Below, piece by piece: positions 1 to 64,000 of a stretch of 64,000 nt of DNA. Numbering within the stretch: the first letter of the stretch is position 1; every line of letters starts with the position of its first letter. Under the pieces are notes generated by a model. That model searched no databases and was not told the DNA's origin. It worked only from the letters and a program-made list of their open reading frames with translations. The DNA comes from Cellulomonas hominis (GTDB lineage: Bacteria > Actinomycetota > Actinomycetes > Actinomycetales > Cellulomonadaceae), in NCBI RefSeq assembly GCF_014201095.1, contig NZ_JACHDN010000001.1, forward strand, positions 4,092,001 to 4,156,000, read 5' to 3'. The translations under genes and the position numbers were made by a program.

Positions 1-2
1 TC

Positions 3-335
3 GACCACCACGCCCAGGGCAGGGTGCACGTGCGCTCCGCCGGCTCCTCCCCGATCGAGTCGATCCACCCGCGGGCGGCCGAGGCGATGGCCGAGGCCGG
101 GGTCGACCTCTCCCAGGCCTTCCCCAAGCCCCTGACCGACGATGTCGTCCGCGCCGCGGACGTCGTGGTCACCATGGGCTGCGGAGACGCCTGCCCGATC
201 TATCCCGGTAAGCGGTACGAGGACTGGGAGCTCGATGATCCCGCCGACGCATCCCTGGATGAGGCCCGACGGATCCGCGACGAGATCGACGCCCGTGTGC
301 ACCGGCTGCTCTCCGAGATCTTGCCTCGAGCCTGA
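3..335 (+). CDS. arsC: Arsenate reductase / LMW phosphatase family (5' end outside window)
   Basis: C-terminal part of a low-molecular-weight tyrosine-phosphatase-fold arsenate reductase, which reduces arsenate to arsenite in the cytoplasm. The reading frame is open to the left edge, so the N-terminus with the CxxxxxRS P-loop is not visible. What is seen: the AGSxP stretch, FPKPLTDDVV, and VVTMGCGDACP, the conserved loop with the second redox-type cysteine, then a complete C-terminal helix (RIRDEIDARVHRLL). An arsR regulator follows about 80 bp downstream and a second ArsC-type domain after that, so this is an arsenic locus. The intact C-terminus is a useful reference for the truncated copy ending at 1668. 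Identification is firm; the start is unknown. Confidence 0.85.
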   Translation, partial: DHHAQGRVHVRSAGSSPIESIHPRAAEAMAEAGVDLSQAFPKPLTDDVVRAADVVVTMGCGDACPIYPGKRYEDWELDDPADASLDEARRIRDEIDARVHRLLSEILPRA

Positions 336-402
336 AACGGGTGGAGGTGGCAGGGCGTCCTGTCACCTCGACCGCCGGGGCCAGACCTGACGAAGGGGCC
401 GA

Positions 403-425
403 TATGATAGACGCGTATGGATACG
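403..425 (+). promoter_or_regulatory. Possible arsR promoter -10 and overlapping palindrome
   Basis: TATGAT at 403-408 resembles a -10 hexamer and lies about 8 nt before the arsR ATG at 417, which would give a leaderless or nearly leaderless mRNA. A perfect palindrome CGTATGGATACG (414-425) spans the start codon and could be an ArsR operator. No convincing -35 was seen. This is inference from spacing and symmetry. Confidence 0.35.
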
Positions 426-767
426 TCATCTGCCGCTGCCGGCGCCCCGCCGAGCGTGGGGTCACCCGCGCCCACTCCCCTGCACACGGCGCTCAGCCGC
501 GAGCAGGCGGAGAGCACGGCGAGCCTGCTGCGTGTCGTCTCCGACCCCACCCGTCTGCAGCTGCTCAGCCTGATGCACCACAGCGAGAACGGCGAGGCCT
601 GCGTGAGCGACCTCGCCCGAGCGTTGGGGTTTCGCCAGCCCACGGTGACCTACCACCTGAAGGTGCTCGCCGACGCAGGCGTGGTCACGCGCGAGCCTCG
701 CGGACGTCAGGTGTGGTGCTCGATCCTGCCCGACCGGCTCGCTGCGATCGGCGACCTGCTGCGCTAG
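417..767 (+). CDS. arsR: ArsR-family metalloregulator
   Basis: 116-residue winged-helix repressor of the ArsR/SmtB family, expected to bind the ars promoter and release it on binding arsenite. The core runs from about residue 28: SDPTRLQLLSLM, then the recognition region ALGFRQPTVTYHLKVLADAGVV and the wing with REPRGRQVW. Cysteines at CVSDL (near helix 3) and WCSI are candidate As(III) ligands; the classic CxC pair is not present. It lies between an arsC and an arsR-arsC fusion gene on the same strand, so it probably autoregulates this arsenic operon. The ATG start gives the usual family length with a short disordered N-terminus. Confidence 0.88.
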   Translation: MDTSSAAAGAPPSVGSPAPTPLHTALSREQAESTASLLRVVSDPTRLQLLSLMHHSENGEACVSDLARALGFRQPTVTYHLKVLADAGVVTREPRGRQVWCSILPDRLAAIGDLLR

Positions 768-786
768 CACCCGGTCCGGCCCGCGC

Positions 787-1668
787 GTGGTACTTGTCGT
801 GACGGACATCCAGCACTCCAGGCAGCTGGCCGTGATGGCTGACCCGGCGCGGATCCAGCTGCTTGCCCTGATCCTGAGCGATCCCGCCTGGGACGTCACT
901 GTCCAGCGGCTGGCCGGCCCCGGCATGGACCCGGAGAGCATCCGTGAGCACCTGGCCGCCATGTCCGACGTCCAGCTCCTCGACCGGCACACCGCTCCCG
1001 ACGGTGCCGAGATCTACTCACCCTCCCATGACGCGCTCGTGCGCTTCGGCGCGCTGGTCCTCGACCTCGACGCCACCGTGACGGAGCGGCCGCGCAGCGA
1101 GCACGAGCGCCTCTTGTCGCGGGTCGTGGAAACCCTCGCCGAGGACTTTCGTGGAGTCTTCGGAGCCGAGACGGTCGAGCGATACGTCTTCGACAGCTAC
1201 GACCTCCTCGCCGCCCGTGCGAAGGTACGGACGTACCTGCCGGTGCTGACCGCCCGGTTCGCCGCCGACCGGCTCGGTGCGCTATCCCGTGCCGAGGGCC
1301 GGACAGTCCGCGACGGCACAGACGTCCTGTTCGTTTGCGTGCACAACGCCGGTCGGTCCCAGATCGCCGCCGCGGTCCTGCGTCACCTGGCCCCGGAACG
1401 GGTGCAGGTCCGCACCGCCGGCTCAGGCCCGGCAGCTCGCATCAACCCGCAGGTAGCGCGTCTGCTGGACCGACGAGGCATCGGCGTGGTCGCCGAGTTC
1501 CCAAAGCCGCTGACCGACGAGGTGGTACGCGCCTCGGACTACGTCATCACCATGGGTTGCGGAGACGCCTGCCCGCTCTACCCCGGACGGCGCTATCTCG
1601 ACTGGGACGTTAAGGACCCCACGGGCCAGACCGACGCGGTCGTCGAGTCGATCATCGACGACATTTGA
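787..1668 (+). CDS. ArsR-like / arsenate reductase fusion, C-terminus truncated
   Basis: Three parts in 293 residues. Residues 1-100 are a winged-helix ArsR-like domain (MADPARIQLLALIL, then DAEIYSPS-like wing). Residues about 105-160 form a three-helix segment (SRVVETLAEDFRGVFGAETV) seen before many actinobacterial ArsC proteins. From about 180 is an LMW-phosphatase-fold ArsC with the P-loop CVHNAGRSQ and ITMGCGDACP. Compared with the neighbouring arsC, the last helix stops short at VESIIDDI, roughly 12-18 residues early, exactly where it meets the convergent broken gene at 1652-2197. A regulatory plus catalytic role in arsenate detoxification is inferred; loss of the last helix may or may not matter. 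Confidence 0.8.
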   Translation: MVLVVTDIQHSRQLAVMADPARIQLLALILSDPAWDVTVQRLAGPGMDPESIREHLAAMSDVQLLDRHTAPDGAEIYSPSHDALVRFGALVLDLDATVTERPRSEHERLLSRVVETLAEDFRGVFGAETVERYVFDSYDLLAARAKVRTYLPVLTARFAADRLGALSRAEGRTVRDGTDVLFVCVHNAGRSQIAAAVLRHLAPERVQVRTAGSGPAARINPQVARLLDRRGIGVVAEFPKPLTDEVVRASDYVITMGCGDACPLYPGRRYLDWDVKDPTGQTDAVVESIIDDI

Positions 1669-2197
1669 GGTTCAGGTGCCGACCGTTGTACCGGCCATCG
1701 AGGGCGGCCGGGTCGAGCACGAGTGCACCGACCTGCACCGGTTCCACCCGGGATCGGTCAGGTGCAATCTCACCGAGCGCGGCAAGGACGGATTCCAGCC
1801 GGTACGGAAGTTCGAGCAGGGGCCGGGCCCCGGCGACGATGACCGGTGCCGCGGCCTCGGTCTCCTCCGGTGCCATCGCCAGCAGGATCGGCAGAGCGAA
1901 CTCCGCACGCAGGATCGCCACCGTGCGCACCGCGTCCCCGACCGGGGTCCGTGCGGACAGCACCAACGCGTCTGGGCGGTGCTCGCCGACCTCGAGGACA
2001 GCCCCGAACGCGTCGGCGTGGACCGACGCCCCGATGCCCATGGCCCGCAGCTGGCACAGCAGCATGCAGTCGGTTTCGAGCTCCGGATCGAGGAAAAGCA
2101 CGGACCGGACCCGGGCACGCCGTCCCCACCCGCGCGCCACGTCCTGGTGGCGCACGGTGACGGCCCGGCTCAAGGGGCCGGCGGACACGGCGGTCAT
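1652..2197 (-). pseudogene. Response-regulator-like protein, DNA-binding domain lost
   Basis: 181 residues. Residues about 30-140 read as a receiver-like domain (SVLFLDPELE, then PDALVLSART, then LPILLAMAPEE). The normal phospho-accepting aspartate in the PDLVLLD position is replaced by serine (VLSART), so it looks like a pseudo-receiver. After a linker it begins an OmpR/PhoB-type winged-helix domain (VGALVLDPAALDGRYNGRHLNL), which stops almost at once with KCRR at the junction near 1670. It lies 11 bp downstream of pstB on the same strand, so it was probably a phosphate-response regulator. The ATG at 2197 is chosen as start; RVRSVLF would allow a later GTG. I treat it as a broken gene. Confidence 0.65.
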
Positions 2198-2208
2198 CAC
2201 ATCCCCGA

Positions 2209-3003
2209 TCAGCCGAAGCGGCCCGTGATGTAGTCCTCGGTGCGGGAGTCGTCCGGAGCCTCGAAGATCTTCGTGGTGTCGTTGAACTCCACTAGCACCC
2301 CGGTGCGTTCCCCGGTCTGCTCGTTGACGTCTGCGGTGAAGAAGGCCGTACGGTCCGCGACGCGGGCGGCCTGCTGCATGTTGTGGGTGACGATGACGAT
2401 CGTGTACTGGTCGCGCAGCTGGGACATGAGCTCCTCGATGCGCATGGTGGCGACCGGGTCCAGGGAGGAGCACGGCTCGTCCATGAGGATGACGTCCGGC
2501 TCGACCGCGATGGTGCGGGCGATGCACAGCCGCTGCTGCTGGCCACCGGAGAGTCCGTAGGCGTTCTGCGCGAGCTTGTCCTTGACCTCGTCCCACAACG
2601 CCGCGCGGCGCAGCGCTTGCTCGACGTGGTCGTCCATCGAGCCGACCTTCATTCCCGTCACGCGGGGGCCGTAGGCGATGTTGTCGTAGATGGACTTCGG
2701 GAACGGGTTCGGCTTCTGGAACACCATGCCGACGCGGCGCCGGACCTCGATGGGGTCGACGCCGGGGGCGTACATGTCCTGGCCCCAGTACCGCACCGCC
2801 CCCTCGACCCGGGCGGAGTCCACCAGATCGTTCATCCGGTTCAACGAGCGCAGCAGCGTGGACTTCCCACATCCGGACGGGCTGATCATCGCGGTGATCT
2901 CGTTGTGCCCGAAACTCAAGGACACGTCGGTGACGGCACGGAAGGAGCCGTGGTAGACGTTGACGTCCTCGCACTCCAGGACGGCCCGCGGGGCGGGTGC
3001 CAC
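2209..3003 (-). CDS. pstB: Phosphate ABC transporter ATP-binding protein
   Basis: 264 residues, normal PstB length. It is the cytoplasmic ATPase that powers the PstSCA phosphate importer. Seen: [14 protein letters not shown]-loop VFQKPNPFP, signature [13 protein letters not shown], Walker B VILMDEP, D-loop SSLD, and switch histidine IVTHNM. The Walker A reads SPSGCGKST, with serine where PstB normally has the first glycine. The start is GTG at 3003; the frame stays open about 60 bp upstream without another good start, up to the junction near 3060. No pstS, pstC or pstA is in the window and none can lie directly upstream, because a truncated padR begins there. It is an orphaned pst gene. Confidence 0.9.
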
Positions 3004-3062
3004 GTCGCGGTGAGTCCTCGTGGCAGGGCGCGTCGTGATCCGGTGGTCGCGCCCGGTGGTCG

Positions 3063-3503
3063 TGGCGCTTCAACAACAACTCGCTGTACCCGGCGCTCAA
3101 GCGGCTGGAGCGCGACGGCGCCGTGACCAAGACGGTCGAGCAGCAGGAGGGTCGACCGGCCCGCAACGTCTACGCGATCACGGAGTCCGGGCGTCGCCTG
3201 CTGCGGGACCTGGTGTCGTCCCTCCCCCGCGAGCTCGCCAGCGACGACGAGGAGTTCCTCCTGCGGGTGAGCTTCTTCGACGACCTCAATGTCCCGGCGC
3301 GGCTCGGCGTCCTGGCCACCCGCCGCGAGGTCGTGGAGCAGGCGCTCGCCCAGGTGCGGGGCCTGCTCGCCGAGCCGCCCTCGGGTGGCACGCCCGGGCC
3401 CGCTCGGACGTGGCGTCGCCGCGCGCAGGAGCAGCTCGTCGACCGCCTCACGCAGGAGCTGCGCTGGCTCGACGAGCTCCGCACCGAGGCCGCACGGCCG
3501 TGA
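3063..3503 (+). pseudogene. PadR-family regulator missing its N-terminus
   Basis: From about 3063 the frame reads [21 protein letters not shown], the middle of a PadR winged helix, then ITESGRRLLRDL and a C-terminal dimerisation helix (VVEQALAQVRGLL, then QELRWLDELR). The first helices and the start codon are absent; an in-frame TGA lies at 3036. A GTG at 3123 could start a 126-residue product, but it would lack most of the DNA-binding domain. The stop overlaps the GTG of the efflux gene by 4 bp, so this was a padR-efflux operon, and PadR proteins commonly repress such pumps. The break coincides with the end of the ars/pst patch. Confidence 0.75.
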
Positions 3504-4927
3504 CGGTCGACGAGGAGGACGCGCGCACCACCTCCCGGCCGCTCGGCGTCGCCGCGCGCTACGGGCTGCTCATCGGCCCCGCGCTGAGCATGCTCGACTC
3601 GAGCATCGTCAACGTCGCGGTCCCGGACGTCGCCCGTGACCTGGCCGCCGGGCTGGGCTCCGTGCAGTGGGTCGTCTCGGGGTACCTGCTGTCGCTCGCG
3701 GTGGGGCTCGCCCTGACCGCCTACGCCTCGCGCCGCTTCGGCACCATGCGCGTGTACCTGGTGAGCATGGGCCTGTTCGTCGCCGCGTCGGCGGTGTGCG
3801 CCCTCGCCCCGACGGTCGAGCTGCTGGTCGCGGCGCGGGTCGTGCAGGGGTTCGTCGGGGCGCCCCTGGTCCCGCTCGCGCTGAGCGTGCTGCTCGGCCG
3901 GAGCGGCGTGGGAGGCGGCGGCACGATCCCGGTGTCCGCCGCGGTGGTCCTGTTCCTCGCGCCCGCCCTCGGACCTTCGCTCGGCGGCCTGCTCATCGGC
4001 GCCGGCGGGTGGCGGTGGGTGTTCCTGGTCAACGTGCCGGTCGGTGCCGTCGGGCTGCTGCTCGCGCTCGGCCTGCAGGACGTCGGCGAGCGCGCCCGCC
4101 CGGGGACGCGGTTCGACCCCGTCGGCTTCGTCCTCCTCGCGGGCGGCCTGGTGGCGACGTTGCTCGGGGCGACCCGCGGGGCCGCGGACGGGTGGGGCCG
4201 GCCCGTTCCCCTGACCCTGCTCGTCGCCGGGGCCCTCCTGCTCACCGCGTACGTGCGGTGGGCCGGGCGGCGGGAGTCCCCCGCGGTGCGGCTCGACGTC
4301 GTGCGCGGCGGTCCGTCGCTGCTCGCCCTCGTGCTGCAGGTCCTCGCGTCGGTCATCGCGTTCGGCACCGTGTTCCTCATGCCGGTGTTCACCCAGCAGG
4401 TGCAGGGGCACAGCCCGCTGGCCACCGGCCTGGCGCTGCTCCCTCAGGGCGTCGTCATGGGGCTGGGCACCGCGCTCGGCCAGCGCATGTCGGCCCGCCT
4501 GCCGCTCCGGGCCCTCGTCACGCTCGGGTTCGCGGTGCTGGCCGCGTCGAGCACGGTCCTGCTGCTGCTCACGCCCGGCACGCCGCTGTGGGTCACCGCG
4601 CTCATGCTCTGCGGCCGCGCGCTCGCCGCGGGTTTCGTCACCACCCCCCTGCTCGCCGCGTTCCTCGCACCGCTCGCGGAGGGGGAGCTCGCCGACGGCA
4701 ACACGCTGTACAACATCACCCAGCGGCTCGGCGGGGCGGTCGGCGTGAGCGTCCTCGGCTCGATCGTCGCGACGGGGGCCGACGGGTCCGCGGCGCTCAC
4801 CTCGTTCCACCGGGTGGGGGTGGTCCTCGTCGGGCTCGCGGTCGTGGGTGCGGCCCTCGCGCGCGCGCTTCCGCGGCCACCCGTCGCGGCGGAGGTCGAC
4901 GTGCCGGGCTCCCCCGCACTCAGTTGA
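3500..4927 (+). CDS. DHA2 (EmrB/QacA)-type MFS drug efflux transporter
   Basis: 475 residues with about 14 hydrophobic segments. It is a proton-driven exporter of the DHA2 family in the inner membrane. Diagnostic pieces: DSSIVNVAVPDVARDL in TM1, WVVSGYLLSLAVGL in TM2, ARVVQGFVGAPLVPLALS in TM4-5, and WRWVFLVNVPVG at about residue 170, typical of DHA2. The GTG at 3500 overlaps the padR stop (GTGA), which fixes the start. With padR broken just upstream, expression may be unregulated or read through from the left. The 3' end overlaps the convergent arr gene by 8 bp. The substrate cannot be predicted. Confidence 0.9.
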   Translation: MTVDEEDARTTSRPLGVAARYGLLIGPALSMLDSSIVNVAVPDVARDLAAGLGSVQWVVSGYLLSLAVGLALTAYASRRFGTMRVYLVSMGLFVAASAVCALAPTVELLVAARVVQGFVGAPLVPLALSVLLGRSGVGGGGTIPVSAAVVLFLAPALGPSLGGLLIGAGGWRWVFLVNVPVGAVGLLLALGLQDVGERARPGTRFDPVGFVLLAGGLVATLLGATRGAADGWGRPVPLTLLVAGALLLTAYVRWAGRRESPAVRLDVVRGGPSLLALVLQVLASVIAFGTVFLMPVFTQQVQGHSPLATGLALLPQGVVMGLGTALGQRMSARLPLRALVTLGFAVLAASSTVLLLLTPGTPLWVTALMLCGRALAAGFVTTPLLAAFLAPLAEGELADGNTLYNITQRLGGAVGVSVLGSIVATGADGSAALTSFHRVGVVLVGLAVVGAALARALPRPPVAAEVDVPGSPALS

Positions 4928-5336
4928 TGATCTCGCCCCGCTCGTCCGCCAGCAGCGCCGCCAGCCGCGCGCGCCACGCCGCCAGCGCCTCGGGGGTCAG
5001 CCGCGGCCAGTCGGCGACCTCGCGGACGACCCGGATCGGCGCGCTGCTCCGGTACGACCGCGTGGGGTTGCCGGGGAGCTTCTTGTCGGTGACGTTCGGG
5101 TCGTCCTCGTACGGCCCGGTCGGCTCCACCTCGTAGACCCGGGGCGCGGCGTCGCCGGCCGCGAGCTCGGCGGCGAGGCCCGCGCCGTCGACCAGGGCCG
5201 TGAAGTAGACGTGGTTCATGGTGATCTCGGGCCGGTAGTTCGACCGGAAGCCCGCGGTGAGCAGGTCACCCGCCCGCAGATCGGCCTTCGTGCCGTGGAA
5301 GAACGGCCCCTCGTCCCGCGCCTGGTCCAGGTTCAC
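4920..5336 (-). CDS. arr: Rifampin ADP-ribosyltransferase
   Basis: 138 residues, the usual Arr length. Arr transfers ADP-ribose from NAD+ to the C23 hydroxyl of rifamycins and inactivates them. Conserved blocks are present: FFHGTKADLRAGDLL with the essential His, NHVYFTAL, YEVEPTGPYEDDPNVTDKK with the catalytic Asp region, and GNPTRSYRS, followed by RVVREV. Single-domain cytoplasmic enzyme, common on actinobacterial chromosomes. It converges on the efflux gene (8 bp overlap) and is followed upstream by a methyltransferase gene on the same strand 23 bp away. Family assignment is firm. Confidence 0.93.
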   Translation of the reverse strand: MNLDQARDEGPFFHGTKADLRAGDLLTAGFRSNYRPEITMNHVYFTALVDGAGLAAELAAGDAAPRVYEVEPTGPYEDDPNVTDKKLPGNPTRSYRSSAPIRVVREVADWPRLTPEALAAWRARLAALLADERGEIIN

Positions 5337-5359
5337 CCGCCCAGGCTAGGCCCGACGGC

Positions 5360-6238
5360 TCAGGCGGTCGCGCGCCCCGCGCCGACGATCGCCCGGGCGG
5401 GCAGGTGGAGCCGCCCGTCCGGGCCGGTGTGCCCGGCGGCGAGCTCGACGAACGCCTCGCGCAGGGCACACCGCCCGGCCGCCGTCTGGCCCCGGTAGGC
5501 GGCGCCGATGCTCGCGACGCCGCGCTCGACCGCGCTCCACCACAGGTCGGGGTCCACGACGTGCTCGAAGCCGATCTCCCCCGCGTCCACCGCGCCCAGC
5601 CCCGCGCCGCTCAGCAGCGACGCCAGCCCGCCCGGCGTGCGGGGGAAGTCCCGGGCGGCGGGGACCGTCGCTGACGCGGGGCGGACGCCGGCGCGCGCGA
5701 GCACATCGGCCCAGAGCTGCTGGGCGGGCCCCGGGGGCACCGGCCACACCGAGACGGCGACCCGGCCGCCCGGCCGCGCCGCGCGGGCGAGGGCGGCGGC
5801 CGCGGCGAGCGGGTCGCCCACGTGGTTGAGCACGAAGTTCGCCGCGACGACGTCGTAGCCCCCGCCGACCTCGGCCGGCAGGTCGGGCAGCGCCCCGACG
5901 AGCAGCCGCGCGCCGGGGACCGCCGCCCGCGCGAGGCCGACCATCTCCGGGTCGGGGTCGACGCCGGTCACCGTGCACCCGCGGGCCGCCGCGGCGAGGG
6001 CGACCGTCCCGGGGCCGGTCCCGACGTCCAGCACGCGGTCGCCCGGCCGCGCCCCGGCGGCGCCGAGCAGGGCCGGCACAGCGTGCGCGCACAGCGTCGC
6101 GAACGTCTCGGCGTACGCCGCGGCCGTCCCGGCCCAGGCGCGGCGCTTGGCGACGTCGTGGGCGGCGGCGGCGCCGCGGGCCTGTGCCTCGGCCGGATCG
6201 TGCGCGGGGGCGGGGTCGGGGTCGGGGTCGGCGGTCAC
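5360..6238 (-). CDS. Class I SAM-dependent methyltransferase
   Basis: About 292 residues with a Rossmann-fold methyltransferase core: motif I VLDVGTGPGTVALAAA, then VTGVDPDPEMV (acidic residue that binds the SAM ribose), GGYDVVAANFVLNHVGDP (motif IV/post-II), and RPGGRVAVSVWP. N-terminal KRRAWAGTAAAYAETF resembles small-molecule methyltransferases. The substrate is unknown. I chose the GTG at 6238 (VTADPDPDP); an ATG at 6280 or 6289 would add 14-17 residues of low-complexity sequence. The low-complexity acidic DPDPDPAP stretch at the N-terminus is probably disordered. It lies 23 bp downstream of nothing but its own promoter region and 23 bp from arr. Confidence 0.82.
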   Translation of the reverse strand: MTADPDPDPAPAHDPAEAQARGAAAAHDVAKRRAWAGTAAAYAETFATLCAHAVPALLGAAGARPGDRVLDVGTGPGTVALAAAARGCTVTGVDPDPEMVGLARAAVPGARLLVGALPDLPAEVGGGYDVVAANFVLNHVGDPLAAAAALARAARPGGRVAVSVWPVPPGPAQQLWADVLARAGVRPASATVPAARDFPRTPGGLASLLSGAGLGAVDAGEIGFEHVVDPDLWWSAVERGVASIGAAYRGQTAAGRCALREAFVELAAGHTGPDGRLHLPARAIVGAGRATA

Positions 6239-6369
6239 AGCGGAAGCATGGGCGGCGCCGCGGCGCGATCCCGGGACCATCGTCCCCATCGGCCCCGGCG
6301 GCCGCGGGGCCGGCCCCGTCCCGCCCGCGGGGTGACGACTCCCCCGGTGCGACACGGACCTCGCGGACG

Positions 6370-7002
6370 TCACGTCGTGTGCGGGCCGGCGGGTCCGCCC
6401 CGCCCTGCGTCGCGGGGCGTGCGGGGCTCGAGCGCGGCGAGGGCCGCGGTGACGACGGCCGCGGTGAAGGCGGGGTCGAGCGGCCGGCGGGTGACCCAGC
6501 GGCGGTGGAAGACGGGCCCGGCGAGCAGGTCGAGCACGACCGCCGGGTCGGTGTCCGGTGGGATCTCCCCGCGGCTCGCCGCGCGTGCGAGGACGTCGTG
6601 CACGACGTGGTGGCGGGCGGCGGCCTGGGCGCGGTGCACCTCGGCGAACGCGGGGTCGCGTTCGGCGGCGTCGACGAGCCCTGCCATGATCGCCGCCGCG
6701 GGGCCGGAGGTCACGGCGTCCGCCAGGCCGGTGACGAGCTCGGTGAGGTCGCCGCGCAGCGTGCCGGTGTCGGGGTGCGGAGGGGCGGTGAGCGCGCCGT
6801 CGAACGCGTCGCGCACCAGCGCGGCCTGGTCGGGCCACTGCCGGTAGATCGTGGTCTTCGCGACCCCCGACCGCGCGCTGACCGCCTCGACGGTGGCGCC
6901 CGCGACGCCGCGCTCGGCGAGCAGCTCGAGCGTCGCGGCGAGCACGGCGGCGCGGGAGCGCACGACGCGCGGGTCGGTGGGGCGGGGCCGGTGGGCGGTC
7001 AC
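6370..7002 (-). CDS. TetR-family repressor
   Basis: 210 residues. The N-terminal HTH is clear: VLAATLELLAERGVAGATV, then SGVAKTTIYRQWPDQAALVRDAF. The remainder is a TetR_C-type ligand domain (AEVHRAQAAARHHVVHDVLARAASRGEI, LLAGPVFHRR). The GTG at 7002 overlaps the stop of the upstream NmrA-like gene by 4 bp, so the two are one translationally coupled operon. A palindrome at 7962-7979 upstream of that operon is the likely binding site. The effector is unknown; NmrA-like partners suggest a redox or electrophile signal, which is inference. Confidence 0.88.
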   Translation of the reverse strand: MTAHRPRPTDPRVVRSRAAVLAATLELLAERGVAGATVEAVSARSGVAKTTIYRQWPDQAALVRDAFDGALTAPPHPDTGTLRGDLTELVTGLADAVTSGPAAAIMAGLVDAAERDPAFAEVHRAQAAARHHVVHDVLARAASRGEIPPDTDPAVVLDLLAGPVFHRRWVTRRPLDPAFTAAVVTAALAALEPRTPRDAGRGGPAGPHTT

Positions 7003-7865
7003 GGCGCCGGCGCCCACAGGCCGCGGTGGTCGTGCACGTACTGCGCCAGGGTGCGGCCGGGCCGGCCGAGCAGGCGCTCGAGCGTGGGGTCGACGGTCTC
7101 GGCCTGCCCGCGGCGCAGGCCGGTGTGCAGGACGGTCTGCACGACGGCCTGGGTCCGGGGCCGGCCCTGCGCGTGCACGTGGCGCACGTACCGCACCGCG
7201 GACGTCGGCTCGTAGCGCACCGGGCGTCCGAGCTCGCGGGTGAGGACCGCGGCGACCCCCTGGAAGTCCAGGGCCTGCGGACCGGTGAGGGTGTAGCCGG
7301 CCCCGCGGTGCGCGGCCGGGTCGGCGAGCACGGCCGCGGCGACGTCGCCCAGGTCGCGCACGTCGATGAACGCGGCGCGGCCGGTGCCCGCGGGCAGCAG
7401 GATGCGCGAGTCGCCGACGATGTCGGTGCGGTAGGCGTCGGCGAGGTTCTGCGCGAAGAACCCGGGCCGCAGGATCGTCCACCCCGCGCCCGAGGACCGC
7501 AGGTGCGTCTCGACGCGGTGGTGCGGGACGACCCGGTTGGTGTCCGCCCCGGTGACCGAGGAGAACACCACGTGCGCCACCCCGGCGGCCACCGCCGCGT
7601 CGACGAGCGCGTTGAGCGTCGGCCCGACCGTCGCGATCGCCGGCGGCCGGACGAGGAACAGGGCGTGCGCCCCGGCCACCGCAGGACCGAACGTCGCCGG
7701 GTCGTGCAGGTCGAGGTGCACCGCCGCGGCCTCGGGGTGGAGCCGGGCCAGGCGCCGCGGGTCGGTTCCGGCCGCCCGCACCGCCGTCCCCCGGCCCAGC
7801 AGCGACCGCACCACCGCGCCGCCGACGTTGCCGCCCGCGCCCGTCACGACGACCGTGCCGGTCAC
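6999..7865 (-). CDS. NmrA-like NAD(P)-binding oxidoreductase (atypical SDR)
   Basis: 288 residues. It opens with the dinucleotide-binding VVVTGAGGNVGGAVV, later has HVVFSSVTGAD and the HHRVETHLRSSGAGWTILRP pattern of NmrA/SDR-a5 proteins, and GFFAQNLADAY. Such proteins sense or reduce with NADPH; some are quinone-type oxidoreductases and others redox sensors, so the substrate is open. The start is GTG at 7865. It is the first gene of a two-gene operon with the TetR repressor (GTGA overlap). The operon is preceded by a strong palindrome about 100 bp upstream. Confidence 0.85.
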   Translation of the reverse strand: MTGTVVVTGAGGNVGGAVVRSLLGRGTAVRAAGTDPRRLARLHPEAAAVHLDLHDPATFGPAVAGAHALFLVRPPAIATVGPTLNALVDAAVAAGVAHVVFSSVTGADTNRVVPHHRVETHLRSSGAGWTILRPGFFAQNLADAYRTDIVGDSRILLPAGTGRAAFIDVRDLGDVAAAVLADPAAHRGAGYTLTGPQALDFQGVAAVLTRELGRPVRYEPTSAVRYVRHVHAQGRPRTQAVVQTVLHTGLRRGQAETVDPTLERLLGRPGRTLAQYVHDHRGLWAPAP

Positions 7866-7961
7866 GCGCCGGCTCCCGGGAAGCGTCCGGGGGCACCCGG
7901 GGCGGGCGGCGGCGGGACGCGCAGGTCGGCGCGTGGGGTCCGGGGCATGCCCGGCACTCTA

Positions 7962-7979
7962 CGCTACGGGCGCGTAGCG
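7962..7979. promoter_or_regulatory. Palindromic operator candidate for the TetR repressor
   Basis: CGCTACGggcgCGTAGCG is a perfect inverted repeat: 7-bp arms (7962-7968 and 7973-7979) around a 4-bp centre. It lies 97 bp upstream of the first gene of the nmrA-tetR operon. Size and symmetry fit a TetR-family operator, and autoregulation is the simplest model. Binding is not shown by sequence alone. Confidence 0.55.
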
Positions 7980-7992
7980 AAATGGTGCCCGC

Positions 7993-8055
7993 TCACCACG
8001 CGACGCCCGGCTCGTACGTCGCGAACGTCCACTCGCGCCCCGGCGGGTCGAGCAT
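7993..8055 (-). pseudogene. Short remnant resembling the C-terminus of a VOC/glyoxalase protein
   Basis: On the minus strand 20 codons read MLDPPGREWTFATYEPGVAW then stop. The DPxGxxWTFxTYxP pattern is the usual C-terminal end of vicinal-oxygen-chelate (glyoxalase-like) proteins. The preceding codons in the frame do not continue the fold, and the nucleotidyltransferase gene starts its stop codon at 8087. I read it as the tail of a decayed gene; chance resemblance is possible. Confidence 0.35.
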
Positions 8056-8086
8056 GCGCCGCGGGCGCGTCCGGGTGGCTCGCGGG

Positions 8087-8857
8087 TCAGCGCGCGAGGA
8101 GCCCCCGGATCGCCGCCACCATCGCCGGGCTCGGGTCGTACCAGCGCTCCACCCAGTCGAGGACCGCCCGGGCCGACGCGGCGTTGCCGGGGTACCCCCG
8201 GACCAGCGCGGCCCAGTCGGGCTGCCGGTCGGTGCGCGCCTGCTCGACGCGGCGGGTGGCCTCGAACACGTCGGGGAACGGCTGCTCCGTCGCCTCGTCC
8301 AGCCGCAGGAGCGCGAGCACGTGGTCGACGGCGTAGACCTGGACGAACCGGTGCGCGGCCAGCCGCTCGCCCCGCAGCTCGCGGTGCAGGCCGACGAACA
8401 GGTTGGTCAGCACCTCGTCGAGGTGGTGCGCCACGGTGTCGCGCGCGTCGCGGGCCGGCACCGGGCGCGGCGGCGGCGCGAACCCCGGGCGACCCCGGAC
8501 CACGCGCTCCCCAGCGAGCGGGATGCCGGGGAGCTCGTCCGCGGTGAACGTCGCGAACTCGAGGAACAGCCCGTCCGCGAGCAGCACCTTCCACCCGTCG
8601 TGCGTGTTCGGGAACGCGAACGCCACCCGGCCGCCGAGGCCCGCGAGCCACGCCGTCGACGCGACGTAGCGGTCCTTGGCCGCCCGGTCCTCGACGACGA
8701 CGTAGAAGTCGAGATCCGAGTGGTCGTCGAACCGGGCGGTCTCGGTCCCCGCCGATCCGACGCCGACGACCGCGACCACGGCGGGGTCGGCGGTCAGGTG
8801 CTCCGCGAGGGCGTCGAGGCGCCGGAGGCTCGGGTGCAGGTCGGTGTCGAGCGGCAT
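8087..8857 (-). CDS. Nucleotidyltransferase-fold protein
   Basis: 256 residues. The N-terminal half carries the Pol-beta-type nucleotidyltransferase signature GVGSAGTETARF followed by DDHSDLDFYVVV (GSx..DxD metal-binding pair) at about residues 31-53. The C-terminal half is helical (LLRLDEATEQPFPDVF, then LDWVERWYD), as in streptomycin/lincosamide-type or other minor nucleotidyltransferases. It may transfer a nucleotide to an antibiotic or another small molecule; the substrate cannot be read from sequence. The start is the ATG at 8857. No operon partner: 70 bp separate it from the YCII-type gene. Confidence 0.75.
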   Translation of the reverse strand: MPLDTDLHPSLRRLDALAEHLTADPAVVAVVGVGSAGTETARFDDHSDLDFYVVVEDRAAKDRYVASTAWLAGLGGRVAFAFPNTHDGWKVLLADGLFLEFATFTADELPGIPLAGERVVRGRPGFAPPPRPVPARDARDTVAHHLDEVLTNLFVGLHRELRGERLAAHRFVQVYAVDHVLALLRLDEATEQPFPDVFEATRRVEQARTDRQPDWAALVRGYPGNAASARAVLDWVERWYDPSPAMVAAIRGLLAR

Positions 8858-8927
8858 CGCGGTCGGCCCCTTCGTCGTCGGTCGGCTGCCAGAACGGTAG
8901 GGCCCGCCGGCGCCGGCGCGCGAGGGG

Positions 8928-9269
8928 CTACGCGTCCGGGTCGTCCCCGATCTCGCGGACCTCCTGCGGGCACCGGCACGCCTCCGCGATGCGCCCGGCC
9001 CAGTGCAGCGCCTCGTCCTTCGAGCCGACCTCGAGGATCGAGAACCCGCCGACGCCGGCCTTCGGGTCCGGGTACGGGCGCGTCGACACCGACCCGTCGG
9101 GGGCGACCACGCTCGCCGGGGCGCCGGGGATGCCGCCTCCCGTCACCCAGACCCCGGCGGCCCGGGCGTCCGCGACGACGCGGTGCGAGTCGACTCCGGC
9201 GCCGGCCAGGTCGTCCGGGGACAGGTGCGCCATCGCGCCGTCGTCGAACGAGATCAGGTACCGCGGCAT
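8928..9269 (-). CDS. YCII-domain protein
   Basis: 113 residues. The sequence has the DGPF/YCII-like form: MPRYLISFDDGAMAHL, then AAGVWVTGGGIP, RPYPDPKAGVGGFSILEV, and DEALHWAGRI. These small ferredoxin-like alpha/beta proteins often sit beside ECF sigma factors; here no sigma gene is adjacent. The function is not established. The ATG at 9269 removes a long non-homologous 5' extension that remains open in frame. Divergent from the methyltransferase at 9388, with about 118 bp between for both promoters. Confidence 0.78.
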   Translation of the reverse strand: MPRYLISFDDGAMAHLSPDDLAGAGVDSHRVVADARAAGVWVTGGGIPGAPASVVAPDGSVSTRPYPDPKAGVGGFSILEVGSKDEALHWAGRIAEACRCPQEVREIGDDPDA

Positions 9270-9387
9270 GGTCGCCTCCGTCGCATCGTGCCGGCCGTCG
9301 GGCCCACTGTGACACAGGTCACTGCGCCGCGGCGCGGCGCCGCGAAAACAGGCTGCCCCCACCCCGCCGCGTGGGTACCGTCGCCGG

Positions 9388-10215
9388 ATGGACGCACCGG
9401 AGGTCCCCGACGAGGTCCAGGCGTACTACGCGCTGGGGCGCGAGGAGCAGCGCCTGGAGCGCGGCTACGGGCTGCTCGAGGCGGTGCGCACCCGCGAGCT
9501 GCTCGACCGCTGGCTGCCGGCGGCGCCCGCGGAGGTGCTGGACGTCGGCGGTGCCGCCGGCCGGTACGCGCTGCCGCTCGCGGACGCGGGGTACGCCGTG
9601 CACCTGATCGATCCGGCGCCGCTGCACCTGCGCCAGGCCGAGGCGGCGAGCCGGTCGGCGCGGCGGCCGCTCGCCTCCGTCCGGGCCGGGGACGCTCGGG
9701 CGCTGCCGGTGGCCGACGCGAGCGCGGACGCGGTGCTCCTGCTCGGGCCCCTGTACCACCTCACCGAGCGCGCCGACCGGGTGCGGGCCCTTCGCGAGGC
9801 GGCGCGCGTGCTGCGACCGGGCGGCGTGGTCGTCGCGGCAGGGATCAGCCGGTGGGCGTCGGCGATCGACGGCGTCGTGGCGGGGTACCTGCGCGAGACG
9901 GAGTTCGGCGACATCGTCGCCGGGGACCTGGCCGACGGCGTGCACCGGAACGCGACCGGCCGGCCCGGCTGGTTCACGACCGCCTACTTCCACCGGCCCG
10001 AGGACCTGGTCGCCGAGGTGGTCGCCGCCGGGTTCGCGGCGGACGGGCCGGTCGCCGTCGAGGGGATCGGCCGGATGTCCCCCGACCCCGACGCGCTGCT
10101 CGGCGACCCGGCGACCCGCGCGCGGCTGCTCGGGGTGATCCGGGCGACCGAGCGGGAGCCCGCGCTGCTCGGTGCGGGCAGCCACCTGCTCGTCGCGGGC
10201 CGCCTCCCGGCGTGA
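9388..10215 (+). CDS. Class I SAM-dependent methyltransferase
   Basis: 275 residues. Motif I VLDVGGAAGRYALPLA at about residue 52, acidic loop VHLIDPAPLHL, ARALPVADASADAVLLLGPLYHLT (motif IV region) and LRPGGVVVAAGIS. This pattern matches small-molecule methyltransferases of the Methyltransf_11/25 type. There is no visible cofactor or partner gene to name its substrate. ATG start with the upstream intergenic region shared with the divergent YCII gene. The gene ends 90 bp before a kinase-like gene on the same strand. Confidence 0.82.
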   Translation: MDAPEVPDEVQAYYALGREEQRLERGYGLLEAVRTRELLDRWLPAAPAEVLDVGGAAGRYALPLADAGYAVHLIDPAPLHLRQAEAASRSARRPLASVRAGDARALPVADASADAVLLLGPLYHLTERADRVRALREAARVLRPGGVVVAAGISRWASAIDGVVAGYLRETEFGDIVAGDLADGVHRNATGRPGWFTTAYFHRPEDLVAEVVAAGFAADGPVAVEGIGRMSPDPDALLGDPATRARLLGVIRATEREPALLGAGSHLLVAGRLPA

Positions 10216-10304
10216 GCGCCGCGCGTGTCAGCCGAGCAGGACCTGCGTCGCGCTCTCCTCGAGCATCGCCGGATCGCGCTGGACCAGCGGTTCCCGGCCC
10301 GGCG

Positions 10305-11099
10305 ATGATCGGGTGCGTGCCGCACCAGGACACCCAGGACACCCAGACCCCGGACGCCGAGGAGCGCCTTCCGGGCGGCAACACGGGCGGCGCCGTGCGG
10401 GTGGGCGACTCGGTCCGCCGCCCGGCGGGACCGTGGACCCCGGCGGTCCAGCTGCTGCTGGCGCACCTGCGGGCGCGCGGCGTGACCGAGGTCCCCGAGC
10501 CGCGCGGGGTCGACGACCGGGGCCGGGACGTCACGGCGTTCGTGCCCGGGACGGTTCCGGCCTACCCGATGCCCGCGTGGGCCTGGGCCGACCACGTGAT
10601 CGCCGAGGCCGCCGCGCTGCTGCGCCGGGTGCACGACGCGTCCGCCGACCTGGACACGGCGGGGCTGGTGTGGCGGCTGCCCGCGCGCGAGCCCGCGGAG
10701 GTGGTGTGCCACAGCGACGCGGCGCCGTACAACCTCGTGTTCGCCGACGGGCACGTGGTCGGGCTCATCGACTGGGACACGGCCGCGCCCGGCCCGCGGG
10801 TCTGGGACCTGGCGTACCTCGCGTACCGCCTGGCGCCGCTCGGCCCCGCGGCGGCGGATCCCGAGGACGTGCCGCTGGTCGAGCGCGCGCGGCGGCTGGC
10901 GCTCCTGTGCGCCGCGTACGGCCGGGGCGTGCGGGAGCGGGACGTGCTCGTGGCGGTCCCCGGGCGGCTCCGGGCGCTGGCGGACCACACGCGCGCCCGC
11001 GCGGCCGGCTCCCCGGAGCTGCGGGCGCACGCGGACGCGTACACCGCGGACGCGGCGTGGGTCGAGGGCGCGACCGAAGCCCTGCTCGCCGCGCCGTGA
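10305..11099 (+). CDS. Aminoglycoside phosphotransferase (APH)-family kinase
   Basis: 264 residues from ATG 10305; a GTG at 10317 (PHQDTQDTQ) is an equally possible start. The kinase fold is seen in the C-terminal half: catalytic loop VCHSDAAPYNLVFADG (HxDxxxxN) and metal-binding GLIDWDTAAPGPRVWDLAYLAYR. The N-terminal half has VRVGDSVRRPAGPWTPAVQLLLAHLR, typical of the APH family in actinobacteria. Many members act on unknown small molecules, so resistance is not implied. It ends 90 bp before the convergent cupin gene. Confidence 0.8.
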   Translation: MIGCVPHQDTQDTQTPDAEERLPGGNTGGAVRVGDSVRRPAGPWTPAVQLLLAHLRARGVTEVPEPRGVDDRGRDVTAFVPGTVPAYPMPAWAWADHVIAEAAALLRRVHDASADLDTAGLVWRLPAREPAEVVCHSDAAPYNLVFADGHVVGLIDWDTAAPGPRVWDLAYLAYRLAPLGPAAADPEDVPLVERARRLALLCAAYGRGVRERDVLVAVPGRLRALADHTRARAAGSPELRAHADAYTADAAWVEGATEALLAAP

Positions 11100-11189
11100 C
11101 CCGCGAGGTGGACCGCCGGGTGACCACGCACCCCGGTTGGATCGCCCTCGTGGCGCGGGTTCGTCGACCGCGCACGGGACCCGCACGGG

Positions 11190-11525
11190 TCAGCCGTGCG
11201 AGGGCTCCCCGGTGCCCGTGACCGTGGTCAGCAGGATCGCCGCGTCGCTCAGGGCCTCCACCCCGTGCCGGTCGTGGGTGAGGGTCACGAGGTAGCCGGC
11301 CGGCAGGGTGTCCACGCGGTCGGCCGTGGAGACCCCCACGGTGCCGCGCAGGACGAGGATGCTCCCCGCGGGCGGCGAGTTGTGGTCCGCGAGCCGGGTG
11401 CCCTTGGTCAGCGCGATGACGGTCTGCCGCAGCGGCCCGTCGTGCACCACGAGCTGGGCGGACCGGCCGTGCGGGTCCTCGTGGGCGAGCGCGATCTGGT
11501 CCTGGGCGAGCTGGTGGGTGTCCAT
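11190..11525 (-). CDS. Small cupin-fold protein
   Basis: 111 residues. The sequence has a single cupin-like core: RQTVIALTKGTRLADHNSPPAGSILVLRGTVGVSTADRVDTLPAGYLVTL, with one histidine (ADH) rather than a complete metal triad. Proteins like this are found across actinobacteria and lack a known reaction. Start is ATG 11525. It lies 71 bp upstream of, and on the same strand as, the end of the AI-2E permease gene reading toward it, so it may be cotranscribed downstream of that permease. Confidence 0.75.
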   Translation of the reverse strand: MDTHQLAQDQIALAHEDPHGRSAQLVVHDGPLRQTVIALTKGTRLADHNSPPAGSILVLRGTVGVSTADRVDTLPAGYLVTLTHDRHGVEALSDAAILLTTVTGTGEPSHG

Positions 11526-11596
11526 GCGGCGTCCTTCCGTCGTCGTCGGCGGCTGAGGTGGGTCCACTCTGGCACGCGGGGACCCGGCGGGCGGCG

Positions 11597-12775
11597 CTAC
11601 CGCCCGGCCACGGTCTCGGGGCGTTTCTGCTTCGCGGGCCGCGCGGGTTCGTCCTCGCCGTTCCACACCTGGACGGCACCCCAGATGGACGCGGCGATCG
11701 GCACGGCCAGGACGGCGCCGGTGATGCCGGCGAGCACCGTGCCGACGGTCAGCGCGACCAGGATGACGAGCGGGTGCAGGCGCAGCGAGCGGCCCATGAC
11801 GACGGGCTGGAGCAGGTCGCCCTCGAGCTGGTTCACCGCGACGACGATCGCCACGACGATCAGCGCGTCCACCCAGCCGTTCGCGACGAGCGTGACCAGC
11901 GCGGCGAGGATGCCGGCGAGCGTGGCCCCGACCAGCGGGATGAACGCCAGCAGGAACACCAGCACGGACAGCGGGATCGCCAGCGGGACCCCGACGACGG
12001 CGAGGCCGATCCCGATGCCGATCGCGTCCACCGCGGCCACGATCGCCGTGCCGCGCACGTAGCCGCCGAGCGTGGTCACGGTGCGGTCGCCGACCCGCTT
12101 GGCGCGGGCGTAGTGCTCGCCCTCGAAGGGCCGGAGCAGGAACTCCCAGATCTTCGGCCCGTCCTTGAGGAAGAAGAACAGCACCACGACCATGAGGAAG
12201 AAGCCGGTGAGGAAGTTCGCGGTGGCCGAGAACCCCGCGGCGGCGCTCGCCCCGAACGACGACGACGTGAGGAACCCGGTGACCGTCTCCCGGGCGTCGG
12301 CGAGCTGCTCCTCGGAGATCTGCACCGGCAGCGCCGTCAGCCCGTCCTGCAGCTGGCCGAAGCCCTCGACGGCCTGGTCGGCGAGCTCGTCCCACTGGTC
12401 GACGACGGCCCGCACGACGGCCCACAGCACCCCGGCGAGCACGGCCACCACGAGGACCAGGGCCACCCAGGTCGCGAGCATCGACGGGAACCCGCGCCGC
12501 CGCAGCCAGGAGACGAGCGGGTGCATGGCGGCGGCGAGCACGAGAGCGATGAGCACGGGGATGACGACGAGCGTCAGCCGGGTGATGCCGAAGGCGACGA
12601 CGGCGACCACCGCGATGAGCGCGAGCAGCTGCACCGAGCGGGTGCCGATCCGGCCGAAGCCGTCCGCCCACAGGCTCGCGACCGTCGGCCCGGTCCGCAC
12701 CCGGGGCGGCGCGACCACCGTCCGCGGCGCGGGCGCCCCCGGCCCGGGCCCCCGTCGTCGTCCGAACATCCGCAT
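11597..12775 (-). CDS. AI-2E family transporter (membrane permease)
   Basis: 392 residues. About eight hydrophobic segments with the family's features: paired N-terminal TMs (LLALIAVVAVVAFGITRL, then LVVIPVLIALVLAAAMHPLVSWL), a long amphipathic soluble segment (DQWDELADQAVEGF), and C-terminal VVALPLAIPLSVL-like, FIPLVGATLAGILAAL and LEGDLLQPVVMGRSLRLHPLVILVAL. Members export autoinducer-2, act as Na+/H+ antiporters or transport other solutes, so substrate is undetermined. ATG 12775 begins with a basic MRMFGRRR. It is followed on the same strand by the cupin gene. Confidence 0.9.
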   Translation of the reverse strand: MRMFGRRRGPGPGAPAPRTVVAPPRVRTGPTVASLWADGFGRIGTRSVQLLALIAVVAVVAFGITRLTLVVIPVLIALVLAAAMHPLVSWLRRRGFPSMLATWVALVLVVAVLAGVLWAVVRAVVDQWDELADQAVEGFGQLQDGLTALPVQISEEQLADARETVTGFLTSSSFGASAAAGFSATANFLTGFFLMVVVLFFFLKDGPKIWEFLLRPFEGEHYARAKRVGDRTVTTLGGYVRGTAIVAAVDAIGIGIGLAVVGVPLAIPLSVLVFLLAFIPLVGATLAGILAALVTLVANGWVDALIVVAIVVAVNQLEGDLLQPVVMGRSLRLHPLVILVALTVGTVLAGITGAVLAVPIAASIWGAVQVWNGEDEPARPAKQKRPETVAGR

Positions 12776-12929
12776 CCGCCCTCCGCTCGTGCCGTGCCGG
12801 CCCTGGCCGTCCTGGGACGCTACGGGCCCCCGGGACGGTCCGCGACCGGGGACGTCCACCGTTCGGCGTACCCCGGTCTCCACCCCGGGGCCGATGCCGT
12901 CCCCGGGGTGGCGCGGCAGGCTGGGTGCC

Positions 12930-13085
12930 ATGGCCCAGACCAGCGACCCCCGGCTCACCGACGCCCGCGCCCGCCGGCGCGCGGAGGTGCTCGCGCGCCG
13001 GCGGCGGGTGCGCACCCGGCTGCCGCTGGACGCGGCGCTGCGGATCGCGCTGGACCCGGGGACGGACCGCTCCCTCAGGGCGTGA
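12930..13085 (+). CDS. Small basic hypothetical protein
   Basis: 51 residues, very arginine-rich (RARRRAEVLARRRRVRTRLPL) with a short acidic-end DPGTDRS. ATG start at 12930 and a stop that overlaps the convergent alcohol dehydrogenase gene by 11 bp. The composition could be that of a small nucleic-acid binding protein, but nothing more specific is visible and it could be a chance frame in this GC-rich DNA. It fills the otherwise empty interval between the AI-2E gene and the dehydrogenase. Confidence 0.35.
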   Translation: MAQTSDPRLTDARARRRAEVLARRRRVRTRLPLDAALRIALDPGTDRSLRA

Positions 13086-14250
13086 GCACGACCTTCTCGC
13101 AGTCGTCCTGCTTGGTCTTGAAGATCTCGTAGCCGTGCGCCGCCTCCTCGAGCGGCAGGCGGTGCGTGATGATCCGGGCGGGGTCGAGCGCGCCGCGCTC
13201 GATGTGCCCGAGCAGCGGCTCGAGGTAGCGGTGCACGTGGCACTGCCCGGTCCGCAGCGTGAGCGAGCGGTTCATCCAGGCCCCGGCGGGGAACTTGTCG
13301 AGGAGCCCTCCGTAGACCCCGATCACCGAGACGACGCCGCCGCTCCGGCAGGACAGGATCGCCTGCCGCAGAGCGTGCGGGCGCTCGGTCTCGGACCGGA
13401 CCGCCTGCTTGGCCCGGTCGTAGGCCTCGACGTGCAGGGCGCCGTGCGTCGCCTCCATGCCGACGGCGTCGACGCACGCGTCCGGGCCCCGGCCGCCCGT
13501 GAGCTCGAGCAGCGCCGAGCGGATGTCGAGGTCGGACGGGTCGAGCGTCTCGTGCCCGGCGGCCTCGGCGTGCGCGCGCCGGTAGCCCTCGGGCTCGATG
13601 ACGACGACGCGCTCGGCCCCGAGCAGGCGGGCGGAGTCGGCGGCGAACTGGCCGACCGGCCCGCCGCCCCAGACGGCGACGACCTGCCCGGGCTGGATGT
13701 CGCACATCTCGGCACCCATGTAGCCGGTGGGCAGGATGTCCGACAGGAACAGGACCTGCTCGTCGGTGAGGCCGGGCGGGACGCGCAGCGGGCCCACGTC
13801 GGCGAACGGGACGCGGACGTACTGCGCCTGGCCGCCGGCGAACCCGCCGGTGAGGTGCGAGTACCCGAAGATCCCGGAGACCGGGTGCCCGAACATCTTC
13901 TCGGACGCGCCGGCGTTCGGGTTGGAGTTCTCGCAGCACGACCACAGCCCCCGCACGCACGCGGTGCACGCCCCGCAGGCGATCGGGAACGGGACGACGA
14001 CCCGGTCGCCCACGCGCAGCCGGTCCGGCGCGACCCCGGGGCCGACCTCGACGACCTCGCCCATGAACTCGTGCCCGAGGACGTCGCCCTTCTGCATGGT
14101 GGGCACGTAGCCGTCCACGAGGTGCAGGTCCGACCCGCACACCGCGGTGGAGGTGACCCGCACGATCGCGTCCCGCGCGTTGAGGATGCCGGGGTCCGGC
14201 ACGTCGGCGACCTCGACGGAGTTCCGCCCCGTCCACGTGACGGCCCTCAT
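13075..14250 (-). CDS. Zinc-dependent alcohol dehydrogenase (MDR family)
   Basis: 391 residues, medium-chain dehydrogenase. Catalytic-zinc signature CGSDLHLV with GHEFMGEVVEVG, structural-zinc cysteines CGACTACVRGLWSCC, and the NAD(P)-binding VVAVWGGGPVGQFAADSARLLGAERVVVIEPE. C-terminal EIFKTKQDDCEKVVLTP and RTGQCHVHRYLEPLLG are like the glutathione-independent formaldehyde / threonine-type branch. The likely role is reversible oxidation of an alcohol with NAD(P)+ in the cytoplasm; the substrate is unclear. The ATG at 14250 overlaps by 4 bp the stop of the SRPBCC gene, with which it forms an operon. Confidence 0.9.
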   Translation of the reverse strand: MRAVTWTGRNSVEVADVPDPGILNARDAIVRVTSTAVCGSDLHLVDGYVPTMQKGDVLGHEFMGEVVEVGPGVAPDRLRVGDRVVVPFPIACGACTACVRGLWSCCENSNPNAGASEKMFGHPVSGIFGYSHLTGGFAGGQAQYVRVPFADVGPLRVPPGLTDEQVLFLSDILPTGYMGAEMCDIQPGQVVAVWGGGPVGQFAADSARLLGAERVVVIEPEGYRRAHAEAAGHETLDPSDLDIRSALLELTGGRGPDACVDAVGMEATHGALHVEAYDRAKQAVRSETERPHALRQAILSCRSGGVVSVIGVYGGLLDKFPAGAWMNRSLTLRTGQCHVHRYLEPLLGHIERGALDPARIITHRLPLEEAAHGYEIFKTKQDDCEKVVLTP

Positions 14251-14786
14251 GCCAGCGCCTCCGCCCGCTCCTCGGCCGTCAGCGGCTGCGCGGCGTGCTG
14301 CGGGAACTCCTGGCGGGCCCGCTTGCCGCCGGGCGCGCCGTCGGACCGCACGACCTCGCCGGTCTCGAGCACCTGCTTGGCCCGGCGCAGGTCGTCGTCG
14401 AGCGCCTGGTGCGGGGACTCGCCGAAGAACCGCGCGACGGCCTCGCCGAGCGGGCCGCCCGGGACGGTGTAGGCCATCCGGACGCGGATCTCGGTGCCCT
14501 GGTCGCCCGGGGCGGGGACGAACCGCACGTCCCCCTCGGTGCCGACGGCGGAGCCCTTCCGGGACGCCCAGGCGATGCGCTCGCCGGGCACGTCGGCGGT
14601 GGTGTCGGCCTCCCACTCGACGGTGCGGCCGAAGGGCGCGGTGGCCCGCCAGCGCGTGCCGCCGTCCGGCAGCACCGTCACCTCGTCGAGGTGGCTCATG
14701 AACGTCGGCAGGTCGGCGAACCGGTGCCAGAAGTCGTAGACGTCGCCCGGCGGACGCCGGACGGTCGTGGTCGCGTGCAGCTCCAT
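14247..14786 (-). CDS. SRPBCC (START-like) protein
   Basis: 179 residues. The hot-dog-like helix-grip fold pattern is present: ELHATTTVRRPPGDVYDFWHRFADLPTFMSHLDEVT, then GTRWRATAPFGRTVEWEADT, ERIAWASRKGSAV and GTEIRVRMAYTVPGG. C-terminal FFGESPHQALDDDLRRAKQVLETGEV is like actinobacterial SRPBCC proteins next to dehydrogenases. These bind hydrophobic ligands, and the gene is translationally coupled (4 bp overlap) to the zinc dehydrogenase downstream, so a shared pathway is likely. Start ATG 14786. Confidence 0.85.
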   Translation of the reverse strand: MELHATTTVRRPPGDVYDFWHRFADLPTFMSHLDEVTVLPDGGTRWRATAPFGRTVEWEADTTADVPGERIAWASRKGSAVGTEGDVRFVPAPGDQGTEIRVRMAYTVPGGPLGEAVARFFGESPHQALDDDLRRAKQVLETGEVVRSDGAPGGKRARQEFPQHAAQPLTAEERAEALA

Positions 14787-14866
14787 CGCGCACTCCCGGG
14801 GGTGGCGGGGCCGGCGGCGCCCGGCGCGAGGTGCTGCACGCCCGGACCGGCCTCGGACCCTCGACG

Positions 14867-15553
14867 CTAGGTCGGGGCCGGCGCGCCCGCACCCGGGGCG
14901 GCCGGCGGCACGAACCGCCAGCCGTCGGCGACCAGCCCGGGCAGCACCTCGCGGACCGCCGCGACCGTGCCCCACCGGTCGCCGCCGCCATCGTGGGCGA
15001 GGACGACGGCCCCGGGCCGGACGGCTGCGCGCAGCCGGGCGGCGAGCACCGGCGCGTCCTGGGTGAGCCAGTCCCCGATGACGGTGCCCAGGCCGAGCGG
15101 CTGCATCCCGAGGTCGGCGGCGACGCGCGCCGTGCAGCCCCACGAGCCGTTCGCGGGCCGGTAGTACGGCACGGGGGCGGCGTCGTCGCCGAGCGCCTCG
15201 CGGATGTCCCGCAGCGTGGCGAGCAGGTCGGCGCGGACCAGGGCGGACGGCGCGTCGCCCAGGTCCGCGTAGCTGCTGCCGTGGTTGGCGATCACGTGGC
15301 CCTCGGCGGCGGTCCGGCGCAGCAGCGCGGCCCCGCCGGGCGCGCGGACGCGCTCACCGACCACGCAGAACGTCGCCCGGACCCCCGCCGCGGCGAGGAC
15401 GTCGAGCAACGCGTCGGTCGGCCCGGGCTCGGGCCCGTCGTCGAACGTGAGGGCCACGACGCGCCCGCTGCCCCGCGCCGTCTCGACCGGCACGTCCGTC
15501 GGGCTGTCGCCGGGGGTCGCCGTCGGGCAGACTTCGTCGTCGGGGTGCGGCAC
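14867..15553 (-). CDS. Polysaccharide deacetylase (NodB-like), altered motif 2
   Basis: 228 residues from GTG 15553 (PHPDDEV). Carbohydrate esterase family 4 fold: motif 1 ALTFDDGPEPGPT (catalytic base and metal Asp), motif 3 RPANGSWG, motif 4 region VIGDW, and motif 5 VVLAHDGGGDRWGT. Motif 2, normally HSxxH, reads NHGSSYADL: the second metal-binding histidine is replaced by tyrosine. It may bind metal differently or be weakly active. There is no obvious signal peptide in the short N-terminus, so cytoplasmic or exported status is uncertain. Divergent from the lacI-type regulator, sharing a 77 bp promoter region that contains a palindrome. Confidence 0.78.
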   Translation of the reverse strand: MPHPDDEVCPTATPGDSPTDVPVETARGSGRVVALTFDDGPEPGPTDALLDVLAAAGVRATFCVVGERVRAPGGAALLRRTAAEGHVIANHGSSYADLGDAPSALVRADLLATLRDIREALGDDAAPVPYYRPANGSWGCTARVAADLGMQPLGLGTVIGDWLTQDAPVLAARLRAAVRPGAVVLAHDGGGDRWGTVAAVREVLPGLVADGWRFVPPAAPGAGAPAPT

Positions 15554-15590
15554 GGCGGCAGTCTCCCGCGGCGCGGGCGGGCGTGTCAAT

Positions 15591-15604
15591 CGTTATCGAT
15601 ACCG
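15591..15604. promoter_or_regulatory. LacI-type operator candidate
   Basis: CGTTATCGATACCG reads nearly the same on both strands (12 of 14 positions) with a central CG step, the form of many LacI-family operators. It lies 27 bp before the lacI-type ATG and between two divergent genes, so it could autoregulate LacI and also act on the deacetylase gene. Confidence 0.5.
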
Positions 15605-15630
15605 TTTTCCAGGGGCTAGGATCCCCCGTC

Positions 15631-16635
15631 ATGGGGCAGCGAGTGACCATCACCGACGTCGCGCGGACCGCGGGCGTGTCGGTGGCGACGGTCTCGAAGG
15701 TGATCAACGGCCGGTACGGCGTCGCGCAGGCGACGACCACCCGGGTCATGGAGGTCATCGACAGCCTCGGCTACGAGTCCAGCCTCGTCGCCCGCAGCCT
15801 GCGCTCGCACCGGACGCACGTGATCGGCATCCTCGTCGCGGAGTTCGAGCCGTTCTCCGCGGAGATCCTCAAGGGCGCCGCCGGCGCGCTCGCCGACACC
15901 GGGTACGAGCTGCTCGCCTACACCGGCGGCCTGCACGGCAGGGGCGCCGGGTGGGAGCGCCGGTACCTGTCCCGGCTCAGCGGCACCCTGATCGACGGCG
16001 CCGTGCTGGTCACGCCGACCGTGGTGGACGCGGACGCCGGCGTGCCGGTGGTCGCGATCGACCCGCACACCGGCCCGACCGGCCTGCCCACGGTGGACTC
16101 CGACAACCTCGGCGGCGCCGTCCTCGGCACGGAGCACCTGCTCGGGCTCGGGCACCGGCGGATCGCGTTCGTCGGCGGACGCCCGGACCTCGAGTCCTCC
16201 CGGCTGCGCGAGCAGGGCTTCCGGCAGGCGATGGCCGCCGCGGGCGTCGACGTGGACGAGCGGCTGGTCCGGGCCGGCGACTACCGCAAGGAGTCCACGG
16301 TCGAGCCGGCCCGCGAGCTGCTGGCCCGCGACGACCGCCCCACCGCGGTGTTCGCCGCGAACGACCTCTCGGCGATGGCCACCATCGACGTGGCCCACGA
16401 GCTCGGGCTCGCCGTGCCGCGCGACCTGTCGGTGATCGGCTTCGACGACATCCCGGAGTCCGCGCAGACCGACCCGCCGCTGACCACCGTGCACCAGCCG
16501 ATCCAGGCGCTCGGTGCGGCGGCGATCGGGATGCTCACCGCGCTGCTCGACGGCGGGGACACCTCCGACCCGCACGTCCGGCTGCCCACCTCGCTCGTGC
16601 GCCGCGGCACCACCGCCGCGCCCGCCGCCCCCTGA
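15631..16635 (+). CDS. LacI-family transcriptional regulator
   Basis: 334 residues from ATG 15631 (MGQRVTITDVA). HTH at residues 4-50: VTITDVARTAGVSVATVSKVINGRYGV, hinge helix SSLVARSLRSHRTHVIGI, then a periplasmic-binding-protein-like sugar sensor (GILVAEFEPFSAEILKGA, HRRIAFVGGRPD, VFAANDLSAMAT, and IGFDDIPES). It normally represses neighbouring sugar-use genes until an inducer binds. Downstream on the same strand, 42 bp away, is a GH10 xylanase, so xylo-oligosaccharides are the likely inducers (inference). An operator-like palindrome lies just upstream. Confidence 0.92.
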   Translation: MGQRVTITDVARTAGVSVATVSKVINGRYGVAQATTTRVMEVIDSLGYESSLVARSLRSHRTHVIGILVAEFEPFSAEILKGAAGALADTGYELLAYTGGLHGRGAGWERRYLSRLSGTLIDGAVLVTPTVVDADAGVPVVAIDPHTGPTGLPTVDSDNLGGAVLGTEHLLGLGHRRIAFVGGRPDLESSRLREQGFRQAMAAAGVDVDERLVRAGDYRKESTVEPARELLARDDRPTAVFAANDLSAMATIDVAHELGLAVPRDLSVIGFDDIPESAQTDPPLTTVHQPIQALGAAAIGMLTALLDGGDTSDPHVRLPTSLVRRGTTAAPAAP

Positions 16636-16677
16636 GCCCGATCCGAGCCCCCCGCACCGCCCGCACGAAGGAGTGCC

Positions 16678-17907
16678 ATGACCCGCCCCGCCGCCCTCGC
16701 GCACCGCGCCGCCCGCGCCGAGGTGACCGTGCTCGGCCGCGACGGCACCCCGCTCGCGGACGCCGACGTCACCGTCGCCCAGACCCGGCACGCGTTCGGC
16801 TTCGGCTGCACGGCGTTCGAGGTGCTGCCGGTGGCGAGCGGCGAGGAGCCCGAGGCGCCCGCGGGCCAGCTGGACCGCTGGCTCGACCTGTTCAACGTCG
16901 CGACCCTGCCGTTCTACTGGGCGCAGTTCGAGCCGGAGCGCGGCCGGCCCGCGACCGGGCGGCTGACGCGCGCGGCGCGCTGGCTCGCGGACCGCGGCGT
17001 CGCGGTGAAGGGCCACCCGCTCGCCTGGCACACGCTCGCCCCCGCCTGGCTGCGGGACCTGCCGGAGGACGAGGTGGCCGCGGCGGTCCGGGGCCGGATC
17101 ACCCGGGACGTCACGGACTTCCGCGGGCTCGTCGGCACGTGGGACGCGATCAACGAGGTCGTCATCATGCCGGTGTTCGACAAGGAGCCCAACGGCCTGA
17201 CCCGGCTCGCGGCGCGCGACGGCCGGGTGGCGACCGCCCGGCTGGCGTTCGAGGCGGCGCGCGCCGCCGACCCGGGCGCGACCCTGCTGCTCAACGACTT
17301 CGACCTGTCCGCCGACTACGAGCGCCTGATCGAGGACTGCCTGGCCGCGGGCGTGGCGATCGACGCGATCGGCCTCCAGACCCACATGCACCAGGGCTAC
17401 CGGGGCGAGGAGTGGACGCGCGGGATGCTCGACCGGTTCGCGCGGTTCGGCCTGCCGCTGCACCTCACCGAGACGACGCTGCTGTCCGGCGACCTCATGC
17501 CGCCCGAGATCGTGGACCTCAACGACTGGCAGGTGCCGTCCTGGCCGTCCACCCCGGAGGGCGAGGCGCGGCAGGCGGACGAGGTGGTCCGGCACTACAC
17601 GACCCTGCTGGAGCACCCGGCGGTCGCCGCGGTGACCTACTGGGGCCTCGGCGACGTGGGTGCCTGGCTGGGCGCGCCTGCGGGGCTGCTGCGCGCCGAC
17701 GGCACCCCGAAGCCCGCGTACGACGCGCTGCACGCCCTGGTGAAGGGCGCGTGGTGGCTGCCGCCGACGCCGGTGCGAACCGACGCCGGCGGCAGGATCG
17801 TGCTGGACGGGTTCCTCGGGGACTACCGCGTCGAGGCCGGCGGTGGCGCGGCGGACGTGACGCTCGCCGCGGACGGTGCCGCCCTGGTCGCCCGGGTCAG
17901 CGGCTGA
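16678..17907 (+). CDS. GH10 endo-1,4-beta-xylanase, cytoplasmic form
   Basis: 409 residues. The catalytic TIM barrel hydrolyses beta-1,4-xylan or xylo-oligosaccharides with retention. Seen: LFNVATLPFYWAQFEPERG, KGHPLAWHTLAPAWL, WDAINEVV with the acid/base Glu at about 160, QTHMHQGY, and HLTETT with the nucleophile Glu at about 265, where HLTETTLL replaces the usual VTELD. C-terminal residues after about 350 form a small beta domain (GRIVLDGFLGDYRVEAGG). No signal peptide is visible, so it probably acts on imported oligosaccharides. AAGGAG at 16668-16673 supports the ATG. It overlaps the convergent MBL gene by 11 bp. Confidence 0.9.
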   Translation: MTRPAALAHRAARAEVTVLGRDGTPLADADVTVAQTRHAFGFGCTAFEVLPVASGEEPEAPAGQLDRWLDLFNVATLPFYWAQFEPERGRPATGRLTRAARWLADRGVAVKGHPLAWHTLAPAWLRDLPEDEVAAAVRGRITRDVTDFRGLVGTWDAINEVVIMPVFDKEPNGLTRLAARDGRVATARLAFEAARAADPGATLLLNDFDLSADYERLIEDCLAAGVAIDAIGLQTHMHQGYRGEEWTRGMLDRFARFGLPLHLTETTLLSGDLMPPEIVDLNDWQVPSWPSTPEGEARQADEVVRHYTTLLEHPAVAAVTYWGLGDVGAWLGAPAGLLRADGTPKPAYDALHALVKGAWWLPPTPVRTDAGGRIVLDGFLGDYRVEAGGGAADVTLAADGAALVARVSG

Positions 17908-18556
17908 GCGTGTACGGCTCACCGGCGACGATCCGCCGGTACTCCCCCGCGCCGCCGAGCCCGCCGACCAGGCGGTCGGCCAGCGCCCGGCCGCGGTCCG
18001 AGAGGATCGCGTCGTGCACCGGCGCGGCGACGCGCGGCCGGACGGCCCGCACGTAGTCGATGGCCTCGGACAGCTTCAGCCACGGCCCGGCGACGGGCAC
18101 GAGCAGCAGGTCGACGGACGTGCCCGCGGGCGGCGGGGTGAGCGAGTCGCCGGGGTGCAGCACCGCGTCGTCCACCAGGTAGGCGACGTTCGCGGCCCCG
18201 GGCAGGTCGGGGTGCACGACCGCGTGCTGCTCCCCCAGCGCCCGGACGGCGAACCCGGCGGCGGTGAACGCGTCGCCGTCGGCCGCCGCGTGCAGCCGTT
18301 CCCGGGGCGCGCCGGCCTCCGCCAGCAGGTCGACCACGACCGCGGGCGCCCACACCTCCAGGTGCGGGCGGGCGGCGAGGGCCGCGACCAGCCGCGCCGG
18401 GTCGACGTGGTCGATGTGCTCGTGGGTGACCAGGACCGCGTCGGCGTCGTCCAGGACGGCGGGGTCGCCGAAGGCGCCGGGGTCGAGGACCAGGCGGCGA
18501 CCGTCGCGCTCGAGGCGGACGCAGGCGTGGCCCCAGTGGGTGATCGTGGTGCTCAT
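17897..18556 (-). CDS. MBL-fold metal-dependent hydrolase (UlaG-like)
   Basis: 219 residues. Metallo-beta-lactamase fold with THWGHACVRLERDGRRLVLDPG at the N-terminus and the metal motif VTHEHIDHVD (HxHxDH type). Later NVAYLVDDAVLHPGDSL and VPVAGPWLKLSEAI. The pattern is like the UlaG / YP_-type L-ascorbate-6-phosphate lactonase-related hydrolases found widely in actinobacteria, most of unknown substrate. Start ATG 18556. It converges on the xylanase gene with an 11 bp overlap and is 45 bp from the ClC gene upstream on the same strand. Confidence 0.85.
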   Translation of the reverse strand: MSTTITHWGHACVRLERDGRRLVLDPGAFGDPAVLDDADAVLVTHEHIDHVDPARLVAALAARPHLEVWAPAVVVDLLAEAGAPRERLHAAADGDAFTAAGFAVRALGEQHAVVHPDLPGAANVAYLVDDAVLHPGDSLTPPPAGTSVDLLLVPVAGPWLKLSEAIDYVRAVRPRVAAPVHDAILSDRGRALADRLVGGLGGAGEYRRIVAGEPYTLSR

Positions 18557-18601
18557 GCCCTCAGCATCGTGCGCGGCCGGGGGCGCGTCGAGCCGGGCCG
18601 G

Positions 18602-19930
18602 TCAGGCCGGCGCCGCGGGGGCCGGCGCGGGCTGCTCCGACCCGCGGCGCAGCCACGCGGTCCCGACGTGCGCGACGACCACCGCGACGATCACCAGCGG
18701 CATGAGCGTCAGACCGGACCCGAGGAGCAGCGTCGCCAGCAGCACGGACGTCAGCGGCAGCCGCAGCATGACGACCGACATCGCCCCGATGCCCATGGCC
18801 GCCCCGGCGAGCGCCGGCAGGCCCGGCAGGTGGGAGAGCGCGAGGCCGCCGGCGGCGCCGAGGAACATCGCCGGGAACACCGGCCCGCCGCGCAGCGCCC
18901 CGAGGGACAGCCCGTAGCCCGCGCCCTTGCAGAGCAGGAGCAGCAGCAGGGCGCCGACCGTGTGGTCATCCGCGGACAGCAGCAGCGGCCCCAGCGCCTC
19001 CTGCCCGGAGAGCAGCACCTCGGACACGTCGTGGCCGGTCGTCCCCGCGTACAGCCACGCGAGCGCGCCGACCGCCAGGCCGACCACGACCGCCACCGCG
19101 ACCGGCCGGACCGCGGCCCGGCCCGCGACGGCCCGCCCGACCCGGACGATCACCCAGCCGAGCAGCGGCGCCACCAGCCCGATCGCGACGGCCCAGCCGA
19201 GCTGCGCCAGGTCCGGCCGCGCCGGCGTCGGCAGGTCCGGGATGGTCAGCGCCACCACCCCCAGCCCGGTGACCGACCCGAGCCCCACCATGACCAGCGC
19301 GCCGATGCCGGCGGCGAGCAGCCCGGGCAGCAGCACCAGCCCGAGCGCGGCGCCGCCGAGCGCCGACGCCTCCATGAGCAGGAACGCGCCGACGAGCGGG
19401 TTGCCGATCAGCAGGCTGATCGCGGCGAAGCTGCCCGCGGCCCCGAGCAGCAGCACGGCGCGCTCCGGCAGGTCCCGGCGCAGCAGCCGGGCCGCCCAGG
19501 CGGTCGCCCCGGCCCCGAGGGCGATGAGCGGCGCCTCCGGCCCGATGACCGCCCCGAGCGTCAGCCCGGCCAGCGCGGCGAGCGCGACGCCGGCGATCTC
19601 CCGCGGCGCGGGGGGCGGGGCCCCGGTCGAGAACCCGTTCACCGGCACGTGCCCGCCCCGCCCCGGCAGGTACCGGATGCACAGGCCGACCAGCAGCCCG
19701 CCCAGCCCGACCCACGGCACGCCCCACCAGGCCGGCGTGCCGTCCATGCCGAGTGCCGACGGCAGGTCGTCGTACACCAGCTCGGTGCCCTCGCTCACCA
19801 GGTGCAGGAACCCCCACGCCGCGGCGGACACGGGCACGCCCAGCACGGCGCTGAGCACCAGCAGGCGCACGTACGCCCGGGAGTGCAGCGTCGACGGGTC
19901 CGCCCCGAGGACGGGGTGGGGGGCCTCCAC
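18602..19930 (-). CDS. ClC-family chloride channel or H+/Cl- antiporter
   Basis: 442 residues, GTG 19930 start. About ten to twelve hydrophobic helices. The gating-glutamate motif GPEAPLIALG is present, and the C-terminal LRGGPVFPAMFLGAAGG matches the GGxFxP motif of ClC proteins. The selectivity loop is degenerate (GRGGHVPVN in place of GSGIP), as in several bacterial ClC-like families, so strict Cl- selectivity is not assured. It moves anions across the inner membrane; coupling cannot be decided by sequence. Divergent from parA, with 100 bp between. Confidence 0.86.
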   Translation of the reverse strand: MEAPHPVLGADPSTLHSRAYVRLLVLSAVLGVPVSAAAWGFLHLVSEGTELVYDDLPSALGMDGTPAWWGVPWVGLGGLLVGLCIRYLPGRGGHVPVNGFSTGAPPPAPREIAGVALAALAGLTLGAVIGPEAPLIALGAGATAWAARLLRRDLPERAVLLLGAAGSFAAISLLIGNPLVGAFLLMEASALGGAALGLVLLPGLLAAGIGALVMVGLGSVTGLGVVALTIPDLPTPARPDLAQLGWAVAIGLVAPLLGWVIVRVGRAVAGRAAVRPVAVAVVVGLAVGALAWLYAGTTGHDVSEVLLSGQEALGPLLLSADDHTVGALLLLLLCKGAGYGLSLGALRGGPVFPAMFLGAAGGLALSHLPGLPALAGAAMGIGAMSVVMLRLPLTSVLLATLLLGSGLTLMPLVIVAVVVAHVGTAWLRRGSEQPAPAPAAPA

Positions 19931-20030
19931 GCTCCGATGATGCCCGGGGCGACCGTCCGGGGGCCTCACCCGGGTGGAGTGAGGTCCGCGGGCCCGGCGG
20001 ATTCCGCGTCGGCGCTGGTGGCGGGCTACC

Positions 20031-20810
20031 GTGTGGCTCGTGCTGGTGCTGGGAGTGTGCTCGCTCAAGGGCGGCGTGGGGAAGACCTCGGTGACGCTCG
20101 GGCTCGCCTCGGCGGCGCTCGAGCGCGGGCTGCGCACCCTCGTGGTGGACCTGGACCCGCAGGGCGACAGCACGCTCGCGCTGGCCACGGCGCCGGCAGA
20201 GGCCGACGTCGCCGCGGTGCTGGACTCCCCGTCGGCCGAGTCCCTCGCCGCCGCCACCGCGCCGAGCGCGTGGGCCGAGGCGGGCCTGGACGTGCTGGTC
20301 GGCTCGGCGGCGTCCTCCCGGCACGACGCCTACGACGGCCAGGCCGCGGATGTCGACCGCCTGCGGTTCGCGCTCGCCTGGGTGCACGACTACGACCTCG
20401 TGCTGGTGGACTGCCCGCCCTCGCTCGGCGGCCTGACCCGGACCGGGCTGACCGCCTGCGACCGGGCTGTGGTCGTCACCGAGCCTGGGCTGTTCTCCGT
20501 CACCGCCGTCGGGCGGGCCATGCGGACGATCGACGACCTGCGGCGCGGACCGGCGGGCCAGCTGCAGCCGCTCGGGGTCGTCGTGAACCGGGTGAAGGCC
20601 CGGTCGGTGGAGCAGGCGTTCCGGCTCGAGGAGCTGCGGGGGCTGTACGGGCCGCTGGTCCTCACGCCGTTCGTGCCCGAGCGCGCCGCCCTCCAGCAGG
20701 CGCAGGGCGCCGCACAGCCGGTGCACGCCTGGCCCGGGCCGGGGGCGCGCGAGCTCGCGGGTGCGTTCGACGAGCTGCTGGACCGCGCGCTGCGGGCGCC
20801 GCGGACCTGA
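20031..20810 (+). CDS. ParA-family ATPase, orphan
   Basis: About 259 residues. Deviant Walker A KGGVGKTSVTLGLASAA, Walker A' VVDLDPQGDST, Walker B LVLVDCPPSLGGL, then the ParA-type VVVTEPGLFSVTAVGRAM. The ATP-dependent dimer positions cargo (chromosome, plasmid or protein complex) in the cell. There is no adjacent parB, so the partner is unknown. The start is GTG 20031; GTG 20040 would also be reasonable and would drop three hydrophobic residues. The conserved neighbour is the MerR-type gene on the opposite strand. Confidence 0.85.
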   Translation: MWLVLVLGVCSLKGGVGKTSVTLGLASAALERGLRTLVVDLDPQGDSTLALATAPAEADVAAVLDSPSAESLAAATAPSAWAEAGLDVLVGSAASSRHDAYDGQAADVDRLRFALAWVHDYDLVLVDCPPSLGGLTRTGLTACDRAVVVTEPGLFSVTAVGRAMRTIDDLRRGPAGQLQPLGVVVNRVKARSVEQAFRLEELRGLYGPLVLTPFVPERAALQQAQGAAQPVHAWPGPGARELAGAFDELLDRALRAPRT

Positions 20811-20848
20811 GCCCGGCGGGGCCCGGACGCCTCGGCGGCTCGGCTGAG

Positions 20849-21433
20849 TCAGCCCGCGTTGCGGGCGGCGCGGCGCGCGGCGAGCTCGTCGTGCGCGTGC
20901 GCCACCGGGGACTCGTCCTCCGCGCGCTCGGTCGGCAGCTCCGCGAGCGTGCCCTCGACCTCGCGCCAGACGCGCCCGACCGCGATGCCGAACACGCCCT
21001 GGCCGCCCTGCACGAGGTCGATGACCTCGTCGGCGGAGGTGCACTCGTAGACGCTCGCGCCGTCCGACATCAGCGTGATCTGCGCGAGGTCGTCGACGCC
21101 ACGCTCGCGCAGGTGGCCGACGGCCGCGCGGATCTGCTGGAGCGAGACGCCGGTGTCGAGCAGGCGCTTGACGACCTTGAGCACGAGGATGTCGCGGAAC
21201 GAGTACAGCCGCTGGGTGCCGGAGCCGGTCGCGGGGCGCACGGACGGCTCGACCAGGCCGGTGCGGGCCCAGTAGTCGAGCTGGCGGTACGTGATGCCGG
21301 CCGCGCGGCAGGCCGTCGGCCCGCGGTAGCCGGTCGTGACGTCGAGGTCCGGCAGGTCGTCGCCGAACAGCAGGCCCTGCGCACGCTGGGGGACGCCGCC
21401 TGCCGCCTCGGCGGTCTGCTCGGTGCCGGTCAC
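20849..21433 (-). CDS. MerR-family regulator, Rv1830-like
   Basis: 194 residues from GTG 21433. HTH: TACRAAGITYRQLDYWARTGLVEPSVRPATGSGTQRLYSFRDILVLKVVKRLLDTGVSLQQIRAAVGHL, then a C-terminal segment DLAQITLMSDGASVYECTSADEVIDLVQGGQGVFGIAVGRVWREVEGTL. This matches the second MerR protein of the actinobacterial FtsR/GarA cluster (Rv1830 in Mycobacterium tuberculosis). Effector unknown. It is the most downstream gene here of the cluster on the minus strand. A double palindrome at 21587-21602 upstream is a possible MerR operator. Confidence 0.88.
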   Translation of the reverse strand: MTGTEQTAEAAGGVPQRAQGLLFGDDLPDLDVTTGYRGPTACRAAGITYRQLDYWARTGLVEPSVRPATGSGTQRLYSFRDILVLKVVKRLLDTGVSLQQIRAAVGHLRERGVDDLAQITLMSDGASVYECTSADEVIDLVQGGQGVFGIAVGRVWREVEGTLAELPTERAEDESPVAHAHDELAARRAARNAG

Positions 21434-21586
21434 GGGGGTCCTCCGCTCGTCGCGTCCGTACCCGCCGGTGCGGCGGTCGCGGATCGGTGCTGTTCTGGGT
21501 GCAACGCTAGGGCCGGTGCGGGGGGCGGTCAACGACCGCGCCGCCCGCGGTTCCCGGCGTGTCGCGCACGGCGTGTCTCACCCTCC

Positions 21587-21602
21587 ACCTGAGGTTGAAC
21601 CT
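21587..21602. promoter_or_regulatory. Overlapping palindromes upstream of the merR gene, MerR-type operator candidate
   Basis: ACCTGAGGT (21587-21595) and AGGTTGAACCT (21592-21602) are perfect odd-centred palindromes that share one half-site. They sit 150 bp before the merR start and just at the stop of the DUF151 gene. Such symmetric, spaced half-sites are typical of MerR binding, and two MerR proteins are encoded beside them, so auto- or cross-regulation is possible. Confidence 0.35.
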
Positions 21603-22137
21603 AGGGCGACCGGCCCCCCGGCTCACCGCGCTCGAAGTCGTCCGGCGACACGTGGTCGAGGAACTCCCGGAACTGCGCGACCTGCTCCTCGGGGCTGCCG
21701 TCGGCCTCCTCGTCCTCGGGCGTCGCCGGCGTGGCCTCGACCCCCACCTCGGCCAGCACGTCCGTCGCGCACAGCACCGGGCAGCCCACCCGCACCGCCA
21801 GCGCGATCGCGTCGGACGCGCGCGCGTCCACCCGGGTCGGCCCGTCCCCCAGCACCAGCGCCGCGTGGAACACGCCGCCGACCAGCTCGGTGATCTCCAC
21901 CTGCCGCACGCGCACGTCCAGGGACGCCAGCACGTCGCGGAGCAGGTCGTGCGTCATCGGGCGCGGCGGCACCACCCCGGCCTGCGCGGTCGCGATCGCC
22001 CCGGCCTCCGTCGGCCCGATCGCGATGGGGACGATCAGCTCCCCCACCGGCTCGAGGAGCAGCACCACGAGCTCGTCGTCGCCGGGGTGCCGGCGTACGC
22101 CGAGGACCTCGAGCTCGACCAGGTCGTCCTCGTGCAT
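21601..22137 (-). CDS. DUF151 bifunctional nuclease-domain protein, Rv1829-like
   Basis: 178 residues. The conserved DUF151 / bifunctional-nuclease pattern is seen: VRRHPGDDELVVLLLEPVGELIVPIAIGPTEAGAI, then RPMTHDLLRDVLASLDVRVRQVEIT, VFHAALVLG and DARASDAIALAVRVGCPVL. C-terminal acidic tail EDEEADGSPEEQVAQFREFL. Homologues outside actinobacteria have nuclease activity in vitro; the cell role is not known. It lies between two MerR regulators as in the Mycobacterium Rv1828-Rv1830 order. Start ATG 22137. Confidence 0.9.
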   Translation of the reverse strand: MHEDDLVELEVLGVRRHPGDDELVVLLLEPVGELIVPIAIGPTEAGAIATAQAGVVPPRPMTHDLLRDVLASLDVRVRQVEITELVGGVFHAALVLGDGPTRVDARASDAIALAVRVGCPVLCATDVLAEVGVEATPATPEDEEADGSPEEQVAQFREFLDHVSPDDFERGEPGGRSP

Positions 22138-22217
22138 GCGGTCCACGCTACGTCGGCGCGCCGGTCCGCGCACCGTCCGGGGACCGGGCCGGGTCCGCTC
22201 GGGTCCGCTCGGGTCCG

Positions 22218-23015
22218 CTACGGCGCGAGGTCCGCCACGCCCGCGCGCACCAGGGCGGTGTGCAGCCGGGTGCAGAGCTCCCCGACCTCGGCCGCCACGG
22301 TGCTCGCGCGGCCGCGCGCCGACGGCGAGGACTGCCCGCGCCACGGAGCCACGACCGTCTCCACCATGTCGATCTGCCGGTCGGCCGCGCTGCGGAACGG
22401 GCGCAGGTGCCGGGCCTCGATCCCGTGCTCCGCCAGCGCGGCGGCGGCCAGCACGACGTCCTTCGCCCAGGCGTCCAGGTGCCCGGACGGGGTCGGCCGC
22501 AGCACGCCCGCCTGCACCAGGTCGACGACGATCTGCTCGTCCACCGCCGCCTCGCGGGCCAGCGCGGCGGTCGTGTACCGGGCCTCGGCCGGGCCGGAGC
22601 GCGGGACGCCGTCCTCCGTGACGATGAGCGCGGGCGACAGCGGTTCCGACTCGGTGCCGGCGTCGAGCGCGGCGAGCCGCTCCCCGATCACCTTGAGCGG
22701 CACGTACCGGTCCCGCTGCTCGCGCAGCACGAACCGCAGGCGCTCCAGGTCGGCGGGGCTGTACTGCCGGTAGCCCGCCGGGGTCCGCACCGGGTCGACC
22801 AGGCCCTGCTCCTCGAGGAACCGGAGCTTGGAGTTGGTCACCGCCGGGAACTCGATCCGGAGCGCGGCGAGCACGTCCGAGATCCGCATGGTCGCCTGCC
22901 GGGACAGGCCGCGGGGCCACGGGCCCGGGGCCTCCTCGGGCGTGGCGGCCGCCTCGGGGCGGTCCGCCGGGACCGGCGCGGGCTCGGGACGGCGGGCGGG
23001 GCGCGCCGGGCTCAC
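22218..23015 (-). CDS. ftsR: MerR-family regulator FtsR
   Basis: 265 residues. N-terminal extension of about 40 residues rich in Pro and Ala, then the wHTH: MRISDVLAALRIEFPAVTNSKLRFLEEQGLVDPVRTPAGYRQYSPADLERLRFVLREQRD, and a C-terminal domain containing YTTAALAREAAVDEQIVVDLVQAGVL. This is the layout of FtsR (Cg1631 / Rv1828), which in Corynebacterium glutamicum activates ftsZ. The GTG start overlaps the FHA gene's stop by 4 bp. The neighbouring FHA, DUF151 and second MerR genes repeat the conserved cluster, which supports the name. Confidence 0.87.
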   Translation of the reverse strand: MSPARPARRPEPAPVPADRPEAAATPEEAPGPWPRGLSRQATMRISDVLAALRIEFPAVTNSKLRFLEEQGLVDPVRTPAGYRQYSPADLERLRFVLREQRDRYVPLKVIGERLAALDAGTESEPLSPALIVTEDGVPRSGPAEARYTTAALAREAAVDEQIVVDLVQAGVLRPTPSGHLDAWAKDVVLAAAALAEHGIEARHLRPFRSAADRQIDMVETVVAPWRGQSSPSARGRASTVAAEVGELCTRLHTALVRAGVADLAP

Positions 23016-23527
23016 TGCGCGGGACCGGCCGGCTGGCCGCCCGGCCGGGCCGCGGGGCTCGGGTGGAACGTCATGCGGAACTTGCCGATCTGCACCTCGT
23101 CGCCGGCGCGGAGCACCGCGGAGTCGATCCGCTCCCGGTTCACGTACGTGCCGTTGAGCGAGCCGACGTCCCGCACGACGAAGTCGTCGAGCTCCCGGAC
23201 GAACTCCGCGTGCTTGCGGGACACCGTCACGTCGTCCAGGAAGATGTCGGCGTTCGGGCTGCGGCCCGCGACCGTGCGCTCGGCGTCGAGCAGGAACCGG
23301 GCGCCCGAGCTCGGGCCGCGCTGCATCACGAGGAGCGCCGACGTGCGCGGCAGCGCCTGGACGGCCGCGGCCTGCTCCGCGGTGAGCCCGACCGGCCCGG
23401 CGGACTCGAGGTCGAGCCCGCCGAGCGACCCGAAGCTGATCGTCGTGTCGGGGGTGGCGGGCGCCGTCGCCCCGTCCGGCGCCGTCGGGGGCGTCGCGCC
23501 ACCCGGCACCTGCTGCTCGTCGCTCAT
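23012..23527 (-). CDS. garA: FHA-domain signalling protein (GarA / OdhI type)
   Basis: 171 residues. The C-terminal FHA domain (RFLLDAERTVAGRSPNADIFLDDVTVSRKHAEFV, then DVGSLNGTYVNRERIDSAVL) binds phosphothreonine. The N-terminal tail holds DTTISFGSLGGLD, in the place of the conserved ETTSVFR motif whose Thr is phosphorylated by Ser/Thr kinases and toggles self-inhibition. In mycobacteria and corynebacteria it inhibits the 2-oxoglutarate dehydrogenase complex and related enzymes. Usually a gcvH gene lies just upstream; here that gene is missing and a DUF881 gene is next. Start ATG 23527. Confidence 0.9.
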   Translation of the reverse strand: MSDEQQVPGGATPPTAPDGATAPATPDTTISFGSLGGLDLESAGPVGLTAEQAAAVQALPRTSALLVMQRGPSSGARFLLDAERTVAGRSPNADIFLDDVTVSRKHAEFVRELDDFVVRDVGSLNGTYVNRERIDSAVLRAGDEVQIGKFRMTFHPSPAARPGGQPAGPAQ

Positions 23528-23652
23528 GCCAGCCTCCAGACCTGCTGCAACACCTGCCCCGACCTGCACCGGGGTCCCCGACAGCCTAAAGGTCCCGGGC
23601 CCGGTGAGCACAGCCCGCCTCCTGGGTGACGTGCGCCGCGCGGCGCGGCCGC

Positions 23653-24417
23653 TCAGTCGTCGGCCGAGCGCGGCGTCGCGAACTGCGGGTCCGGCACCGT
23701 GCGCGTCGCGGTCACCTCGACCAGGTCGTGGGACTCGACCCCGGCCGTGCCGCCGTCGATCTGCACCTTGGCGAGCGCGCCGCCGGGGATCGCCAGGGCC
23801 GTCGCGATGGTGTCCGGGTCGCCGATCGCGACCCAGCGGTACGGCGGCGAGATCAGGGTGCCGTCCACCTCGACGCCGTCGTCCGTGCCGAGGACGTAGG
23901 ACGACGCCGTGAGGCGCTGGTCGTTGAGCTGCACGGCCTCCGCGCCGGCGTTCCGGAGCTCCTCGAGCACGTTCAGCAGCGTGAGGGCCGAGACCTGCTG
24001 CTCCGGGTCCCGGACGGTGATCGTCACGCCCGGGCCCTCCGCGGGCAGCCGCCCGGACAGGATGCCCTGGGCGGCCGCGCTGCGGGTGGCCGCGTCCAGG
24101 GCGGCCTCCCGGCTGGTCGACCCGGACTGCAGCTCCTGGTGCGTGCGCTCGAGCTCGGAGACCTGGTCCTGCAGCTCGTCGGCCTGGCGGGTCGTCTGGT
24201 CCAGCAGCGAGACGAGCTCGGACTCGCGCATCGTCGTGAGGCTCTCCGCGTCCGTCTGGCGCACCTGCACCGCGATCGCGAAGCCGAGCAGGACGCACAG
24301 CACGCCGGTGAGCGCCTGCGCGCGGGTCGCGCGGGGCCGCAGGGCCCGGCCGAGGGCCCGCCAGCCGACGACGGGCTGCGGGTCGCGTGCCGGTGCGGCG
24401 TCGTCGGGCACCGTCAT
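23653..24417 (-). CDS. DUF881 membrane-anchored protein
   Basis: 254 residues. One N-terminal TM (ALTGVLCVLLGFAIAVQV), a coiled-coil region (RESELVSLLDQTTRQADELQDQVSELERTHQEL), then an extracytoplasmic DUF881 domain (PGVTITVRDPEQQVSALTLLNVLEELRNAGAEAVQLNDQRL, and SPPYRWVAIGDPDTIATALAIPGG). The function is unknown, but DUF881 proteins flank the small basic protein in a conserved pair in many Gram-positive genomes. Its ATG at 24417 overlaps the small-basic-protein stop by 4 bp. Confidence 0.9.
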   Translation of the reverse strand: MTVPDDAAPARDPQPVVGWRALGRALRPRATRAQALTGVLCVLLGFAIAVQVRQTDAESLTTMRESELVSLLDQTTRQADELQDQVSELERTHQELQSGSTSREAALDAATRSAAAQGILSGRLPAEGPGVTITVRDPEQQVSALTLLNVLEELRNAGAEAVQLNDQRLTASSYVLGTDDGVEVDGTLISPPYRWVAIGDPDTIATALAIPGGALAKVQIDGGTAGVESHDLVEVTATRTVPDPQFATPRSADD

Positions 24418-24746
24418 GCCTTGAACACGTGCCGGCGGATCGCCGCCACGTTCGAGAAGATCCGGATGCCGAGCACGACCACCACGCCGGTGGACAGCTG
24501 CGAGCCGACGCCGAGCTGGTCGCCGAGGAACACGATCAGCGCGGCCACGACGACGTTCGACAGGAACGACACGAGGAACACCCGGTCGTCGAACAGGCCG
24601 TCCAGCACGGCGCGCAGGCCGCCGAACAGCGCGTCCAGCGCCGCGACCACCGCGATCGGCAGGTAGGGCTGCAGCACCGCCGGGACGGTCGGCTCCAGCA
24701 CCAGGCCCGCCACCACGCCGATGACCAGTCCGATGACCGCGATCAC
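24414..24746 (-). CDS. sbp: Small basic protein (Sbp, DUF1290)
   Basis: 110 residues with three to four hydrophobic helices: MIAVIGLVIGVVAGLVLEP, PYLPIAVVAALDALFGGLRAVLDG, and LVSFLSNVVVAALIVFLGDQLGVG, then RIFSNVAAIRRHVFKA. In Bacillus Sbp lies in the divIB-ftsAZ region; in actinobacteria it sits between two DUF881 genes (Rv1824 in M. tuberculosis). A role at the division site or envelope has been proposed, not shown. Overlaps both DUF881 neighbours by 4 bp, so all three are translationally coupled. Confidence 0.9.
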   Translation of the reverse strand: MIAVIGLVIGVVAGLVLEPTVPAVLQPYLPIAVVAALDALFGGLRAVLDGLFDDRVFLVSFLSNVVVAALIVFLGDQLGVGSQLSTGVVVVLGIRIFSNVAAIRRHVFKA

Positions 24747-25747
24747 AGGTCCCCCTCGCTGTCGTGCGCGTCGCCGGCCGCCGCCCGCGGCTCCGGCCCC
24801 GTGGACAGTGTGCCCGACGGCTGGGCGGTCCCGGACGGACTCCGGTCCCCGCCGGGGACGACCGCGACGCCCTCGGGCAGCCGGGCCGACCGCAGCGTCA
24901 CCGTCCCCGCCGCCGGAAGCGCGAGCTCGCGCTGCGACGACACCTGCGTGCGGATGCCGTACGTCGACTGCAGGACCGCCAGCAGCTGCCCGCCCGACGT
25001 CCGGGTGAGCCGGGTCTGCATCTCCTGCGGGTCGCCGACCGCCTCGATCGTGTACGGGCCGACCAGCGGCACGACGTCCACGAGGATGGCGTCCCCGGCG
25101 GTGCGGATCGCGGTGGTCGTGGCGAGCCGCTCGCCGTTCACCGCGATCGCCTCCGCGCCGGACGCCCAGAGGCCGTTGACGACGATCTGCAGGTCGCTGT
25201 CCCGCACGCGGGAGTCCGGGTCGTCCGCCCCGACCGCCTGGTCCGCGTCCTCGAGCGTGATCCGCAGCCCCTCGCCGCCGACCGCCGCGGCGCCCGACGT
25301 GATCGAGTCGGCCGCGAGCTGGTCGAGCAGCGGCGACTCGGCCGCCGACAGCGCGCCCTGCTGCAGCGTGCCGATCTCCTCCGCGAGGGCGGCGCTGCGG
25401 TCGCGCAGCCGCTCCACCTCCGCGCTGCGCTCCTCGATCTGCCCGGCCAGCACCTCGCGCGCGGCGAGCGCCGACGGCTGCGGGGCGCGCAGCGCGAGCA
25501 CCGACCAGGTCGTCGCCGTGCCGAGTGCCACGGCGAGCACGACGACCGCGGCGGTCCCCACACCCCCGCGCCGCCGGGTCTTGCCCTGGCGGGCGCGGCG
25601 CTCGGCGGCGTCCCGGTACTCCGGGTCGAGCGGGTTGCGGATCACCTCGGTCAGCAGGGACATCGAGGCGTCCGGGCGGCGGGCGCCCGGTCCGGGGCCC
25701 GTCGTGCGCGCGGGGCCGGGTGCGGCGGCGCCGTCGCGTGGGGTCAC
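24743..25747 (-). CDS. DUF881 membrane-anchored protein, second copy
   Basis: 334 residues with a long N-terminal cytoplasmic part (DASMSLLTEVIRNPLDPEYRDAAERR), one TM (VGTAAVVVLAVALGTATTWSVL), a coiled coil (VLAGQIEERSAEVERLRDRSAALAEEIGTLQQG) and the DUF881 domain (GGEGLRITLEDADQ, and DSDLQIVVNGLWASGAEAIAVNGERL). Cluster order matches Rv1823-Rv1825. The GTG at 25747 overlaps the upstream stop by 4 bp (GTGA), which fixes it as the start; the internal ATG at MSLLTEV would delete the first 28 residues. Confidence 0.88.
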   Translation of the reverse strand: MTPRDGAAAPGPARTTGPGPGARRPDASMSLLTEVIRNPLDPEYRDAAERRARQGKTRRRGGVGTAAVVVLAVALGTATTWSVLALRAPQPSALAAREVLAGQIEERSAEVERLRDRSAALAEEIGTLQQGALSAAESPLLDQLAADSITSGAAAVGGEGLRITLEDADQAVGADDPDSRVRDSDLQIVVNGLWASGAEAIAVNGERLATTTAIRTAGDAILVDVVPLVGPYTIEAVGDPQEMQTRLTRTSGGQLLAVLQSTYGIRTQVSSQRELALPAAGTVTLRSARLPEGVAVVPGGDRSPSGTAQPSGTLSTGPEPRAAAGDAHDSEGDL

Positions 25748-26355
25748 ACGGCCACCGTGCGGGGCTCGCCCGCGTCCGCGCCGCCCCGGCGGCCCACGAG
25801 CGTCCACGCCTGCCGGACGTACAGCAGGCCGGCGAACCAGTAGAGCGCGACGCCCCACCAGGCGCAGGCCCAGCCGAGCACCGACGCGACGTCGCCCACC
25901 CAGGTGCCCCAGTGCGCGAGCAGCAGCAGCGGGAAGGCGTACAGCAGGGCGAACGTGCCGGCCTTGCCCGCGAGGTGCACCTGCAGCGGGCCGTAGCCGT
26001 GCCGGGCGAGCACGATCAGCATGACGAGCAGCATCGCCTCGCGCGCCAGCAGCACCGCGACCAGCCACCACGGGACGACGTCGCGCGCCGCCAGGCCGAG
26101 GAGGGTCACGAGGATGAACAGGCGGTCGGCCGCGGGGTCGAGCACCTGGCCGAGCCGGGACACCTGCCCCAGCCGGCGCGCCAGCACGCCGTCCAGCCAG
26201 TCGCTCGCGCCGGACACCGCCAGCACGACCAGCGCCCAGCCGTCGTGGCCCGCCGCGATCAGCACCGCGAAGACCGGCACCATCAGCAGCCGGACCAGGC
26301 TGATCACGTTGGGCACGGTCAGGACGCGGTCGCTCACCACGTCGCGCTCGGCCAC
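25744..26355 (-). CDS. CDP-alcohol phosphatidyltransferase family enzyme
   Basis: 203 residues from GTG 26355; another GTG at 26340 is possible. Five or six TM helices and the full signature DWLDGVLARRLGQVSRLGQVLDPAADR (DG-AR-G-D-D), which binds CDP-diacylglycerol and metal. Such enzymes make phosphatidylglycerophosphate, cardiolipin or phosphatidylinositol-type lipids; the mycobacterial equivalent at this position (Rv1822) is called PgsA2. The exact alcohol cannot be told here. It is the first gene of a four-gene coupled cluster with the DUF881/Sbp genes, suggesting an envelope function for all of them. Confidence 0.87.
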   Translation of the reverse strand: MAERDVVSDRVLTVPNVISLVRLLMVPVFAVLIAAGHDGWALVVLAVSGASDWLDGVLARRLGQVSRLGQVLDPAADRLFILVTLLGLAARDVVPWWLVAVLLAREAMLLVMLIVLARHGYGPLQVHLAGKAGTFALLYAFPLLLLAHWGTWVGDVASVLGWACAWWGVALYWFAGLLYVRQAWTLVGRRGGADAGEPRTVAV

Positions 26356-26465
26356 GCCCGCTCCTGCCTGTCGTTCCTGATCAACGCCCCATCCTACGCA
26401 CCGGTCCCCCACCCCCAGGGCCACGTCAGCCACCCGCTCGGGGCCGGTGTGGTTCGCTGGGCGGC

Positions 26466-26891
26466 ATGGCCCACGTCAACGACCCCGCCGTGATCCGCCG
26501 CCTGCTCACCTCGCGCGGCACCTGGGCGGTCGTCGGGCTGTCGACCAACCGCGCCCGTGCCGCGTACGGCGTGGCGGCGTACCTGCAGGACCTCGGGCAG
26601 GCGGTCGTGCCGGTGCACCCGCGCGCCGAGACGGTGCACGGGGCAGCCGGCGTGAGGACCGTCGCCGAGGCGGTCGCGGCGGCCGGGCGCGTCGACGTGG
26701 TGGACGTGTTCGTCAACTCCGCGCTCGCCGGGGACGTCGTGGACCAGGCCGTCGCCGCGGGGGCGGGGGCGGTGTGGCTGCAGCTCGGCGTCGTGGACGA
26801 GGACGCGGCGGCGCGGGCCGCAGCGGCGGGGCTCGACGTGGTGATGGACGCGTGCCCGGCGATCGAGGGCCGGCGGCTGGGCCTGGGCTGA
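26466..26891 (+). CDS. CoA-binding domain protein (YccU-like)
   Basis: 141 residues. The Rossmann-type CoA-binding domain is seen: WAVVGLSTNRARAAYGVAAYLQDLGQAVVPVHPRAETVHGAAGVRTVAEAV, then VDVVDVFVNSALAGDVVDQAVAAGAGAVWLQLGV and DVVMDACPAIEGRRL. The family sits in central metabolism operons, function mostly unknown; binding of CoA or acyl-CoA is inferred from the fold. ATG start 26466. Divergent from the phosphatidyltransferase, about 110 bp away. Confidence 0.86.
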   Translation: MAHVNDPAVIRRLLTSRGTWAVVGLSTNRARAAYGVAAYLQDLGQAVVPVHPRAETVHGAAGVRTVAEAVAAAGRVDVVDVFVNSALAGDVVDQAVAAGAGAVWLQLGVVDEDAAARAAAAGLDVVMDACPAIEGRRLGLG

Positions 26892-26969
26892 GGGGTCCGG
26901 GCCGGGCGGCGCGGGCCGCTGTGCCCGAGGTCACCGCGCCCCGTCCGGCGGTGGCGGGGGCCCGCCCGG

Positions 26970-27127
26970 TACGATTGGGGCATCTCGGAGTGAGTCGCAG
27001 GTTCCCGTGATGTGCGTGCCGAGGCCCAGGGCCTCGTGATGTGTGGGTGTGGGAGCGCGACTCGACGACCGGCCGACCGGGCCGGATGACGCAGCTCCCC
27101 CCAGCGACACGAACGGTGCCTGACCCG
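26970..27127 (+). promoter_or_regulatory. Long 5' leader of the DEAD-box helicase gene
   Basis: TACGAT at 26970-26975 is a possible -10, giving a leader of about 145 nt. In it the hairpin GAGGCCCaGGGCCTC (27021-27035) lies between two direct copies of CGTGATGTG (27006-27014 and 27035-27043). Long structured leaders are common upstream of RNA helicase genes and can mediate cold or feedback control. No clear -35. Function is inference. Confidence 0.4.
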
Positions 27128-28963
<1,836 letters not shown>

Positions 28964-29063
28964 CCCGCCGCGAGGGCCGCGCCCGCCCCGTTCCCCCCGC
29001 GCGCCGATGGCTCGCCCCGCCGGCGCGGCCCCCGGAGCGGGACCGGGTCGGGCGCCGGGCTCG

Positions 29064-29133
29064 CCGAGATCGGCGCTCCCGACCGAGATCGGTCGCCGCA
29101 CCGACCGATCTCGGCGCGGGCGACCGATCTCGG
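29064..29133. repeat. Four-copy 10-bp repeat between convergent genes
   Basis: CCGAGATCGG occurs at 29064-29073 and 29083-29092, and its inverse CCGATCTCGG at 29105-29114 and 29124-29133. Each copy has extended matches with the next (GACCGAGATCGGTC and ACCGATCTCGGCG). Two forward and two reverse copies can fold into one or more long hairpins. The element lies in the intergenic space between deaD (+) and the threonine aldolase (-), so a bidirectional terminator or a REP-like element fits. Confidence 0.6.
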
Positions 29134-29192
29134 CGTCCGCTGTGTGCCGAGGTACGGCCGGCGCGCGGGCGGGGACGTCGTCCCGGGGCGGG

Positions 29193-30248
29193 TCAGGCCG
29201 CGGCGGTGACGACCTCGCGGACGGCCGCGACGAACGCGTCGACGTCCTGCTCGCGGGTGTCGAAGGCGCACATCCACCGCACCTCGCCGGTCGCGGCGTT
29301 CCAGTCGTAGAACCGCCGGACCTCGCGCAGCGCGTCGGCGCAGCCTGCGGGGAGGGCCGCGAACACCGCGTTCGCCTCGGTCGGCTGCGTGACCCGCACG
29401 CCGGGGACCTGGGACACCCCGGCGCTGAGCCGCGCCGCCATGGCGTTCGCGTGCCGGGCGGACCGGAGCCACAGGTCGCCCTCGAACAGGGCGATGAGCT
29501 GCGCCGACACGAACCGCATCTTGGACGCGAGCTGCATGTCGACCTTGCGCTGGTAGGCGATGCCGGGCGTCGACCCGGGGGTGAGCTCGACGACGGCCTC
29601 CCCGAACAGCGCGCCGTTCTTGGTCCCGCCGAGCGAGATGACGTCGACGCCCACGTCGGTGGTGAGCGCGCGCAGGGGGACGTCGAGGGCGGCGGCCGCG
29701 TTGACCAGCCGCGAGCCGTCCAGGTGCACCCGCAGGCCGAGGGCGTGCGCGTGCTCGGCGACCGCCCGGATCTCGTCGGGCGTGTACACCGTGCCGAGCT
29801 CCGTGGCCTGGGTGATCGAGACCACGCCGGGCTGGGCGCGGTGCTCGTCGCCGAAGCCGTGGGCCCGGGTCGCCACGAGCTCCGGGGTGAGCTTGCCGTC
29901 GGGGGTCGGCACGGTGAGGAGCTTGAGGCCACCGACCCGCTCGGGCGCGGCGTTCTCGTCGGTGTTGATGTGCGCGGTCTCCGCGCAGATCACGGCGCCC
30001 CAGCGGGGCAGCATGGTCTGGAGCGCGAGGACGTTCGCGCCGGTCCCGTTGAACACCGGGTACGCCGTGGCGTCCGGGCCGAACAGCCCGCGGAGCACCT
30101 CCTGCAGGTGCGCGGTGTACGGGTCGGCACCGTAGCCGGGGACGTGCCCCTCGTTGGCGGCGGCCAGGGCGGCCAGGATCTCGGGGTGCACCCCGGCGTA
30201 GTTGTCGGAGCCGAGCTCGCGTCGGTCGGGGTCGTGCAGTCTGTCCAC
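29193..30248 (-). CDS. Threonine aldolase-like PLP enzyme
   Basis: 351 residues from GTG 30248. Beta-eliminating-lyase fold: SDNYAGVHPEILAALAAANEGHVPGYGADPYTAHLQEVL, VFNGTGANVLALQT, AHINTDE, LGLRVHLDGSRLVNAAAAL (Asp that pairs with the PLP nitrogen), ISLGGTKNGALFGEAVVEL (PLP lysine). It cleaves L-threonine or L-allo-threonine to glycine and acetaldehyde, or acts on related beta-hydroxy amino acids. Upstream on the same strand is zur, ending 20 bp from its start. Confidence 0.88.
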   Translation of the reverse strand: MDRLHDPDRRELGSDNYAGVHPEILAALAAANEGHVPGYGADPYTAHLQEVLRGLFGPDATAYPVFNGTGANVLALQTMLPRWGAVICAETAHINTDENAAPERVGGLKLLTVPTPDGKLTPELVATRAHGFGDEHRAQPGVVSITQATELGTVYTPDEIRAVAEHAHALGLRVHLDGSRLVNAAAALDVPLRALTTDVGVDVISLGGTKNGALFGEAVVELTPGSTPGIAYQRKVDMQLASKMRFVSAQLIALFEGDLWLRSARHANAMAARLSAGVSQVPGVRVTQPTEANAVFAALPAGCADALREVRRFYDWNAATGEVRWMCAFDTREQDVDAFVAAVREVVTAAA

Positions 30249-30268
30249 CCGACCATCCTGCCGCAGCG

Positions 30269-30679
30269 TCAGGGCTGCCCCGCGCGCGCCGCCCGGCACT
30301 CGGCGCAGGTGCCGACGAGCTCGATGGTGTGCTCGACGTCGGAGAAGTCGTGGGCGCCGGCCACCTGCTCGGCCCAGGCCTCGGCACCGGGACCGTCGAT
30401 CTCCACGGCCTTGCCGCAGTAGCGGCAGACCAGGTGGTGGTGGTGGCTGCGCCGCACGCAGCGCCGGTAGACGGCCTCCCCCTCCGGGGAGCGCAGCACG
30501 TCCACCTCGCCGGCGTCGGCGAGCGTCTGGACGGCGCGGTAGACGGTGGCCAGGCCCGTGGTGGAGCCCTGGCCCTTGAGCAGGTCGTGCAGCTGCTGGG
30601 CGCTGCGGAACTCGTCGAGGTCGTCGAGCAGCGTGAGGATCTCCGCGCGCTGCTTGGTGTTGCGCTGCATGACGGCCAT
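30269..30679 (-). CDS. zur: Zinc uptake regulator, Fur family
   Basis: 136 residues from ATG 30679. Zinc-dependent repressor of zinc uptake genes. Winged helix: TKQRAEILTLLDDLDEFRSAQQLHDLL, LATVYRAVQTLADAGEVDVL, the metal motif SHHHHLVCRYCG, and C-terminal CAECR. The pattern EFRSAQQLHD, VYRRC, and VEHTIELVGTCAEC follows mycobacterial Zur (FurB) more than Fur or PerR, which supports the name. A palindrome overlapping its promoter at 30717-30733 suggests autoregulation. Confidence 0.9.
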   Translation of the reverse strand: MAVMQRNTKQRAEILTLLDDLDEFRSAQQLHDLLKGQGSTTGLATVYRAVQTLADAGEVDVLRSPEGEAVYRRCVRRSHHHHLVCRYCGKAVEIDGPGAEAWAEQVAGAHDFSDVEHTIELVGTCAECRAARAGQP

Positions 30680-30716
30680 CGTGCCTGCTCCTTCCCGCTC
30701 CGCCCCCGTCGGGCGG

Positions 30717-30733
30717 TTGACAATCATACTCAA
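30717..30733 (-). promoter_or_regulatory. Zur-box-like inverted repeat at the zur promoter
   Basis: TTGACAATCATACTCAA reads TTGA..TCAA at its ends and matches 12 of 17 positions of its own reverse complement, with an AT-rich core unlike the GC-rich surroundings. On the minus strand it also contains TATGAT, a possible -10. It resembles actinobacterial Zur boxes and would autoregulate zur. Sequence resemblance only. Confidence 0.45.
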
Positions 30734-30776
30734 CACCGGCGGCGGCCCGGGCAGTCCCGGACCGCCCCCGGGACGC

Positions 30777-30813
30777 CGCGAGCCGGGGGCCCCGACGGGA
30801 CCCCCGGCTCGCG
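30777..30813 (-). terminator. Strong hairpin terminator after the HU gene
   Basis: CGCGAGCCGGGGG (30777-30789) and CCCCCGGCTCGCG (30801-30813) are perfect complements, a 13-bp stem with an 11-nt loop. It lies 17 nt beyond the HU stop codon on the minus strand. No U-tract follows, as is usual for actinobacterial terminators of this kind. Confidence 0.85.
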
Positions 30814-30830
30814 GTGCGGTGCGGGGTCGC

Positions 30831-31112
30831 TCAGTTGGCGACGGCGCGCTTGAGGGCGCTGCCGGCGGTCAGCTTCACGCGGTAGCCGGCCGGGATGTCC
30901 AGCTTCTCGCCGGTCTGCGGGTTGATGCCGGTGCGGGCGGCGCGGTCGGCGCGGGACACCGCGAGCAGGCCGGGGATGGTCACGCTCTCGCCGGCGCTGA
31001 GCTGCTCGACCAGGACCTCCTGGAAGGCCTTGAGGGCGGCGTCGGCAGCGGTGTTGGTGAGCCCGGCCTTGGCGGCGATGGCCTGGACGAGCTCGGTGCG
31101 GTTCACGCTCAC
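30831..31112 (-). CDS. hup: HU-family nucleoid protein
   Basis: 93 residues from GTG 31112. Short HU fold: VNRTELVQAIAAKAGLTNTAADAALKAFQEVLVEQLSAGESVTIPGLLAVSRADRAARTGINPQTGEKLDIPAGYRVKLTAGSALKRAVAN is here quoted only by its key parts: helix pair, then the DNA-binding arm (RTGINPQTGEKLDIPAGY). It bends DNA and compacts the nucleoid. It is not the Lys/Ala-tailed mycobacterial-type HupB; the C-terminus stops right after the arm and helix. Terminator follows immediately. Confidence 0.93.
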   Translation of the reverse strand: MSVNRTELVQAIAAKAGLTNTAADAALKAFQEVLVEQLSAGESVTIPGLLAVSRADRAARTGINPQTGEKLDIPAGYRVKLTAGSALKRAVAN

Positions 31113-31259
31113 GGATGTGCTCCTTGTGGATCGAACGGGGTGTGCGGTCCGTGCGGCTGCCCCGCGGGGCGCTGATCCCGGCGGACCGACGCGGACGACC
31201 TTAACGGCACATGGCACCCTTCCCGCACAACCACGCGGGTCAGGCGTGTCCCGGACCCC

Positions 31260-32327
31260 TCAGACGGGGGTCGCCCGGCGGCCCTCGAGGTGCCCCAGGA
31301 GGCGGTCCAGGGGCCACGCGTCGAGCACCCGGTCCGGCCCGATGCCGTGGGCGGCGGCCCGGTCGCACCCCACCGGCTGCCAGGACAGCTGCCCGGGCGC
31401 GTGCGCGTCGGTGTCGATCGTGAACAGGCAGCCGGCGTCCACGGCGACGTCCAGCAGCGCGTGCGGAGGGTCCAGGCGGTCGGGCCGGCAGTTGATCTCG
31501 ACCGCCACGCCGTGCTCCGCGCAGTCGGCGAAGACGGCCTCCGCGTCGAACTCGCTCTGCGGGCGCTGCCGCTTGCCGGTCAGCTGGCGCCCGGTGCAGT
31601 GCCCCAGCACGTCCACCAGGGGGTTCGCGACGGCGGCGCGCATCCGGCGGGTCATCGCGGCGCGGTCCATCCGGAGCTTGGAGTGCACCGACGCGACGAC
31701 GACGTCGAGCCGGTCCAGCAGCTCCGGCTCCTGGTCGAGGGCCCCGTCGTCCAGGACGTCGACCTCGATGCCGGTGAGCACCCGGAACGGCGCGATGGCC
31801 CGGTTGAGGGCGTCCAGGGCGTCGAGCTGGGCGCGCAGCCGCGCGGGCGACAGGCCGTTCGCCACCGTCAGCCGCGGCGAGTGGTCCGTGATCGCGAGGT
31901 ACTCGTGCCCGAGCTCCATCGCGGCCAGCACCATCTCCTGCGCGGTGGTGGACCCGTCGCTCGCCTCGGTGTGGGCGTGCAGGTCCCCGCGCAGGACCGC
32001 CCGCAGGTCCGCGCCGGCGCCGGTGGCCTCGGCGGCGGGGTACTTCTGCTCGAGGTCGACGAGGTACGGCACCGGTCCCCCGGCGGCCGCCGCGTCGGCG
32101 ACCTCCGCGGTGCGTGCGCCGACGCCGGGCAGGTCGGTGAGGGTGCCCGCCGCCAGGCGCGCGGCGAGCTCACCGGCGTCGAGCCGCTCCAGGGACCGCA
32201 CCGCGGCGCGGAACGCGTCCGCCCGGTACGACGTCGCGCCGCCGCGCTCGAGCAGGTACGCGGCGCGCCGCAGCGCGGCGACCACGTCGGACCGGACCTG
32301 CGCGGCGTCCGCGCCCGTGCCGGCCAC
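31260..32327 (-). CDS. PHP-domain phosphoesterase with HhH domain (PolX without polymerase core)
   Basis: 355 residues, GTG 32327. Residues 1-85 are the helix-hairpin-helix region (ATSYRADAFRAAVRSLERL, TDLPGVGARTAEVADAA), as at the start of bacterial PolX. Then, with no palm/thumb core, a complete PHP domain begins at about residue 110: GDLHAHTEASDGS, AITDHSPR, TGIEVDVLDDG, ASVHSKLRM, LGHCTGRQ, VEINCRPDRL, and IDTDAHAPGQL. All metal ligands look intact. In PolX this domain is a 3'-5' exonuclease/AP endonuclease. Its gene is 3 bp after the Ku gene, on the same strand, suggesting a role in DNA end processing. Confidence 0.85.
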   Translation of the reverse strand: MAGTGADAAQVRSDVVAALRRAAYLLERGGATSYRADAFRAAVRSLERLDAGELAARLAAGTLTDLPGVGARTAEVADAAAAGGPVPYLVDLEQKYPAAEATGAGADLRAVLRGDLHAHTEASDGSTTAQEMVLAAMELGHEYLAITDHSPRLTVANGLSPARLRAQLDALDALNRAIAPFRVLTGIEVDVLDDGALDQEPELLDRLDVVVASVHSKLRMDRAAMTRRMRAAVANPLVDVLGHCTGRQLTGKRQRPQSEFDAEAVFADCAEHGVAVEINCRPDRLDPPHALLDVAVDAGCLFTIDTDAHAPGQLSWQPVGCDRAAAHGIGPDRVLDAWPLDRLLGHLEGRRATPV

Positions 32328-32330
32328 GCC

Positions 32331-33365
32331 TCAGGACGCCCGCTTGCGGCGGGGCCGGGCGGGCTTGTCCTCCGGCGGCTCCTCGGCCTTCTTCGCGGCG
32401 GCGGTCCCGGTGCCGGACGCCTTCGCGCGCGAGGACCGGGCGGGCTTCGCGGGCTCGTCGTCGGCCTTCTTCTTCCGCGACGACCGTGCCGGTGCCTTCC
32501 GCCCGCTCGTCCCGGTGGCCTCCTCCTCGGCCGACCCGGCGGGCTCCGCGGCCTCGGCAGCCCCCTCCCCCCGCCCGGCGCGGGCCTTCTCCACCGACCG
32601 CTGCAGCGCGGCCAGCAGGTCCACGACCTCGCCGGTCTGCTGCCCGCCCTCGCCGACCTCCTCCGGCTGCGGCACGGCCTGCGTCCGGCCGGAGGACACC
32701 TTCTGCTCGATGACCTCCTCCAGCGCGGCGCGGTACCGGTCCTCGAACCCCGACGGGTCGAAGTCCCCGGCCAGCGACTCCACGAGGGAGGACGCCATCG
32801 CGAGCTCCTGGGGCTTGACCGTGACGTCCTGGTCGATGATCGGGAAGTCCGCCTCCCGCACCTCGTCCGGCCACAGGAGCGTCTGCAGGCAGATGACGTC
32901 GTCCCGCACCCGCAGCACCGCCATCGACTCCCGCTGCCGCAGCGCGACCTTCACGACGGCCATCCGGTCGGTGCTGGTCAGGGCCTCGCGCAGCAGGGCG
33001 TACGGCTTCGCGGCGGTGCGGTCCGGCTCCAGGTAGTAGGTCTTGGCCAGCAGGATCGGGTCGACCTGGTCGCCGGGGACGAACTCGATGACCTCGATCT
33101 CCCGCTCCGTGGCGAGGGGCAGCCGGTCCAGGTCCTCGTCGGTGAGGACGACGAGCTGGCCGTCGTCGGTCTCGTACCCCTTCGCGATGTCCGCGTACTC
33201 GACCTGCTCGTCCTCGATGCTGCAGAACTTCTTGTACCGGATCCGCCCGCCGTCCTTCTTGTGCACCTGGTGCAGCGGGACCTCGTGCTCCCCCGTGGCG
33301 GCGTAGAGCTTGACGGGCACGTTGACCAGCCCGAACGCGACGGCACCCTTCCAGATCGCGCGCAT
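32331..33365 (-). CDS. ku: Non-homologous end-joining protein Ku
   Basis: 344 residues. The Ku core (MRAIWKGAVAFGLVNVPVKLY, then VPLHQVHKKDGGRIRYKKFCSIEDEQVEYADIAKGYE, LVVLTDEDL, EREIEVIEFVPGDQVDPILL, YYLEPDR, and YALLREAL) covers residues 1-250. From about 270 to the end is a Lys/Arg/Ser/Ala-rich tail (GRKAPARSSRKKKADDE), of the kind that lets bacterial Ku slide on or join DNA ends. It forms the homodimeric ring that holds breaks. Divergent from ligD (ligase), with 69 bp between the start codons. ATG 33365. Confidence 0.94.
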   Translation of the reverse strand: MRAIWKGAVAFGLVNVPVKLYAATGEHEVPLHQVHKKDGGRIRYKKFCSIEDEQVEYADIAKGYETDDGQLVVLTDEDLDRLPLATEREIEVIEFVPGDQVDPILLAKTYYLEPDRTAAKPYALLREALTSTDRMAVVKVALRQRESMAVLRVRDDVICLQTLLWPDEVREADFPIIDQDVTVKPQELAMASSLVESLAGDFDPSGFEDRYRAALEEVIEQKVSSGRTQAVPQPEEVGEGGQQTGEVVDLLAALQRSVEKARAGRGEGAAEAAEPAGSAEEEATGTSGRKAPARSSRKKKADDEPAKPARSSRAKASGTGTAAAKKAEEPPEDKPARPRRKRAS

Positions 33366-33434
33366 CAGCGACCACCCTCCCCGGCGGGGCGGCTCCCCCG
33401 CGACGAAACGTCGTGTCCTGGGCAGGATGGACCC

Positions 33435-34385
33435 GTGCAGCCCATGCTCGCCACCCCTGCGGCCCAGGTCGGCGGCGCCGCGCGGCTCCCGTACGGCCCG
33501 GAGTGGCGGTTCGAGGTGAAGTGGGACGGGGTCCGCATCCTGGCCGAGCACACCGGCGACGGGCTGCGGCTCGTCGGCCGGAACGGCCGCGACGCGACCG
33601 CCGCGTACCCCGAGCTGGAGGCGCTCGCGGCGGCCCTCCCGCCGGGCACGGTGCTCGACGGCGAGGTGCTGGCCCTGCGCGACGGCGTGCCGTCGTTCGT
33701 GGCGCTGGCCGAGCGGATGCACGTGCGGGACCCGGCCCGGGCGGCGGCGCTGGCACGGCGGGTGCCGGTGTCGTACCTCGTGTTCGACGTGCCGGCGCTC
33801 GCGGGCACCGACCTGACCCGGCGGCCGTTCGCCGAGCGCCGCGCGGCGCTCGAGACCCTCGACCTCCCGGAGCCCGCCCGGCTGTCGCCCGTGTACGACG
33901 ACGGCCCGCTGATCTGGGCGGCCACCCGGGCGCAGGGCCTGGAGGGCGTCGTGGCGAAGCGCGCGACCTCGACCTACCAGGCGGGGCGCCGGTCGGCGGA
34001 CTGGGTCAAGGCCGTGCACCACCGCACCCGCGCCGCGCTGGTCGGCGGCTGGCGGCCGGAGAGCACCGGCAGCGGCCGGCTGGGCGCGGTGCTGCTCGGC
34101 GCGCCGGACGCGGACGGCGGGCTGCGCTTCCTGTGCCGGGCGGGCAGCGGCCTCGCGGGCGCGGCCGCCCGGGACCTGGCCGCCGTGCTGGCGCCGCTGA
34201 CGGCGGACGCGTCCCCGTTCGCCGAGCGCCTCGAGCCGGTGGACGTCCGCGGCAGCGTGTGGGTGCGGCCCGAGGTCGTGCTCGACGTGCGGTACCTGAC
34301 CCGCACCCCGTCCGGCCGGCTCCGGCAGCCGGTGATCCGCGGCCGGCGGACCGACGTCGGCCCCGACCCGTGGGAGGCCCCGTGA
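33435..34385 (+). CDS. ligD: ATP-dependent DNA ligase, LigD ligase domain
   Basis: 316 residues, GTG 33435 (ATG at 33444 possible). Nucleotidyltransferase ligase core: motif I FEVKWDGVRIL with the AMP-binding Lys, III DGEVLAL, IV LEGVVAKR, V WVKAVH, and OB-fold VLDVRYLTRTPSGRLRQPVIRGRR. It seals nicks at double-strand break ends with ATP. This ORF holds only the ligase domain, whereas mycobacterial LigD is one polypeptide with polymerase, phosphoesterase and ligase. The stop overlaps the next gene (polymerase domain) by 4 bp. Confidence 0.92.
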   Translation: MQPMLATPAAQVGGAARLPYGPEWRFEVKWDGVRILAEHTGDGLRLVGRNGRDATAAYPELEALAAALPPGTVLDGEVLALRDGVPSFVALAERMHVRDPARAAALARRVPVSYLVFDVPALAGTDLTRRPFAERRAALETLDLPEPARLSPVYDDGPLIWAATRAQGLEGVVAKRATSTYQAGRRSADWVKAVHHRTRAALVGGWRPESTGSGRLGAVLLGAPDADGGLRFLCRAGSGLAGAAARDLAAVLAPLTADASPFAERLEPVDVRGSVWVRPEVVLDVRYLTRTPSGRLRQPVIRGRRTDVGPDPWEAP

Positions 34386-35275
34386 CCGAGCAGCCGCAGT
34401 CCGTCCGGGTGGGCGACCGGGACGTCCGCCTGACGCACCTGGACCGGGTGCTGTACCCGGCGACCGGCACGACCAAGGCCGAGGCCGTGGACTACGTGGT
34501 GCGCGCGGCGCCCGCGCTGCTGGCGCAGCTGAAGGACCGCCCGGTCACCCGGATCCGGTTCCCCGAGGGCGTCGGCGGCGAGCGGTTCTTCGAGAAGAAC
34601 ACCCCGCGGGGCGCCCCGTCCTGGCTGCGGCGGCAGACGCTGCGCGCAGCCCCGGGAGCCGAGGACGAGGGCAAGGAGCTCGACCTGCCGTTCCTGGACG
34701 ACGTCGCGGGGCTGGTGTGGGCGACCAACGGCGGCGCGCTCGAGCTGCACACGCCCCAGTGGCGGGTCGGGCCGCGCGGCGGCGTCCGGAACCCCGACCG
34801 GTTCGTGGTCGACCTGGACCCGGGCGCGCCGGCCGGGCTCGCGGAGTGCGCGCGGGTGGCGCACCTGGTCGCGGACCGGCTGCGCGCCGACGGGCTGACG
34901 ACGACGGTCCCGGTGACCTCCGGCAGCAAGGGCCTGCAGCTCTACGCGCCGCTGGACGGCCGCCGCACCGCGATGGAGGTCCGGCAGTACGCGCGGGACC
35001 TGGCGTACGAGCTCGCCGCGGCGCACCCCGACCTCGTGGTGGCCGTGCAGCGCAAGGACGCGCGCGGGGGGCGGGTGCTGGTGGACTGGTCGCAGAACCA
35101 CCCGGCGAAGACCACGATCACGCCGTACTCGCTGCGCGGCCGGGAGCGCCCGGCGGTGGCGGCGCCGCGGTCGTGGGACGAGATCGGGCCGGACCTGAGC
35201 CAGCTCTCCCCCGCCGAGGTGCTCGCGCGCCTCGACGCCGACGGCGACCCTTTCGCGCGCGCCGGCGGGGCCTGA
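34382..35275 (+). CDS. ligD: LigD polymerase domain (primase-like, stand-alone)
   Basis: 297 residues, GTG 34382. AEP-type polymerase/primase core: LTHLDRVLYPATGTTKAEAVDYVVRAAPALLAQLKDRPVTRIRFPEGV, FEKNTPRGAPSWL, WATNGGALELHTPQWR, FVVDLDPG (catalytic Asp pair), VPVTSGSKGLQLYAPL, and KTTITPYSLRGRERPAVAAPRSWDEI. It fills or extends gaps at break ends, with a preference for ribonucleotides in related enzymes. GTGA overlap with the ligase gene shows a single operon. No 3'-phosphoesterase domain is in either gene. Confidence 0.9.
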   Translation: MTEQPQSVRVGDRDVRLTHLDRVLYPATGTTKAEAVDYVVRAAPALLAQLKDRPVTRIRFPEGVGGERFFEKNTPRGAPSWLRRQTLRAAPGAEDEGKELDLPFLDDVAGLVWATNGGALELHTPQWRVGPRGGVRNPDRFVVDLDPGAPAGLAECARVAHLVADRLRADGLTTTVPVTSGSKGLQLYAPLDGRRTAMEVRQYARDLAYELAAAHPDLVVAVQRKDARGGRVLVDWSQNHPAKTTITPYSLRGRERPAVAAPRSWDEIGPDLSQLSPAEVLARLDADGDPFARAGGA

Positions 35276-35375
35276 GCGGGCGCCTCACCTGCGATTGCGG
35301 ACCCGCGCGGGTTGCGGCAGCGTGGAGGGCGGACGGCGTCGCCGGACGCCGAGGACGTCACGAGGAGGACATGCC

Positions 35376-35960
35376 ATGGCTCGCCGCACGGAACTGCCGA
35401 AGTACACCGTCCCGTCGCTCACGGTCGAGGACGGCGCGGCGGTGGCCGCGGTCCTGCAGAAGCGGCTGAACGCCCTGAACGACCTGGCCCTCACCCTCAA
35501 GCACATCCACTGGAACGTCACCGGCCCGCACTTCATCGCGGTGCACGAGATGATCGACCCGCAGGTGGACGCGGTGCGCGCGATGGTCGACGCGATCGCC
35601 GAGCGCATCGCCACCCTCGGCGTCGCGCCGGTGGGCACGCCGGGCGCGCTGGTCGCGGACCGCACCTGGGACGACTACTCCATCGGCCGGGCAGGTGCCA
35701 TCGAGCACCTGGGCGCTCTCGACGAGGTCTACGTCGGCGTCATCGAGGACCACCGCAAGGCCGCGGACGACACCGAGGACCTGGACACGGTCACGAACGA
35801 CCTGCTCATCGGGCACCTGCACGAGCTCGAGCTGTTCCACTGGTTCGTCCGGGCGCACCTGGAGTCGGCCGGCGGCGAGCTGAGCACCCACGGCGCCACC
35901 ACCGAGAAGGCCGCCGCCCGCAGCGCCGGCAAGGCCGCGAAGCAGGCCGAGGACCGCTGA
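35376..35960 (+). CDS. dps: Dps-family ferritin-like DNA-protection protein
   Basis: 194 residues. Ferritin-like helix bundle: VAAVLQKRLNALNDLALTLKHIHWNVTGPHFIAVHEMIDPQVDAVRAMVDAIAERIATLGVAP, with ferroxidase residues H-W, H, D spread across helices; then DVTNDLLIGHLHELELFHWFVRAHLE. C-terminal tail KAAARSAGKAAKQAEDR is basic, suited to DNA binding. It oxidises and stores Fe2+ and shields DNA under stress. AGGAGG-type RBS (GAGGAGG) at about 35362-35368 fixes the ATG at 35376. A hairpin terminator follows. Confidence 0.93.
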   Translation: MARRTELPKYTVPSLTVEDGAAVAAVLQKRLNALNDLALTLKHIHWNVTGPHFIAVHEMIDPQVDAVRAMVDAIAERIATLGVAPVGTPGALVADRTWDDYSIGRAGAIEHLGALDEVYVGVIEDHRKAADDTEDLDTVTNDLLIGHLHELELFHWFVRAHLESAGGELSTHGATTEKAAARSAGKAAKQAEDR

Positions 35961-35986
35961 GCCGCGAGGCTCGGCCGCGAGACGCC

Positions 35987-36020
35987 GAGGCCCCGGTCAC
36001 CAGGGGGTGACCGGGGCCTC
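35987..36020 (+). terminator. Dps gene terminator hairpin
   Basis: GAGGCCCCGGTCACC and GGTGACCGGGGCCTC are perfect 15-bp complements with a 4-nt loop, starting 27 nt after the dps stop. No T-run follows. It also lies at the 3' end of the convergent hypothetical gene 36052-36261. Confidence 0.85.
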
Positions 36021-36051
36021 GTGCTGTGCGCGGGCGGCGCGGGCGGCCGGC

Positions 36052-36261
36052 TCAGAGCCGCTCGGGCTCGTCCCAGTCGTCGGAGGCGGCGATGGCCTCG
36101 TCGTCGGGCAGCAGCTCGCTGTCCCGCAGCGACCGGGGCGCGCCGGTGGGGTCGCCGCCGGAGCGGGCGTCCTGGGCGCGGAGCTCGGCCTCGGAGGCGC
36201 GGGGCTCGGCGAGGTGCTCGGCGGCGGGGTCGGAGGTGAGGTTCCGGGGGCGGGTGGTCAT
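36052..36261 (-). CDS. Small acidic hypothetical protein
   Basis: 69 residues, ATG 36261. Very acidic (SELLPDDEAIAASDDWDEPERL at the end, kept short here) and likely disordered. No fold or known family seen. It converges on dps across the terminator at 35987-36020. Gene-like because it opens with MTTRPRNLTSDPAAEHL, has strong start context and uses the local codon pattern. Nothing can be said about its role. Confidence 0.5.
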   Translation of the reverse strand: MTTRPRNLTSDPAAEHLAEPRASEAELRAQDARSGGDPTGAPRSLRDSELLPDDEAIAASDDWDEPERL

Positions 36262-36320
36262 AGTCCCGGTTGTACCCCGATCCCGCGGCCCCGACCACCC
36301 GGGAGGGCGCCCCGGCGCGG

Positions 36321-37472
36321 TCACCCGCCGGCGAGCGTCCGCGCCCACTCCCCGAGCGCCGACGGGACGGTGAGGACCGCGGCCCACCCGAGCGCGAGCT
36401 GGAGCAGCGCGGCTCCGACCACGAGCGCCCGCCGGCGCGCGCTCGGCGCCCGGGGCGCCAGCAGCAGGACGTACAGCGCGGCGAGCACGACGTAGGTCTG
36501 GCCGGCGGCCTCGCGGAGCCCGAGCCACAGCGAGAGGTACAGACCGACCAGGGCGATGCCGGGGGCGATGAGCGACCACGGGTCCCGGACGGCGCGCAGC
36601 ACGCACGCGATCAGCACCAGCGGGCTCACCAGCAGCGCGAGGGACACCTGCTGCGCCGCGGCGACCGCGGACGCGGCCACCCCGCCCGGGAACCAGCCGT
36701 CGGCCGCCGCGTGCCCCAGCCCGCCCAGCGGGTCGGCGGCGAACCACCACGACACGTACAGCCAGAACAGCACGGCCGCGACCGCGGGGAACAGCAGCAC
36801 CGCCACCGTCGCGCTGTGCGCGCCCCGTCCCTCCTGCCCGGCGCGGCGCGCGAAGAACGGTGCCGCGGCGCCCAGCGTGAGCGCGTACAGCCAGGCCCCG
36901 GGGTCGACCATGACGGCGACGCCGAGCGCGAGGCCGGCGCGGAACCCGGCCTCGGTGGACCGCTGCTCGACGAAGGACGCGATGCCGTCGAGCGCCAGCA
37001 CGAGCAGCGCGATGCCGAGCAGGGACTCCAGGTCGTTGGCCGCGAGGTAGTACAGCGGCGGGGCGAGCACGAAGATGCCCATCACCGCGGCGGTGGCCCA
37101 CGCCCCCAGGCCCTCGCGCACCAGGACGCCGGCGAGCCGCTGCAGCGTGAAGCCCAGCACGGCCGCGGCGAGCAGGTTCATGAGGAACGGGCTGCCGCCG
37201 AGCAGCGAGGACAGGGCCGCCGACAGCGGCGGGAAGACCTCGGCCGTCCAGCCGAGCGACGTGTCGCCCCACTGCACGAGGTCGCCCCGCGCGGCCAGCG
37301 CCTCGTTCGCGGTGGCCGTCCACGGCGAGCCCTGCGACACCAGGGCGACGAGCACGTACGGCAGCGCGAACGCGGCCCGGGTCAGCCACCGGGCCGCCGG
37401 GTGCACCGGCCAGACGTCAGCCGCGGCCCGCCGGGACCGGGTGCGGGGCAGCGGCGAGACCAGTGAGGCCAT
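36321..37472 (-). CDS. Polytopic membrane protein, possible glycan partner of the GT2
   Basis: 383 residues with about ten TM helices (FALPYVLVALVSQG, LLAAAVLGFTL, AAVMGIFVLAPPLYYLA, and more). The first external loop has acidic residues (RGDLVQWGDTSLGWTAEVFPP), as in GT-C type glycosyltransferases, but this is only a pattern. Not recognised as a known family. The ATG at 37472 lies inside the 3' end of the GT2 gene (56 bp overlap) on the same strand, so the two are an operon and the function probably concerns the same polymer. Confidence 0.6.
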   Translation of the reverse strand: MASLVSPLPRTRSRRAAADVWPVHPAARWLTRAAFALPYVLVALVSQGSPWTATANEALAARGDLVQWGDTSLGWTAEVFPPLSAALSSLLGGSPFLMNLLAAAVLGFTLQRLAGVLVREGLGAWATAAVMGIFVLAPPLYYLAANDLESLLGIALLVLALDGIASFVEQRSTEAGFRAGLALGVAVMVDPGAWLYALTLGAAAPFFARRAGQEGRGAHSATVAVLLFPAVAAVLFWLYVSWWFAADPLGGLGHAAADGWFPGGVAASAVAAAQQVSLALLVSPLVLIACVLRAVRDPWSLIAPGIALVGLYLSLWLGLREAAGQTYVVLAALYVLLLAPRAPSARRRALVVGAALLQLALGWAAVLTVPSALGEWARTLAGG

Positions 37473-39291
37473 GTGCGGTCTTCTCCCAGTAGTGCGGCTT
37501 CGTGACGAGCTGCCAGAGCGCCTTGTACGCGGCGACGGAGTGCAGCAGCCAGTACGCCGGGTTCGCGATCCCCCACAGGACCAGGCCGTACCGGCGGCGC
37601 TTGAACGCGCCCATCATCGAGACGTAGATCATCAGGGCGCTGCCGACGCCCAGGTTGAACAGGGACAGCCAGAGCACCCACCCGGGGAACAGGAACGACA
37701 GCTGCTCCGGCTCCAGCAGCAGGGACGCCAGGAACACGGCGTACAGCAGCGGCACCGCGAGGAAGGTGGCGGGCGTGCCGCCGACCAGGAACAGGAACGA
37801 CAGCGTCTGCCGCAGCCCCGCGACGCGGACCAGCCGGAACGGGTGCCGCAGGTGCACGAGCGTGGTCTGCATGTAGCCCTTGATCCACCGGGACCGCTGC
37901 CGGACGAAGTTCGGGTACGAGGTGTTCGCCTCCTCGTACGTGGTGGAGTCGATCACCCCGACCCGCATCCCCTCGGCGGACGCGCGGATGCCGAGGTCGG
38001 CGTCCTCGGTGACGTTGTACGGGTCCCACCCGCCGAGCCGGCGCAGCCCGCTGACCCGGAAGTGGTTCGACGTGCCCCCGAGCGGGATCGCGAGCCGGTT
38101 GTACTCCAGGCCCGGCAGCATGTAGTCGAACCAGAACGAGTACTCGAGGGTGAACATCCGGGTGAGGGCGTTCTCCTCGGCGTTGAAGTAGTTCAGCGCC
38201 GCCTGCACGCAGACCAGGTCCTCGCCGGCGTCGCGGAACGCCAGGACGGCCTTCTTGAGCTGGTCGGGCTCCGGCTTGTCCTCGGCGTCGAAGATCACGA
38301 GGTACTCCCCCGTGGCGAACTCCAGCCCGACGTTGCACGCCTTCGGCTTGGTCTGCGGGGCGCCCGCGGGCACGGTGATGAACCGGAAGTGCGCCGGCGG
38401 GTGCGCGGCCTCGGCGGCCGCCCGGGTCTCGGTGTCGTCCTCCTCCACGAGGATCAGCACCTCGAGCAGGTGCGCCGGGTAGTCGAGCGCCCCGAGGTTC
38501 CCGATGAGGTTCGCGACGATGTTCGCCTCCTTGTACACGGGGACGAGCACCGTGTAGCGGGGCAGCTCGTGGTCCGGCAGCGCGGCGAGGCGGGCGGGGT
38601 CGGTGCGCGTGACGTGCTCCATGCGCGCCCCGCGCAGCGACGCCCAGAACTTGAACCCGGTGCCGACGAGGAAGGCGAACCCGACGAGGACGGACAGCGT
38701 GACGACCACCAGGCGCAGGTCCGCCACCGCCGCGAGCACCACCAGCACGAGCGCGACGACGAGGGCGACCCGCTGCCACGGCACGAGCACGGTGCGCGCG
38801 GACTGGTCCGGCGAGCGACCCCACAGACCCAGGCTCGCGCGGTCCCGGAGGTCCGTCCCGTAGCGCTCGAGCACCGCCTGCTGCAGCTCCCCGCGGTCGG
38901 CCAGGACGAGGAAGGGCTCCTCGCCGAGCGCCGCGGCGATCCGGGCGCGCAGGTCCGGCGTCGGCTCGTCGGTGACGGCGACCACCGGTACGCCGTCGCC
39001 GCGCCGCTCCAGGGGCAGCCAGCCCTCCGCGAGCAGGTCGCCGACGTCGAGCCCCGGGACGTCCGGCGCGTCCGCCGACCGGGTCGGTGACGCGTACGGC
39101 AGCCCCCACAGGTCGGCGAGCGCCCGGGTCAGCTGCACGGAGTCCAGCGCGCCGATCGCGATGAGCACGTCCCCGATGCGCGCCCCCGACTCGGCCGCCA
39201 CCCGCTGCGCGGCGTCCAGGGTGGCCTTGCCCACCAGCCCCCGGTCGACCAGGTGGTCGCCGACCCGCCGCTCCTGCTGGTGCCGTGCCAC
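37417..39291 (-). CDS. GT2 glycosyltransferase with N-terminal MshEN domain
   Basis: 624 residues, GTG 39291. Residues about 8-60 match the MshEN cyclic-di-GMP-binding fold: two motifs, RVGDHLVDRGLVGKATLDAAQ and RIGDVLIAIGALDSVQLTRAL. TMs near 160-200 follow. The GT2 core has LVPVYKEANIVANLI, EEDDTETR, IFDAEDKPEP (DxD), VTEDADLG, and QRSRWIKGYMQT (QxxRW), as in processive cellulose or hyaluronan synthases, then four or more C-terminal TMs. It should polymerise a beta-glycan from nucleotide-sugars and extrude it. The EAL-DICT gene is divergent 138 bp away, which fits cyclic-di-GMP control. Confidence 0.85.
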   Translation of the reverse strand: MARHQQERRVGDHLVDRGLVGKATLDAAQRVAAESGARIGDVLIAIGALDSVQLTRALADLWGLPYASPTRSADAPDVPGLDVGDLLAEGWLPLERRGDGVPVVAVTDEPTPDLRARIAAALGEEPFLVLADRGELQQAVLERYGTDLRDRASLGLWGRSPDQSARTVLVPWQRVALVVALVLVVLAAVADLRLVVVTLSVLVGFAFLVGTGFKFWASLRGARMEHVTRTDPARLAALPDHELPRYTVLVPVYKEANIVANLIGNLGALDYPAHLLEVLILVEEDDTETRAAAEAAHPPAHFRFITVPAGAPQTKPKACNVGLEFATGEYLVIFDAEDKPEPDQLKKAVLAFRDAGEDLVCVQAALNYFNAEENALTRMFTLEYSFWFDYMLPGLEYNRLAIPLGGTSNHFRVSGLRRLGGWDPYNVTEDADLGIRASAEGMRVGVIDSTTYEEANTSYPNFVRQRSRWIKGYMQTTLVHLRHPFRLVRVAGLRQTLSFLFLVGGTPATFLAVPLLYAVFLASLLLEPEQLSFLFPGWVLWLSLFNLGVGSALMIYVSMMGAFKRRRYGLVLWGIANPAYWLLHSVAAYKALWQLVTKPHYWEKTAHGLTGLAAAPHPVPAGRG

Positions 39292-39429
39292 GTACCCCTC
39301 CGTCCCCCGTGCGCCGGGTGCCACCCGGTCCGGCGGCCACGCTACCGATCGGCCACCGGGGCCGCCTCTGCAGGAAAGCGATCCGACCAGGACGTTCAGA
39401 CCCGGGCGCACCCGGCCGATGGGAAGGGG

Positions 39430-40716
39430 GTGACCGTCCTGTCCGAGCCGCGTCGCCGGGGGCGGGTGCCCGTGCCCGAGCTGCTGCGCTCCGGGAGCGT
39501 GCACTGCGTCTACCAGCCCGTGGTCGAGCTCGCGACCGGCGAGGTCCTCGGCCGCGAGGCGCTGCTGCGCACCCCCGAGGGCTCCGGATGGGACTCGCCG
39601 CTGGACGTGCTGGACGCCGCCGAGTCCGCGGGGCTGCTGGGCGAGCTGGAGCGCGCGTCCATCTCGCGGGCGCTCGCGGACGCCGCCCGGGCGTCGGGCG
39701 GGGCGTCGCACACGCTGTTCCTCAACATCGAGCCGCGCACGCTGTCCCGGCACCTGCCGCTGGTGCTCGAGACGCTGGCCCGCCGGGACCCGCACGTGCG
39801 GGTCGTCGTCGAGGTCACCGAGCGGGCGCTCGCGCACGACCCGGCCGGGATGCTGGACGCCGCCGCACGGCTGCGCGCCGCGGGCTGCGCGATCGCGCTG
39901 GACGACGTCGGCGCGGTCCCCGAGTCCCTGGCCTTCATCCCGCTGCTGGCGCCCGAGGTCATCAAGCTGGACCTGCAGCTGCTGCGGACGCTCGAGGACC
40001 CGGAGACGATCACCGTGGCCGGCGCCGTGCGCGCCCGCGCCGAGGCGACCGGCGCGCGGGTGGTGGCCGAGGGCATCGAGACCCGCGAGGACCTCACCCG
40101 GGCCCTCGTGCTCGGCGCCGACCTCGGCCAGGGCTGGTACCTCGGCCGTCCGCAGCGCGCGCTGCCCGCCGGTGACCGGCACGCCGGGCGGCTCCCCCGC
40201 CCGCACGCCCCGCTCGGCGGCGACGCCACGCCGTTCGAGATGGTGGCCGCCCGCCGGGACGTCCGGCTCGCCCCGAAGCACCTGCTGCTGCCGCTGTCCC
40301 GCACCCTGGAGGTCGCCGCTGTCGCGCACCGCGTGCCGCCGCTGGTCCTCGGCGCGTTCCAGGACGCGCGGTACTTCGGCGGCCGGTCCGCCCGCCGGTA
40401 CGGCCGGCTCGCCGAGCGGCTGCCGTTCGTGGGGGCGTTGGGGTCCGGGGAGGTCGCCGACCTGCCCGGCGGGGTGCGCTGGGCCGCCCTGGACCCGGCC
40501 GAGCCGCTCGCGCGGGAGTGGGCCGTCGTCGTGCTCGGCGCCCACGAGTCGGTCGCCCTCGTCGCCCGCGAGGTGCGCGCCGCGCCGGACGCCGCCCCGG
40601 GCAGCCGGGTCGACGCCGCGCGGGAGTTCGAGTTCGCGGTGACGCACGAGCACGGGCTCGTCGCGCGCGCCGCCCAGGCCCTGCTGCGCCGGTTCGGCGC
40701 CGACTCGCGGGCGTGA
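39430..40716 (+). CDS. EAL-domain phosphodiesterase with DICT domain
   Basis: 428 residues, GTG 39430. EAL domain 20-250: YQPVVELATGEVLGREALLRT, LFLNIEPRTL, VVEVTERAL, CAIALDDVGAVPES (DDFG-like), EVIKLDLQLLR, VVAEGIET and GQGWYLGRP. Catalytic residues are retained, so it likely hydrolyses cyclic-di-GMP. From about 262 is a DICT domain (FEMVAARRDVRLAPKHLLLPLSRTLE, FQDARYFGGRSARRY, VVVLGAHESVALVARE), which senses light or another signal in fusion with EAL/GGDEF. Neighbour: the MshEN-GT2 gene (divergent, 138 bp apart). Confidence 0.85.
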   Translation: MTVLSEPRRRGRVPVPELLRSGSVHCVYQPVVELATGEVLGREALLRTPEGSGWDSPLDVLDAAESAGLLGELERASISRALADAARASGGASHTLFLNIEPRTLSRHLPLVLETLARRDPHVRVVVEVTERALAHDPAGMLDAAARLRAAGCAIALDDVGAVPESLAFIPLLAPEVIKLDLQLLRTLEDPETITVAGAVRARAEATGARVVAEGIETREDLTRALVLGADLGQGWYLGRPQRALPAGDRHAGRLPRPHAPLGGDATPFEMVAARRDVRLAPKHLLLPLSRTLEVAAVAHRVPPLVLGAFQDARYFGGRSARRYGRLAERLPFVGALGSGEVADLPGGVRWAALDPAEPLAREWAVVVLGAHESVALVAREVRAAPDAAPGSRVDAAREFEFAVTHEHGLVARAAQALLRRFGADSRA

Positions 40717-40741
40717 CGCACCGGGCCTAGGTTCGGCTGGC

Positions 40742-41893
40742 ATGACGGGTCCCGCGCTCGGCCGGCTCCCGGACGCCGCCCGCGAGCGGCTGCCCGCGGA
40801 CGCCGAGCGCCTGCTCCGGTACGCGCGCCACGAGACCCCGACCGGTGACACCGCCCGGCTGGACGCCCTGGCCGGCGTGCTGGTCGCCGACGGCCGGTCC
40901 GCCGGGTTCCGCGGCGGGCGGGTGCCGACCGCCGACCGCGCCGCCGGCGACGCCGTGCTGCTGGACCTGCCGGGGCGCGGACCGCGGGCGGGGCGCGATC
41001 CGGCGCTGCTGCTCGCGCACCACGACACCGTGCACGCCGTCGGCGCGGTGCCCGTGCGCCGGGACGGCGACGTCGTGCACGGGCCGGGGACCTACGACAT
41101 GAAGGCCGGGATCGTCGTGGCCCTCGCCGCCGCGGCGCTGCTGCGCGACCTGCGGCTCGACCACCGACCGGTGCGGCTGCTGATCACGCCCGACGAGGAG
41201 GTCGGGTCGCCGGCGTCGGCCGGGCTGGTCCGCGACGCCGCCGCGGCGGCCGGCTACGTGCTGGGGCTGGAGGCGCCGGGGGCGCACGGCGGGCTGAAGA
41301 CCGCCCGGCGCGGGTCGACCCGGCTGCGGCTGCACGTCACGGGCGTCGCTGCGCACGCGGCGGTGGACCCGGACGCCGGGGTGTCCGCGACCGACGAGCT
41401 GGTGGACCAGCTGCTGGCCGCCCGGCGGTACCTCGACCGGCACCCGACCGTCCTCGCCAACGTCGGGACCGTCGTCGGCGGCACCCGGACCAACGTCGTC
41501 GCCGCGCACGCGCGGGCGGACCTGGGGCTGCGCTTCGTCACCGCCGACGCCGAGCGCGCCGTCCTGCGCCGGCTGACGGCGCCCGAGCCGGTGCGCGACG
41601 GCGCCGACGTGCGAGCCGAGGTGCTCTCCCGCCGCCCGCCCTGGGAGCCGGGGTCGGCGTCGGCCGCGCTGCTCGAGGCCGTCGCCGCCGCGGGGGTGCG
41701 CGTCGGGCAGGAGGTCACCGGCGCGCCCGCGCCCGGGGCGGCGGACACGAACCTCACCGGCGCGGCGGGGGTGCCGACGCTCGACGGGTTCGGCCCGCTC
41801 GGCGGCGGGGCGCACGCGGCGACCGAGCACGTGCGGCTGCCCTCGGTGGCGGACCGGGCCGCGCTGCTCGCCGCGGTCCTGCACGCCGTCTGA
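40742..41893 (+). CDS. M20-family metallopeptidase / aminoacylase
   Basis: 383 residues. Zinc-site residues of peptidase family M20: LLLAHHDTVHAVG (His-Asp), GPGTYDMKAGIVVALAA (bridging Asp), TPDEEVGS (Glu pair), VLGLEAPGAH, and C-terminal GGGAHAATEHV (His). Also the lid/dimerisation domain VAAHAAVDPDAGVSATDELVDQLLA. It hydrolyses amide bonds of dipeptides, N-acyl amino acids or a folate-type tail; the exact substrate is unknown. It follows EAL-DICT by 25 bp in the same direction. ATG 40742. Confidence 0.86.
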   Translation: MTGPALGRLPDAARERLPADAERLLRYARHETPTGDTARLDALAGVLVADGRSAGFRGGRVPTADRAAGDAVLLDLPGRGPRAGRDPALLLAHHDTVHAVGAVPVRRDGDVVHGPGTYDMKAGIVVALAAAALLRDLRLDHRPVRLLITPDEEVGSPASAGLVRDAAAAAGYVLGLEAPGAHGGLKTARRGSTRLRLHVTGVAAHAAVDPDAGVSATDELVDQLLAARRYLDRHPTVLANVGTVVGGTRTNVVAAHARADLGLRFVTADAERAVLRRLTAPEPVRDGADVRAEVLSRRPPWEPGSASAALLEAVAAAGVRVGQEVTGAPAPGAADTNLTGAAGVPTLDGFGPLGGGAHAATEHVRLPSVADRAALLAAVLHAV

Positions 41894-41906
41894 GGCTCCC
41901 GCGGGG

Positions 41907-42764
41907 TCAGGGGTCGACGTGCTCGCGCTGCCGCTCGGCGAACACCCGCGCCGCCTCCCGGGTCACCGGGCCGGGCGCCCCGTCGCCGACCGGCGCCCCG
42001 TCCACGGCCACGACGGGCTGCACGTCCCGCCCGGTCGAGGTGAGGAACACCTCGTCGGCGGTCCGCAGCGCGTCGTACGGCAGGTCCGCCTCCCGGCCGC
42101 CGTGCCACTCGAGCACGAGCGCCCGGGTCACGCCGGCCAGGCAGCCGGACGACAGCGGCGGGGTGAGCAGCTCGCCGCCGCGCACGACGAACACGTTGGT
42201 GCCGGTGCCCTCGCAGAGCTGCCCGCGGGTGTTCGCGAACACCGCCTCGCTCGCCCCGGCCGCGTGGGCCTGCGCGAGCGCGAGGACGTTCTCGCCGTAG
42301 GAGGTGGTCTTCAGCCCGGTGAGCGCCCCGACGTCGTTGCGCCGGTACGGCACGGTGATCACGGCGGTCTCCGGGTCCGGGTCGTGCCCCGGTGTCACGC
42401 CGAGCACCAGCGTCGGAGGCCCGTCGACGCGCCCGCTGCCGAGCAGACCGGGGCCGCCCGTGAACGTGATCCGCAGCAGGTCGAACGCGCTGGTCAGCAG
42501 TGGGGCGTTCGCCTCCACCACCTCGTGCGCGGCGCGGCGGACCCGCTCGACGTCGAAGCCCGGCAGGCCGATGCCCGCGGCCGAGCGCGCCATCCGCTCC
42601 AGGTGCCGGGTCAGGGCGAAGATCCGGCCGCGGTCGACCTTGACCGCCTCGAACACCCCGTCCCCGACGACGAAGCCGTGGTCCCGCGCGGAGGTCGTGG
42701 CCTCCGCCTCGGGGACCAGCCGCCCGTTCACCCAGAACACCGTCGACGTGACGTCCTGCACCAC
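41907..42764 (-). CDS. Class IV aminotransferase / aminodeoxychorismate lyase-like
   Basis: 285 residues from GTG 42764 (or the adjacent GTG 42761). Class IV PLP fold: VFWVNGRLVPEAEATTSARDHGFVVGDGVFEAVKVDRGRIFALTRHLERMARSA, LRITFTGGPGLLGSG, GLKTTSYGENVLALAQAHAAGASEAVFANTRGQLCEGTGTNVFVVRGGELLTPPLSSGCLAGVTRALVLE is summarised: the lysine of GLKTTSYGEN bears PLP. In folate synthesis PabC makes p-aminobenzoate; other members are branched-chain or D-amino acid aminotransferases. No pabA/pabB neighbour is here. It converges on the M20 gene 13 bp away. Confidence 0.82.
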   Translation of the reverse strand: MVQDVTSTVFWVNGRLVPEAEATTSARDHGFVVGDGVFEAVKVDRGRIFALTRHLERMARSAAGIGLPGFDVERVRRAAHEVVEANAPLLTSAFDLLRITFTGGPGLLGSGRVDGPPTLVLGVTPGHDPDPETAVITVPYRRNDVGALTGLKTTSYGENVLALAQAHAAGASEAVFANTRGQLCEGTGTNVFVVRGGELLTPPLSSGCLAGVTRALVLEWHGGREADLPYDALRTADEVFLTSTGRDVQPVVAVDGAPVGDGAPGPVTREAARVFAERQREHVDP

Positions 42765-42817
42765 CGCCGCACCCCGCTCCCGTCCGTGCCGTCGTGACCG
42801 ACCGCAGCGTACGGGGC

Positions 42818-43357
42818 TCAGCCCTCCAGCGCCGCGCGCGCCACCAGGCCGCCCCAGGCGGTCGCCCGGTCCAGCTCGCCGTCCGCCAGCGGGCCGTGCA
42901 TGCCGTGCACGAAGAACCCCTGCGGCGGGGCCACCAGCCGGCAGCCCGCGGACCGCAGCCGCCGGGCCATGCCGCTCGCCGCGCGCTTCGGCACCGGGCG
43001 GTTCACCCGGGTGTCGAACGTCGCCGCGACCGGGGCGGGCACCGCGGTGAGCTGCTCCAGCCACTCGCGGACGCCGCGGCCCGCGTCGGCGCCGGGCTGG
43101 CTCTCCGCCGCGCGCCGGGCCTCGTCCGTCGTGAGGTGGGTCGGCCGGCTCGCGCGGGTCTCGGGGCGGCTCATCGAGAAGGCGTGCGTCGGCCCGCCGA
43201 CGACCAGGACGTCGGTGCGCAGGTCGTCCGCGACCTCGAGCACGTTGACCACCGTGACGTCGGCGTCGGGCAGCGCGGCCCGGAGCCCCTCGGCCACCGC
43301 GTGCGCCACGGCGCGGCTGTTCCCGAACATGCTCTCGTACACCACGTGCGCGCGCAC
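42818..43357 (-). CDS. Flavodoxin-like protein
   Basis: 179 residues, GTG 43357. The flavodoxin signature VVYESMFGNSRAVAHAVAEGLRAALPDADVTVVNVLEVADDLRTDVLVVGGPTHAFSMSRP gives the FMN phosphate loop (SMFGNSR) and the aromatic-loop position (GGPTHAFSM). The C-terminal part is an extension (RVNRPVPKRAASGMARRLRSAGCRLVAPPQGFFVHGMHGPLADGEL). It likely binds FMN; partner unknown. It lies on the minus strand before a PabC-like gene and after two GAF-ANTAR genes. Confidence 0.83.
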   Translation of the reverse strand: MRAHVVYESMFGNSRAVAHAVAEGLRAALPDADVTVVNVLEVADDLRTDVLVVGGPTHAFSMSRPETRASRPTHLTTDEARRAAESQPGADAGRGVREWLEQLTAVPAPVAATFDTRVNRPVPKRAASGMARRLRSAGCRLVAPPQGFFVHGMHGPLADGELDRATAWGGLVARAALEG

Positions 43358-43477
43358 GGCGCCTCCCCTGCCCGGGCGGCCGCCCTCCGGCCGCTGGCCG
43401 TCCACCGTAGGACCCCCGGCCGGCCCCGGCCTGGGCCGACGGTCCCGGTGGGGCTCCCGCGCCGGCAGGTCGGCGCG

Positions 43478-44206
43478 TCAGTCGGGCAGCGCCTCCGCGT
43501 GCGGCGCCGGGCGGGCGGTCCGGACCGACCGGGCGGCGTGCTCGACCACGGACGCGGCCACGGCCTCGACGCTGCGCCCCTGCTCGGCGGCCAGCACCGC
43601 GAGCACGTGCCGCGCCTCGTCCTCCGGGCAGCCGCGCACCTCCATCAGCGCACCGACGGCCTGCTCGATCCCGGCGCGCGACCGCCGCGCGCTGAGCACG
43701 GCCGGCGCGGGGGCGGGCCGGACCGGGATGGAGCTGTGCAGGGCGATCAGCGACGCGACCTGACCCGCGAAGCCCGCGGCGCGCCGCACCTCGGCGGGGC
43801 CGGCCGCGCCGGGTGCGTCGAGGTACAGGGACAGGGCGACGCGACCGCCGCGCGGCACCTCGGCCGCGACCACCACCGCGGAGCCGAACCCGGCGGCCAC
43901 GGCGGCGTCCCGCCAGCCCGGCCACGCCGACGCCTCGGCCAGGTCGGGGAGCACCACCTCGCCGGGCTCGTCCAGGAGGGCGCGCCACGGGGCGGCGCCG
44001 CCGGCCCGGTCGCCGACGCCGTCGCACGCCGCCGCCCGGTCCCCGACCGCCGCGAGCCCGCGATCGCCGTCCCGGCGCCGCACCCGCACGGTGGCCTCCG
44101 CCGCGGCACCGGTCGCCGCGGACGCGGACCGCACGAGGTCGTCGAGCATCGCCCGCACGCTGCGCTCCGGTTCGGAACCGGGCGTGGCCGCACGTCCCTC
44201 CGTCAT
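43478..44206 (-). CDS. GAF-ANTAR regulatory protein
   Basis: 242 residues. N-terminal GAF-like sensor (LLDEPGEVVLPDLAEASAWPGWRDAAVAAGFGSAVVVAAEVPRGGRVALSLYL) and C-terminal ANTAR domain (SRAGIEQAVGALMEVRGCPEDEARHVLAVLAAEQGRSVEAVAASVVEHA). ANTAR proteins bind tandem-hexaloop RNA and act as antiterminators. The ligand of the GAF domain is unknown. It is the second of two neighbouring GAF-ANTAR genes, after 171 bp; no antiterminated RNA was found in between. Confidence 0.85.
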   Translation of the reverse strand: MTEGRAATPGSEPERSVRAMLDDLVRSASAATGAAAEATVRVRRRDGDRGLAAVGDRAAACDGVGDRAGGAAPWRALLDEPGEVVLPDLAEASAWPGWRDAAVAAGFGSAVVVAAEVPRGGRVALSLYLDAPGAAGPAEVRRAAGFAGQVASLIALHSSIPVRPAPAPAVLSARRSRAGIEQAVGALMEVRGCPEDEARHVLAVLAAEQGRSVEAVAASVVEHAARSVRTARPAPHAEALPD

Positions 44207-44377
44207 GTCCGCCCCCTTTGGGCAGCGGATGACGCGCGGGGCTCGTCGACGAGCCGCATCGGGTGCGTGCGCTGCCGGACACGCCCGGTCATCGTGGCAC
44301 GTCGCCGGGTCGCGCCACCACCGCCGCGGCCGTGCGGGTGGAGCACGCGCCCGGGCGTCCCCCGTCCGGGTGAGGCG

Positions 44378-45088
44378 TCAGCGCCCGCCGAACGCGGTCC
44401 GGCGGTCCAGGACGTCCGCCGCGACGTCTGCGAGCCGCACGCCCTCGGCCCAGGCACGGGCGCGCAGGAGGGCGTGCGCGTCGTGCGGCGGGCGGCCGGT
44501 CTGCGCGACGACCATGCCGACCGCGCGCTGCACCGGCCCGCCGCCGGGCGGCTCGGGGGCGCCGAGCAGGGCGGGCGCGAGCGCGTCGGCGAGCACCTGC
44601 CCCGGGTCGGTGCGCGGTCCGCCCGGCCCGTCGCGGCCCTCCGGGCCGGCTGCCCCGTCCGGGCTCCCGGCCGCCCCGTGCACGGCCAGGACCGCCACCG
44701 GTCCGCGTGCCGCGCGCACCGGCCACGCGCGGACCACGAGCGGCCGGCCGTCCCCGGGGATGCCCGCGGCGGCGGCCGCGAAGGCGGCCAGCGACGCCGG
44801 CACGGGCGTGTCCGCGCCGAGGACGGCGGTCACCGGCCGCCCCTCGCGGAACGCCCGGACCGCGGGCCCGTCGCCCACGACCTCCTCGAGGTCCGCGAGC
44901 CGCGCTGCGACCTCGTCCGTCGCGCAGACCGTGGCGCCGGCCGGCTCGGCCGGCGCGCAGGTGACCGAGCCGCCGTCGGCGCCGAGGAGCGCGACCGCCG
45001 CGCGGCACAGCCCCTCCGGCCCGGCGCCGGCGCGCTGCCGCGCGACCGCGCGCGCCAGGGCCAGCAGCAGGTCGTGGCGGTCCGTCAC
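44378..45088 (-). CDS. GAF-ANTAR regulatory protein, second
   Basis: 236 residues. GAF-like N-terminal half (LCRAAVALLGADGGSVTCAPAEPAGATVCATDEVAARLADLEEVVGDGPAVRAFREGRPVTAVL) and ANTAR at the end (GPVQRAVGMVVAQTGRPPHDAHALLRARAWAEGVRLADVAADVL). The GGDGPAVRAFREG pattern is typical of actinobacterial GAF-ANTAR proteins. It probably responds to an unknown signal through RNA binding. ATG 45088. It precedes a GAF-ANTAR and a flavodoxin on the minus strand, a possible redox or stress module. Confidence 0.85.
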   Translation of the reverse strand: MTDRHDLLLALARAVARQRAGAGPEGLCRAAVALLGADGGSVTCAPAEPAGATVCATDEVAARLADLEEVVGDGPAVRAFREGRPVTAVLGADTPVPASLAAFAAAAAGIPGDGRPLVVRAWPVRAARGPVAVLAVHGAAGSPDGAAGPEGRDGPGGPRTDPGQVLADALAPALLGAPEPPGGGPVQRAVGMVVAQTGRPPHDAHALLRARAWAEGVRLADVAADVLDRRTAFGGR

Positions 45089-45163
45089 GCGGCCAGTGTC
45101 GGGCCCACGGCACGGTCCCGCACGCCGAGCGCGCGCACGGTCCGGCGCGGCCGGGCGGGCGGG

Positions 45164-46153
45164 CTACCCCAGGGCGTCGAGCACGGCGCCCAGGTTGCGC
45201 TCGCACCCGGCCCGGTGCGCGTCGGCCTCCGGGCCGGAGTACCCCCGGGGCCCCATCTCGACGAGCAGCACGAGCGACATGTACAGGCGGTACAGCAGCA
45301 GCCGGGCGTCGCCTGCCGGCGTGCCCAGGGCCAGCACCCCGCCGGCGTCGGCGTACCCCGCCAGCAGGGCCTCCGGCACGGGCCCGAGACCGGTCTGGTC
45401 GGCGCCGGCGAGCTCGAGCAGCGGGTCGCCCCACACGGCGCGCTCCGGGTCGATCAGCCCGGTGAGCGTGACGGTGGCCGGGTCGACGAACAGGTTCGCG
45501 TCCCACAGGTCGGTGTGCACCAGCACCGGCCGGCGCACCTCGGCGAGCGCGCCCCGGTGCCGGTGCAGCGCGGCCCGGATCGCGGCGACGGGCAGGCCGG
45601 TCCCCGAGCGGGCGGCGTCCTCCAGCAGCGCGCCGGTCATCCGCGCGAAGGCCTCGGGCCACGTGCCCGCCTGCAGGCCCGCGGCCGGGTTCGGGTAGCC
45701 GAACCGCTCGCCGGTGACCGCGTGCAGCCGCGCCATGAGGGCCCCCAGCTGGGGCCGGACGCGCTCGCGCATGTCGTCCGGCAGGCGGCCGCCCACGGCG
45801 AGCTCGGTGAGCGGGGCGCCGTCGAGGTGGCTCGCGACCACGACGTCCGACGGCACGGCCGTCCGGCTGAAGTCGGTGAGCAGGAGGCGGGGCAGCAGCA
45901 GCTCCGGGCGGTCCGCGCCGAGCCGGTAGACCTGCGCCTCCGTCCGGAGCAGGTCGAGCTCGTAGGTGAGCAGCCGCTCGGTGGCGGTGGGCGCCGTCTT
46001 CGCCACCACGCGGGTGCCGTCGGCGAGCGTCGCACGGAAGGTGGTGGCGAACATGCCGCCGGTCAGCCGCTCGAGGTCCACCACCTCCCCGAGCGGGGCG
46101 AGGACGCCGGGCAGGGCGTCGCGCAGGTGCTGGTCGGGCTCGGTGCGCAGCAT
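45164..46153 (-). CDS. APH-family kinase
   Basis: 329 residues, ATG 46153. Kinase-like fold: N-lobe lysine in VVAKTAPTATERLLTYELDLLRTEAQVYRLGAD, catalytic loop LVHTDLWDANLFVDP (HxDxxxxN), and LIDPERAVWGDPLLELAGADQ (metal Asp). This is the fructosamine-kinase/APH superfamily; the HTDLWDANLF pattern is usual in actinobacterial phosphotransferases of unknown small-molecule substrate. It is divergent from the DinB gene, with 63 bp between the starts. Confidence 0.82.
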   Translation of the reverse strand: MLRTEPDQHLRDALPGVLAPLGEVVDLERLTGGMFATTFRATLADGTRVVAKTAPTATERLLTYELDLLRTEAQVYRLGADRPELLLPRLLLTDFSRTAVPSDVVVASHLDGAPLTELAVGGRLPDDMRERVRPQLGALMARLHAVTGERFGYPNPAAGLQAGTWPEAFARMTGALLEDAARSGTGLPVAAIRAALHRHRGALAEVRRPVLVHTDLWDANLFVDPATVTLTGLIDPERAVWGDPLLELAGADQTGLGPVPEALLAGYADAGGVLALGTPAGDARLLLYRLYMSLVLLVEMGPRGYSGPEADAHRAGCERNLGAVLDALG

Positions 46154-46216
46154 GGCGGCCACGGTAGCGGCGGGTCCCGGCGCCGCGTGTGGGACCTCCG
46201 GGGCAGACTGGGCCGG

Positions 46217-46798
46217 ATGGACGACAAGGCGATGCTCCACCGGTACCTGCGGTCCGAGCGGGACGGGCTGCTCCGCGCGCTCGACGGGCTCGACGACTAC
46301 GCCGCCCGGCGCCCGGTGACGCGGACGGGCACCAACCTCGCGGGCCTCGTCAAGCACGTCGCGAGCGTGCAGCTCGACTACCTCGGTGTGGTCTTCGGCC
46401 GCCCGTCCGGGCGCCCGCTGCCGTGGTTCGCCGACGGGGCCGAGCCGGACGCCGACCTGTGGCTGCCCGCCGACGAGACGGTCGAGCAGGTCCGGGAGCT
46501 GCACACCTTCTCGGCCGCGCACGCCGACGCGACGATCGAGGCGCTGCCGCTCGACGCCCCGGGCCGGGTGCCGTGGTGGCCGGACGACCGCGCGGACGTG
46601 ACGCTGCACCGGGTGCTCGTGCACCTGGTCGCCGAGACCGCCCGGCACGCCGGCCACGCGGACATCCTGCGGGAGACGATCGACGGCCGGGCGGGCGACG
46701 GGCCGGCGGACCCGAACCTGTCGCCGCGGGACGACGCCGGCTGGGCGGCGCACCGCGCGCGGATCGAGGACGCCGCCCGGGCTGCGTCACGCCTCTGA
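46217..46798 (+). CDS. DinB / DUF664 (mycothiol-dependent transferase-like) protein
   Basis: 193 residues. Four-helix bundle with the three His metal ligands: GLVKHVASVQLDYLGVVFGRP, VLVHLVAETARHAGHADILRETIDG. DUF664 proteins are S-transferases that use mycothiol in actinobacteria. The W-rich region LPWFADGAEPDADLWLPADETVEQVREL precedes the metal motif. Likely a mycothiol-dependent detoxification enzyme; substrate not known. ATG 46217. It is followed in the same direction by a formate/nitrite transporter 20 bp away. Confidence 0.87.
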   Translation: MDDKAMLHRYLRSERDGLLRALDGLDDYAARRPVTRTGTNLAGLVKHVASVQLDYLGVVFGRPSGRPLPWFADGAEPDADLWLPADETVEQVRELHTFSAAHADATIEALPLDAPGRVPWWPDDRADVTLHRVLVHLVAETARHAGHADILRETIDGRAGDGPADPNLSPRDDAGWAAHRARIEDAARAASRL

Positions 46799-46818
46799 CC
46801 TGTGGCACCGTGTCCGCC

Positions 46819-47688
46819 GTGAGTCCCGCCGACCCGCAGTCCCTGTTCCCGGGCAAGCAGTTCATCAGCACCGCCCTGGAGGTCCTCGAGACCAAGACCA
46901 CCATGTCCGGCGGGCTCGCGCGCCGGTACCTGCAGCGCGCGGCGATGGCGGGCGTGATCATCGGGCTGCTGTACGCGACCTACTACGCCGTGCTCGCGGC
47001 GTTCACGGCGGTCGGCGTGGGCGACGACACGCTGCGGCCGGTCGGGCGGGTGGTCGGCGCCGTGGTGTTCGGCTGGGCGCTGGTGTTCATCTACTACTCG
47101 CGCTCCGAGCTGCTGACGTCGAACATGATGATCGTCTCGATCGGCGCGTACCACCGGCGCACCTCGTGGGGACGCGCCCTGCGGCTGCTCGGCCTCTGCT
47201 ACCTGGGCAACGTCCTCGGCGGGCTGTTCGTCGCCGTGCTGCTCCGGTTCTCCACCCTGGTCGAGGGCGCGCCGCTGGACGAGATGGTGGACTCCGTCGC
47301 CCACAAGCTCGCGTACGTCGCCGACGGGCCCGTCGGGTGGGTCGACCTGCTGGTCCGCGCGCTGCTGTGCAACTTCTGCATCAACATCGCGATGCTGCTC
47401 GTCTACAACGGCCTCATCAAGGACGACCTGACCAAGTGCCTGGTGATGATCACGTCCGTGTTCATCTTCGCGTTCCTCGGCCTGGAGCACTCCGTCGCGA
47501 ACACCGTGCTGTTCTCGATCGTCGGGCTGCAGGAGGGGCTGGACCTCGGGGCCGCGGCGGGCAACGTCGGGATCGCCCTGCTGGGCAACTTCCTCGGCGG
47601 CGGGCTGCTCATCGGCCTGTACTACGCCTACGTCAACGACGACACGGAGTGGCTGCGCCAGAACGCGCAGCCGCCCGCCGGGCGGTAG
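46819..47688 (+). CDS. Formate/nitrite transporter (FNT) family
   Basis: 289 residues, GTG 46819 (a GTG at 46810 would add three residues). Six TM helices: MAGVIIGLLYATYYAVLAAFTAVG, VFGWALVFIYYSRSELLTSNMM, LCYLGNVLGGLFVAVLLRFS, LLCNFCINIAMLLVYNGLI, TSVFIFAFLGLEHSVANTVLF, and LLGNFLGGGLLIGLYYAYV. Related pentameric channels move formate, nitrite or hydrosulfide. The family's central Asn/Lys/His in GLEHSVANT and the N-terminal loop ETKTTMSGGLARRY are kept. Substrate undetermined. Confidence 0.88.
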   Translation: MSPADPQSLFPGKQFISTALEVLETKTTMSGGLARRYLQRAAMAGVIIGLLYATYYAVLAAFTAVGVGDDTLRPVGRVVGAVVFGWALVFIYYSRSELLTSNMMIVSIGAYHRRTSWGRALRLLGLCYLGNVLGGLFVAVLLRFSTLVEGAPLDEMVDSVAHKLAYVADGPVGWVDLLVRALLCNFCINIAMLLVYNGLIKDDLTKCLVMITSVFIFAFLGLEHSVANTVLFSIVGLQEGLDLGAAAGNVGIALLGNFLGGGLLIGLYYAYVNDDTEWLRQNAQPPAGR

Positions 47689-47698
47689 CGGGCACCGG

Positions 47699-48670
47699 TC
47701 AGCGGTACGCGGGGCCGCCGGGCAGGTCGAACAGCTCCTCGAGCGTGCCGACGCCCCGGCGCTGCATCTCGCCGACCAGGTCAGTGCCGACGTACCGCAG
47801 GTGCCAGCCCTCGGCGGCGAACCCGGTGACCGCCTGACCCGCGGCGGTGTACCGCACCACGAACCCGAACTCCCCCGCGCGCGCCGCCACCCACCGGCCC
47901 TCGTCCGTCTCGGCGAAGCAGTCCTGGAAGTCGCAGTCGGGCCGGCTCCCGCTGCCCACGTCGACCGCGAGGCCGGTCTGGTGCTCGCTGTGCCCCGGGC
48001 GGGCCGAGACCTCGTCCGCGCGCGGGGCGCCGACCTGCGCGGCCCAGCCGGCGTGCACCCCGGCCTGGTAGTCGTACGACCGGAACCCGCTGCGCAGCTC
48101 GAGGCGGACCCCGTCCGCGGCGGCGGCCGCGAGCATCCGGGTCAGGGGGTCCTGCACGACCGCGCGCACCTGGTAGGCGCCGACCGCGACGAGGTCCGGC
48201 GGGGACCAGGTCGCGGGCTGCAGCGGCAGGGCCTTGTTCACCACGATCCACACGGAGGCGGGGTCCGTCGTCGACTCCCGCGCGAGGTCCAGGCCGGCTC
48301 GGGCGGGCGGCGTGAGCTCCTCGGGGGTGCTCCACGGGATGTCGGGCGTCCGGAGCGACGGGCGCGGGTCGCCGGCCGGGGCGAGGCCCGCGGTCGACGG
48401 GGTCGCAGCCGGGGCCGGCCCTCGGTCCTCGGCTCCGGCGGACGCCCGGGGGGCCGGGTCGGCGGCGGGTGCGGCGGTCCGGGTCCGGTGGGGGTCGGGC
48501 GGGTCGAGCAGGCCGCCGTCGTGCACGGCCAGGCCGAGCGCGAGCCCGCCGGCGACCACCGTCGCGAGCGCCTGCGTCCCCCGGCGCACCGCACGCCCGG
48601 CGTCCCCCGCCGGCCGGTGCCGCCCGCGTCGCGCGCGCGTCCCTCGGGCGTGCTGGGGGCGCGGGGTCAC
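47699..48670 (-). CDS. D-alanyl-D-alanine carboxypeptidase, VanY/peptidase M15B type
   Basis: 323 residues, GTG 48670. N-terminal TM signal anchor (TQALATVVAGGLALGLAVH) puts the catalytic part outside. A low-complexity Pro/Ala linker follows. The M15 domain shows the zinc site: LELRSGFRSYDYQAGVHAGWAAQVG, SARPGHSEHQTGLAVDVGSG (His/Asp), GEFGFVVRYT, and AAEGWHLRYVG (third His). It trims terminal D-Ala from peptidoglycan pentapeptide. A paired Cys (CDFQDCF) may form a disulphide. It converges on the FNT gene 11 bp away. Confidence 0.87.
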   Translation of the reverse strand: MTPRPQHARGTRARRGRHRPAGDAGRAVRRGTQALATVVAGGLALGLAVHDGGLLDPPDPHRTRTAAPAADPAPRASAGAEDRGPAPAATPSTAGLAPAGDPRPSLRTPDIPWSTPEELTPPARAGLDLARESTTDPASVWIVVNKALPLQPATWSPPDLVAVGAYQVRAVVQDPLTRMLAAAAADGVRLELRSGFRSYDYQAGVHAGWAAQVGAPRADEVSARPGHSEHQTGLAVDVGSGSRPDCDFQDCFAETDEGRWVAARAGEFGFVVRYTAAGQAVTGFAAEGWHLRYVGTDLVGEMQRRGVGTLEELFDLPGGPAYR

Positions 48671-48870
48671 GGCGGTGCTCCTGGGGTCGAACGGCGGTGG
48701 CCTGGGCCGGCCTGGGGTGGTCGGTCCCCCAGTGTCCGCCGGATGTCCGCCCAGGTCCAGGCGCCGCCGGGCGCGCGACCCGGCTGACGACGCGCCGACC
48801 GGATCTGAGTGGTGACGGACGCCCGCGGCTGAGTGGCGCCCGGCGCGGGGCAGCGTGCGACGCCGCGCCG

Positions 48871-49662
48871 TCAGAGCTGGAGGTCGCGGGCGAGCGCCGA
48901 GAGCGCGGACCCCTGCCGCCGCCCGTCCAGCGCCAGCCCCCCGCCGGCGGTCGACCGCACCGACCCCGCCGCGAGCAGCTCGTCCACGGCGTCCGCAGCG
49001 TCGTTGTCCCGCACCCAGCGCCGCAGGTCGGGGCCCGTCATCGGGCGCCCGAGCAGCGCCGCGAGGAGCCTCGCCTTCGTCAGCGGGTCGCTGCTCCCGG
49101 TCAGGACGGCGGACGTCCCCAGCACGGTCTCCATCTGCGCGCCCTCCTGCGGTCCGCGCCGCGGCCTCCGTCCGGCAGCGGTCACGATCCAGCCTGCCCG
49201 CCGCGCGGCCCCCTGGGTGGTCCTCGGAGACGCTGCGTGGGTGGAGCCCCCCGGGTCGAGCGCTGCGCGGTACTCGCGCACCGCCTCCTCGACCAAGCCC
49301 GGGGTCAGCCGGGCCACCGGGTGCACGTCCACCACCAGCGGCTCCCGGTCGGGCCCGCGCCCGGCCTCCCGGCCGGTGAGCACCCAGGGGTAGCGGTCCC
49401 CGCCCGCGAGGTGCCCGTACTGGCAGACCTGGCGCGCGACCCACTGCCGAGCCGGACGGTCCCACCACGGCTCGGGGCTCAGCCGGTTCACGCTCAGGCC
49501 CGGCAGCGTCGCGCCGCTCTCACCGTCCACGCTCGGTCCCGCCGCGTCGGCCGCCGGGCCGGCGCTGACGCGCACGTAGGCGGTCGCGCCCAGCAGGTCG
49601 AGGAGCTCCACCAGCTCGTCCAGCCGGTGGAGCAGGACCAGGTCGCCGTCACCGGCCGGCAT
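48871..49662 (-). CDS. Hypothetical protein, DUF6098-like
   Basis: 263 residues. N-terminal half: ELVELLDLLGATAYVRVSAGPAADAAGPSVDGESGATLPGLSVNRLSPEPWWDRPARQWVARQVCQYGHLAGGDRYPWVLTGREAGRGPDREPLVVDVHPVARLT. This YVRxSxGP ... LPGLSVNxLxxEPWW ... YPWVLTG ... GRGPDxEPLV pattern resembles DUF6098, seen in Streptomyces and relatives and of unknown function. The C-terminal half adds a TPMTGPDLRRWVRDNDAADAVDELLAAG helical segment. ATG 49662 precedes the terminator at 49684-49718. The name is moderate-confidence resemblance. Confidence 0.55.
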   Translation of the reverse strand: MPAGDGDLVLLHRLDELVELLDLLGATAYVRVSAGPAADAAGPSVDGESGATLPGLSVNRLSPEPWWDRPARQWVARQVCQYGHLAGGDRYPWVLTGREAGRGPDREPLVVDVHPVARLTPGLVEEAVREYRAALDPGGSTHAASPRTTQGAARRAGWIVTAAGRRPRRGPQEGAQMETVLGTSAVLTGSSDPLTKARLLAALLGRPMTGPDLRRWVRDNDAADAVDELLAAGSVRSTAGGGLALDGRRQGSALSALARDLQL

Positions 49663-49683
49663 GGCGCCTCCTCCCGCACGGGC

Positions 49684-49718
49684 GGCACCGCCGGCGGCGC
49701 TGGGCCGCCGGCGGTGCC
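49684..49718 (-). terminator. Strong hairpin terminator of the envelope-stress operon
   Basis: GGCACCGCCGGCGGC (49684-49698) and GCCGCCGGCGGTGCC (49704-49718) are perfect 15-bp complements with a 5-nt loop. It begins 20 nt beyond the stop of the DUF3618 gene, the last gene of the minus-strand operon, and lies in front of the DUF6098-like gene. Confidence 0.88.
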
Positions 49719-49737
49719 GTTCCGTGCTGCCGTCCCG

Positions 49738-50349
49738 TCAGCCCTGCTGCGGGGCCTCCTTGACCTCCTGGGCGGACTGCTGGGCCTGGTCGCGGAGGTC
49801 CTGCGCCGCGCCGGCGCCGTGCTCCTTGACGGTCCCGGCGGCCTCGGTGGCCCGCTCCTTCACCGTCTCGACGGCCTCGCGGGCGGGCTCGCGCAGCTGG
49901 TCCGCCACCTGGGCGGCGGCCTCCTTCACCTGCGGCACCGCCTGCTCCTTGACGGCCTGCGCGGCCCGCTGCTCCTGCCGGGAGGCCGGCAGCAGCGACG
50001 CGGCGAGCAGCCCGACGCCGAACGCGATCAGGCCCGCGGCGAGCGGGTTGCCCTCCGCCTGCCGCGCGACGGCGTGCGGGGCGTCCCGGACGCCCGACGC
50101 CACGTCGCCGGCCACGGAACGGGCCGAGCCGCCCGCGCCGCCGACGGCGCCGCCCACCGAGTCGCGGGCGTCGTGCACGCTGCCCATGACGCGGTCACGC
50201 ACGGCGCCGACCTTGCCGCGCACCCGGTCCGCCTGCCGGTGGGCCATCTGGCGGGGGTCCAGCGCGTCGCCGACCGCGTCGACGTCCGCGGACAGGTCCG
50301 CCCGCGTCTGCTCGATCCGCTCGCGGATCACGTCCGGGTCCTCACTCAT
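49738..50349 (-). CDS. DUF3618 membrane-associated protein
   Basis: 203 residues. DUF3618 domain at the N-terminus: VIRERIEQTRADLSADVDAVGDALDPRQMAHRQADRVRGKVGAVRDRVMG. One hydrophobic helix (AAGLIAFGVGLLAASLLP) follows a Gly/Ala-rich stretch, and the C-terminal half is an amphipathic repeat region (VKEQAVPQVKEAAAQVADQLREPAREAVETVKERATEAAGTVKEHG) with 11-residue periodicity similar to LEA/apolipoprotein helices. Inferred to line the inner membrane under stress. Its start overlaps the holin-like gene's stop by 8 bp. ATG 50349. Confidence 0.85.
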   Translation of the reverse strand: MSEDPDVIRERIEQTRADLSADVDAVGDALDPRQMAHRQADRVRGKVGAVRDRVMGSVHDARDSVGGAVGGAGGSARSVAGDVASGVRDAPHAVARQAEGNPLAAGLIAFGVGLLAASLLPASRQEQRAAQAVKEQAVPQVKEAAAQVADQLREPAREAVETVKERATEAAGTVKEHGAGAAQDLRDQAQQSAQEVKEAPQQG

Positions 50350-50875
50350 GGTTCGCCTCCTCGTCCCCCTTGAGGGCGTTCGGGATCTTCTTGACGGTCT
50401 CGGCGGTGCGCGGGGCACCCTTCACCCGGCGGAGCTCGCCGCGCCCGCGCACGGCGAGCACTGCGGCGATCACCGCCCAGATGAGGGCGACGACGACCGC
50501 CGACCAGGCCTTGCCGATCGGCAGGCCCCACCACAGCGCGACGGACAGGAACGCCAGCACGAAGTGCCCGGCGACGCCGGCGCCGGCGAGCATGCCGGTC
50601 CCCCGGCCGGCGCGCTTCGCCGACTGGCTGATCTCGGCCTTCGCCAGCTCGACCTCCTGGCGGACCAGGGCGGACAGGTCCTGCGTCACCGCCCCGATGA
50701 GGTCGCCGATCGACGGGCGGTCGCCGCCGTCCGAGCCCGGGGCGGTGCCCGGTGCGGAGCCCGGCGTCGCGCCCGCGCCCGCCGATGGCGGGGGCGTCGC
50801 CCCGAGCGGCACCCCCGCGGCCGGGCCGGTGCCCGGTGCGGCGGCGACGGTCGGGTCCCCCGGCCCGGTGGTCAC
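50342..50875 (-). CDS. Actinobacterial holin-X-like membrane protein
   Basis: 177 residues, GTG 50875. Disordered Pro/Ala/Gly-rich N-terminal third, then SIGDLIGAVTQDLSALVRQEVELAKAEISQSAKRAGRGTGML (amphipathic helix) and two TM helices (GHFVLAFLSVALWW and SAVVVALIWAVIAAVLAV), then KGAPRTAETVKKIPNALKGDEE. This is the putative actinobacterial holin-X / phage-holin-family layout, which is chromosomal and not evidence for phage. Inferred to partner the DUF3618 protein at the membrane. Confidence 0.75.
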   Translation of the reverse strand: MTTGPGDPTVAAAPGTGPAAGVPLGATPPPSAGAGATPGSAPGTAPGSDGGDRPSIGDLIGAVTQDLSALVRQEVELAKAEISQSAKRAGRGTGMLAGAGVAGHFVLAFLSVALWWGLPIGKAWSAVVVALIWAVIAAVLAVRGRGELRRVKGAPRTAETVKKIPNALKGDEEANHE

Positions 50876-51681
50876 GGCTGCTCCTCGCGGCGGATCCCGG
50901 CCAGCGGGTCGCCGCCGGCGGTCCCGGCGTCGTCGGCGCCCGGCAGGTGGCCGGGGGTCGGTGCGACGGGCGCCTCGCCGCCGCTCGCGGCCCAGGCGCG
51001 CTCCTCGCCGGTGGCGGGCGCGGTCCACGGGGCGTCCCCGGTGCTGGCGGGTCCGGGCTCGCGGTGCTGCGGCTCGCCGACGACGTCGACCTCCGCCACC
51101 TGCGCCGTGCCGCCGGCGACCACGCCGGGCCCGCCGGCGAACGACGCCGACCCGGCGCGCGCCGTCGACGAGGTGGTCGACGTGCCGCCCGACGGGGCGT
51201 CCTTGAGCCCCCGGGTCAGCCGCCCGGCGAGCACGCCGGCGCCGGCCGCCAGGGCGAGGAACAGCCCGGGGCGCCGCCGCGCGAAGTCCGTGACCTCGCT
51301 CAGCACGTCGCCCGGCTCCCGGTCCTCCAGCCAGGTGGCGACCGAGCCGGTGCGCCCCGCGACCTGCCGGACCAGGTCGCCCGCGAGGCCGCCCTGCTCC
51401 GACGCGTCGGCCATCCGGCCGAGCTCGTCCCCGAGCGCACGCAGCCCGGAGGCCGCCCGCGCCTGCTGGTCGGAGGCCTGGCCGCGCAGGCCCTCCCGGG
51501 CCTCACCGAGCAGGTCGCGCGCCTGCCCCTTGGCCTCCGCGACGACCTCCCCCGCCTGGTCCTTCGCCTCGTGCAGCAGGCCCTGCCCGCTGTCCGCCGC
51601 GGCGTGCGCGAGGCCCTGTGCCTCGTCGCGCGCCGTCCCGACGGCGGCCTTCGCACCGCCCGTGTCCTGGGAGCTCATCAT
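50872..51681 (-). CDS. Hypothetical amphipathic helical / membrane protein
   Basis: 269 residues, starting MMSSQ (ATG 51681 or 51678). Residues 15-120 are amphipathic 11-mer-like helices (AQGLAHAAADSGQGLLHEAKDQAGEVVAEAKGQARDLLGEAREGLRGQASDQQ), a TM at PGLFLALAAGAGVLAG, then a Ser/Thr/Gly/Pro-rich tail. LEA-like or CsbD-like stress character is inferred from composition. It overlaps the holin-like gene by 4 bp and begins 10 bp after the Mn catalase stop, so all four genes form one operon. Confidence 0.65.
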   Translation of the reverse strand: MMSSQDTGGAKAAVGTARDEAQGLAHAAADSGQGLLHEAKDQAGEVVAEAKGQARDLLGEAREGLRGQASDQQARAASGLRALGDELGRMADASEQGGLAGDLVRQVAGRTGSVATWLEDREPGDVLSEVTDFARRRPGLFLALAAGAGVLAGRLTRGLKDAPSGGTSTTSSTARAGSASFAGGPGVVAGGTAQVAEVDVVGEPQHREPGPASTGDAPWTAPATGEERAWAASGGEAPVAPTPGHLPGADDAGTAGGDPLAGIRREEQP

Positions 51682-51691
51682 CGCGTCCTCC

Positions 51692-52573
51692 TCACTCGCT
51701 CTTGAAGGTGTCCTTCAGCTTCCCCGCCGCCTTCTCCGCGAGGTTGGGCTGCGGGGTCGTCCCGTACAGCCGGGGGTCCGGCTGCGTGGGCGGCGGCATC
51801 GGCACGCCCGCGGGCGGCTCTGCCACGTAGGTGAACTCGCCGAGGCCGTCCGGGGTCGGGCCGGAGGCCCACGAGCCCTGGTCGGCGGCGGCGCCGTCCG
51901 AGAAGTTGATGTACTGGTACGCCACGTCGCGGTCCTCCTGGACGAGCGGGAAGTTGCTCGGCACCGGCAGGCCCTCGAAACCCTCCTCCTGCAGCTCCCG
52001 GGCGGCGGCGATCCACTGGTTCTGGTGCATCGTGTCCCGGGCCAGCAGGAACGCGAGCAGGTCGCGCACGCCGTGGTCGTCGGTCATGTGGTAGAGCCGC
52101 GCGACCTGCACCCGGCCCTGCATCTCGGCGTTCGCGTTCGCCGTGAAGTCGGCGAGCAGGTTGCCGCTGGCCGTGACGTACCCGGCGCTCCACGGGTTGC
52201 CCATGCTGTCGACGGGCCGGGCGCCGGCGCCCGCGACGATGGCGTGCTGCAGGTCGGTCCCGCCGAGGACGGCGGCCACCGTCGGGTCCGCCTGGACGGC
52301 GTCCTCGGTGATGCCGACGGGCGCCTTCTCGAGCAGCTGGGCGATCATCGTCGCGAGCATCTCGACGTGCCCGAACTCCTCGGCACCGATGCCGTAGAGC
52401 AGGTCCCGGTACTTGCCGGGCAGGTGCGTGTTCCAGGACTGGAACCCGTACTGCATGGCGACGGTGATCTCGCCGTACTGCCCCCCGAGCACCTCCTGGA
52501 GCTTGCGGGCGTAGACGGCGTCGGGACGGTCGGGCGTGGCCTGGTGCTGGAGCTCCTGGCGGTGGAAGAACAT
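51692..52573 (-). CDS. Manganese catalase
   Basis: 293 residues. Dimanganese ferritin-like catalase that converts hydrogen peroxide to water and oxygen. Mn ligands appear in GGQYGEITVAMQYGFQSW, LYGIGAEEFGHVEML, FTANANAEMQGRVQVARLYHMTDDHGVRDLLAFLLARDTMHQNQW. The rest, LQEEGFEGLPVPSNFPLVQEDRDVAYQYINFSDG, is the family's C-terminal strap. A GGAGG at 52579-52583 gives good RBS spacing to ATG 52573. First gene of a four-gene stress operon. A hairpin lies upstream in its 5' leader. Confidence 0.92.
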   Translation of the reverse strand: MFFHRQELQHQATPDRPDAVYARKLQEVLGGQYGEITVAMQYGFQSWNTHLPGKYRDLLYGIGAEEFGHVEMLATMIAQLLEKAPVGITEDAVQADPTVAAVLGGTDLQHAIVAGAGARPVDSMGNPWSAGYVTASGNLLADFTANANAEMQGRVQVARLYHMTDDHGVRDLLAFLLARDTMHQNQWIAAARELQEEGFEGLPVPSNFPLVQEDRDVAYQYINFSDGAAADQGSWASGPTPDGLGEFTYVAEPPAGVPMPPPTQPDPRLYGTTPQPNLAEKAAGKLKDTFKSE

Positions 52574-52583
52574 CGCGACCTCC

Positions 52584-52606
52584 GTGCCCCGCGCAGGGCG
52601 GGGCAC
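52584..52606 (-). promoter_or_regulatory. Hairpin directly upstream of the Mn catalase RBS
   Basis: GTGCCCCGC (52584-52592) and GCGGGGCAC (52598-52606) are perfect 9-bp complements with a 5-nt loop. On the minus strand it ends next to the GGAGG Shine-Dalgarno of the catalase. It could shield or protect the leader, or be the base of a regulated leader. Only the sequence symmetry supports it. Confidence 0.4.
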
Positions 52607-52793
52607 CGGTTGTGCGGGTGCGGGCACCGCGGTCGCGTGGGCGGGAGCCGTTCCGGCAACCGCCCCCGTCGGCCGGGGATGGCGCCGGCGGGCTTCCTCC
52701 GCCGGTGACGTCGGGCGGGACCCTCGGGGTCACCGCCTGCAACGACGCTAGGTCAGGTGTGCAGGGGTCGCCACAGGAAGACGTCGCCGCAGG

Positions 52794-53255
52794 TCAGGAG
52801 TCCGGGCGGGACTCGTGGCCCGGTCGGCCGTGCGTGCGGTTCCGCTCCTTGAGCTGGGACTCGTGCACGTGGCGGCGGCCGTCGAGCAGCCGGTCGCGGG
52901 TGCGCCGCTCGGCCTCGGCGAACGTGCGGTAGTAGCCGTCGTCGAAGTCCTCGACCACCTGGAACGTCCAGCGACCGGCGAGCACGTTGCGGCCCACGAC
53001 CTCGGCCCGGAGCTCGTCCGCGACGTCGGGGTGGCCGGCGGCCTCGAGGCGGTCCAGGGCCTCCGCCAGCTCGGCGTCGGCGCGGCCGATCAGGCGGTGG
53101 AAGGCGTAGAGCATCCCGCGGGCGTGCTCGACGACCTCGAACGCCGCGGTCACGCCGCCGACGGCCTCGACCACGTCGTCGGGGACGCCGGGCGGGGGCA
53201 GGTGGGCGGGGTCGGGGGCGTCGGCGGGGCTGCGGGACGGGTCCTGGGGCGTCAT
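52794..53255 (-). CDS. Conserved hypothetical protein
   Basis: 153 residues from ATG 53255. Helix-rich: DVVEAVGGVTAAFEVVEHARGMLYAFHRLIGRADAELAEALDRLEAAGHPDVADELRAEVVGRNVLAGRWTFQVVEDFDDGYYRTFAEAERRTRDRLLDGRRHVHESQLKERNRTHGRPGHE. WTFQVVEDFDDGYY is a recognisable block in many actinobacterial hypotheticals. No enzyme motif. Possibly related to ferritin-like or membrane stress proteins by context, but not enough to assign. Confidence 0.65.
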   Translation of the reverse strand: MTPQDPSRSPADAPDPAHLPPPGVPDDVVEAVGGVTAAFEVVEHARGMLYAFHRLIGRADAELAEALDRLEAAGHPDVADELRAEVVGRNVLAGRWTFQVVEDFDDGYYRTFAEAERRTRDRLLDGRRHVHESQLKERNRTHGRPGHESRPDS

Positions 53256-53383
53256 GCGGCCCATCGTGCGGCGGCGTCCGGCCGCCCGCGATCCGGGGCG
53301 CCGGGGACGCCGACGTATCCGGCGGGCCTCGTCGTCCGTCGTCCCGGTGGACGGCCCGACCGCGGCCGCCCGGAGAGGACATC

Positions 53384-54341
53384 ATGGCCACCATGACCAT
53401 CAGCACCGGACCGGCCGACGCCCCGGTCGCCGGTGACCTGACCGCCCGCGTCCGGGCCGCGCGGCGCGAGCTGCTCGAGGTGCTGGAACCGCACCGGCCC
53501 GCGCTGTACCGGTTCTGCCCCGGGCTCACCGGGTCGGCCTGGGACGCCGAGGACCTCGTCCAGGACACCCTCGCCCGGGCGATGACCCGGGCCGCGGAGA
53601 CGTACGCCGGCATCGCCGACCCGCGGGCCTGGCTGTTCCGGGTCGCGCGCAACCTGGCGGTCGACGAGTGGCGACGGCACCGGCCCCTCCCCGTGGCCGA
53701 GGTGCCGGAGCGCGCGGCACCGGACGCGGCGGACCCGGCGGAGGTGCGGGACGCCCTCGCCGCGGCCGCGCTGCTCCCGCCGCAGGCGGAGCGCCGCGCT
53801 GGTGCTCCGGGAGGCGTTCGACCTGCCGCTGGCCGACATCGCCGACGTCCTCGGCACGACCGTCGGGGCGGTCAAGGCGGCGCTGCACCGCGGGCGCGGG
53901 CGGCTGGCCGACCCGGCCCCGCGCCGGCCTGCGGCCGCCTCGACCGCCCTGCTGGACCGCCTGGTGGACGCCTTCGGCCGGTACGACGTCGACGAGGTCG
54001 CGGCGCTGTTCCGGGACCGGGCCGTCGCCGAGGTCGTCGGGGTGGCGGTCGAGACCGGCCGGGACGAGATCCGGGACAGCTCGCTCACGCACGTGTTCGT
54101 CCTCGAGGCGCACGCGGTCCGGTACGCGGCCGAGCGCGTCGACGTGCTCGGCGAGCAGGTCGTCGTGCTGCGGGAGGCGCTGCCGGACGGTCGCGGCCCG
54201 CTGCTCGACGCCTTCCGCGTCGAGGAGCTCGACGGAGCCGTGCAGCGGGTCCGCTGGTACTACTACTGCCCCGAGGTGCTCGCCGAGATCGCCGAGGAGC
54301 TCGGCGTGCCCGTGCGGACGCACGGGCACCTGCACGACTGA
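53384..54341 (+). pseudogene. ECF sigma factor gene with +1 frameshift
   Basis: Two overlapping frames together give an ECF sigma factor with an SnoaL-like C-terminal domain. Frame 1 (from ATG 53384, RBS GGAGAGGA) has sigma-2: PHRPALYRFCPGLTGSAWDAEDLVQDTLARAMTRAAETYAGIADPRAWLFRVARNLAVDEWRR. Frame 2 has sigma-4: LREAFDLPLADIADVLGTTVGAVKAALHRGRGRL, and the C-terminal domain ALLDRLVDAFGRYDVDEVAALFRD to WYYYCPEVLAEIAEELG. The switch falls near 53786-53792, where one extra base separates the PPQ and ERAALVLRE halves. Either a true inactivation or a sequencing error. An IS110-family element follows immediately. Confidence 0.75.
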
Positions 54342-54344
54342 CTG

Positions 54345-54591
54345 TGAGGCTTGTGCCTGCGGCTCGCTGAGCGGTGGGCTGTGTTCGGTGGGTGCGCGCG
54401 TGACTCTACGTCTGACTGGCTTCGTGCCTTCGAGCGGACTTGTCCGCGCGTGCCTGCCGGCCCCGGCCCGACCGGAGTTGCTGGCCTGATCAGGAGCTTG
54501 ACCGCCCGTGGACGCGGGCGTGTCCCGTCACAGTCCTGCCGATCTCCAGCCGGACCGGAACCTCACGTTCCTCCGGTCGAAGGAGTACGCA
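54345..54591 (+). ncRNA. Candidate bridge-RNA region in the IS110 left end
   Basis: IS110-group elements transcribe a bridge RNA from their long non-coding end. Here the 247-bp left end has compact hairpins: GCGGACttGTCCGC at 54434-54447 and GACCGGAAC..GTT..CCGGTC at 54553-54578, the latter just before the RBS AAGGAG (54580-54585). Target-binding and donor-binding loops cannot be assigned by eye. Confidence 0.4.
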
Positions 54592-55644
54592 GTGACCAGT
54601 CTGGCTGAACGCGTCGATCTCGTCATCGGGGTCGACACCCACAAGCACACCCACACCGCCGCGGTCGTGGACGCGACCACTGGCGGCACGCTCAGCGAGT
54701 TGACCGTCAGCACCGATCCGGGTGGCTATGGCGAGCTGCTGACCTGGGTCGGCGCGATCCGTGGTGGCTCGCGGGTCTGGGCGTTGGAAGGTGGCGGCGG
54801 CTACGGCGCCGGTCTGGCCCGGTTCCTCGGGTCGGCCGGTGAGCAGGTCGTGGAGCTGGACCGCCCGAAGCGAGCCGCCCGACGTCATGGCGCGAAGTCC
54901 GACTCCCTGGACGCGGTCCGCGCCGCACGCGAGGCCCTGGCCCGCGAGCACCTCGCGCGGATCAAGGACGACGGTCCTCGCGCCGAGCTCGCCGTTCTCA
55001 TGGCGGCCCGCCGCTCGGGGGTCGAGGCCGCGACCCTGGCTCAGCGCCAGCTGCTCGCTCTGGTCACCGCGGCGCCAGAGGAGCTGCGCGCCGTGCTGCG
55101 CGGGGCGAACACGACCGTGACGGTCCAGACCGCCGCCCGGTTGCGGACCCGATCGGCCTGGGACCGTCAGACGGTGACCACCGCGAACGTCCTGCGGACC
55201 CTGGCGCGCCGGGTCCTGACCCTGCAGGGCGAGGCCCGCGACCACGAGACCGCGATCGGTGAGATCGTGCGCTCGTGGCGGCCCGACCTGCTGACCCAGC
55301 CCGGGATCGGAGCCCTCACCGCCGCCCAGGTCCTGATCGCCTGGTCCCACCCGGGACGGATCCGCTCCGAGGCCGCGTTCGCGATGCTCGCCGGGACCGC
55401 CCCGATCCCCGCGTCCTCAGGCATGACGATCCGGCATCGGCTGAACCGTTCCGGGGACCGCCAGCTCAACCGCGCGCTGCACGTCATCGCCCTGTCTCGC
55501 GCCCGCTACGACCAGCGCACCCGCGACTACATCGACCGCCGCCGCGCCCAGGGCAAGACCGACCGCGAGATCCGCCGCTGCCTCAAGCGATACATCGCCC
55601 GCGACCTGTTCCGCCAACTCGAACACGGCCCACTCCCGGCTTGA
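54592..55644 (+). CDS. IS110-family transposase (DEDD recombinase)
   Basis: 350 residues from GTG 54592. N-terminal RuvC-like DEDD part: LVIGVDTHKHTHTAAVVD (first Asp), VWALEGGGGYGAGL (Glu), KSDSLDAVRAAREAL (Asp pair). C-terminal transposase_20 with LTQPGIGALTAAQVLIAW (HhH) and PIPASSGMTIRHRLNRSGDRQLNRALHVIAL, whose serine pair is the catalytic Ser in this family. Complete and intact. AAGGAG RBS supports the start. Confidence 0.92.
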   Translation: MTSLAERVDLVIGVDTHKHTHTAAVVDATTGGTLSELTVSTDPGGYGELLTWVGAIRGGSRVWALEGGGGYGAGLARFLGSAGEQVVELDRPKRAARRHGAKSDSLDAVRAAREALAREHLARIKDDGPRAELAVLMAARRSGVEAATLAQRQLLALVTAAPEELRAVLRGANTTVTVQTAARLRTRSAWDRQTVTTANVLRTLARRVLTLQGEARDHETAIGEIVRSWRPDLLTQPGIGALTAAQVLIAWSHPGRIRSEAAFAMLAGTAPIPASSGMTIRHRLNRSGDRQLNRALHVIALSRARYDQRTRDYIDRRRAQGKTDREIRRCLKRYIARDLFRQLEHGPLPA

Positions 55645-55663
55645 CGAACCATAGGAGCGTCCG

Positions 55664-56902
55664 TCAGGCCTCGTGCAGCACCCGGCCGCCGCCCAGCACG
55701 AGGGCGCGCGGCGGGGTGCGCACGAGGGCGTCCATCGGGTTCTCGGCGTCGAGCAGCACGAGGTCCGCCCGGGCGCCGGGCACGAGGTCGTGCCGCTCGC
55801 GGCCGACCGCCCATGCGCCCTTGCTCGTGGCGGCCTCGACCACGCGGAGCAGGTCCTCGTCGCGGACGAGGCTGCTGGCGCGGGCGAGCTGCCACGCGAT
55901 GCCGAGGGTGTCCCCCGTGCCGTAGGGGCTCCACAGGTCGCGGATGCCGTCGGTGCCGAGCCCGAGGCGCACCCCGGCGGCGTCGAGCTCCGCGACGGGC
56001 AGCTGCGGGAGCCGGAGCGGCGCCACCGTCGTCATCGACATGCCCACGGCCCCCATCGCGGCGAGCAGGTCCGCCCGGCGCGCGTCCGGCAGCTGGGCGA
56101 CTGCGAAGCCGTGCGCGAGGTTGACCTTGCCGTGCAGGCCCAGCAGCTCGGCCCGCTCGACGAGCAGCTCCACCTGGAACGCGCCGAGCTCCGCCGGGTC
56201 GTGCAGGTGCACGTCCACGCCGACGCCGTGCTCCGCCGCCAGCGCCAGCACCGCGTCCACCTGGCCGACCGGGTCGCGGTCGATCGTCGCCGGGTCGAGG
56301 CCGCCGACGTGCTCGGCGCCCGCCCGGGCCGCGTCGTGGAGCAGGTCCAGGACGCCGGGGCGGCGCAGGACCCCGTCCTGCGGGAAGGCCACCACCTCGA
56401 CGTGCAGCGCGCCCTCGTACGCCGCGGCGGCCTCCCGGACCGCCTCGATGCCGCGCAGCCCGACGCCGAGGTCGACGTCCACGTGCGAGCGGATCGCGGT
56501 GGTGCCGTGCCGGACCATCTCCGCGAGCACGGCGGCGGTCGTCGCGACGCCGGGGATGCCGAGCTCGTCGCGCCGCGCCCGCTCGTGGCGGATCCGGCCG
56601 TCGGTGCCGCCCTCGCCGCCGTAGGACTGCCACGGCAGCCCCCACCAGGACTTGTCGACGTGCGCGTGCGCGTTCACCACGCCCGGCAGCGCGAGCAGGC
56701 CCCGGCCGTCCACGACCGCGTCGGCGGGGACGTCGTGCGGCACCGGCTCGACGCCGGCCGGGGTCAGGTCCGTGACGACGCCGTCGGCGACGTGCACGTC
56801 CACGGCCGGGCCGCCCCAGGGGCGGACGTCGCGCACCAGGCGCACGGGACGGAGGGACGGCAGCGGGGCGGGCTCGGTACGCACGCGTCCATCCTCCGTC
56901 AC
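55664..56902 (-). CDS. Amidohydrolase, cytosine-deaminase-like
   Basis: 412 residues, GTG 56902. TIM-barrel amidohydrolase. Metal residues: LPGVVNAHAHVDKSWWGLPW (HxH), RSHVDVDLGVGLRG, VDVHLHDPAELGAF, AHGFAVAQL, and GLGTDGIRDLWSPYG (Asp). Last part PGARADLVLLDAENPMDAL is the beta-sandwich. This resembles CodA-type cytosine/isoguanine deaminases and related enzymes; the substrate is not certain. Divergent from the trp leader, with its start 24 bp from the leader ATG. Confidence 0.86.
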   Translation of the reverse strand: MTEDGRVRTEPAPLPSLRPVRLVRDVRPWGGPAVDVHVADGVVTDLTPAGVEPVPHDVPADAVVDGRGLLALPGVVNAHAHVDKSWWGLPWQSYGGEGGTDGRIRHERARRDELGIPGVATTAAVLAEMVRHGTTAIRSHVDVDLGVGLRGIEAVREAAAAYEGALHVEVVAFPQDGVLRRPGVLDLLHDAARAGAEHVGGLDPATIDRDPVGQVDAVLALAAEHGVGVDVHLHDPAELGAFQVELLVERAELLGLHGKVNLAHGFAVAQLPDARRADLLAAMGAVGMSMTTVAPLRLPQLPVAELDAAGVRLGLGTDGIRDLWSPYGTGDTLGIAWQLARASSLVRDEDLLRVVEAATSKGAWAVGRERHDLVPGARADLVLLDAENPMDALVRTPPRALVLGGGRVLHEA

Positions 56903-56912
56903 GCGGAGGGGG

Positions 56913-57006
56913 TAGGTTGTCCGCCATGTCCGCGTCGCAGACCTCGTGGTGGCCCGCCTCCTAGGCGGACCTCGACGCGTCGACGACCGCCCTGACCGGT
57001 GGTCGT
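56913..57006 (+). promoter_or_regulatory. trp leader / attenuator region
   Basis: TAGGTT at 56913-56918 is a possible -10, 7 nt before the leader ATG, suggesting a leaderless transcript. After the leader peptide (two consecutive Trp codons at 56947-56952) a strong hairpin lies at 56983-57006: ACGACCGCC pairs with GGTGGTCGT (8 WC pairs and one G-U), loop CTGACC. No U-run follows. The layout fits transcription attenuation controlled by Trp-tRNA supply, for the fused synthase gene at 57056. Confidence 0.65.
56926..56964 (+). CDS. trpL: Trp-codon leader peptide (TrpL-like)
   Basis: 12 codons reading MSASQTSWWPAS then TAG. Tandem TGG codons at positions 8 and 9, one per GC-rich window of sequence where Trp is rare, mark it as a sensor of charged Trp-tRNA. 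A GGAGG-like RBS (GGAGGGGG near 56905-56912) also precedes it if the transcript begins further upstream. The attenuator hairpin lies 19 nt after the stop. Short for general annotation, but the Trp pair and the downstream gene support it. Confidence 0.75.
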   Translation: MSASQTSWWPAS

Positions 57007-57055
57007 GCGGCGGGAGCGTCCGGACGGGTGCCGGTCCCGACCCGGAACGGCTCCC

Positions 57056-58900
57056 ATGACGACTCTCCTCGACTCCCTCCTGACCGACGACAGCACGCCG
57101 TTCGCCGTGCTGCGCCGCGAGGGCTCCCCCGTGCTCGACGTCCTGACCGGCGACGTGGCCGACGTCGACCGGCTGGCCGACATCCCGCTGGACGGCGGCA
57201 CCGTCCTCGCCCTCGTGCCCTTCCGGCAGGTGCACGAACGCGGGTTCGCCGCCCACGACGACGGGGCGCCGCTGCGCTGCCTGCGGGTGCGGCACCACGA
57301 GCGGGTGCCGCTGGCCGACGCGCTGGCCGTGCTGCCGCCGGTCCCCGTGCCGCTCGAGGCCCACGGGTTCGACGTCGACGACGCGACGTACGCCGAGCGG
57401 GTGCGGACCGTCGTCGACGACGAGATCGGCCGCGGCGAAGGGGCGAACTTCGTGCTGCGGCGCGACTTCGTGGCCACCACCACCGCGGCGTCCGGGACCG
57501 CCGTGCTCGGCTGGCTGCGGGCGCTGCTGGAGCAGGAGCAGGGCTCGTACTGGACGTTCGCGCTGCGCACGCCGGGGCTCGCCGCGGCCGGGGCGACCCC
57601 GGAGCGGCACGTCAGCGTCGCCGGCGGCGTCGCGCGGATGAACCCGATCAGCGGCACGTTCCGGCACGGGGAGCGGCCGCCCACCGGGGCCGAGCTGCTC
57701 GCGTTCCTCGCGGACGGCAAGGAGAGCGACGAGCTCTTCATGGTCGTCGACGAGGAGATGAAGATGATGAGCGCCGTCTGCCCCGACGGCGGGCGGATCC
57801 TCGGGCCGTACCTCAAGCAGATGTCCCGGCTCACGCACACCGAGTACGTGCTGGAGGGCCGCACCGGCCTCGACGTCCGCGAGGTGCTGCGCCTGACGAT
57901 GTTCGCGCCGACCGTCACCGGGTCGCCGATGGGCAACGCGTGCGCGGTGATCGCCCGGCACGAGACGACGCCGCGCGGGTACTACTCCGGCGTCCTCGCG
58001 CTGTTCGAGCCGGACGGCGACCGGTACGCGCTCGACGCGCCGATCCTCATCCGCACGGCGTACCTCGACGGTGCGGGCCGGGTGACCGTGCCGGTCGGGG
58101 CGACGCTGGTCCGGCACTCGACCGCGGCGGGCGAGGTGGCGGAGACGCACGCGAAGGCCGCGGGGGTGCTCACGGCGCTCGGCCTGCTGCCGCGCGCCGC
58201 GTCGGGGGACGGTCCCGCCCCGCGGCTCGCCGAGGCACCCGGGGTCGCGGCGGCGCTGGCCGCGCGGAACGACCGGCTGGCGTCGTTCTGGCTGCGGCCG
58301 CAGGGCGCCGGGGCGGCGCGCGCGGGCGGGCGGACGGCGCTGGTCGTGGACGCCGAGGACCAGTTCACGACGATGCTGGCGCACCAGCTCCGGCACCTCG
58401 GCCTGGCGGCGCGCGTCGTGCCGTGGGACGCGGTCCCGGCGGACGCGGACGTGGACGCCGACCTGCTCGTGCTCGGCCCGGGGCCCGGCGACCCGCGACA
58501 GCCGGGCGACCCGCGGATCGCCCGGCTGCGGGCGCTGCTGGGCCGGCGGCTCGCGACGGGGGCGCCGACGCTGGCGGTGTGCCTCAGCCACCAGGTGCTC
58601 GCGCTCGAGGCGGGCCTCGCGGTCGAGCCGCTGCCCGCCCCGCGGCAGGGCCTCCGGCTGGAGGTCGACGTGTTCGGCGAGCCCGCCGCGATCGGGTTCT
58701 ACAACACGTTCGCCGCGCGGGTCGCCCCCGGCACGGTCCGGACGCCCCGGCACGGCCTCGCGGTGTCGGCCGACGCGACGGGTGTCGTGCACGCCCTGCG
58801 GGGCCCGGGGGTCGCGTCCGTGCAGGGGCACCTGGAGAGCGTGCTGTCCTCCGACGGGCTCGCGACGCTGGACCGGCTGGTCACGCCGCTGCTGGGGTGA
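57056..58900 (+). CDS. Fused anthranilate synthase (TrpE-TrpG, PhzE-like)
   Basis: 614 residues. Residues about 95-400 are a TrpE/PhzE-type chorismate-using domain (GATPERHVSVAGGVARMNPISGTFRHGE, then ESDELFMVVDEEMKMMSAVCPDGGRIL, PTVTGSPMGNACAVI). From about 430 a class I glutamine amidotransferase: LVLGPGPGDPRQPGDPRIARL, TLAVCLSHQVLALEAGLAVEPL (nucleophile Cys), GHLESVLS (His-Glu). Chorismate plus glutamine give anthranilate, or in PhzE the 2-amino-2-deoxyisochorismate. A trp leader peptide and attenuator upstream argue for tryptophan synthesis. dinB follows 30 bp downstream. Confidence 0.87.
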   Translation: MTTLLDSLLTDDSTPFAVLRREGSPVLDVLTGDVADVDRLADIPLDGGTVLALVPFRQVHERGFAAHDDGAPLRCLRVRHHERVPLADALAVLPPVPVPLEAHGFDVDDATYAERVRTVVDDEIGRGEGANFVLRRDFVATTTAASGTAVLGWLRALLEQEQGSYWTFALRTPGLAAAGATPERHVSVAGGVARMNPISGTFRHGERPPTGAELLAFLADGKESDELFMVVDEEMKMMSAVCPDGGRILGPYLKQMSRLTHTEYVLEGRTGLDVREVLRLTMFAPTVTGSPMGNACAVIARHETTPRGYYSGVLALFEPDGDRYALDAPILIRTAYLDGAGRVTVPVGATLVRHSTAAGEVAETHAKAAGVLTALGLLPRAASGDGPAPRLAEAPGVAAALAARNDRLASFWLRPQGAGAARAGGRTALVVDAEDQFTTMLAHQLRHLGLAARVVPWDAVPADADVDADLLVLGPGPGDPRQPGDPRIARLRALLGRRLATGAPTLAVCLSHQVLALEAGLAVEPLPAPRQGLRLEVDVFGEPAAIGFYNTFAARVAPGTVRTPRHGLAVSADATGVVHALRGPGVASVQGHLESVLSSDGLATLDRLVTPLLG

Positions 58901-58915
58901 GTGTCGGACGTCGGG

Positions 58916-58931
58916 TCGAACATGTGTTCCA
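58916..58931 (+). promoter_or_regulatory. LexA (SOS) box overlapping the dinB start
   Basis: TCGAACATGTGTTCCA matches the actinobacterial LexA consensus TCGAAC-N4-GTTCGA at all but one of the 12 consensus positions. Its last base is the A of ATG 58931. A repressor here would block initiation from a promoter at this point and the message would be leaderless or nearly so. Strong motif. Confidence 0.8.
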
Positions 58932-60163
58932 TGCCGACCGACCTCCCGCCGCGCGCCGGGATCCTGCACGCCGACCTCGACGCGTTCTACGCCTCCGTCG
59001 AGCAGCGGGACGACCCCCGGCTGCGCGGCCGGCCGGTCGCGGTCGGCGGCGGGGTCGTCCTCGCGGCGTCGTACGAGGCGAAGCGCCGCGGTGTGCGGAC
59101 GGCGATGAGCGGGCGGCAGGCGCGGTCGCTGTGCCCCGGGCTCGTGGTGGTGCGGCCGCGGTTCGACGCGTACGTCGCGGCGAGCCGGGCGGTGTTCGCG
59201 ATCTTCGAGGACACCACGCCGGCCGTGCAGGGGGTGTCCATCGACGAAGCGTTCCTCGACGTGCGCGGGCTGCACCGCATCGACGCCCCGCCCGTCGACC
59301 TCGCCGCGCGGCTGCGCGCCCGGATCCGGACCGAGGTCGGGCTGCCGATCACCGTCGGCATCGCGCGGACGCCGTTCCTCGCGAAGGTGGCCAGCCGGGT
59401 CGCGAAGCCCGACGGCCTGCTCCTGGTCGACCCGCGGCGCGAGGACGCGTTCCTGCACCCGCTGCCGCTCGAGGTGCTGTGGGGCGTCGGCGACGTCACC
59501 GCCGCGAAGCTGCACGCGTACGGGCTCGCGACCGCCGGGGACGTCGCCGCGCTCCCGCAGCAGGTGCTCGTGTCCGCCCTCGGCCCCGCGATGGGCCGGC
59601 ACCTGCACGCCGTCGTGCACGGCCGCACCCCCGACCTGGTCGAGACCGGCCGGCGACGGGGATCGGTCGGCGCGCAGCGGGCGCTCGGTCCGGGGCCGCA
59701 CGACCCGGAGCACGTGCGGGCGGCGCTGCTGGGGCTGGTGGACCGGGTGTGCCGGCGGATGCGCGCCGGGCACCGGCTCGCGCGCACGGTCGTGCTGCGG
59801 CTGCGGTTCGCGGACTACACGAAGGCCACGCGGTCCCGGTCCTTCCCGCACGCCACCGCGACGGGCGCGTCCCTCGCGGCCGCCGCCGCGGCGCTGCTCG
59901 CCGAGGCCGGGCCGCTGATCCGCGAACGCGGGCTGACCCTCGTCGGCGTCGCGCTCACCGGCCTGGAACGGGACGACCACTGGCAGCCGACGCTCGACCT
60001 CGACGGACCCGACACGACCGGCCTCGACGGACCCCACACGACCGGCCTCGACCTCGCGGTCGACGCCGTCGCGGAGCGGTTCGGGTCCGGGGCGGTCGTC
60101 CGGGGCGCGCTGCTCCGGCACGGTGCCGGGCTGGAGATGCCGACGCTCCCCGACCCGGGCTGA
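58931..60163 (+). CDS. dinB: DNA polymerase IV (Y family)
   Basis: 410 residues from ATG 58931 (alternative GTG 58901 would place the start before the LexA box, unlikely). Y-family palm/fingers: ILHADLDAFYASVEQRDDPRL, VLAASYEAKRRGVRTAMSGRQA, VSIDEAFLDVRGL (catalytic Asp-Glu), FLAKVASRVAKPDGLLLVDP, and the little-finger domain RSFPHATATGA. The C-terminal linker carries the duplicated LDGPDTTG / LDGPHTTG. It performs translesion synthesis, induced by SOS. No beta-clamp motif was certain. Confidence 0.92.
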   Translation: MPTDLPPRAGILHADLDAFYASVEQRDDPRLRGRPVAVGGGVVLAASYEAKRRGVRTAMSGRQARSLCPGLVVVRPRFDAYVAASRAVFAIFEDTTPAVQGVSIDEAFLDVRGLHRIDAPPVDLAARLRARIRTEVGLPITVGIARTPFLAKVASRVAKPDGLLLVDPRREDAFLHPLPLEVLWGVGDVTAAKLHAYGLATAGDVAALPQQVLVSALGPAMGRHLHAVVHGRTPDLVETGRRRGSVGAQRALGPGPHDPEHVRAALLGLVDRVCRRMRAGHRLARTVVLRLRFADYTKATRSRSFPHATATGASLAAAAAALLAEAGPLIRERGLTLVGVALTGLERDDHWQPTLDLDGPDTTGLDGPHTTGLDLAVDAVAERFGSGAVVRGALLRHGAGLEMPTLPDPG

Positions 60164-60169
60164 GTGCCC

Positions 60170-60859
60170 TCAGCTGCTGCTCGCCGCCGCCGCCGTCGTC
60201 GCGGCCATCACCGCGACCATCGCGCCCGCGGCGGCGTCGACGGCCTCCCGCACCGCCTTCGCCGCCCACTCCCCCTGCGCCAGGTGCTTCGCCCGCCGCC
60301 GGAGCTCGCCCCGCCCGAGGCCCTCGTGGTCCACCGCCGCCGGCACCTGGTCCACCGCGGACAGCAGCGCGACGAGGGCGACCGTCCGCGGGTCCGGGGC
60401 GAGCCCGCGCACCAGGACGTCGGCCAGCCGCGCCCGGACCGACGCCTCGTACCGGACGTCCGCCGCGGGCCACCGGGTGCGCGGGAACAGCCCGAGGACG
60501 CGGTCGTCCTGCCGCCGGACCAGTCCGCGCCCCGCGAGCCGCTCGGACAGCACCGGCCGCAACCCCCGGCCCAGCAGGCCCACGAGCTCGCGGGCCGTGC
60601 GGGGCCGCTCGGCGACCCGCGCCTGGGCCGCACGCAGCACCGGGTCGGCCGGCGCGGGGGCGGGGGTGCCGGGCACTGCCGGGACGACGCGGGCCGACCG
60701 GCCCCAGCCGCCGCCGGGCACCACCACCACCGCGCCCGCCAGCGCCAGCTCCGCCAGCACCGCCCCGCCGAGGGCCTCGTCGACCGGGACGGCAGGGGTG
60801 CTGCCGCGCACGTCGTCCAGGAGCAGGAGCAGCAGGTCCTCCGCGAGCAGCATGGGCAT
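60170..60859 (-). CDS. GPP34 (GOLPH3-like) phosphoprotein family
   Basis: 229 residues. N-terminal MLLAEDLLLLLLDDVRGSTP, the conserved LLLLDD start of the GPP34 family, and ALGGAVLAELALAGAVVVV. Internal repeats of helices and RYEASVRARLADVLVRGLAPDPRTVALVALLSAVDQVPAAV. In actinobacteria the family is common and probably binds membranes or PI-type lipids; function is unknown. ATG 60859 (or 60853). Converges on dinB, 6 bp away. Confidence 0.82.
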   Translation of the reverse strand: MPMLLAEDLLLLLLDDVRGSTPAVPVDEALGGAVLAELALAGAVVVVPGGGWGRSARVVPAVPGTPAPAPADPVLRAAQARVAERPRTARELVGLLGRGLRPVLSERLAGRGLVRRQDDRVLGLFPRTRWPAADVRYEASVRARLADVLVRGLAPDPRTVALVALLSAVDQVPAAVDHEGLGRGELRRRAKHLAQGEWAAKAVREAVDAAAGAMVAVMAATTAAAASSS

Positions 60860-61027
60860 GGAGTCGACCCTAGTCAGGGCCGCGGGTGCGGTGTGCCGGA
60901 CGGCTCGGCGGGCGGATCCGCGTGATCGCGGGGCACCGACTCCTCCACAGGCGCGGTGCGCGTGCGTGGTCCCCAGGGTGGGGCTGCGCGGGGGTCGGGT
61001 GTGGGTGGCCGCGGATACGGTGAATTC

Positions 61028-62719
61028 ATGGCTGACCTGCACGAACACCTCGACGGTGATCCCGCCGCGGGTGTGGTGCTGCCCCGGTACGGGGACGACG
61101 GTCGGTGCCTGACCGAGTACGGGCCGGACCCGGGTGCCGGGGCCGCACGCACGGCGCAGCAGCGGCAGATCGAGGCGATCGCGGCCTGCCCGCCCGGGCC
61201 CGAGCTGGATGCGTGGTTGCGGGGCTTGGACCTGTCGGTGCTGCCCGCCGGGGTCGTGCTCGAGGTCGTGGCCGCCTGGGACCGGATGGAGTCCTCCGCG
61301 CATGCCGGCAAGCTCGCCGCGGTGGCCGAGCTGGTGGTGCGCCCGACGATGGACCCGGACCGCACCCCGGGGTGTGGGGCCGCGCCGGTGGGGCGGGAGC
61401 GGGTGGTGGCCGGTGAGGTGGGGATGCGGTTGCGGTTGCCGGTGCTGACCGCCAGCCGGGTGGTGCGCGATGCCGTGCTGCTGGACGGGTTGCTGCAGGC
61501 CACCGGGCAGGCGCTGGCGACCGGGCACGTGGATGCCCGCAAGGCGGACACCTTGGTGCGTCGGGCACGGGACCTGCCGTATGAGGCGAGCCTGGCGGTG
61601 GAGGATGCGGTGCTGCCGGACGCGGACCAGTGCTCGCACGCGCAGTTCGAGCAGCGGGTGGAGCACGCGATCGCCCTGGTCGACGCCGAGGGTGCCGCGC
61701 TGCGGCACGCCAAGGCCCGCCAGGGTCGGCGGGTGACGCACCCGCGCCGGCGGCCGGACGGGATGGCCGCGATGTGGTGCGTGCTGAGCGCGCCGGACGC
61801 GGCCCGGTTGGACGGGGTGCTGGACCACACCGCGCGCGCCGCCCGCGCCCTGGGTGACCCCCGCACCCTGGACCAGCTACGCGCCGACGGGCTGCGGGAC
61901 CTCGTCGTCGGGGACGTGCCGGCGAGCGAGGGTCCGGCGTTCGAGGTCCGCCTCCACCCACCCGCCCCGAAGCCGGCACCGGTCGACCGGACGTGGAGCA
62001 CCCCGGGTGCACCGACGCGCCCGATGGCCCCCGAGCCGACCGCCACGATCACCCCGATCCTCGTCCCGCCCGCCGCGTCCGAGCCCGCGCCGACCGCCGC
62101 GCACGACCCTGCGCCCGGCGCCGCTGCTGCCCACCGCGGCCGCACCGCCACCGGGTGCGGCACCTGCGGCGGCCGCCCCGGCGCGCAAGTCCGGGTCACG
62201 ATCGCCGCCTCCACCCTGCTCGGCCTGGACGACCAACCCGGGGACCTCGAGGGGTACGGGCCCATCGACGCGGTCACCGCCCGGGCCCTGGCCGCCGGAG
62301 GCGACTGGCAACGGATCGTCACCGACCCGCTCACCGAGCAGACCCTGGACGTCGGACGGCGCCGGTACCGACCACCGGCAGCGTTGGACGAGCACGTGCG
62401 GGTGCGGGACAAGACCTGCGCCGCACCCGGCTGCACCGTGCCCGCCACCCGCACCGACCTGGACCACACGATCGCCTACCACCCGCAACCCGGCGCCCCA
62501 CCCGACACACCCCTGGATGGCACCGACGCGGGCAACCTCGGGCCGCTGTGCCGCGCGCACCACCGGCTCAAGACCGTCGGCGGGTTCCGGCTGCGGCAGA
62601 TCGAACCCGGCCTGTTCGAGTGGATCACCCGCACCGGCCACCGCTACCTCGTACGCCCCGGCACCGGACGCTCCCTCCACACGACCACCGTCCCCCACGA
62701 CGCCGAACCACCGTTCTGA
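61028..62719 (+). CDS. DUF222-HNH endonuclease-like protein
   Basis: 563 residues. The N-terminal DUF222 domain (PPGPELDAWLRGLDLSVLPAGVVLEVVAAWDRMESSAHAGKLAAVAELV) runs to about 350, then a Pro/Ala linker and C-terminal HNH nuclease: TCAAPGCTVPATRTDLDHTIAYHP (Cys-His), GNLGPLCRAHHRLKTVGGFRL. This belongs to the 13E12-like family that is multicopy in many actinobacterial genomes, of uncertain activity. ATG 61028 is preceded by a sequence shared with the end of the GPP34 region. Expect other copies elsewhere. Confidence 0.85.
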   Translation: MADLHEHLDGDPAAGVVLPRYGDDGRCLTEYGPDPGAGAARTAQQRQIEAIAACPPGPELDAWLRGLDLSVLPAGVVLEVVAAWDRMESSAHAGKLAAVAELVVRPTMDPDRTPGCGAAPVGRERVVAGEVGMRLRLPVLTASRVVRDAVLLDGLLQATGQALATGHVDARKADTLVRRARDLPYEASLAVEDAVLPDADQCSHAQFEQRVEHAIALVDAEGAALRHAKARQGRRVTHPRRRPDGMAAMWCVLSAPDAARLDGVLDHTARAARALGDPRTLDQLRADGLRDLVVGDVPASEGPAFEVRLHPPAPKPAPVDRTWSTPGAPTRPMAPEPTATITPILVPPAASEPAPTAAHDPAPGAAAAHRGRTATGCGTCGGRPGAQVRVTIAASTLLGLDDQPGDLEGYGPIDAVTARALAAGGDWQRIVTDPLTEQTLDVGRRRYRPPAALDEHVRVRDKTCAAPGCTVPATRTDLDHTIAYHPQPGAPPDTPLDGTDAGNLGPLCRAHHRLKTVGGFRLRQIEPGLFEWITRTGHRYLVRPGTGRSLHTTTVPHDAEPPF

Positions 62720-62854
62720 CACCACCACGCACCCACCGAGCGCGTCCCCCGGGGGCACGCCACGCCGCGGGCGCGTAGGGTCGGCAAGATCAGCGCCCCG
62801 GAGTCAGGACACGCCGCACCGGGGCCACCCGAGGATGGACGGGGGCACCGTCCG

Positions 62855-63508
62855 ATGCCCGATGTGACCGGCGTGCAACCCGCGCTCAGCCTGGGGACCC
62901 GGGCGGTCGGCGGCGCGTTCACGCTCGACCTGCGGACCGGCACCTGGTGGTGGTCCGACGAGGTGTACGCGATCCACGGCTTCGCGCCGCACGAGGTGGT
63001 CCCGACGACGGAGCTCCTGCTCGCCCACAAGCACCCCGACGACCGCGAGCGGGTGCTGGACGTCCTGGACCGCGCGACCCGGACGGGCGCCGCCTTCTCG
63101 TGCGTGCACCGGATCCGGGACGCCCAGGGCCGGGACCGCGTGGTGACGGTGGTCGGCGAGGGTGTCGGCACGCTGGACGGCGGCGGGCCGGCGGAGCTGC
63201 ACGGGTTCGTCGTGGACGTGACGGACGTGGTGCGCGACGAGGCGCAGGCCGCCGCGACGACGTCGATCGCCGCGTCCGCGCAGAGCCGCGCGTCGATCGA
63301 CCAGGCGTGCGGGGTGCTCGCGTTCACCTACGGGACCGACCCGGAGGCAGGGTTCGCGATGTTGCGCGCTGCCTCCAACGACGCGAACGTCCCGCTGCGG
63401 GTGCTCGCGGCGGCCATCGTGGGGGCGCTGCCGGCGCTGCACGGGCAGACCGGCCGGGTCACGGCGTTCCTCGACGGGCTGCTGGCTCCGTCGCACCGGC
63501 CGACCTGA
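62855..63508 (+). CDS. PAS-ANTAR regulatory protein
   Basis: 217 residues. PAS-like domain at residues 15-125 (GGAFTLDLRTGTWWWSDEVYAIHGFAPHEVVPTTELLLAHKHPDDRERVLDVLDRATRTG, the classic PAS-fold pattern) and C-terminal ANTAR (QSRASIDQACGVLAFTYGTDPEAGFAMLRAASNDANVPLRVLAAAIVGA). PAS-ANTAR proteins bind RNA and respond to a cofactor or small ligand. ATG 62855. It precedes a UbiA gene by about 100 bp. Confidence 0.88.
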   Translation: MPDVTGVQPALSLGTRAVGGAFTLDLRTGTWWWSDEVYAIHGFAPHEVVPTTELLLAHKHPDDRERVLDVLDRATRTGAAFSCVHRIRDAQGRDRVVTVVGEGVGTLDGGGPAELHGFVVDVTDVVRDEAQAAATTSIAASAQSRASIDQACGVLAFTYGTDPEAGFAMLRAASNDANVPLRVLAAAIVGALPALHGQTGRVTAFLDGLLAPSHRPT

Positions 63509-63611
63509 GCGGGGCGGCGACCGGGGACGTCACCCGTGGTGGGCGACGCGCGCGCGGGCGGCGACGGGGTGCGGCAGGATGGCGCCGCACCGCCGCCGAC
63601 CAGGGAGCGAG

Positions 63612-64000
63612 ATGCCGCGACCGCCCGCCCCGGAGCCGTCGGGCGTCCAGGGCCCCACGGGCACCGAGGGCCCCACGGGCGCCCGGGACCGTCCGCGTCG
63701 TCGCGCGCTCGCCCTCGTCCGCGCCGCCCACGCCGGGCCGGCGGTCGCGGTCACGCTGTTCGCCGGCGCGTACGCGGCGGGTGCCGCCGGGGCGGACGCC
63801 GGCCGGGCGGTGCTCGTCGCGGCGGCGGTGCTCGCGGGGCAGCTCTCGGTGGGCTGGTCGAACGACTGGATCGACGCGGACCGGGACCTCGCGGTGGGCC
63901 GGGCTGACAAACCGGTCGTGGCCGGTGACCTGTCCCCCGCCCTGCTGCGACGGGCGGCGTTCCTGGCAGCGGGGGCGTGCGTCGCGCTGTCGCTCGCGCT
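63612..64000 (+). CDS. UbiA-family prenyltransferase, 3' end outside window
   Basis: N-terminal 129 residues from ATG 63612. Short Pro-rich cytoplasmic start (PRPPAPEPSGVQGPT), then the first TMs and SNDWIDADRDLAVGRADKPVVAGDLSP, the first Asp-rich metal/diphosphate motif (NDxxDxxxD) of UbiA proteins. It transfers a prenyl chain to an acceptor in the membrane (menaquinone, decaprenyl-phosphate sugar or tetraprenyl-type products); the subfamily cannot be named from this part. The gene continues beyond the window. Confidence 0.85.
   Translation, partial: MPRPPAPEPSGVQGPTGTEGPTGARDRPRRRALALVRAAHAGPAVAVTLFAGAYAAGAAGADAGRAVLVAAAVLAGQLSVGWSNDWIDADRDLAVGRADKPVVAGDLSPALLRRAAFLAAGACVALSLA

Follow-up and report, generated by a model that had tools for sequence, protein, structure and literature searches.

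A trp attenuator of Streptomyces venezuelae was reportedly described by Lin et al. in 1998, and a 2020 paper by Canestrari et al. is said, by its title, to treat mycobacterial leaderless polycysteine sORFs as amino-acid-responsive attenuators. Trp attenuators with poly-U tracts were predicted in Corynebacterium and Streptomyces (PMC1262725). For Streptomyces lividans, the available text of another study describes trpL1, which encodes MFAHSTRNWWWTAHPAAH upstream of a monocistronic trpE, is leaderless and is followed by two hairpins and a U-rich stretch (PMC8079986). Among titles and abstract beginnings in the open-licence PMC literature, we found no description of such a switch in Cellulomonas or the Micrococcales. 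Judged from sequence comparison, the system described here is a homologue of the known Streptomyces trpL1-trpE attenuator. It was found in the window, that is, the whole stretch of 64,000 nucleotides of Cellulomonas hominis DNA that was analyzed, and has the following features and neighbors.

55664-56881 (start at 55664 or 55667), reverse strand: amidohydrolase, neighbor of the fused gene
56913-56918, forward strand: -10 element TAGGTT, ending 7 nt 5' of the leader ATG, from which transcription would be leaderless
56926-56964, forward strand: leader peptide ORF, ATG at 56926, 12 codons reading MSASQTSWWPAS, stop codon TAG at 56962-56964 (sequence and comparison across relatives)
56947-56952, forward strand: tandem Trp codons TGG TGG (WW), putative stall site (kept in 64 leaders, the motif itself being the criterion by which they were chosen)
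56953-56958, forward strand: segment 1, CCCGCC, the codons after WW, with segment 2 as partner (alignment, helix 1:2)
56963-56968, forward strand: segment 2, AGGCGG, beginning within the stop codon, with segment 1 or 3 as partner (alignment)
56972-56983, forward strand: small hairpin TCGA-CGCG-TCGA within the 2:3 antiterminator of the Cellulomonas clade (predicted fold)
56983-57006, forward strand: terminator hairpin, arms ACGACCGCC and GGTGGTCGT, 9 bp, 6-nt loop, one G-U pair
56983-56991, forward strand: segment 3, ACGACCGCC, 5' arm of the terminator, with segment 2 or 4 as partner (alignment)
56998-57006, forward strand: segment 4, GGTGGTCGT, 3' arm of the terminator, the next 10 nt being without T (alignment, helix 3:4)
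57056-58900, forward strand: fused synthase with chorismate-binding and class-I amidotransferase domains, 614 aa, PhzE type, start codon ATG at 57056 (Pfam PF00425 and PF00117; PhzE 3r74)
58901-60163, forward strand: Y-family polymerase of dinB type, neighbor of the fused gene

The best explanation for this locus, to which we give a probability of roughly 0.8, is a Trp-sensing, ribosome-mediated transcription attenuator on a leaderless mRNA, placed before what is likely a second anthranilate synthase. An open frame of 1485 aa also spans the fused gene in antisense (positions 55664-60121 of the window, reverse strand), which is probably an effect of the high GC content.

Conservation of the leader and its promoter

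The relatives compared were the best 80 of 104 genome matches fetched. Within 350 nt upstream of the gene, 63 of these 80 carry a TGGTGG mini-ORF that stops within 30 nt, whereas among random 350-nt pieces drawn from these loci, 21 of 4462 (0.5%) do. Including the window, this gives 64 leaders with 54 distinct peptides, many of them from close kin and thus not 64 independent cases. Six to 10 codons precede WW, and the stop codon is TAG in 61 leaders, TGA in two and TAA in one. For one leader (L052), the TGGTGG picked first was wrong and was replaced by hand. The genera represented include Cellulomonas, Cellulosimicrobium, Agromyces, Rathayibacter, Microbacterium, Plantibacter, Promicromonospora, Myceligenerans, Arthrobacter, Brevibacterium, Brachybacterium, and others.

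With the starts as a script first chose them, 58 of the 64 leaders have a TAnnnT motif at a distance of 6 to 7 nt from the leader start, and all 64 have it once six starts (L017, L018, L055, L058, L068, and L072) had been moved by hand to other in-frame starts with the pattern already known; the background at all ATG and GTG codons of the same loci is 140 of 25023 (0.6%). A simple scan found no -35 match for the window promoter. SD-like tetramers were absent before the leader start in all 64 leaders, with either a short or a long tetramer list. Among the 31 loci in which the match opens with a start codon, 24 have such a tetramer ahead of the enzyme start (22 with the short list). The prediction that the leader mRNA is leaderless is strongly supported by the spacing of the motif, and S. 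lividans leaderless genes have the same kind of -10 element in the available part of their description (PMC8079986).

RNA segments and the hairpin without a U-run

After removal of identical stretches, 58 distinct leaders of the 64 were aligned, revealing a common pattern: CCGCC after WW (segment 1), GGCGG from within the stop codon (segment 2), CCGCC in the 5' arm (segment 3), and GGCGG in the 3' arm (segment 4). With helices 1:2 and 3:4 together, 91.9% of cells are paired, dropping to 28.5 to 56.9% when the partners are slid, and five pairs show two-sided changes. The covariation score of this arrangement was reached by none of 500 shuffles, and its nine cells with two-sided changes by 37 of 500. 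The terminator stem 3:4 (alignment columns 59-68/84-93) is conserved and covarying, with 96.2% pairing and three pairs with two-sided changes; helix 1:2 has 84.8% of cells paired and two such pairs. RNAalifold recovered 3:4 and did not find 1:2 on the same alignment. The antiterminator helix 2:3 is conserved as well (90.2% of cells paired), showing no two-sided change and doing no better than shuffles in the 58-leader alignment; covariation is not expected of segments that have two partners, which is no proof.

The comparison across genomes supports the Trp leader peptide and the 9-bp attenuator hairpin, both of which the sequence-only reading had placed at the positions listed above. By that reading, a WW mini-ORF not conserved in related genomes would have counted against it; the mini-ORF recurs in the relatives counted above (63 of the best 80 of 104), and the terminator stem covaries. 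The possible -10 element at 56913, proposed in the same reading to make the leader mRNA leaderless, likewise gains support from the motif spacing across leaders.

In folding energy, the window leader has only a mild advantage over shuffles (z from -1.75 to -2.23), and the hairpin stretch taken alone has a z of -1.33; the case rests on conservation and not on folding energy. When transcripts are cut after segment 3, helix 2:3 forms at -11.6 to -16.2 kcal/mol with the ribosome on WW, and -1.7 to -5.4 kcal/mol remains with the ribosome at the stop codon (six of six leaders in both states). Full-length equilibrium folds contain the 3:4 hairpin in both ribosome states, meaning that the choice must be kinetic, made during transcription.

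We infer the following course of events, from the start of the transcript to ribosome stalling, termination and the direction in which Trp exerts control. RNA polymerase would start at or beside the A of the leader ATG, and a ribosome would translate MSASQTSWWPAS without a Shine-Dalgarno sequence. With ample charged Trp-tRNA, the ribosome would reach the UAG and cover segment 2, the 3:4 hairpin would form, and transcription would end. With charged Trp-tRNA in short supply, the ribosome would stall on UGG UGG and cover segment 1, 2:3 would pair, and the fused synthase would be transcribed. The fused enzyme would most likely act as a self-sufficient second anthranilate synthase for low Trp, besides the canonical TrpE. 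One order-level locus (L123) is a counter-case, having the hairpins and a single Trp codon (NWR).

Two variations of the RNA were seen in particular loci. In L047 and L049 (Microbacterium), the 1:2 stem seems by eye to be kept in a shifted register, CTCACCG/CCCACCG versus CGGTGAG. In L007, L008, L009, and L063, a stretch such as GACCACCCGG 3' of the terminator is complementary to arm 4, over 10 bp in L008 and L009, and is a possible fifth segment in the Cellulomonas clade.

The U-run, a feature of classical Trp attenuators, is absent after the window hairpin. In the window and the four relatives closest to it (five of five), the 10 nt that follow the terminator hairpin hold no T, which casts doubt on the terminator of these five; the other 59 leaders have 2 to 7 T there. 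U-runs may be scarce throughout this genome, since a simple scan of 60 kb of the window gave 3 terminator-like sites with a U-tract, versus about 3.8 in shuffles. The missing U-run is a possible variant feature of the Cellulomonas clade, new here.

Could the leader in this clade control translation of the synthase instead, with folds that open or hide the ribosome-binding site and no premature termination? The lack of a U-run in all five members would suit such a switch, as would the GC-rich pairing that the folds show around the enzyme start. Positions -12 to -5 are also slightly more open with 2:3 forced than with 3:4 forced in all five (0.25 versus 0.19 in the window; 0.47 to 0.49 versus 0.37 to 0.38 in the other four), but the wider stretch from -15 to +3 behaves in the opposite way in the same five (0.29 versus 0.42 in the window). 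Forced folds gave values for 36 of the 64 leaders: 8 gave none, their segment motif being inexact, and 20 with at least 135 nt between the stop codon and the matched start were left out. The matched position was not the start codon in 9 of the 36; among the 27 hence counted, the stalled state is more open in 2, equal in 3 and less open in 22 over the wider stretch, and more open in 9, equal in 2 and less open in 16 over the narrow one. These differences are small and mixed, and the relatives keep their U-rich tails (59 of 59), which makes control of translation unlikely as against attenuation of transcription.

The fused synthase and the spread of the switch

The fused gene had been read from the sequence alone as the tryptophan anthranilate synthase of this bacterium. 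This is not supported, because the genome encodes a canonical TrpE and a TrpG/PabA apart from the fused gene. The other TrpE scores 766.1 bits with NCBIfam NF010086 (canonical TrpE; cut-off, 693), has TrpC and TrpA nearby, and is accompanied by a PLP-dependent enzyme between those trp genes, taken as TrpB; trpD and the separate TrpG/PabA are sited elsewhere in the genome. The fused protein reaches 84.4 bits with the same model, below its cut-off. Separate TrpE chains match the catalytic part of the fused protein only, at about 44 to 52 bits, and its best solved structure is PhzE 3r74 (residues 5 to 610, 520 bits). Judged from sequence, the fused gene encodes an additional, PhzE-type enzyme, most probably another anthranilate synthase (TrpEG). 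The FILES motif of TrpE, which we take to mark the Trp feedback site, and the region around it are absent from the 13 fused sequences aligned with canonical TrpE (two of them isochorismatase-linked), and the fused enzymes may have lost Trp feedback. A leader before the canonical trpE was ruled out, as the 1 kb scanned there contains no mini-ORF with two Trp codons. For Streptomyces coelicolor, several trpE genes are named in the available part of one source (PMC5036795).

A PhzE-like ADIC synthase of secondary metabolism, in place of an anthranilate synthase, would agree with the full-length match to PhzE 3r74, and protein sequence cannot separate anthranilate from ADIC activity, according to the available part of PMC5958127. 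The surroundings of the gene make this quite improbable, however. Three copies in the genus (L113 to L115, 50 to 52% identity) form a branch of their own, whose join with L172 is doubtful in the FastTree output with its warning of long branches; they have no TGGTGG in the 400 nt upstream and lie directly 3' of a gene that is an isochorismatase in L113 (PF00857) and reads alike in L114 and L115. The window gene has as neighbors the amidohydrolase on the other strand and the dinB-type polymerase, and a Trp leader fits a Trp enzyme. Furthermore, a review describes the fused enzyme of S. venezuelae as an anthranilate synthase that is monomeric (PMC5897657). The polymerase neighbor occurs in L007, L008, L009, and L063 only, among the 80 loci (best 80 of 104).

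In its own genome, the covariance model of the switch matches the window site only (E, 7.5e-8); the next best match has an E of 0.62 and was rejected as a second copy. Within the genus, 6 of 81 genomes have a model match, and within the order 55 of 396 sampled genomes do, a sample that perhaps includes some of the species on which the model was trained. At an E of ≤1e-60, the fused gene is present in 9 of the 81 genus genomes, six of them (own included) with at least 81% identity and three with 50 to 52%, and the covariance matches and the close fused gene coincide in the same 6 genomes. Among 29 order-level loci (L116 to L144, which leave out 25 further order-level model matches), 26 stand before a fused-gene homologue, the exceptions being L136, L139, and L140. 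L136 (minus strand) has a WW leader, followed by hairpins of the same pattern, at about 1500 on the turned strand, before the tryptophanyl-tRNA synthetase gene trpS at 495-1454. This downstream gene scores above the trpS cut-off, and L139 reads alike; both belong to one genus (f13 g24). A known parallel is trpL2-trpS of S. lividans, as given in the available text of PMC8079986.

In the class sample, 16 other genomes of the order carry the fused gene; 15 of them have a model match and one (G130) has none. Across the class, a relative of the fused gene is present in 147 of 394 genomes. The upstream regions of 33 class loci were read, and WWW was found in 8 of 9 loci of group f37 and 1 of 1 of f22, and WW in 13 of 13 of f38 and 1 of 1 of f53. 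Two of four loci read in f45 have a WW ORF, neither convincing, and no WW or WWW leader was seen upstream in the loci read from f35 (three), f36 (one), and f17 (one). The f37 genomes, with leaders such as MFAHSTQNWWWTAHPAAH, have fused-gene relatives of about 50 to 54% identity and are taken to be Streptomyces from this type of leader peptide. Rfam 15 gave no match at or above the gathering score in window positions 56500-57300 (four sub-threshold, chance-like matches) and nothing at the leader in 18 further loci, with one cobalamin riboswitch away from the leader.

A chance mini-ORF and hairpin in GC-rich DNA, which the mild advantage of the window leader over shuffles would allow, has practically no likelihood in view of the 63 of 80 relatives (best 80 of 104) versus 0.5% of random pieces, the fixed promoter spacing and the stem covariation.

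The remaining 17 of the 80 relatives (best 80 of 104), from Ornithinimicrobium, Serinicoccus, Ornithinicoccus, and Kytococcus, have no leader. They make up one side of a single branch in a 97-row tree (FastTree; L085 left out as too short), with leader-bearing f38 and f22 rows opposite. As leader-bearing rows lie outside the clade, the leader was probably lost rather than gained. The looser motif NAnnnT stands 6 to 7 nt before the enzyme's own start in 16 of the 17, the exception being Kytococcus L066 (background before all ATG of the loci, 530 of 8036), so a promoter seems to drive the enzyme directly in this clade. We tentatively put forward a joint reading as a possibility. The Cellulomonas-clade attenuator, whose hairpin would have lost its U-run entirely, may end transcription by the hairpin alone, need a protein factor or have shifted to translation, and Ornithinimicrobiaceae and kin may have lost leader and hairpins in one step, a promoter of the same type now letting the enzyme mRNA begin right at the enzyme's start codon.

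Comparison with known systems

These results extend the Streptomyces leaderless Trp attenuator to Microbacteriaceae, Promicromonosporaceae, Cellulomonadaceae, Brevibacteriaceae, Dermabacteraceae, and Micrococcaceae, and a covariance model is now available for a leader that matches no Rfam 15 family in the scanned loci. The WW leader offers a regulatory mark: it accompanies lone fused synthases, and the three copies next to isochorismatase-like genes lack it.

The fused protein shares its domain order and full-length similarity with the ADIC synthase PhzE (PDB 3r74); unlike PhzE, the window gene has a Trp leader upstream and no isochorismatase-like neighbor seen. The mycobacterial polycysteine attenuators reportedly have a leaderless short ORF, as the present switch probably does, and concern another amino acid and other genes. 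Corynebacterium trp attenuators likewise combine a Trp-rich leader with alternating antiterminator and terminator segments; as far as the available part of the source goes, they belong to a multi-gene operon and have poly-U terminators, whereas the window has a lone fused gene and no U-run (PMC1262725).

With S. lividans trpL1-trpE (SLIV_27122/27120), as presented in the available text, the window shares a tandem-Trp leader, a lone gene for an anthranilate synthase (a probable one in the window) and hairpins between them (PMC8079986). The leaderless transcript was reported there from RNA-seq and is here predicted from motif spacing. The window leader has WW and not WWW, and 12 and not 18 codons, and its clade is without the U-rich stretch that follows the terminator in S. 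lividans. New here are this hairpin without a U-run in the Cellulomonas clade and the single leader-less clade with a promoter-like motif at the enzyme start, two natural experiments on the change and decay of such switches.
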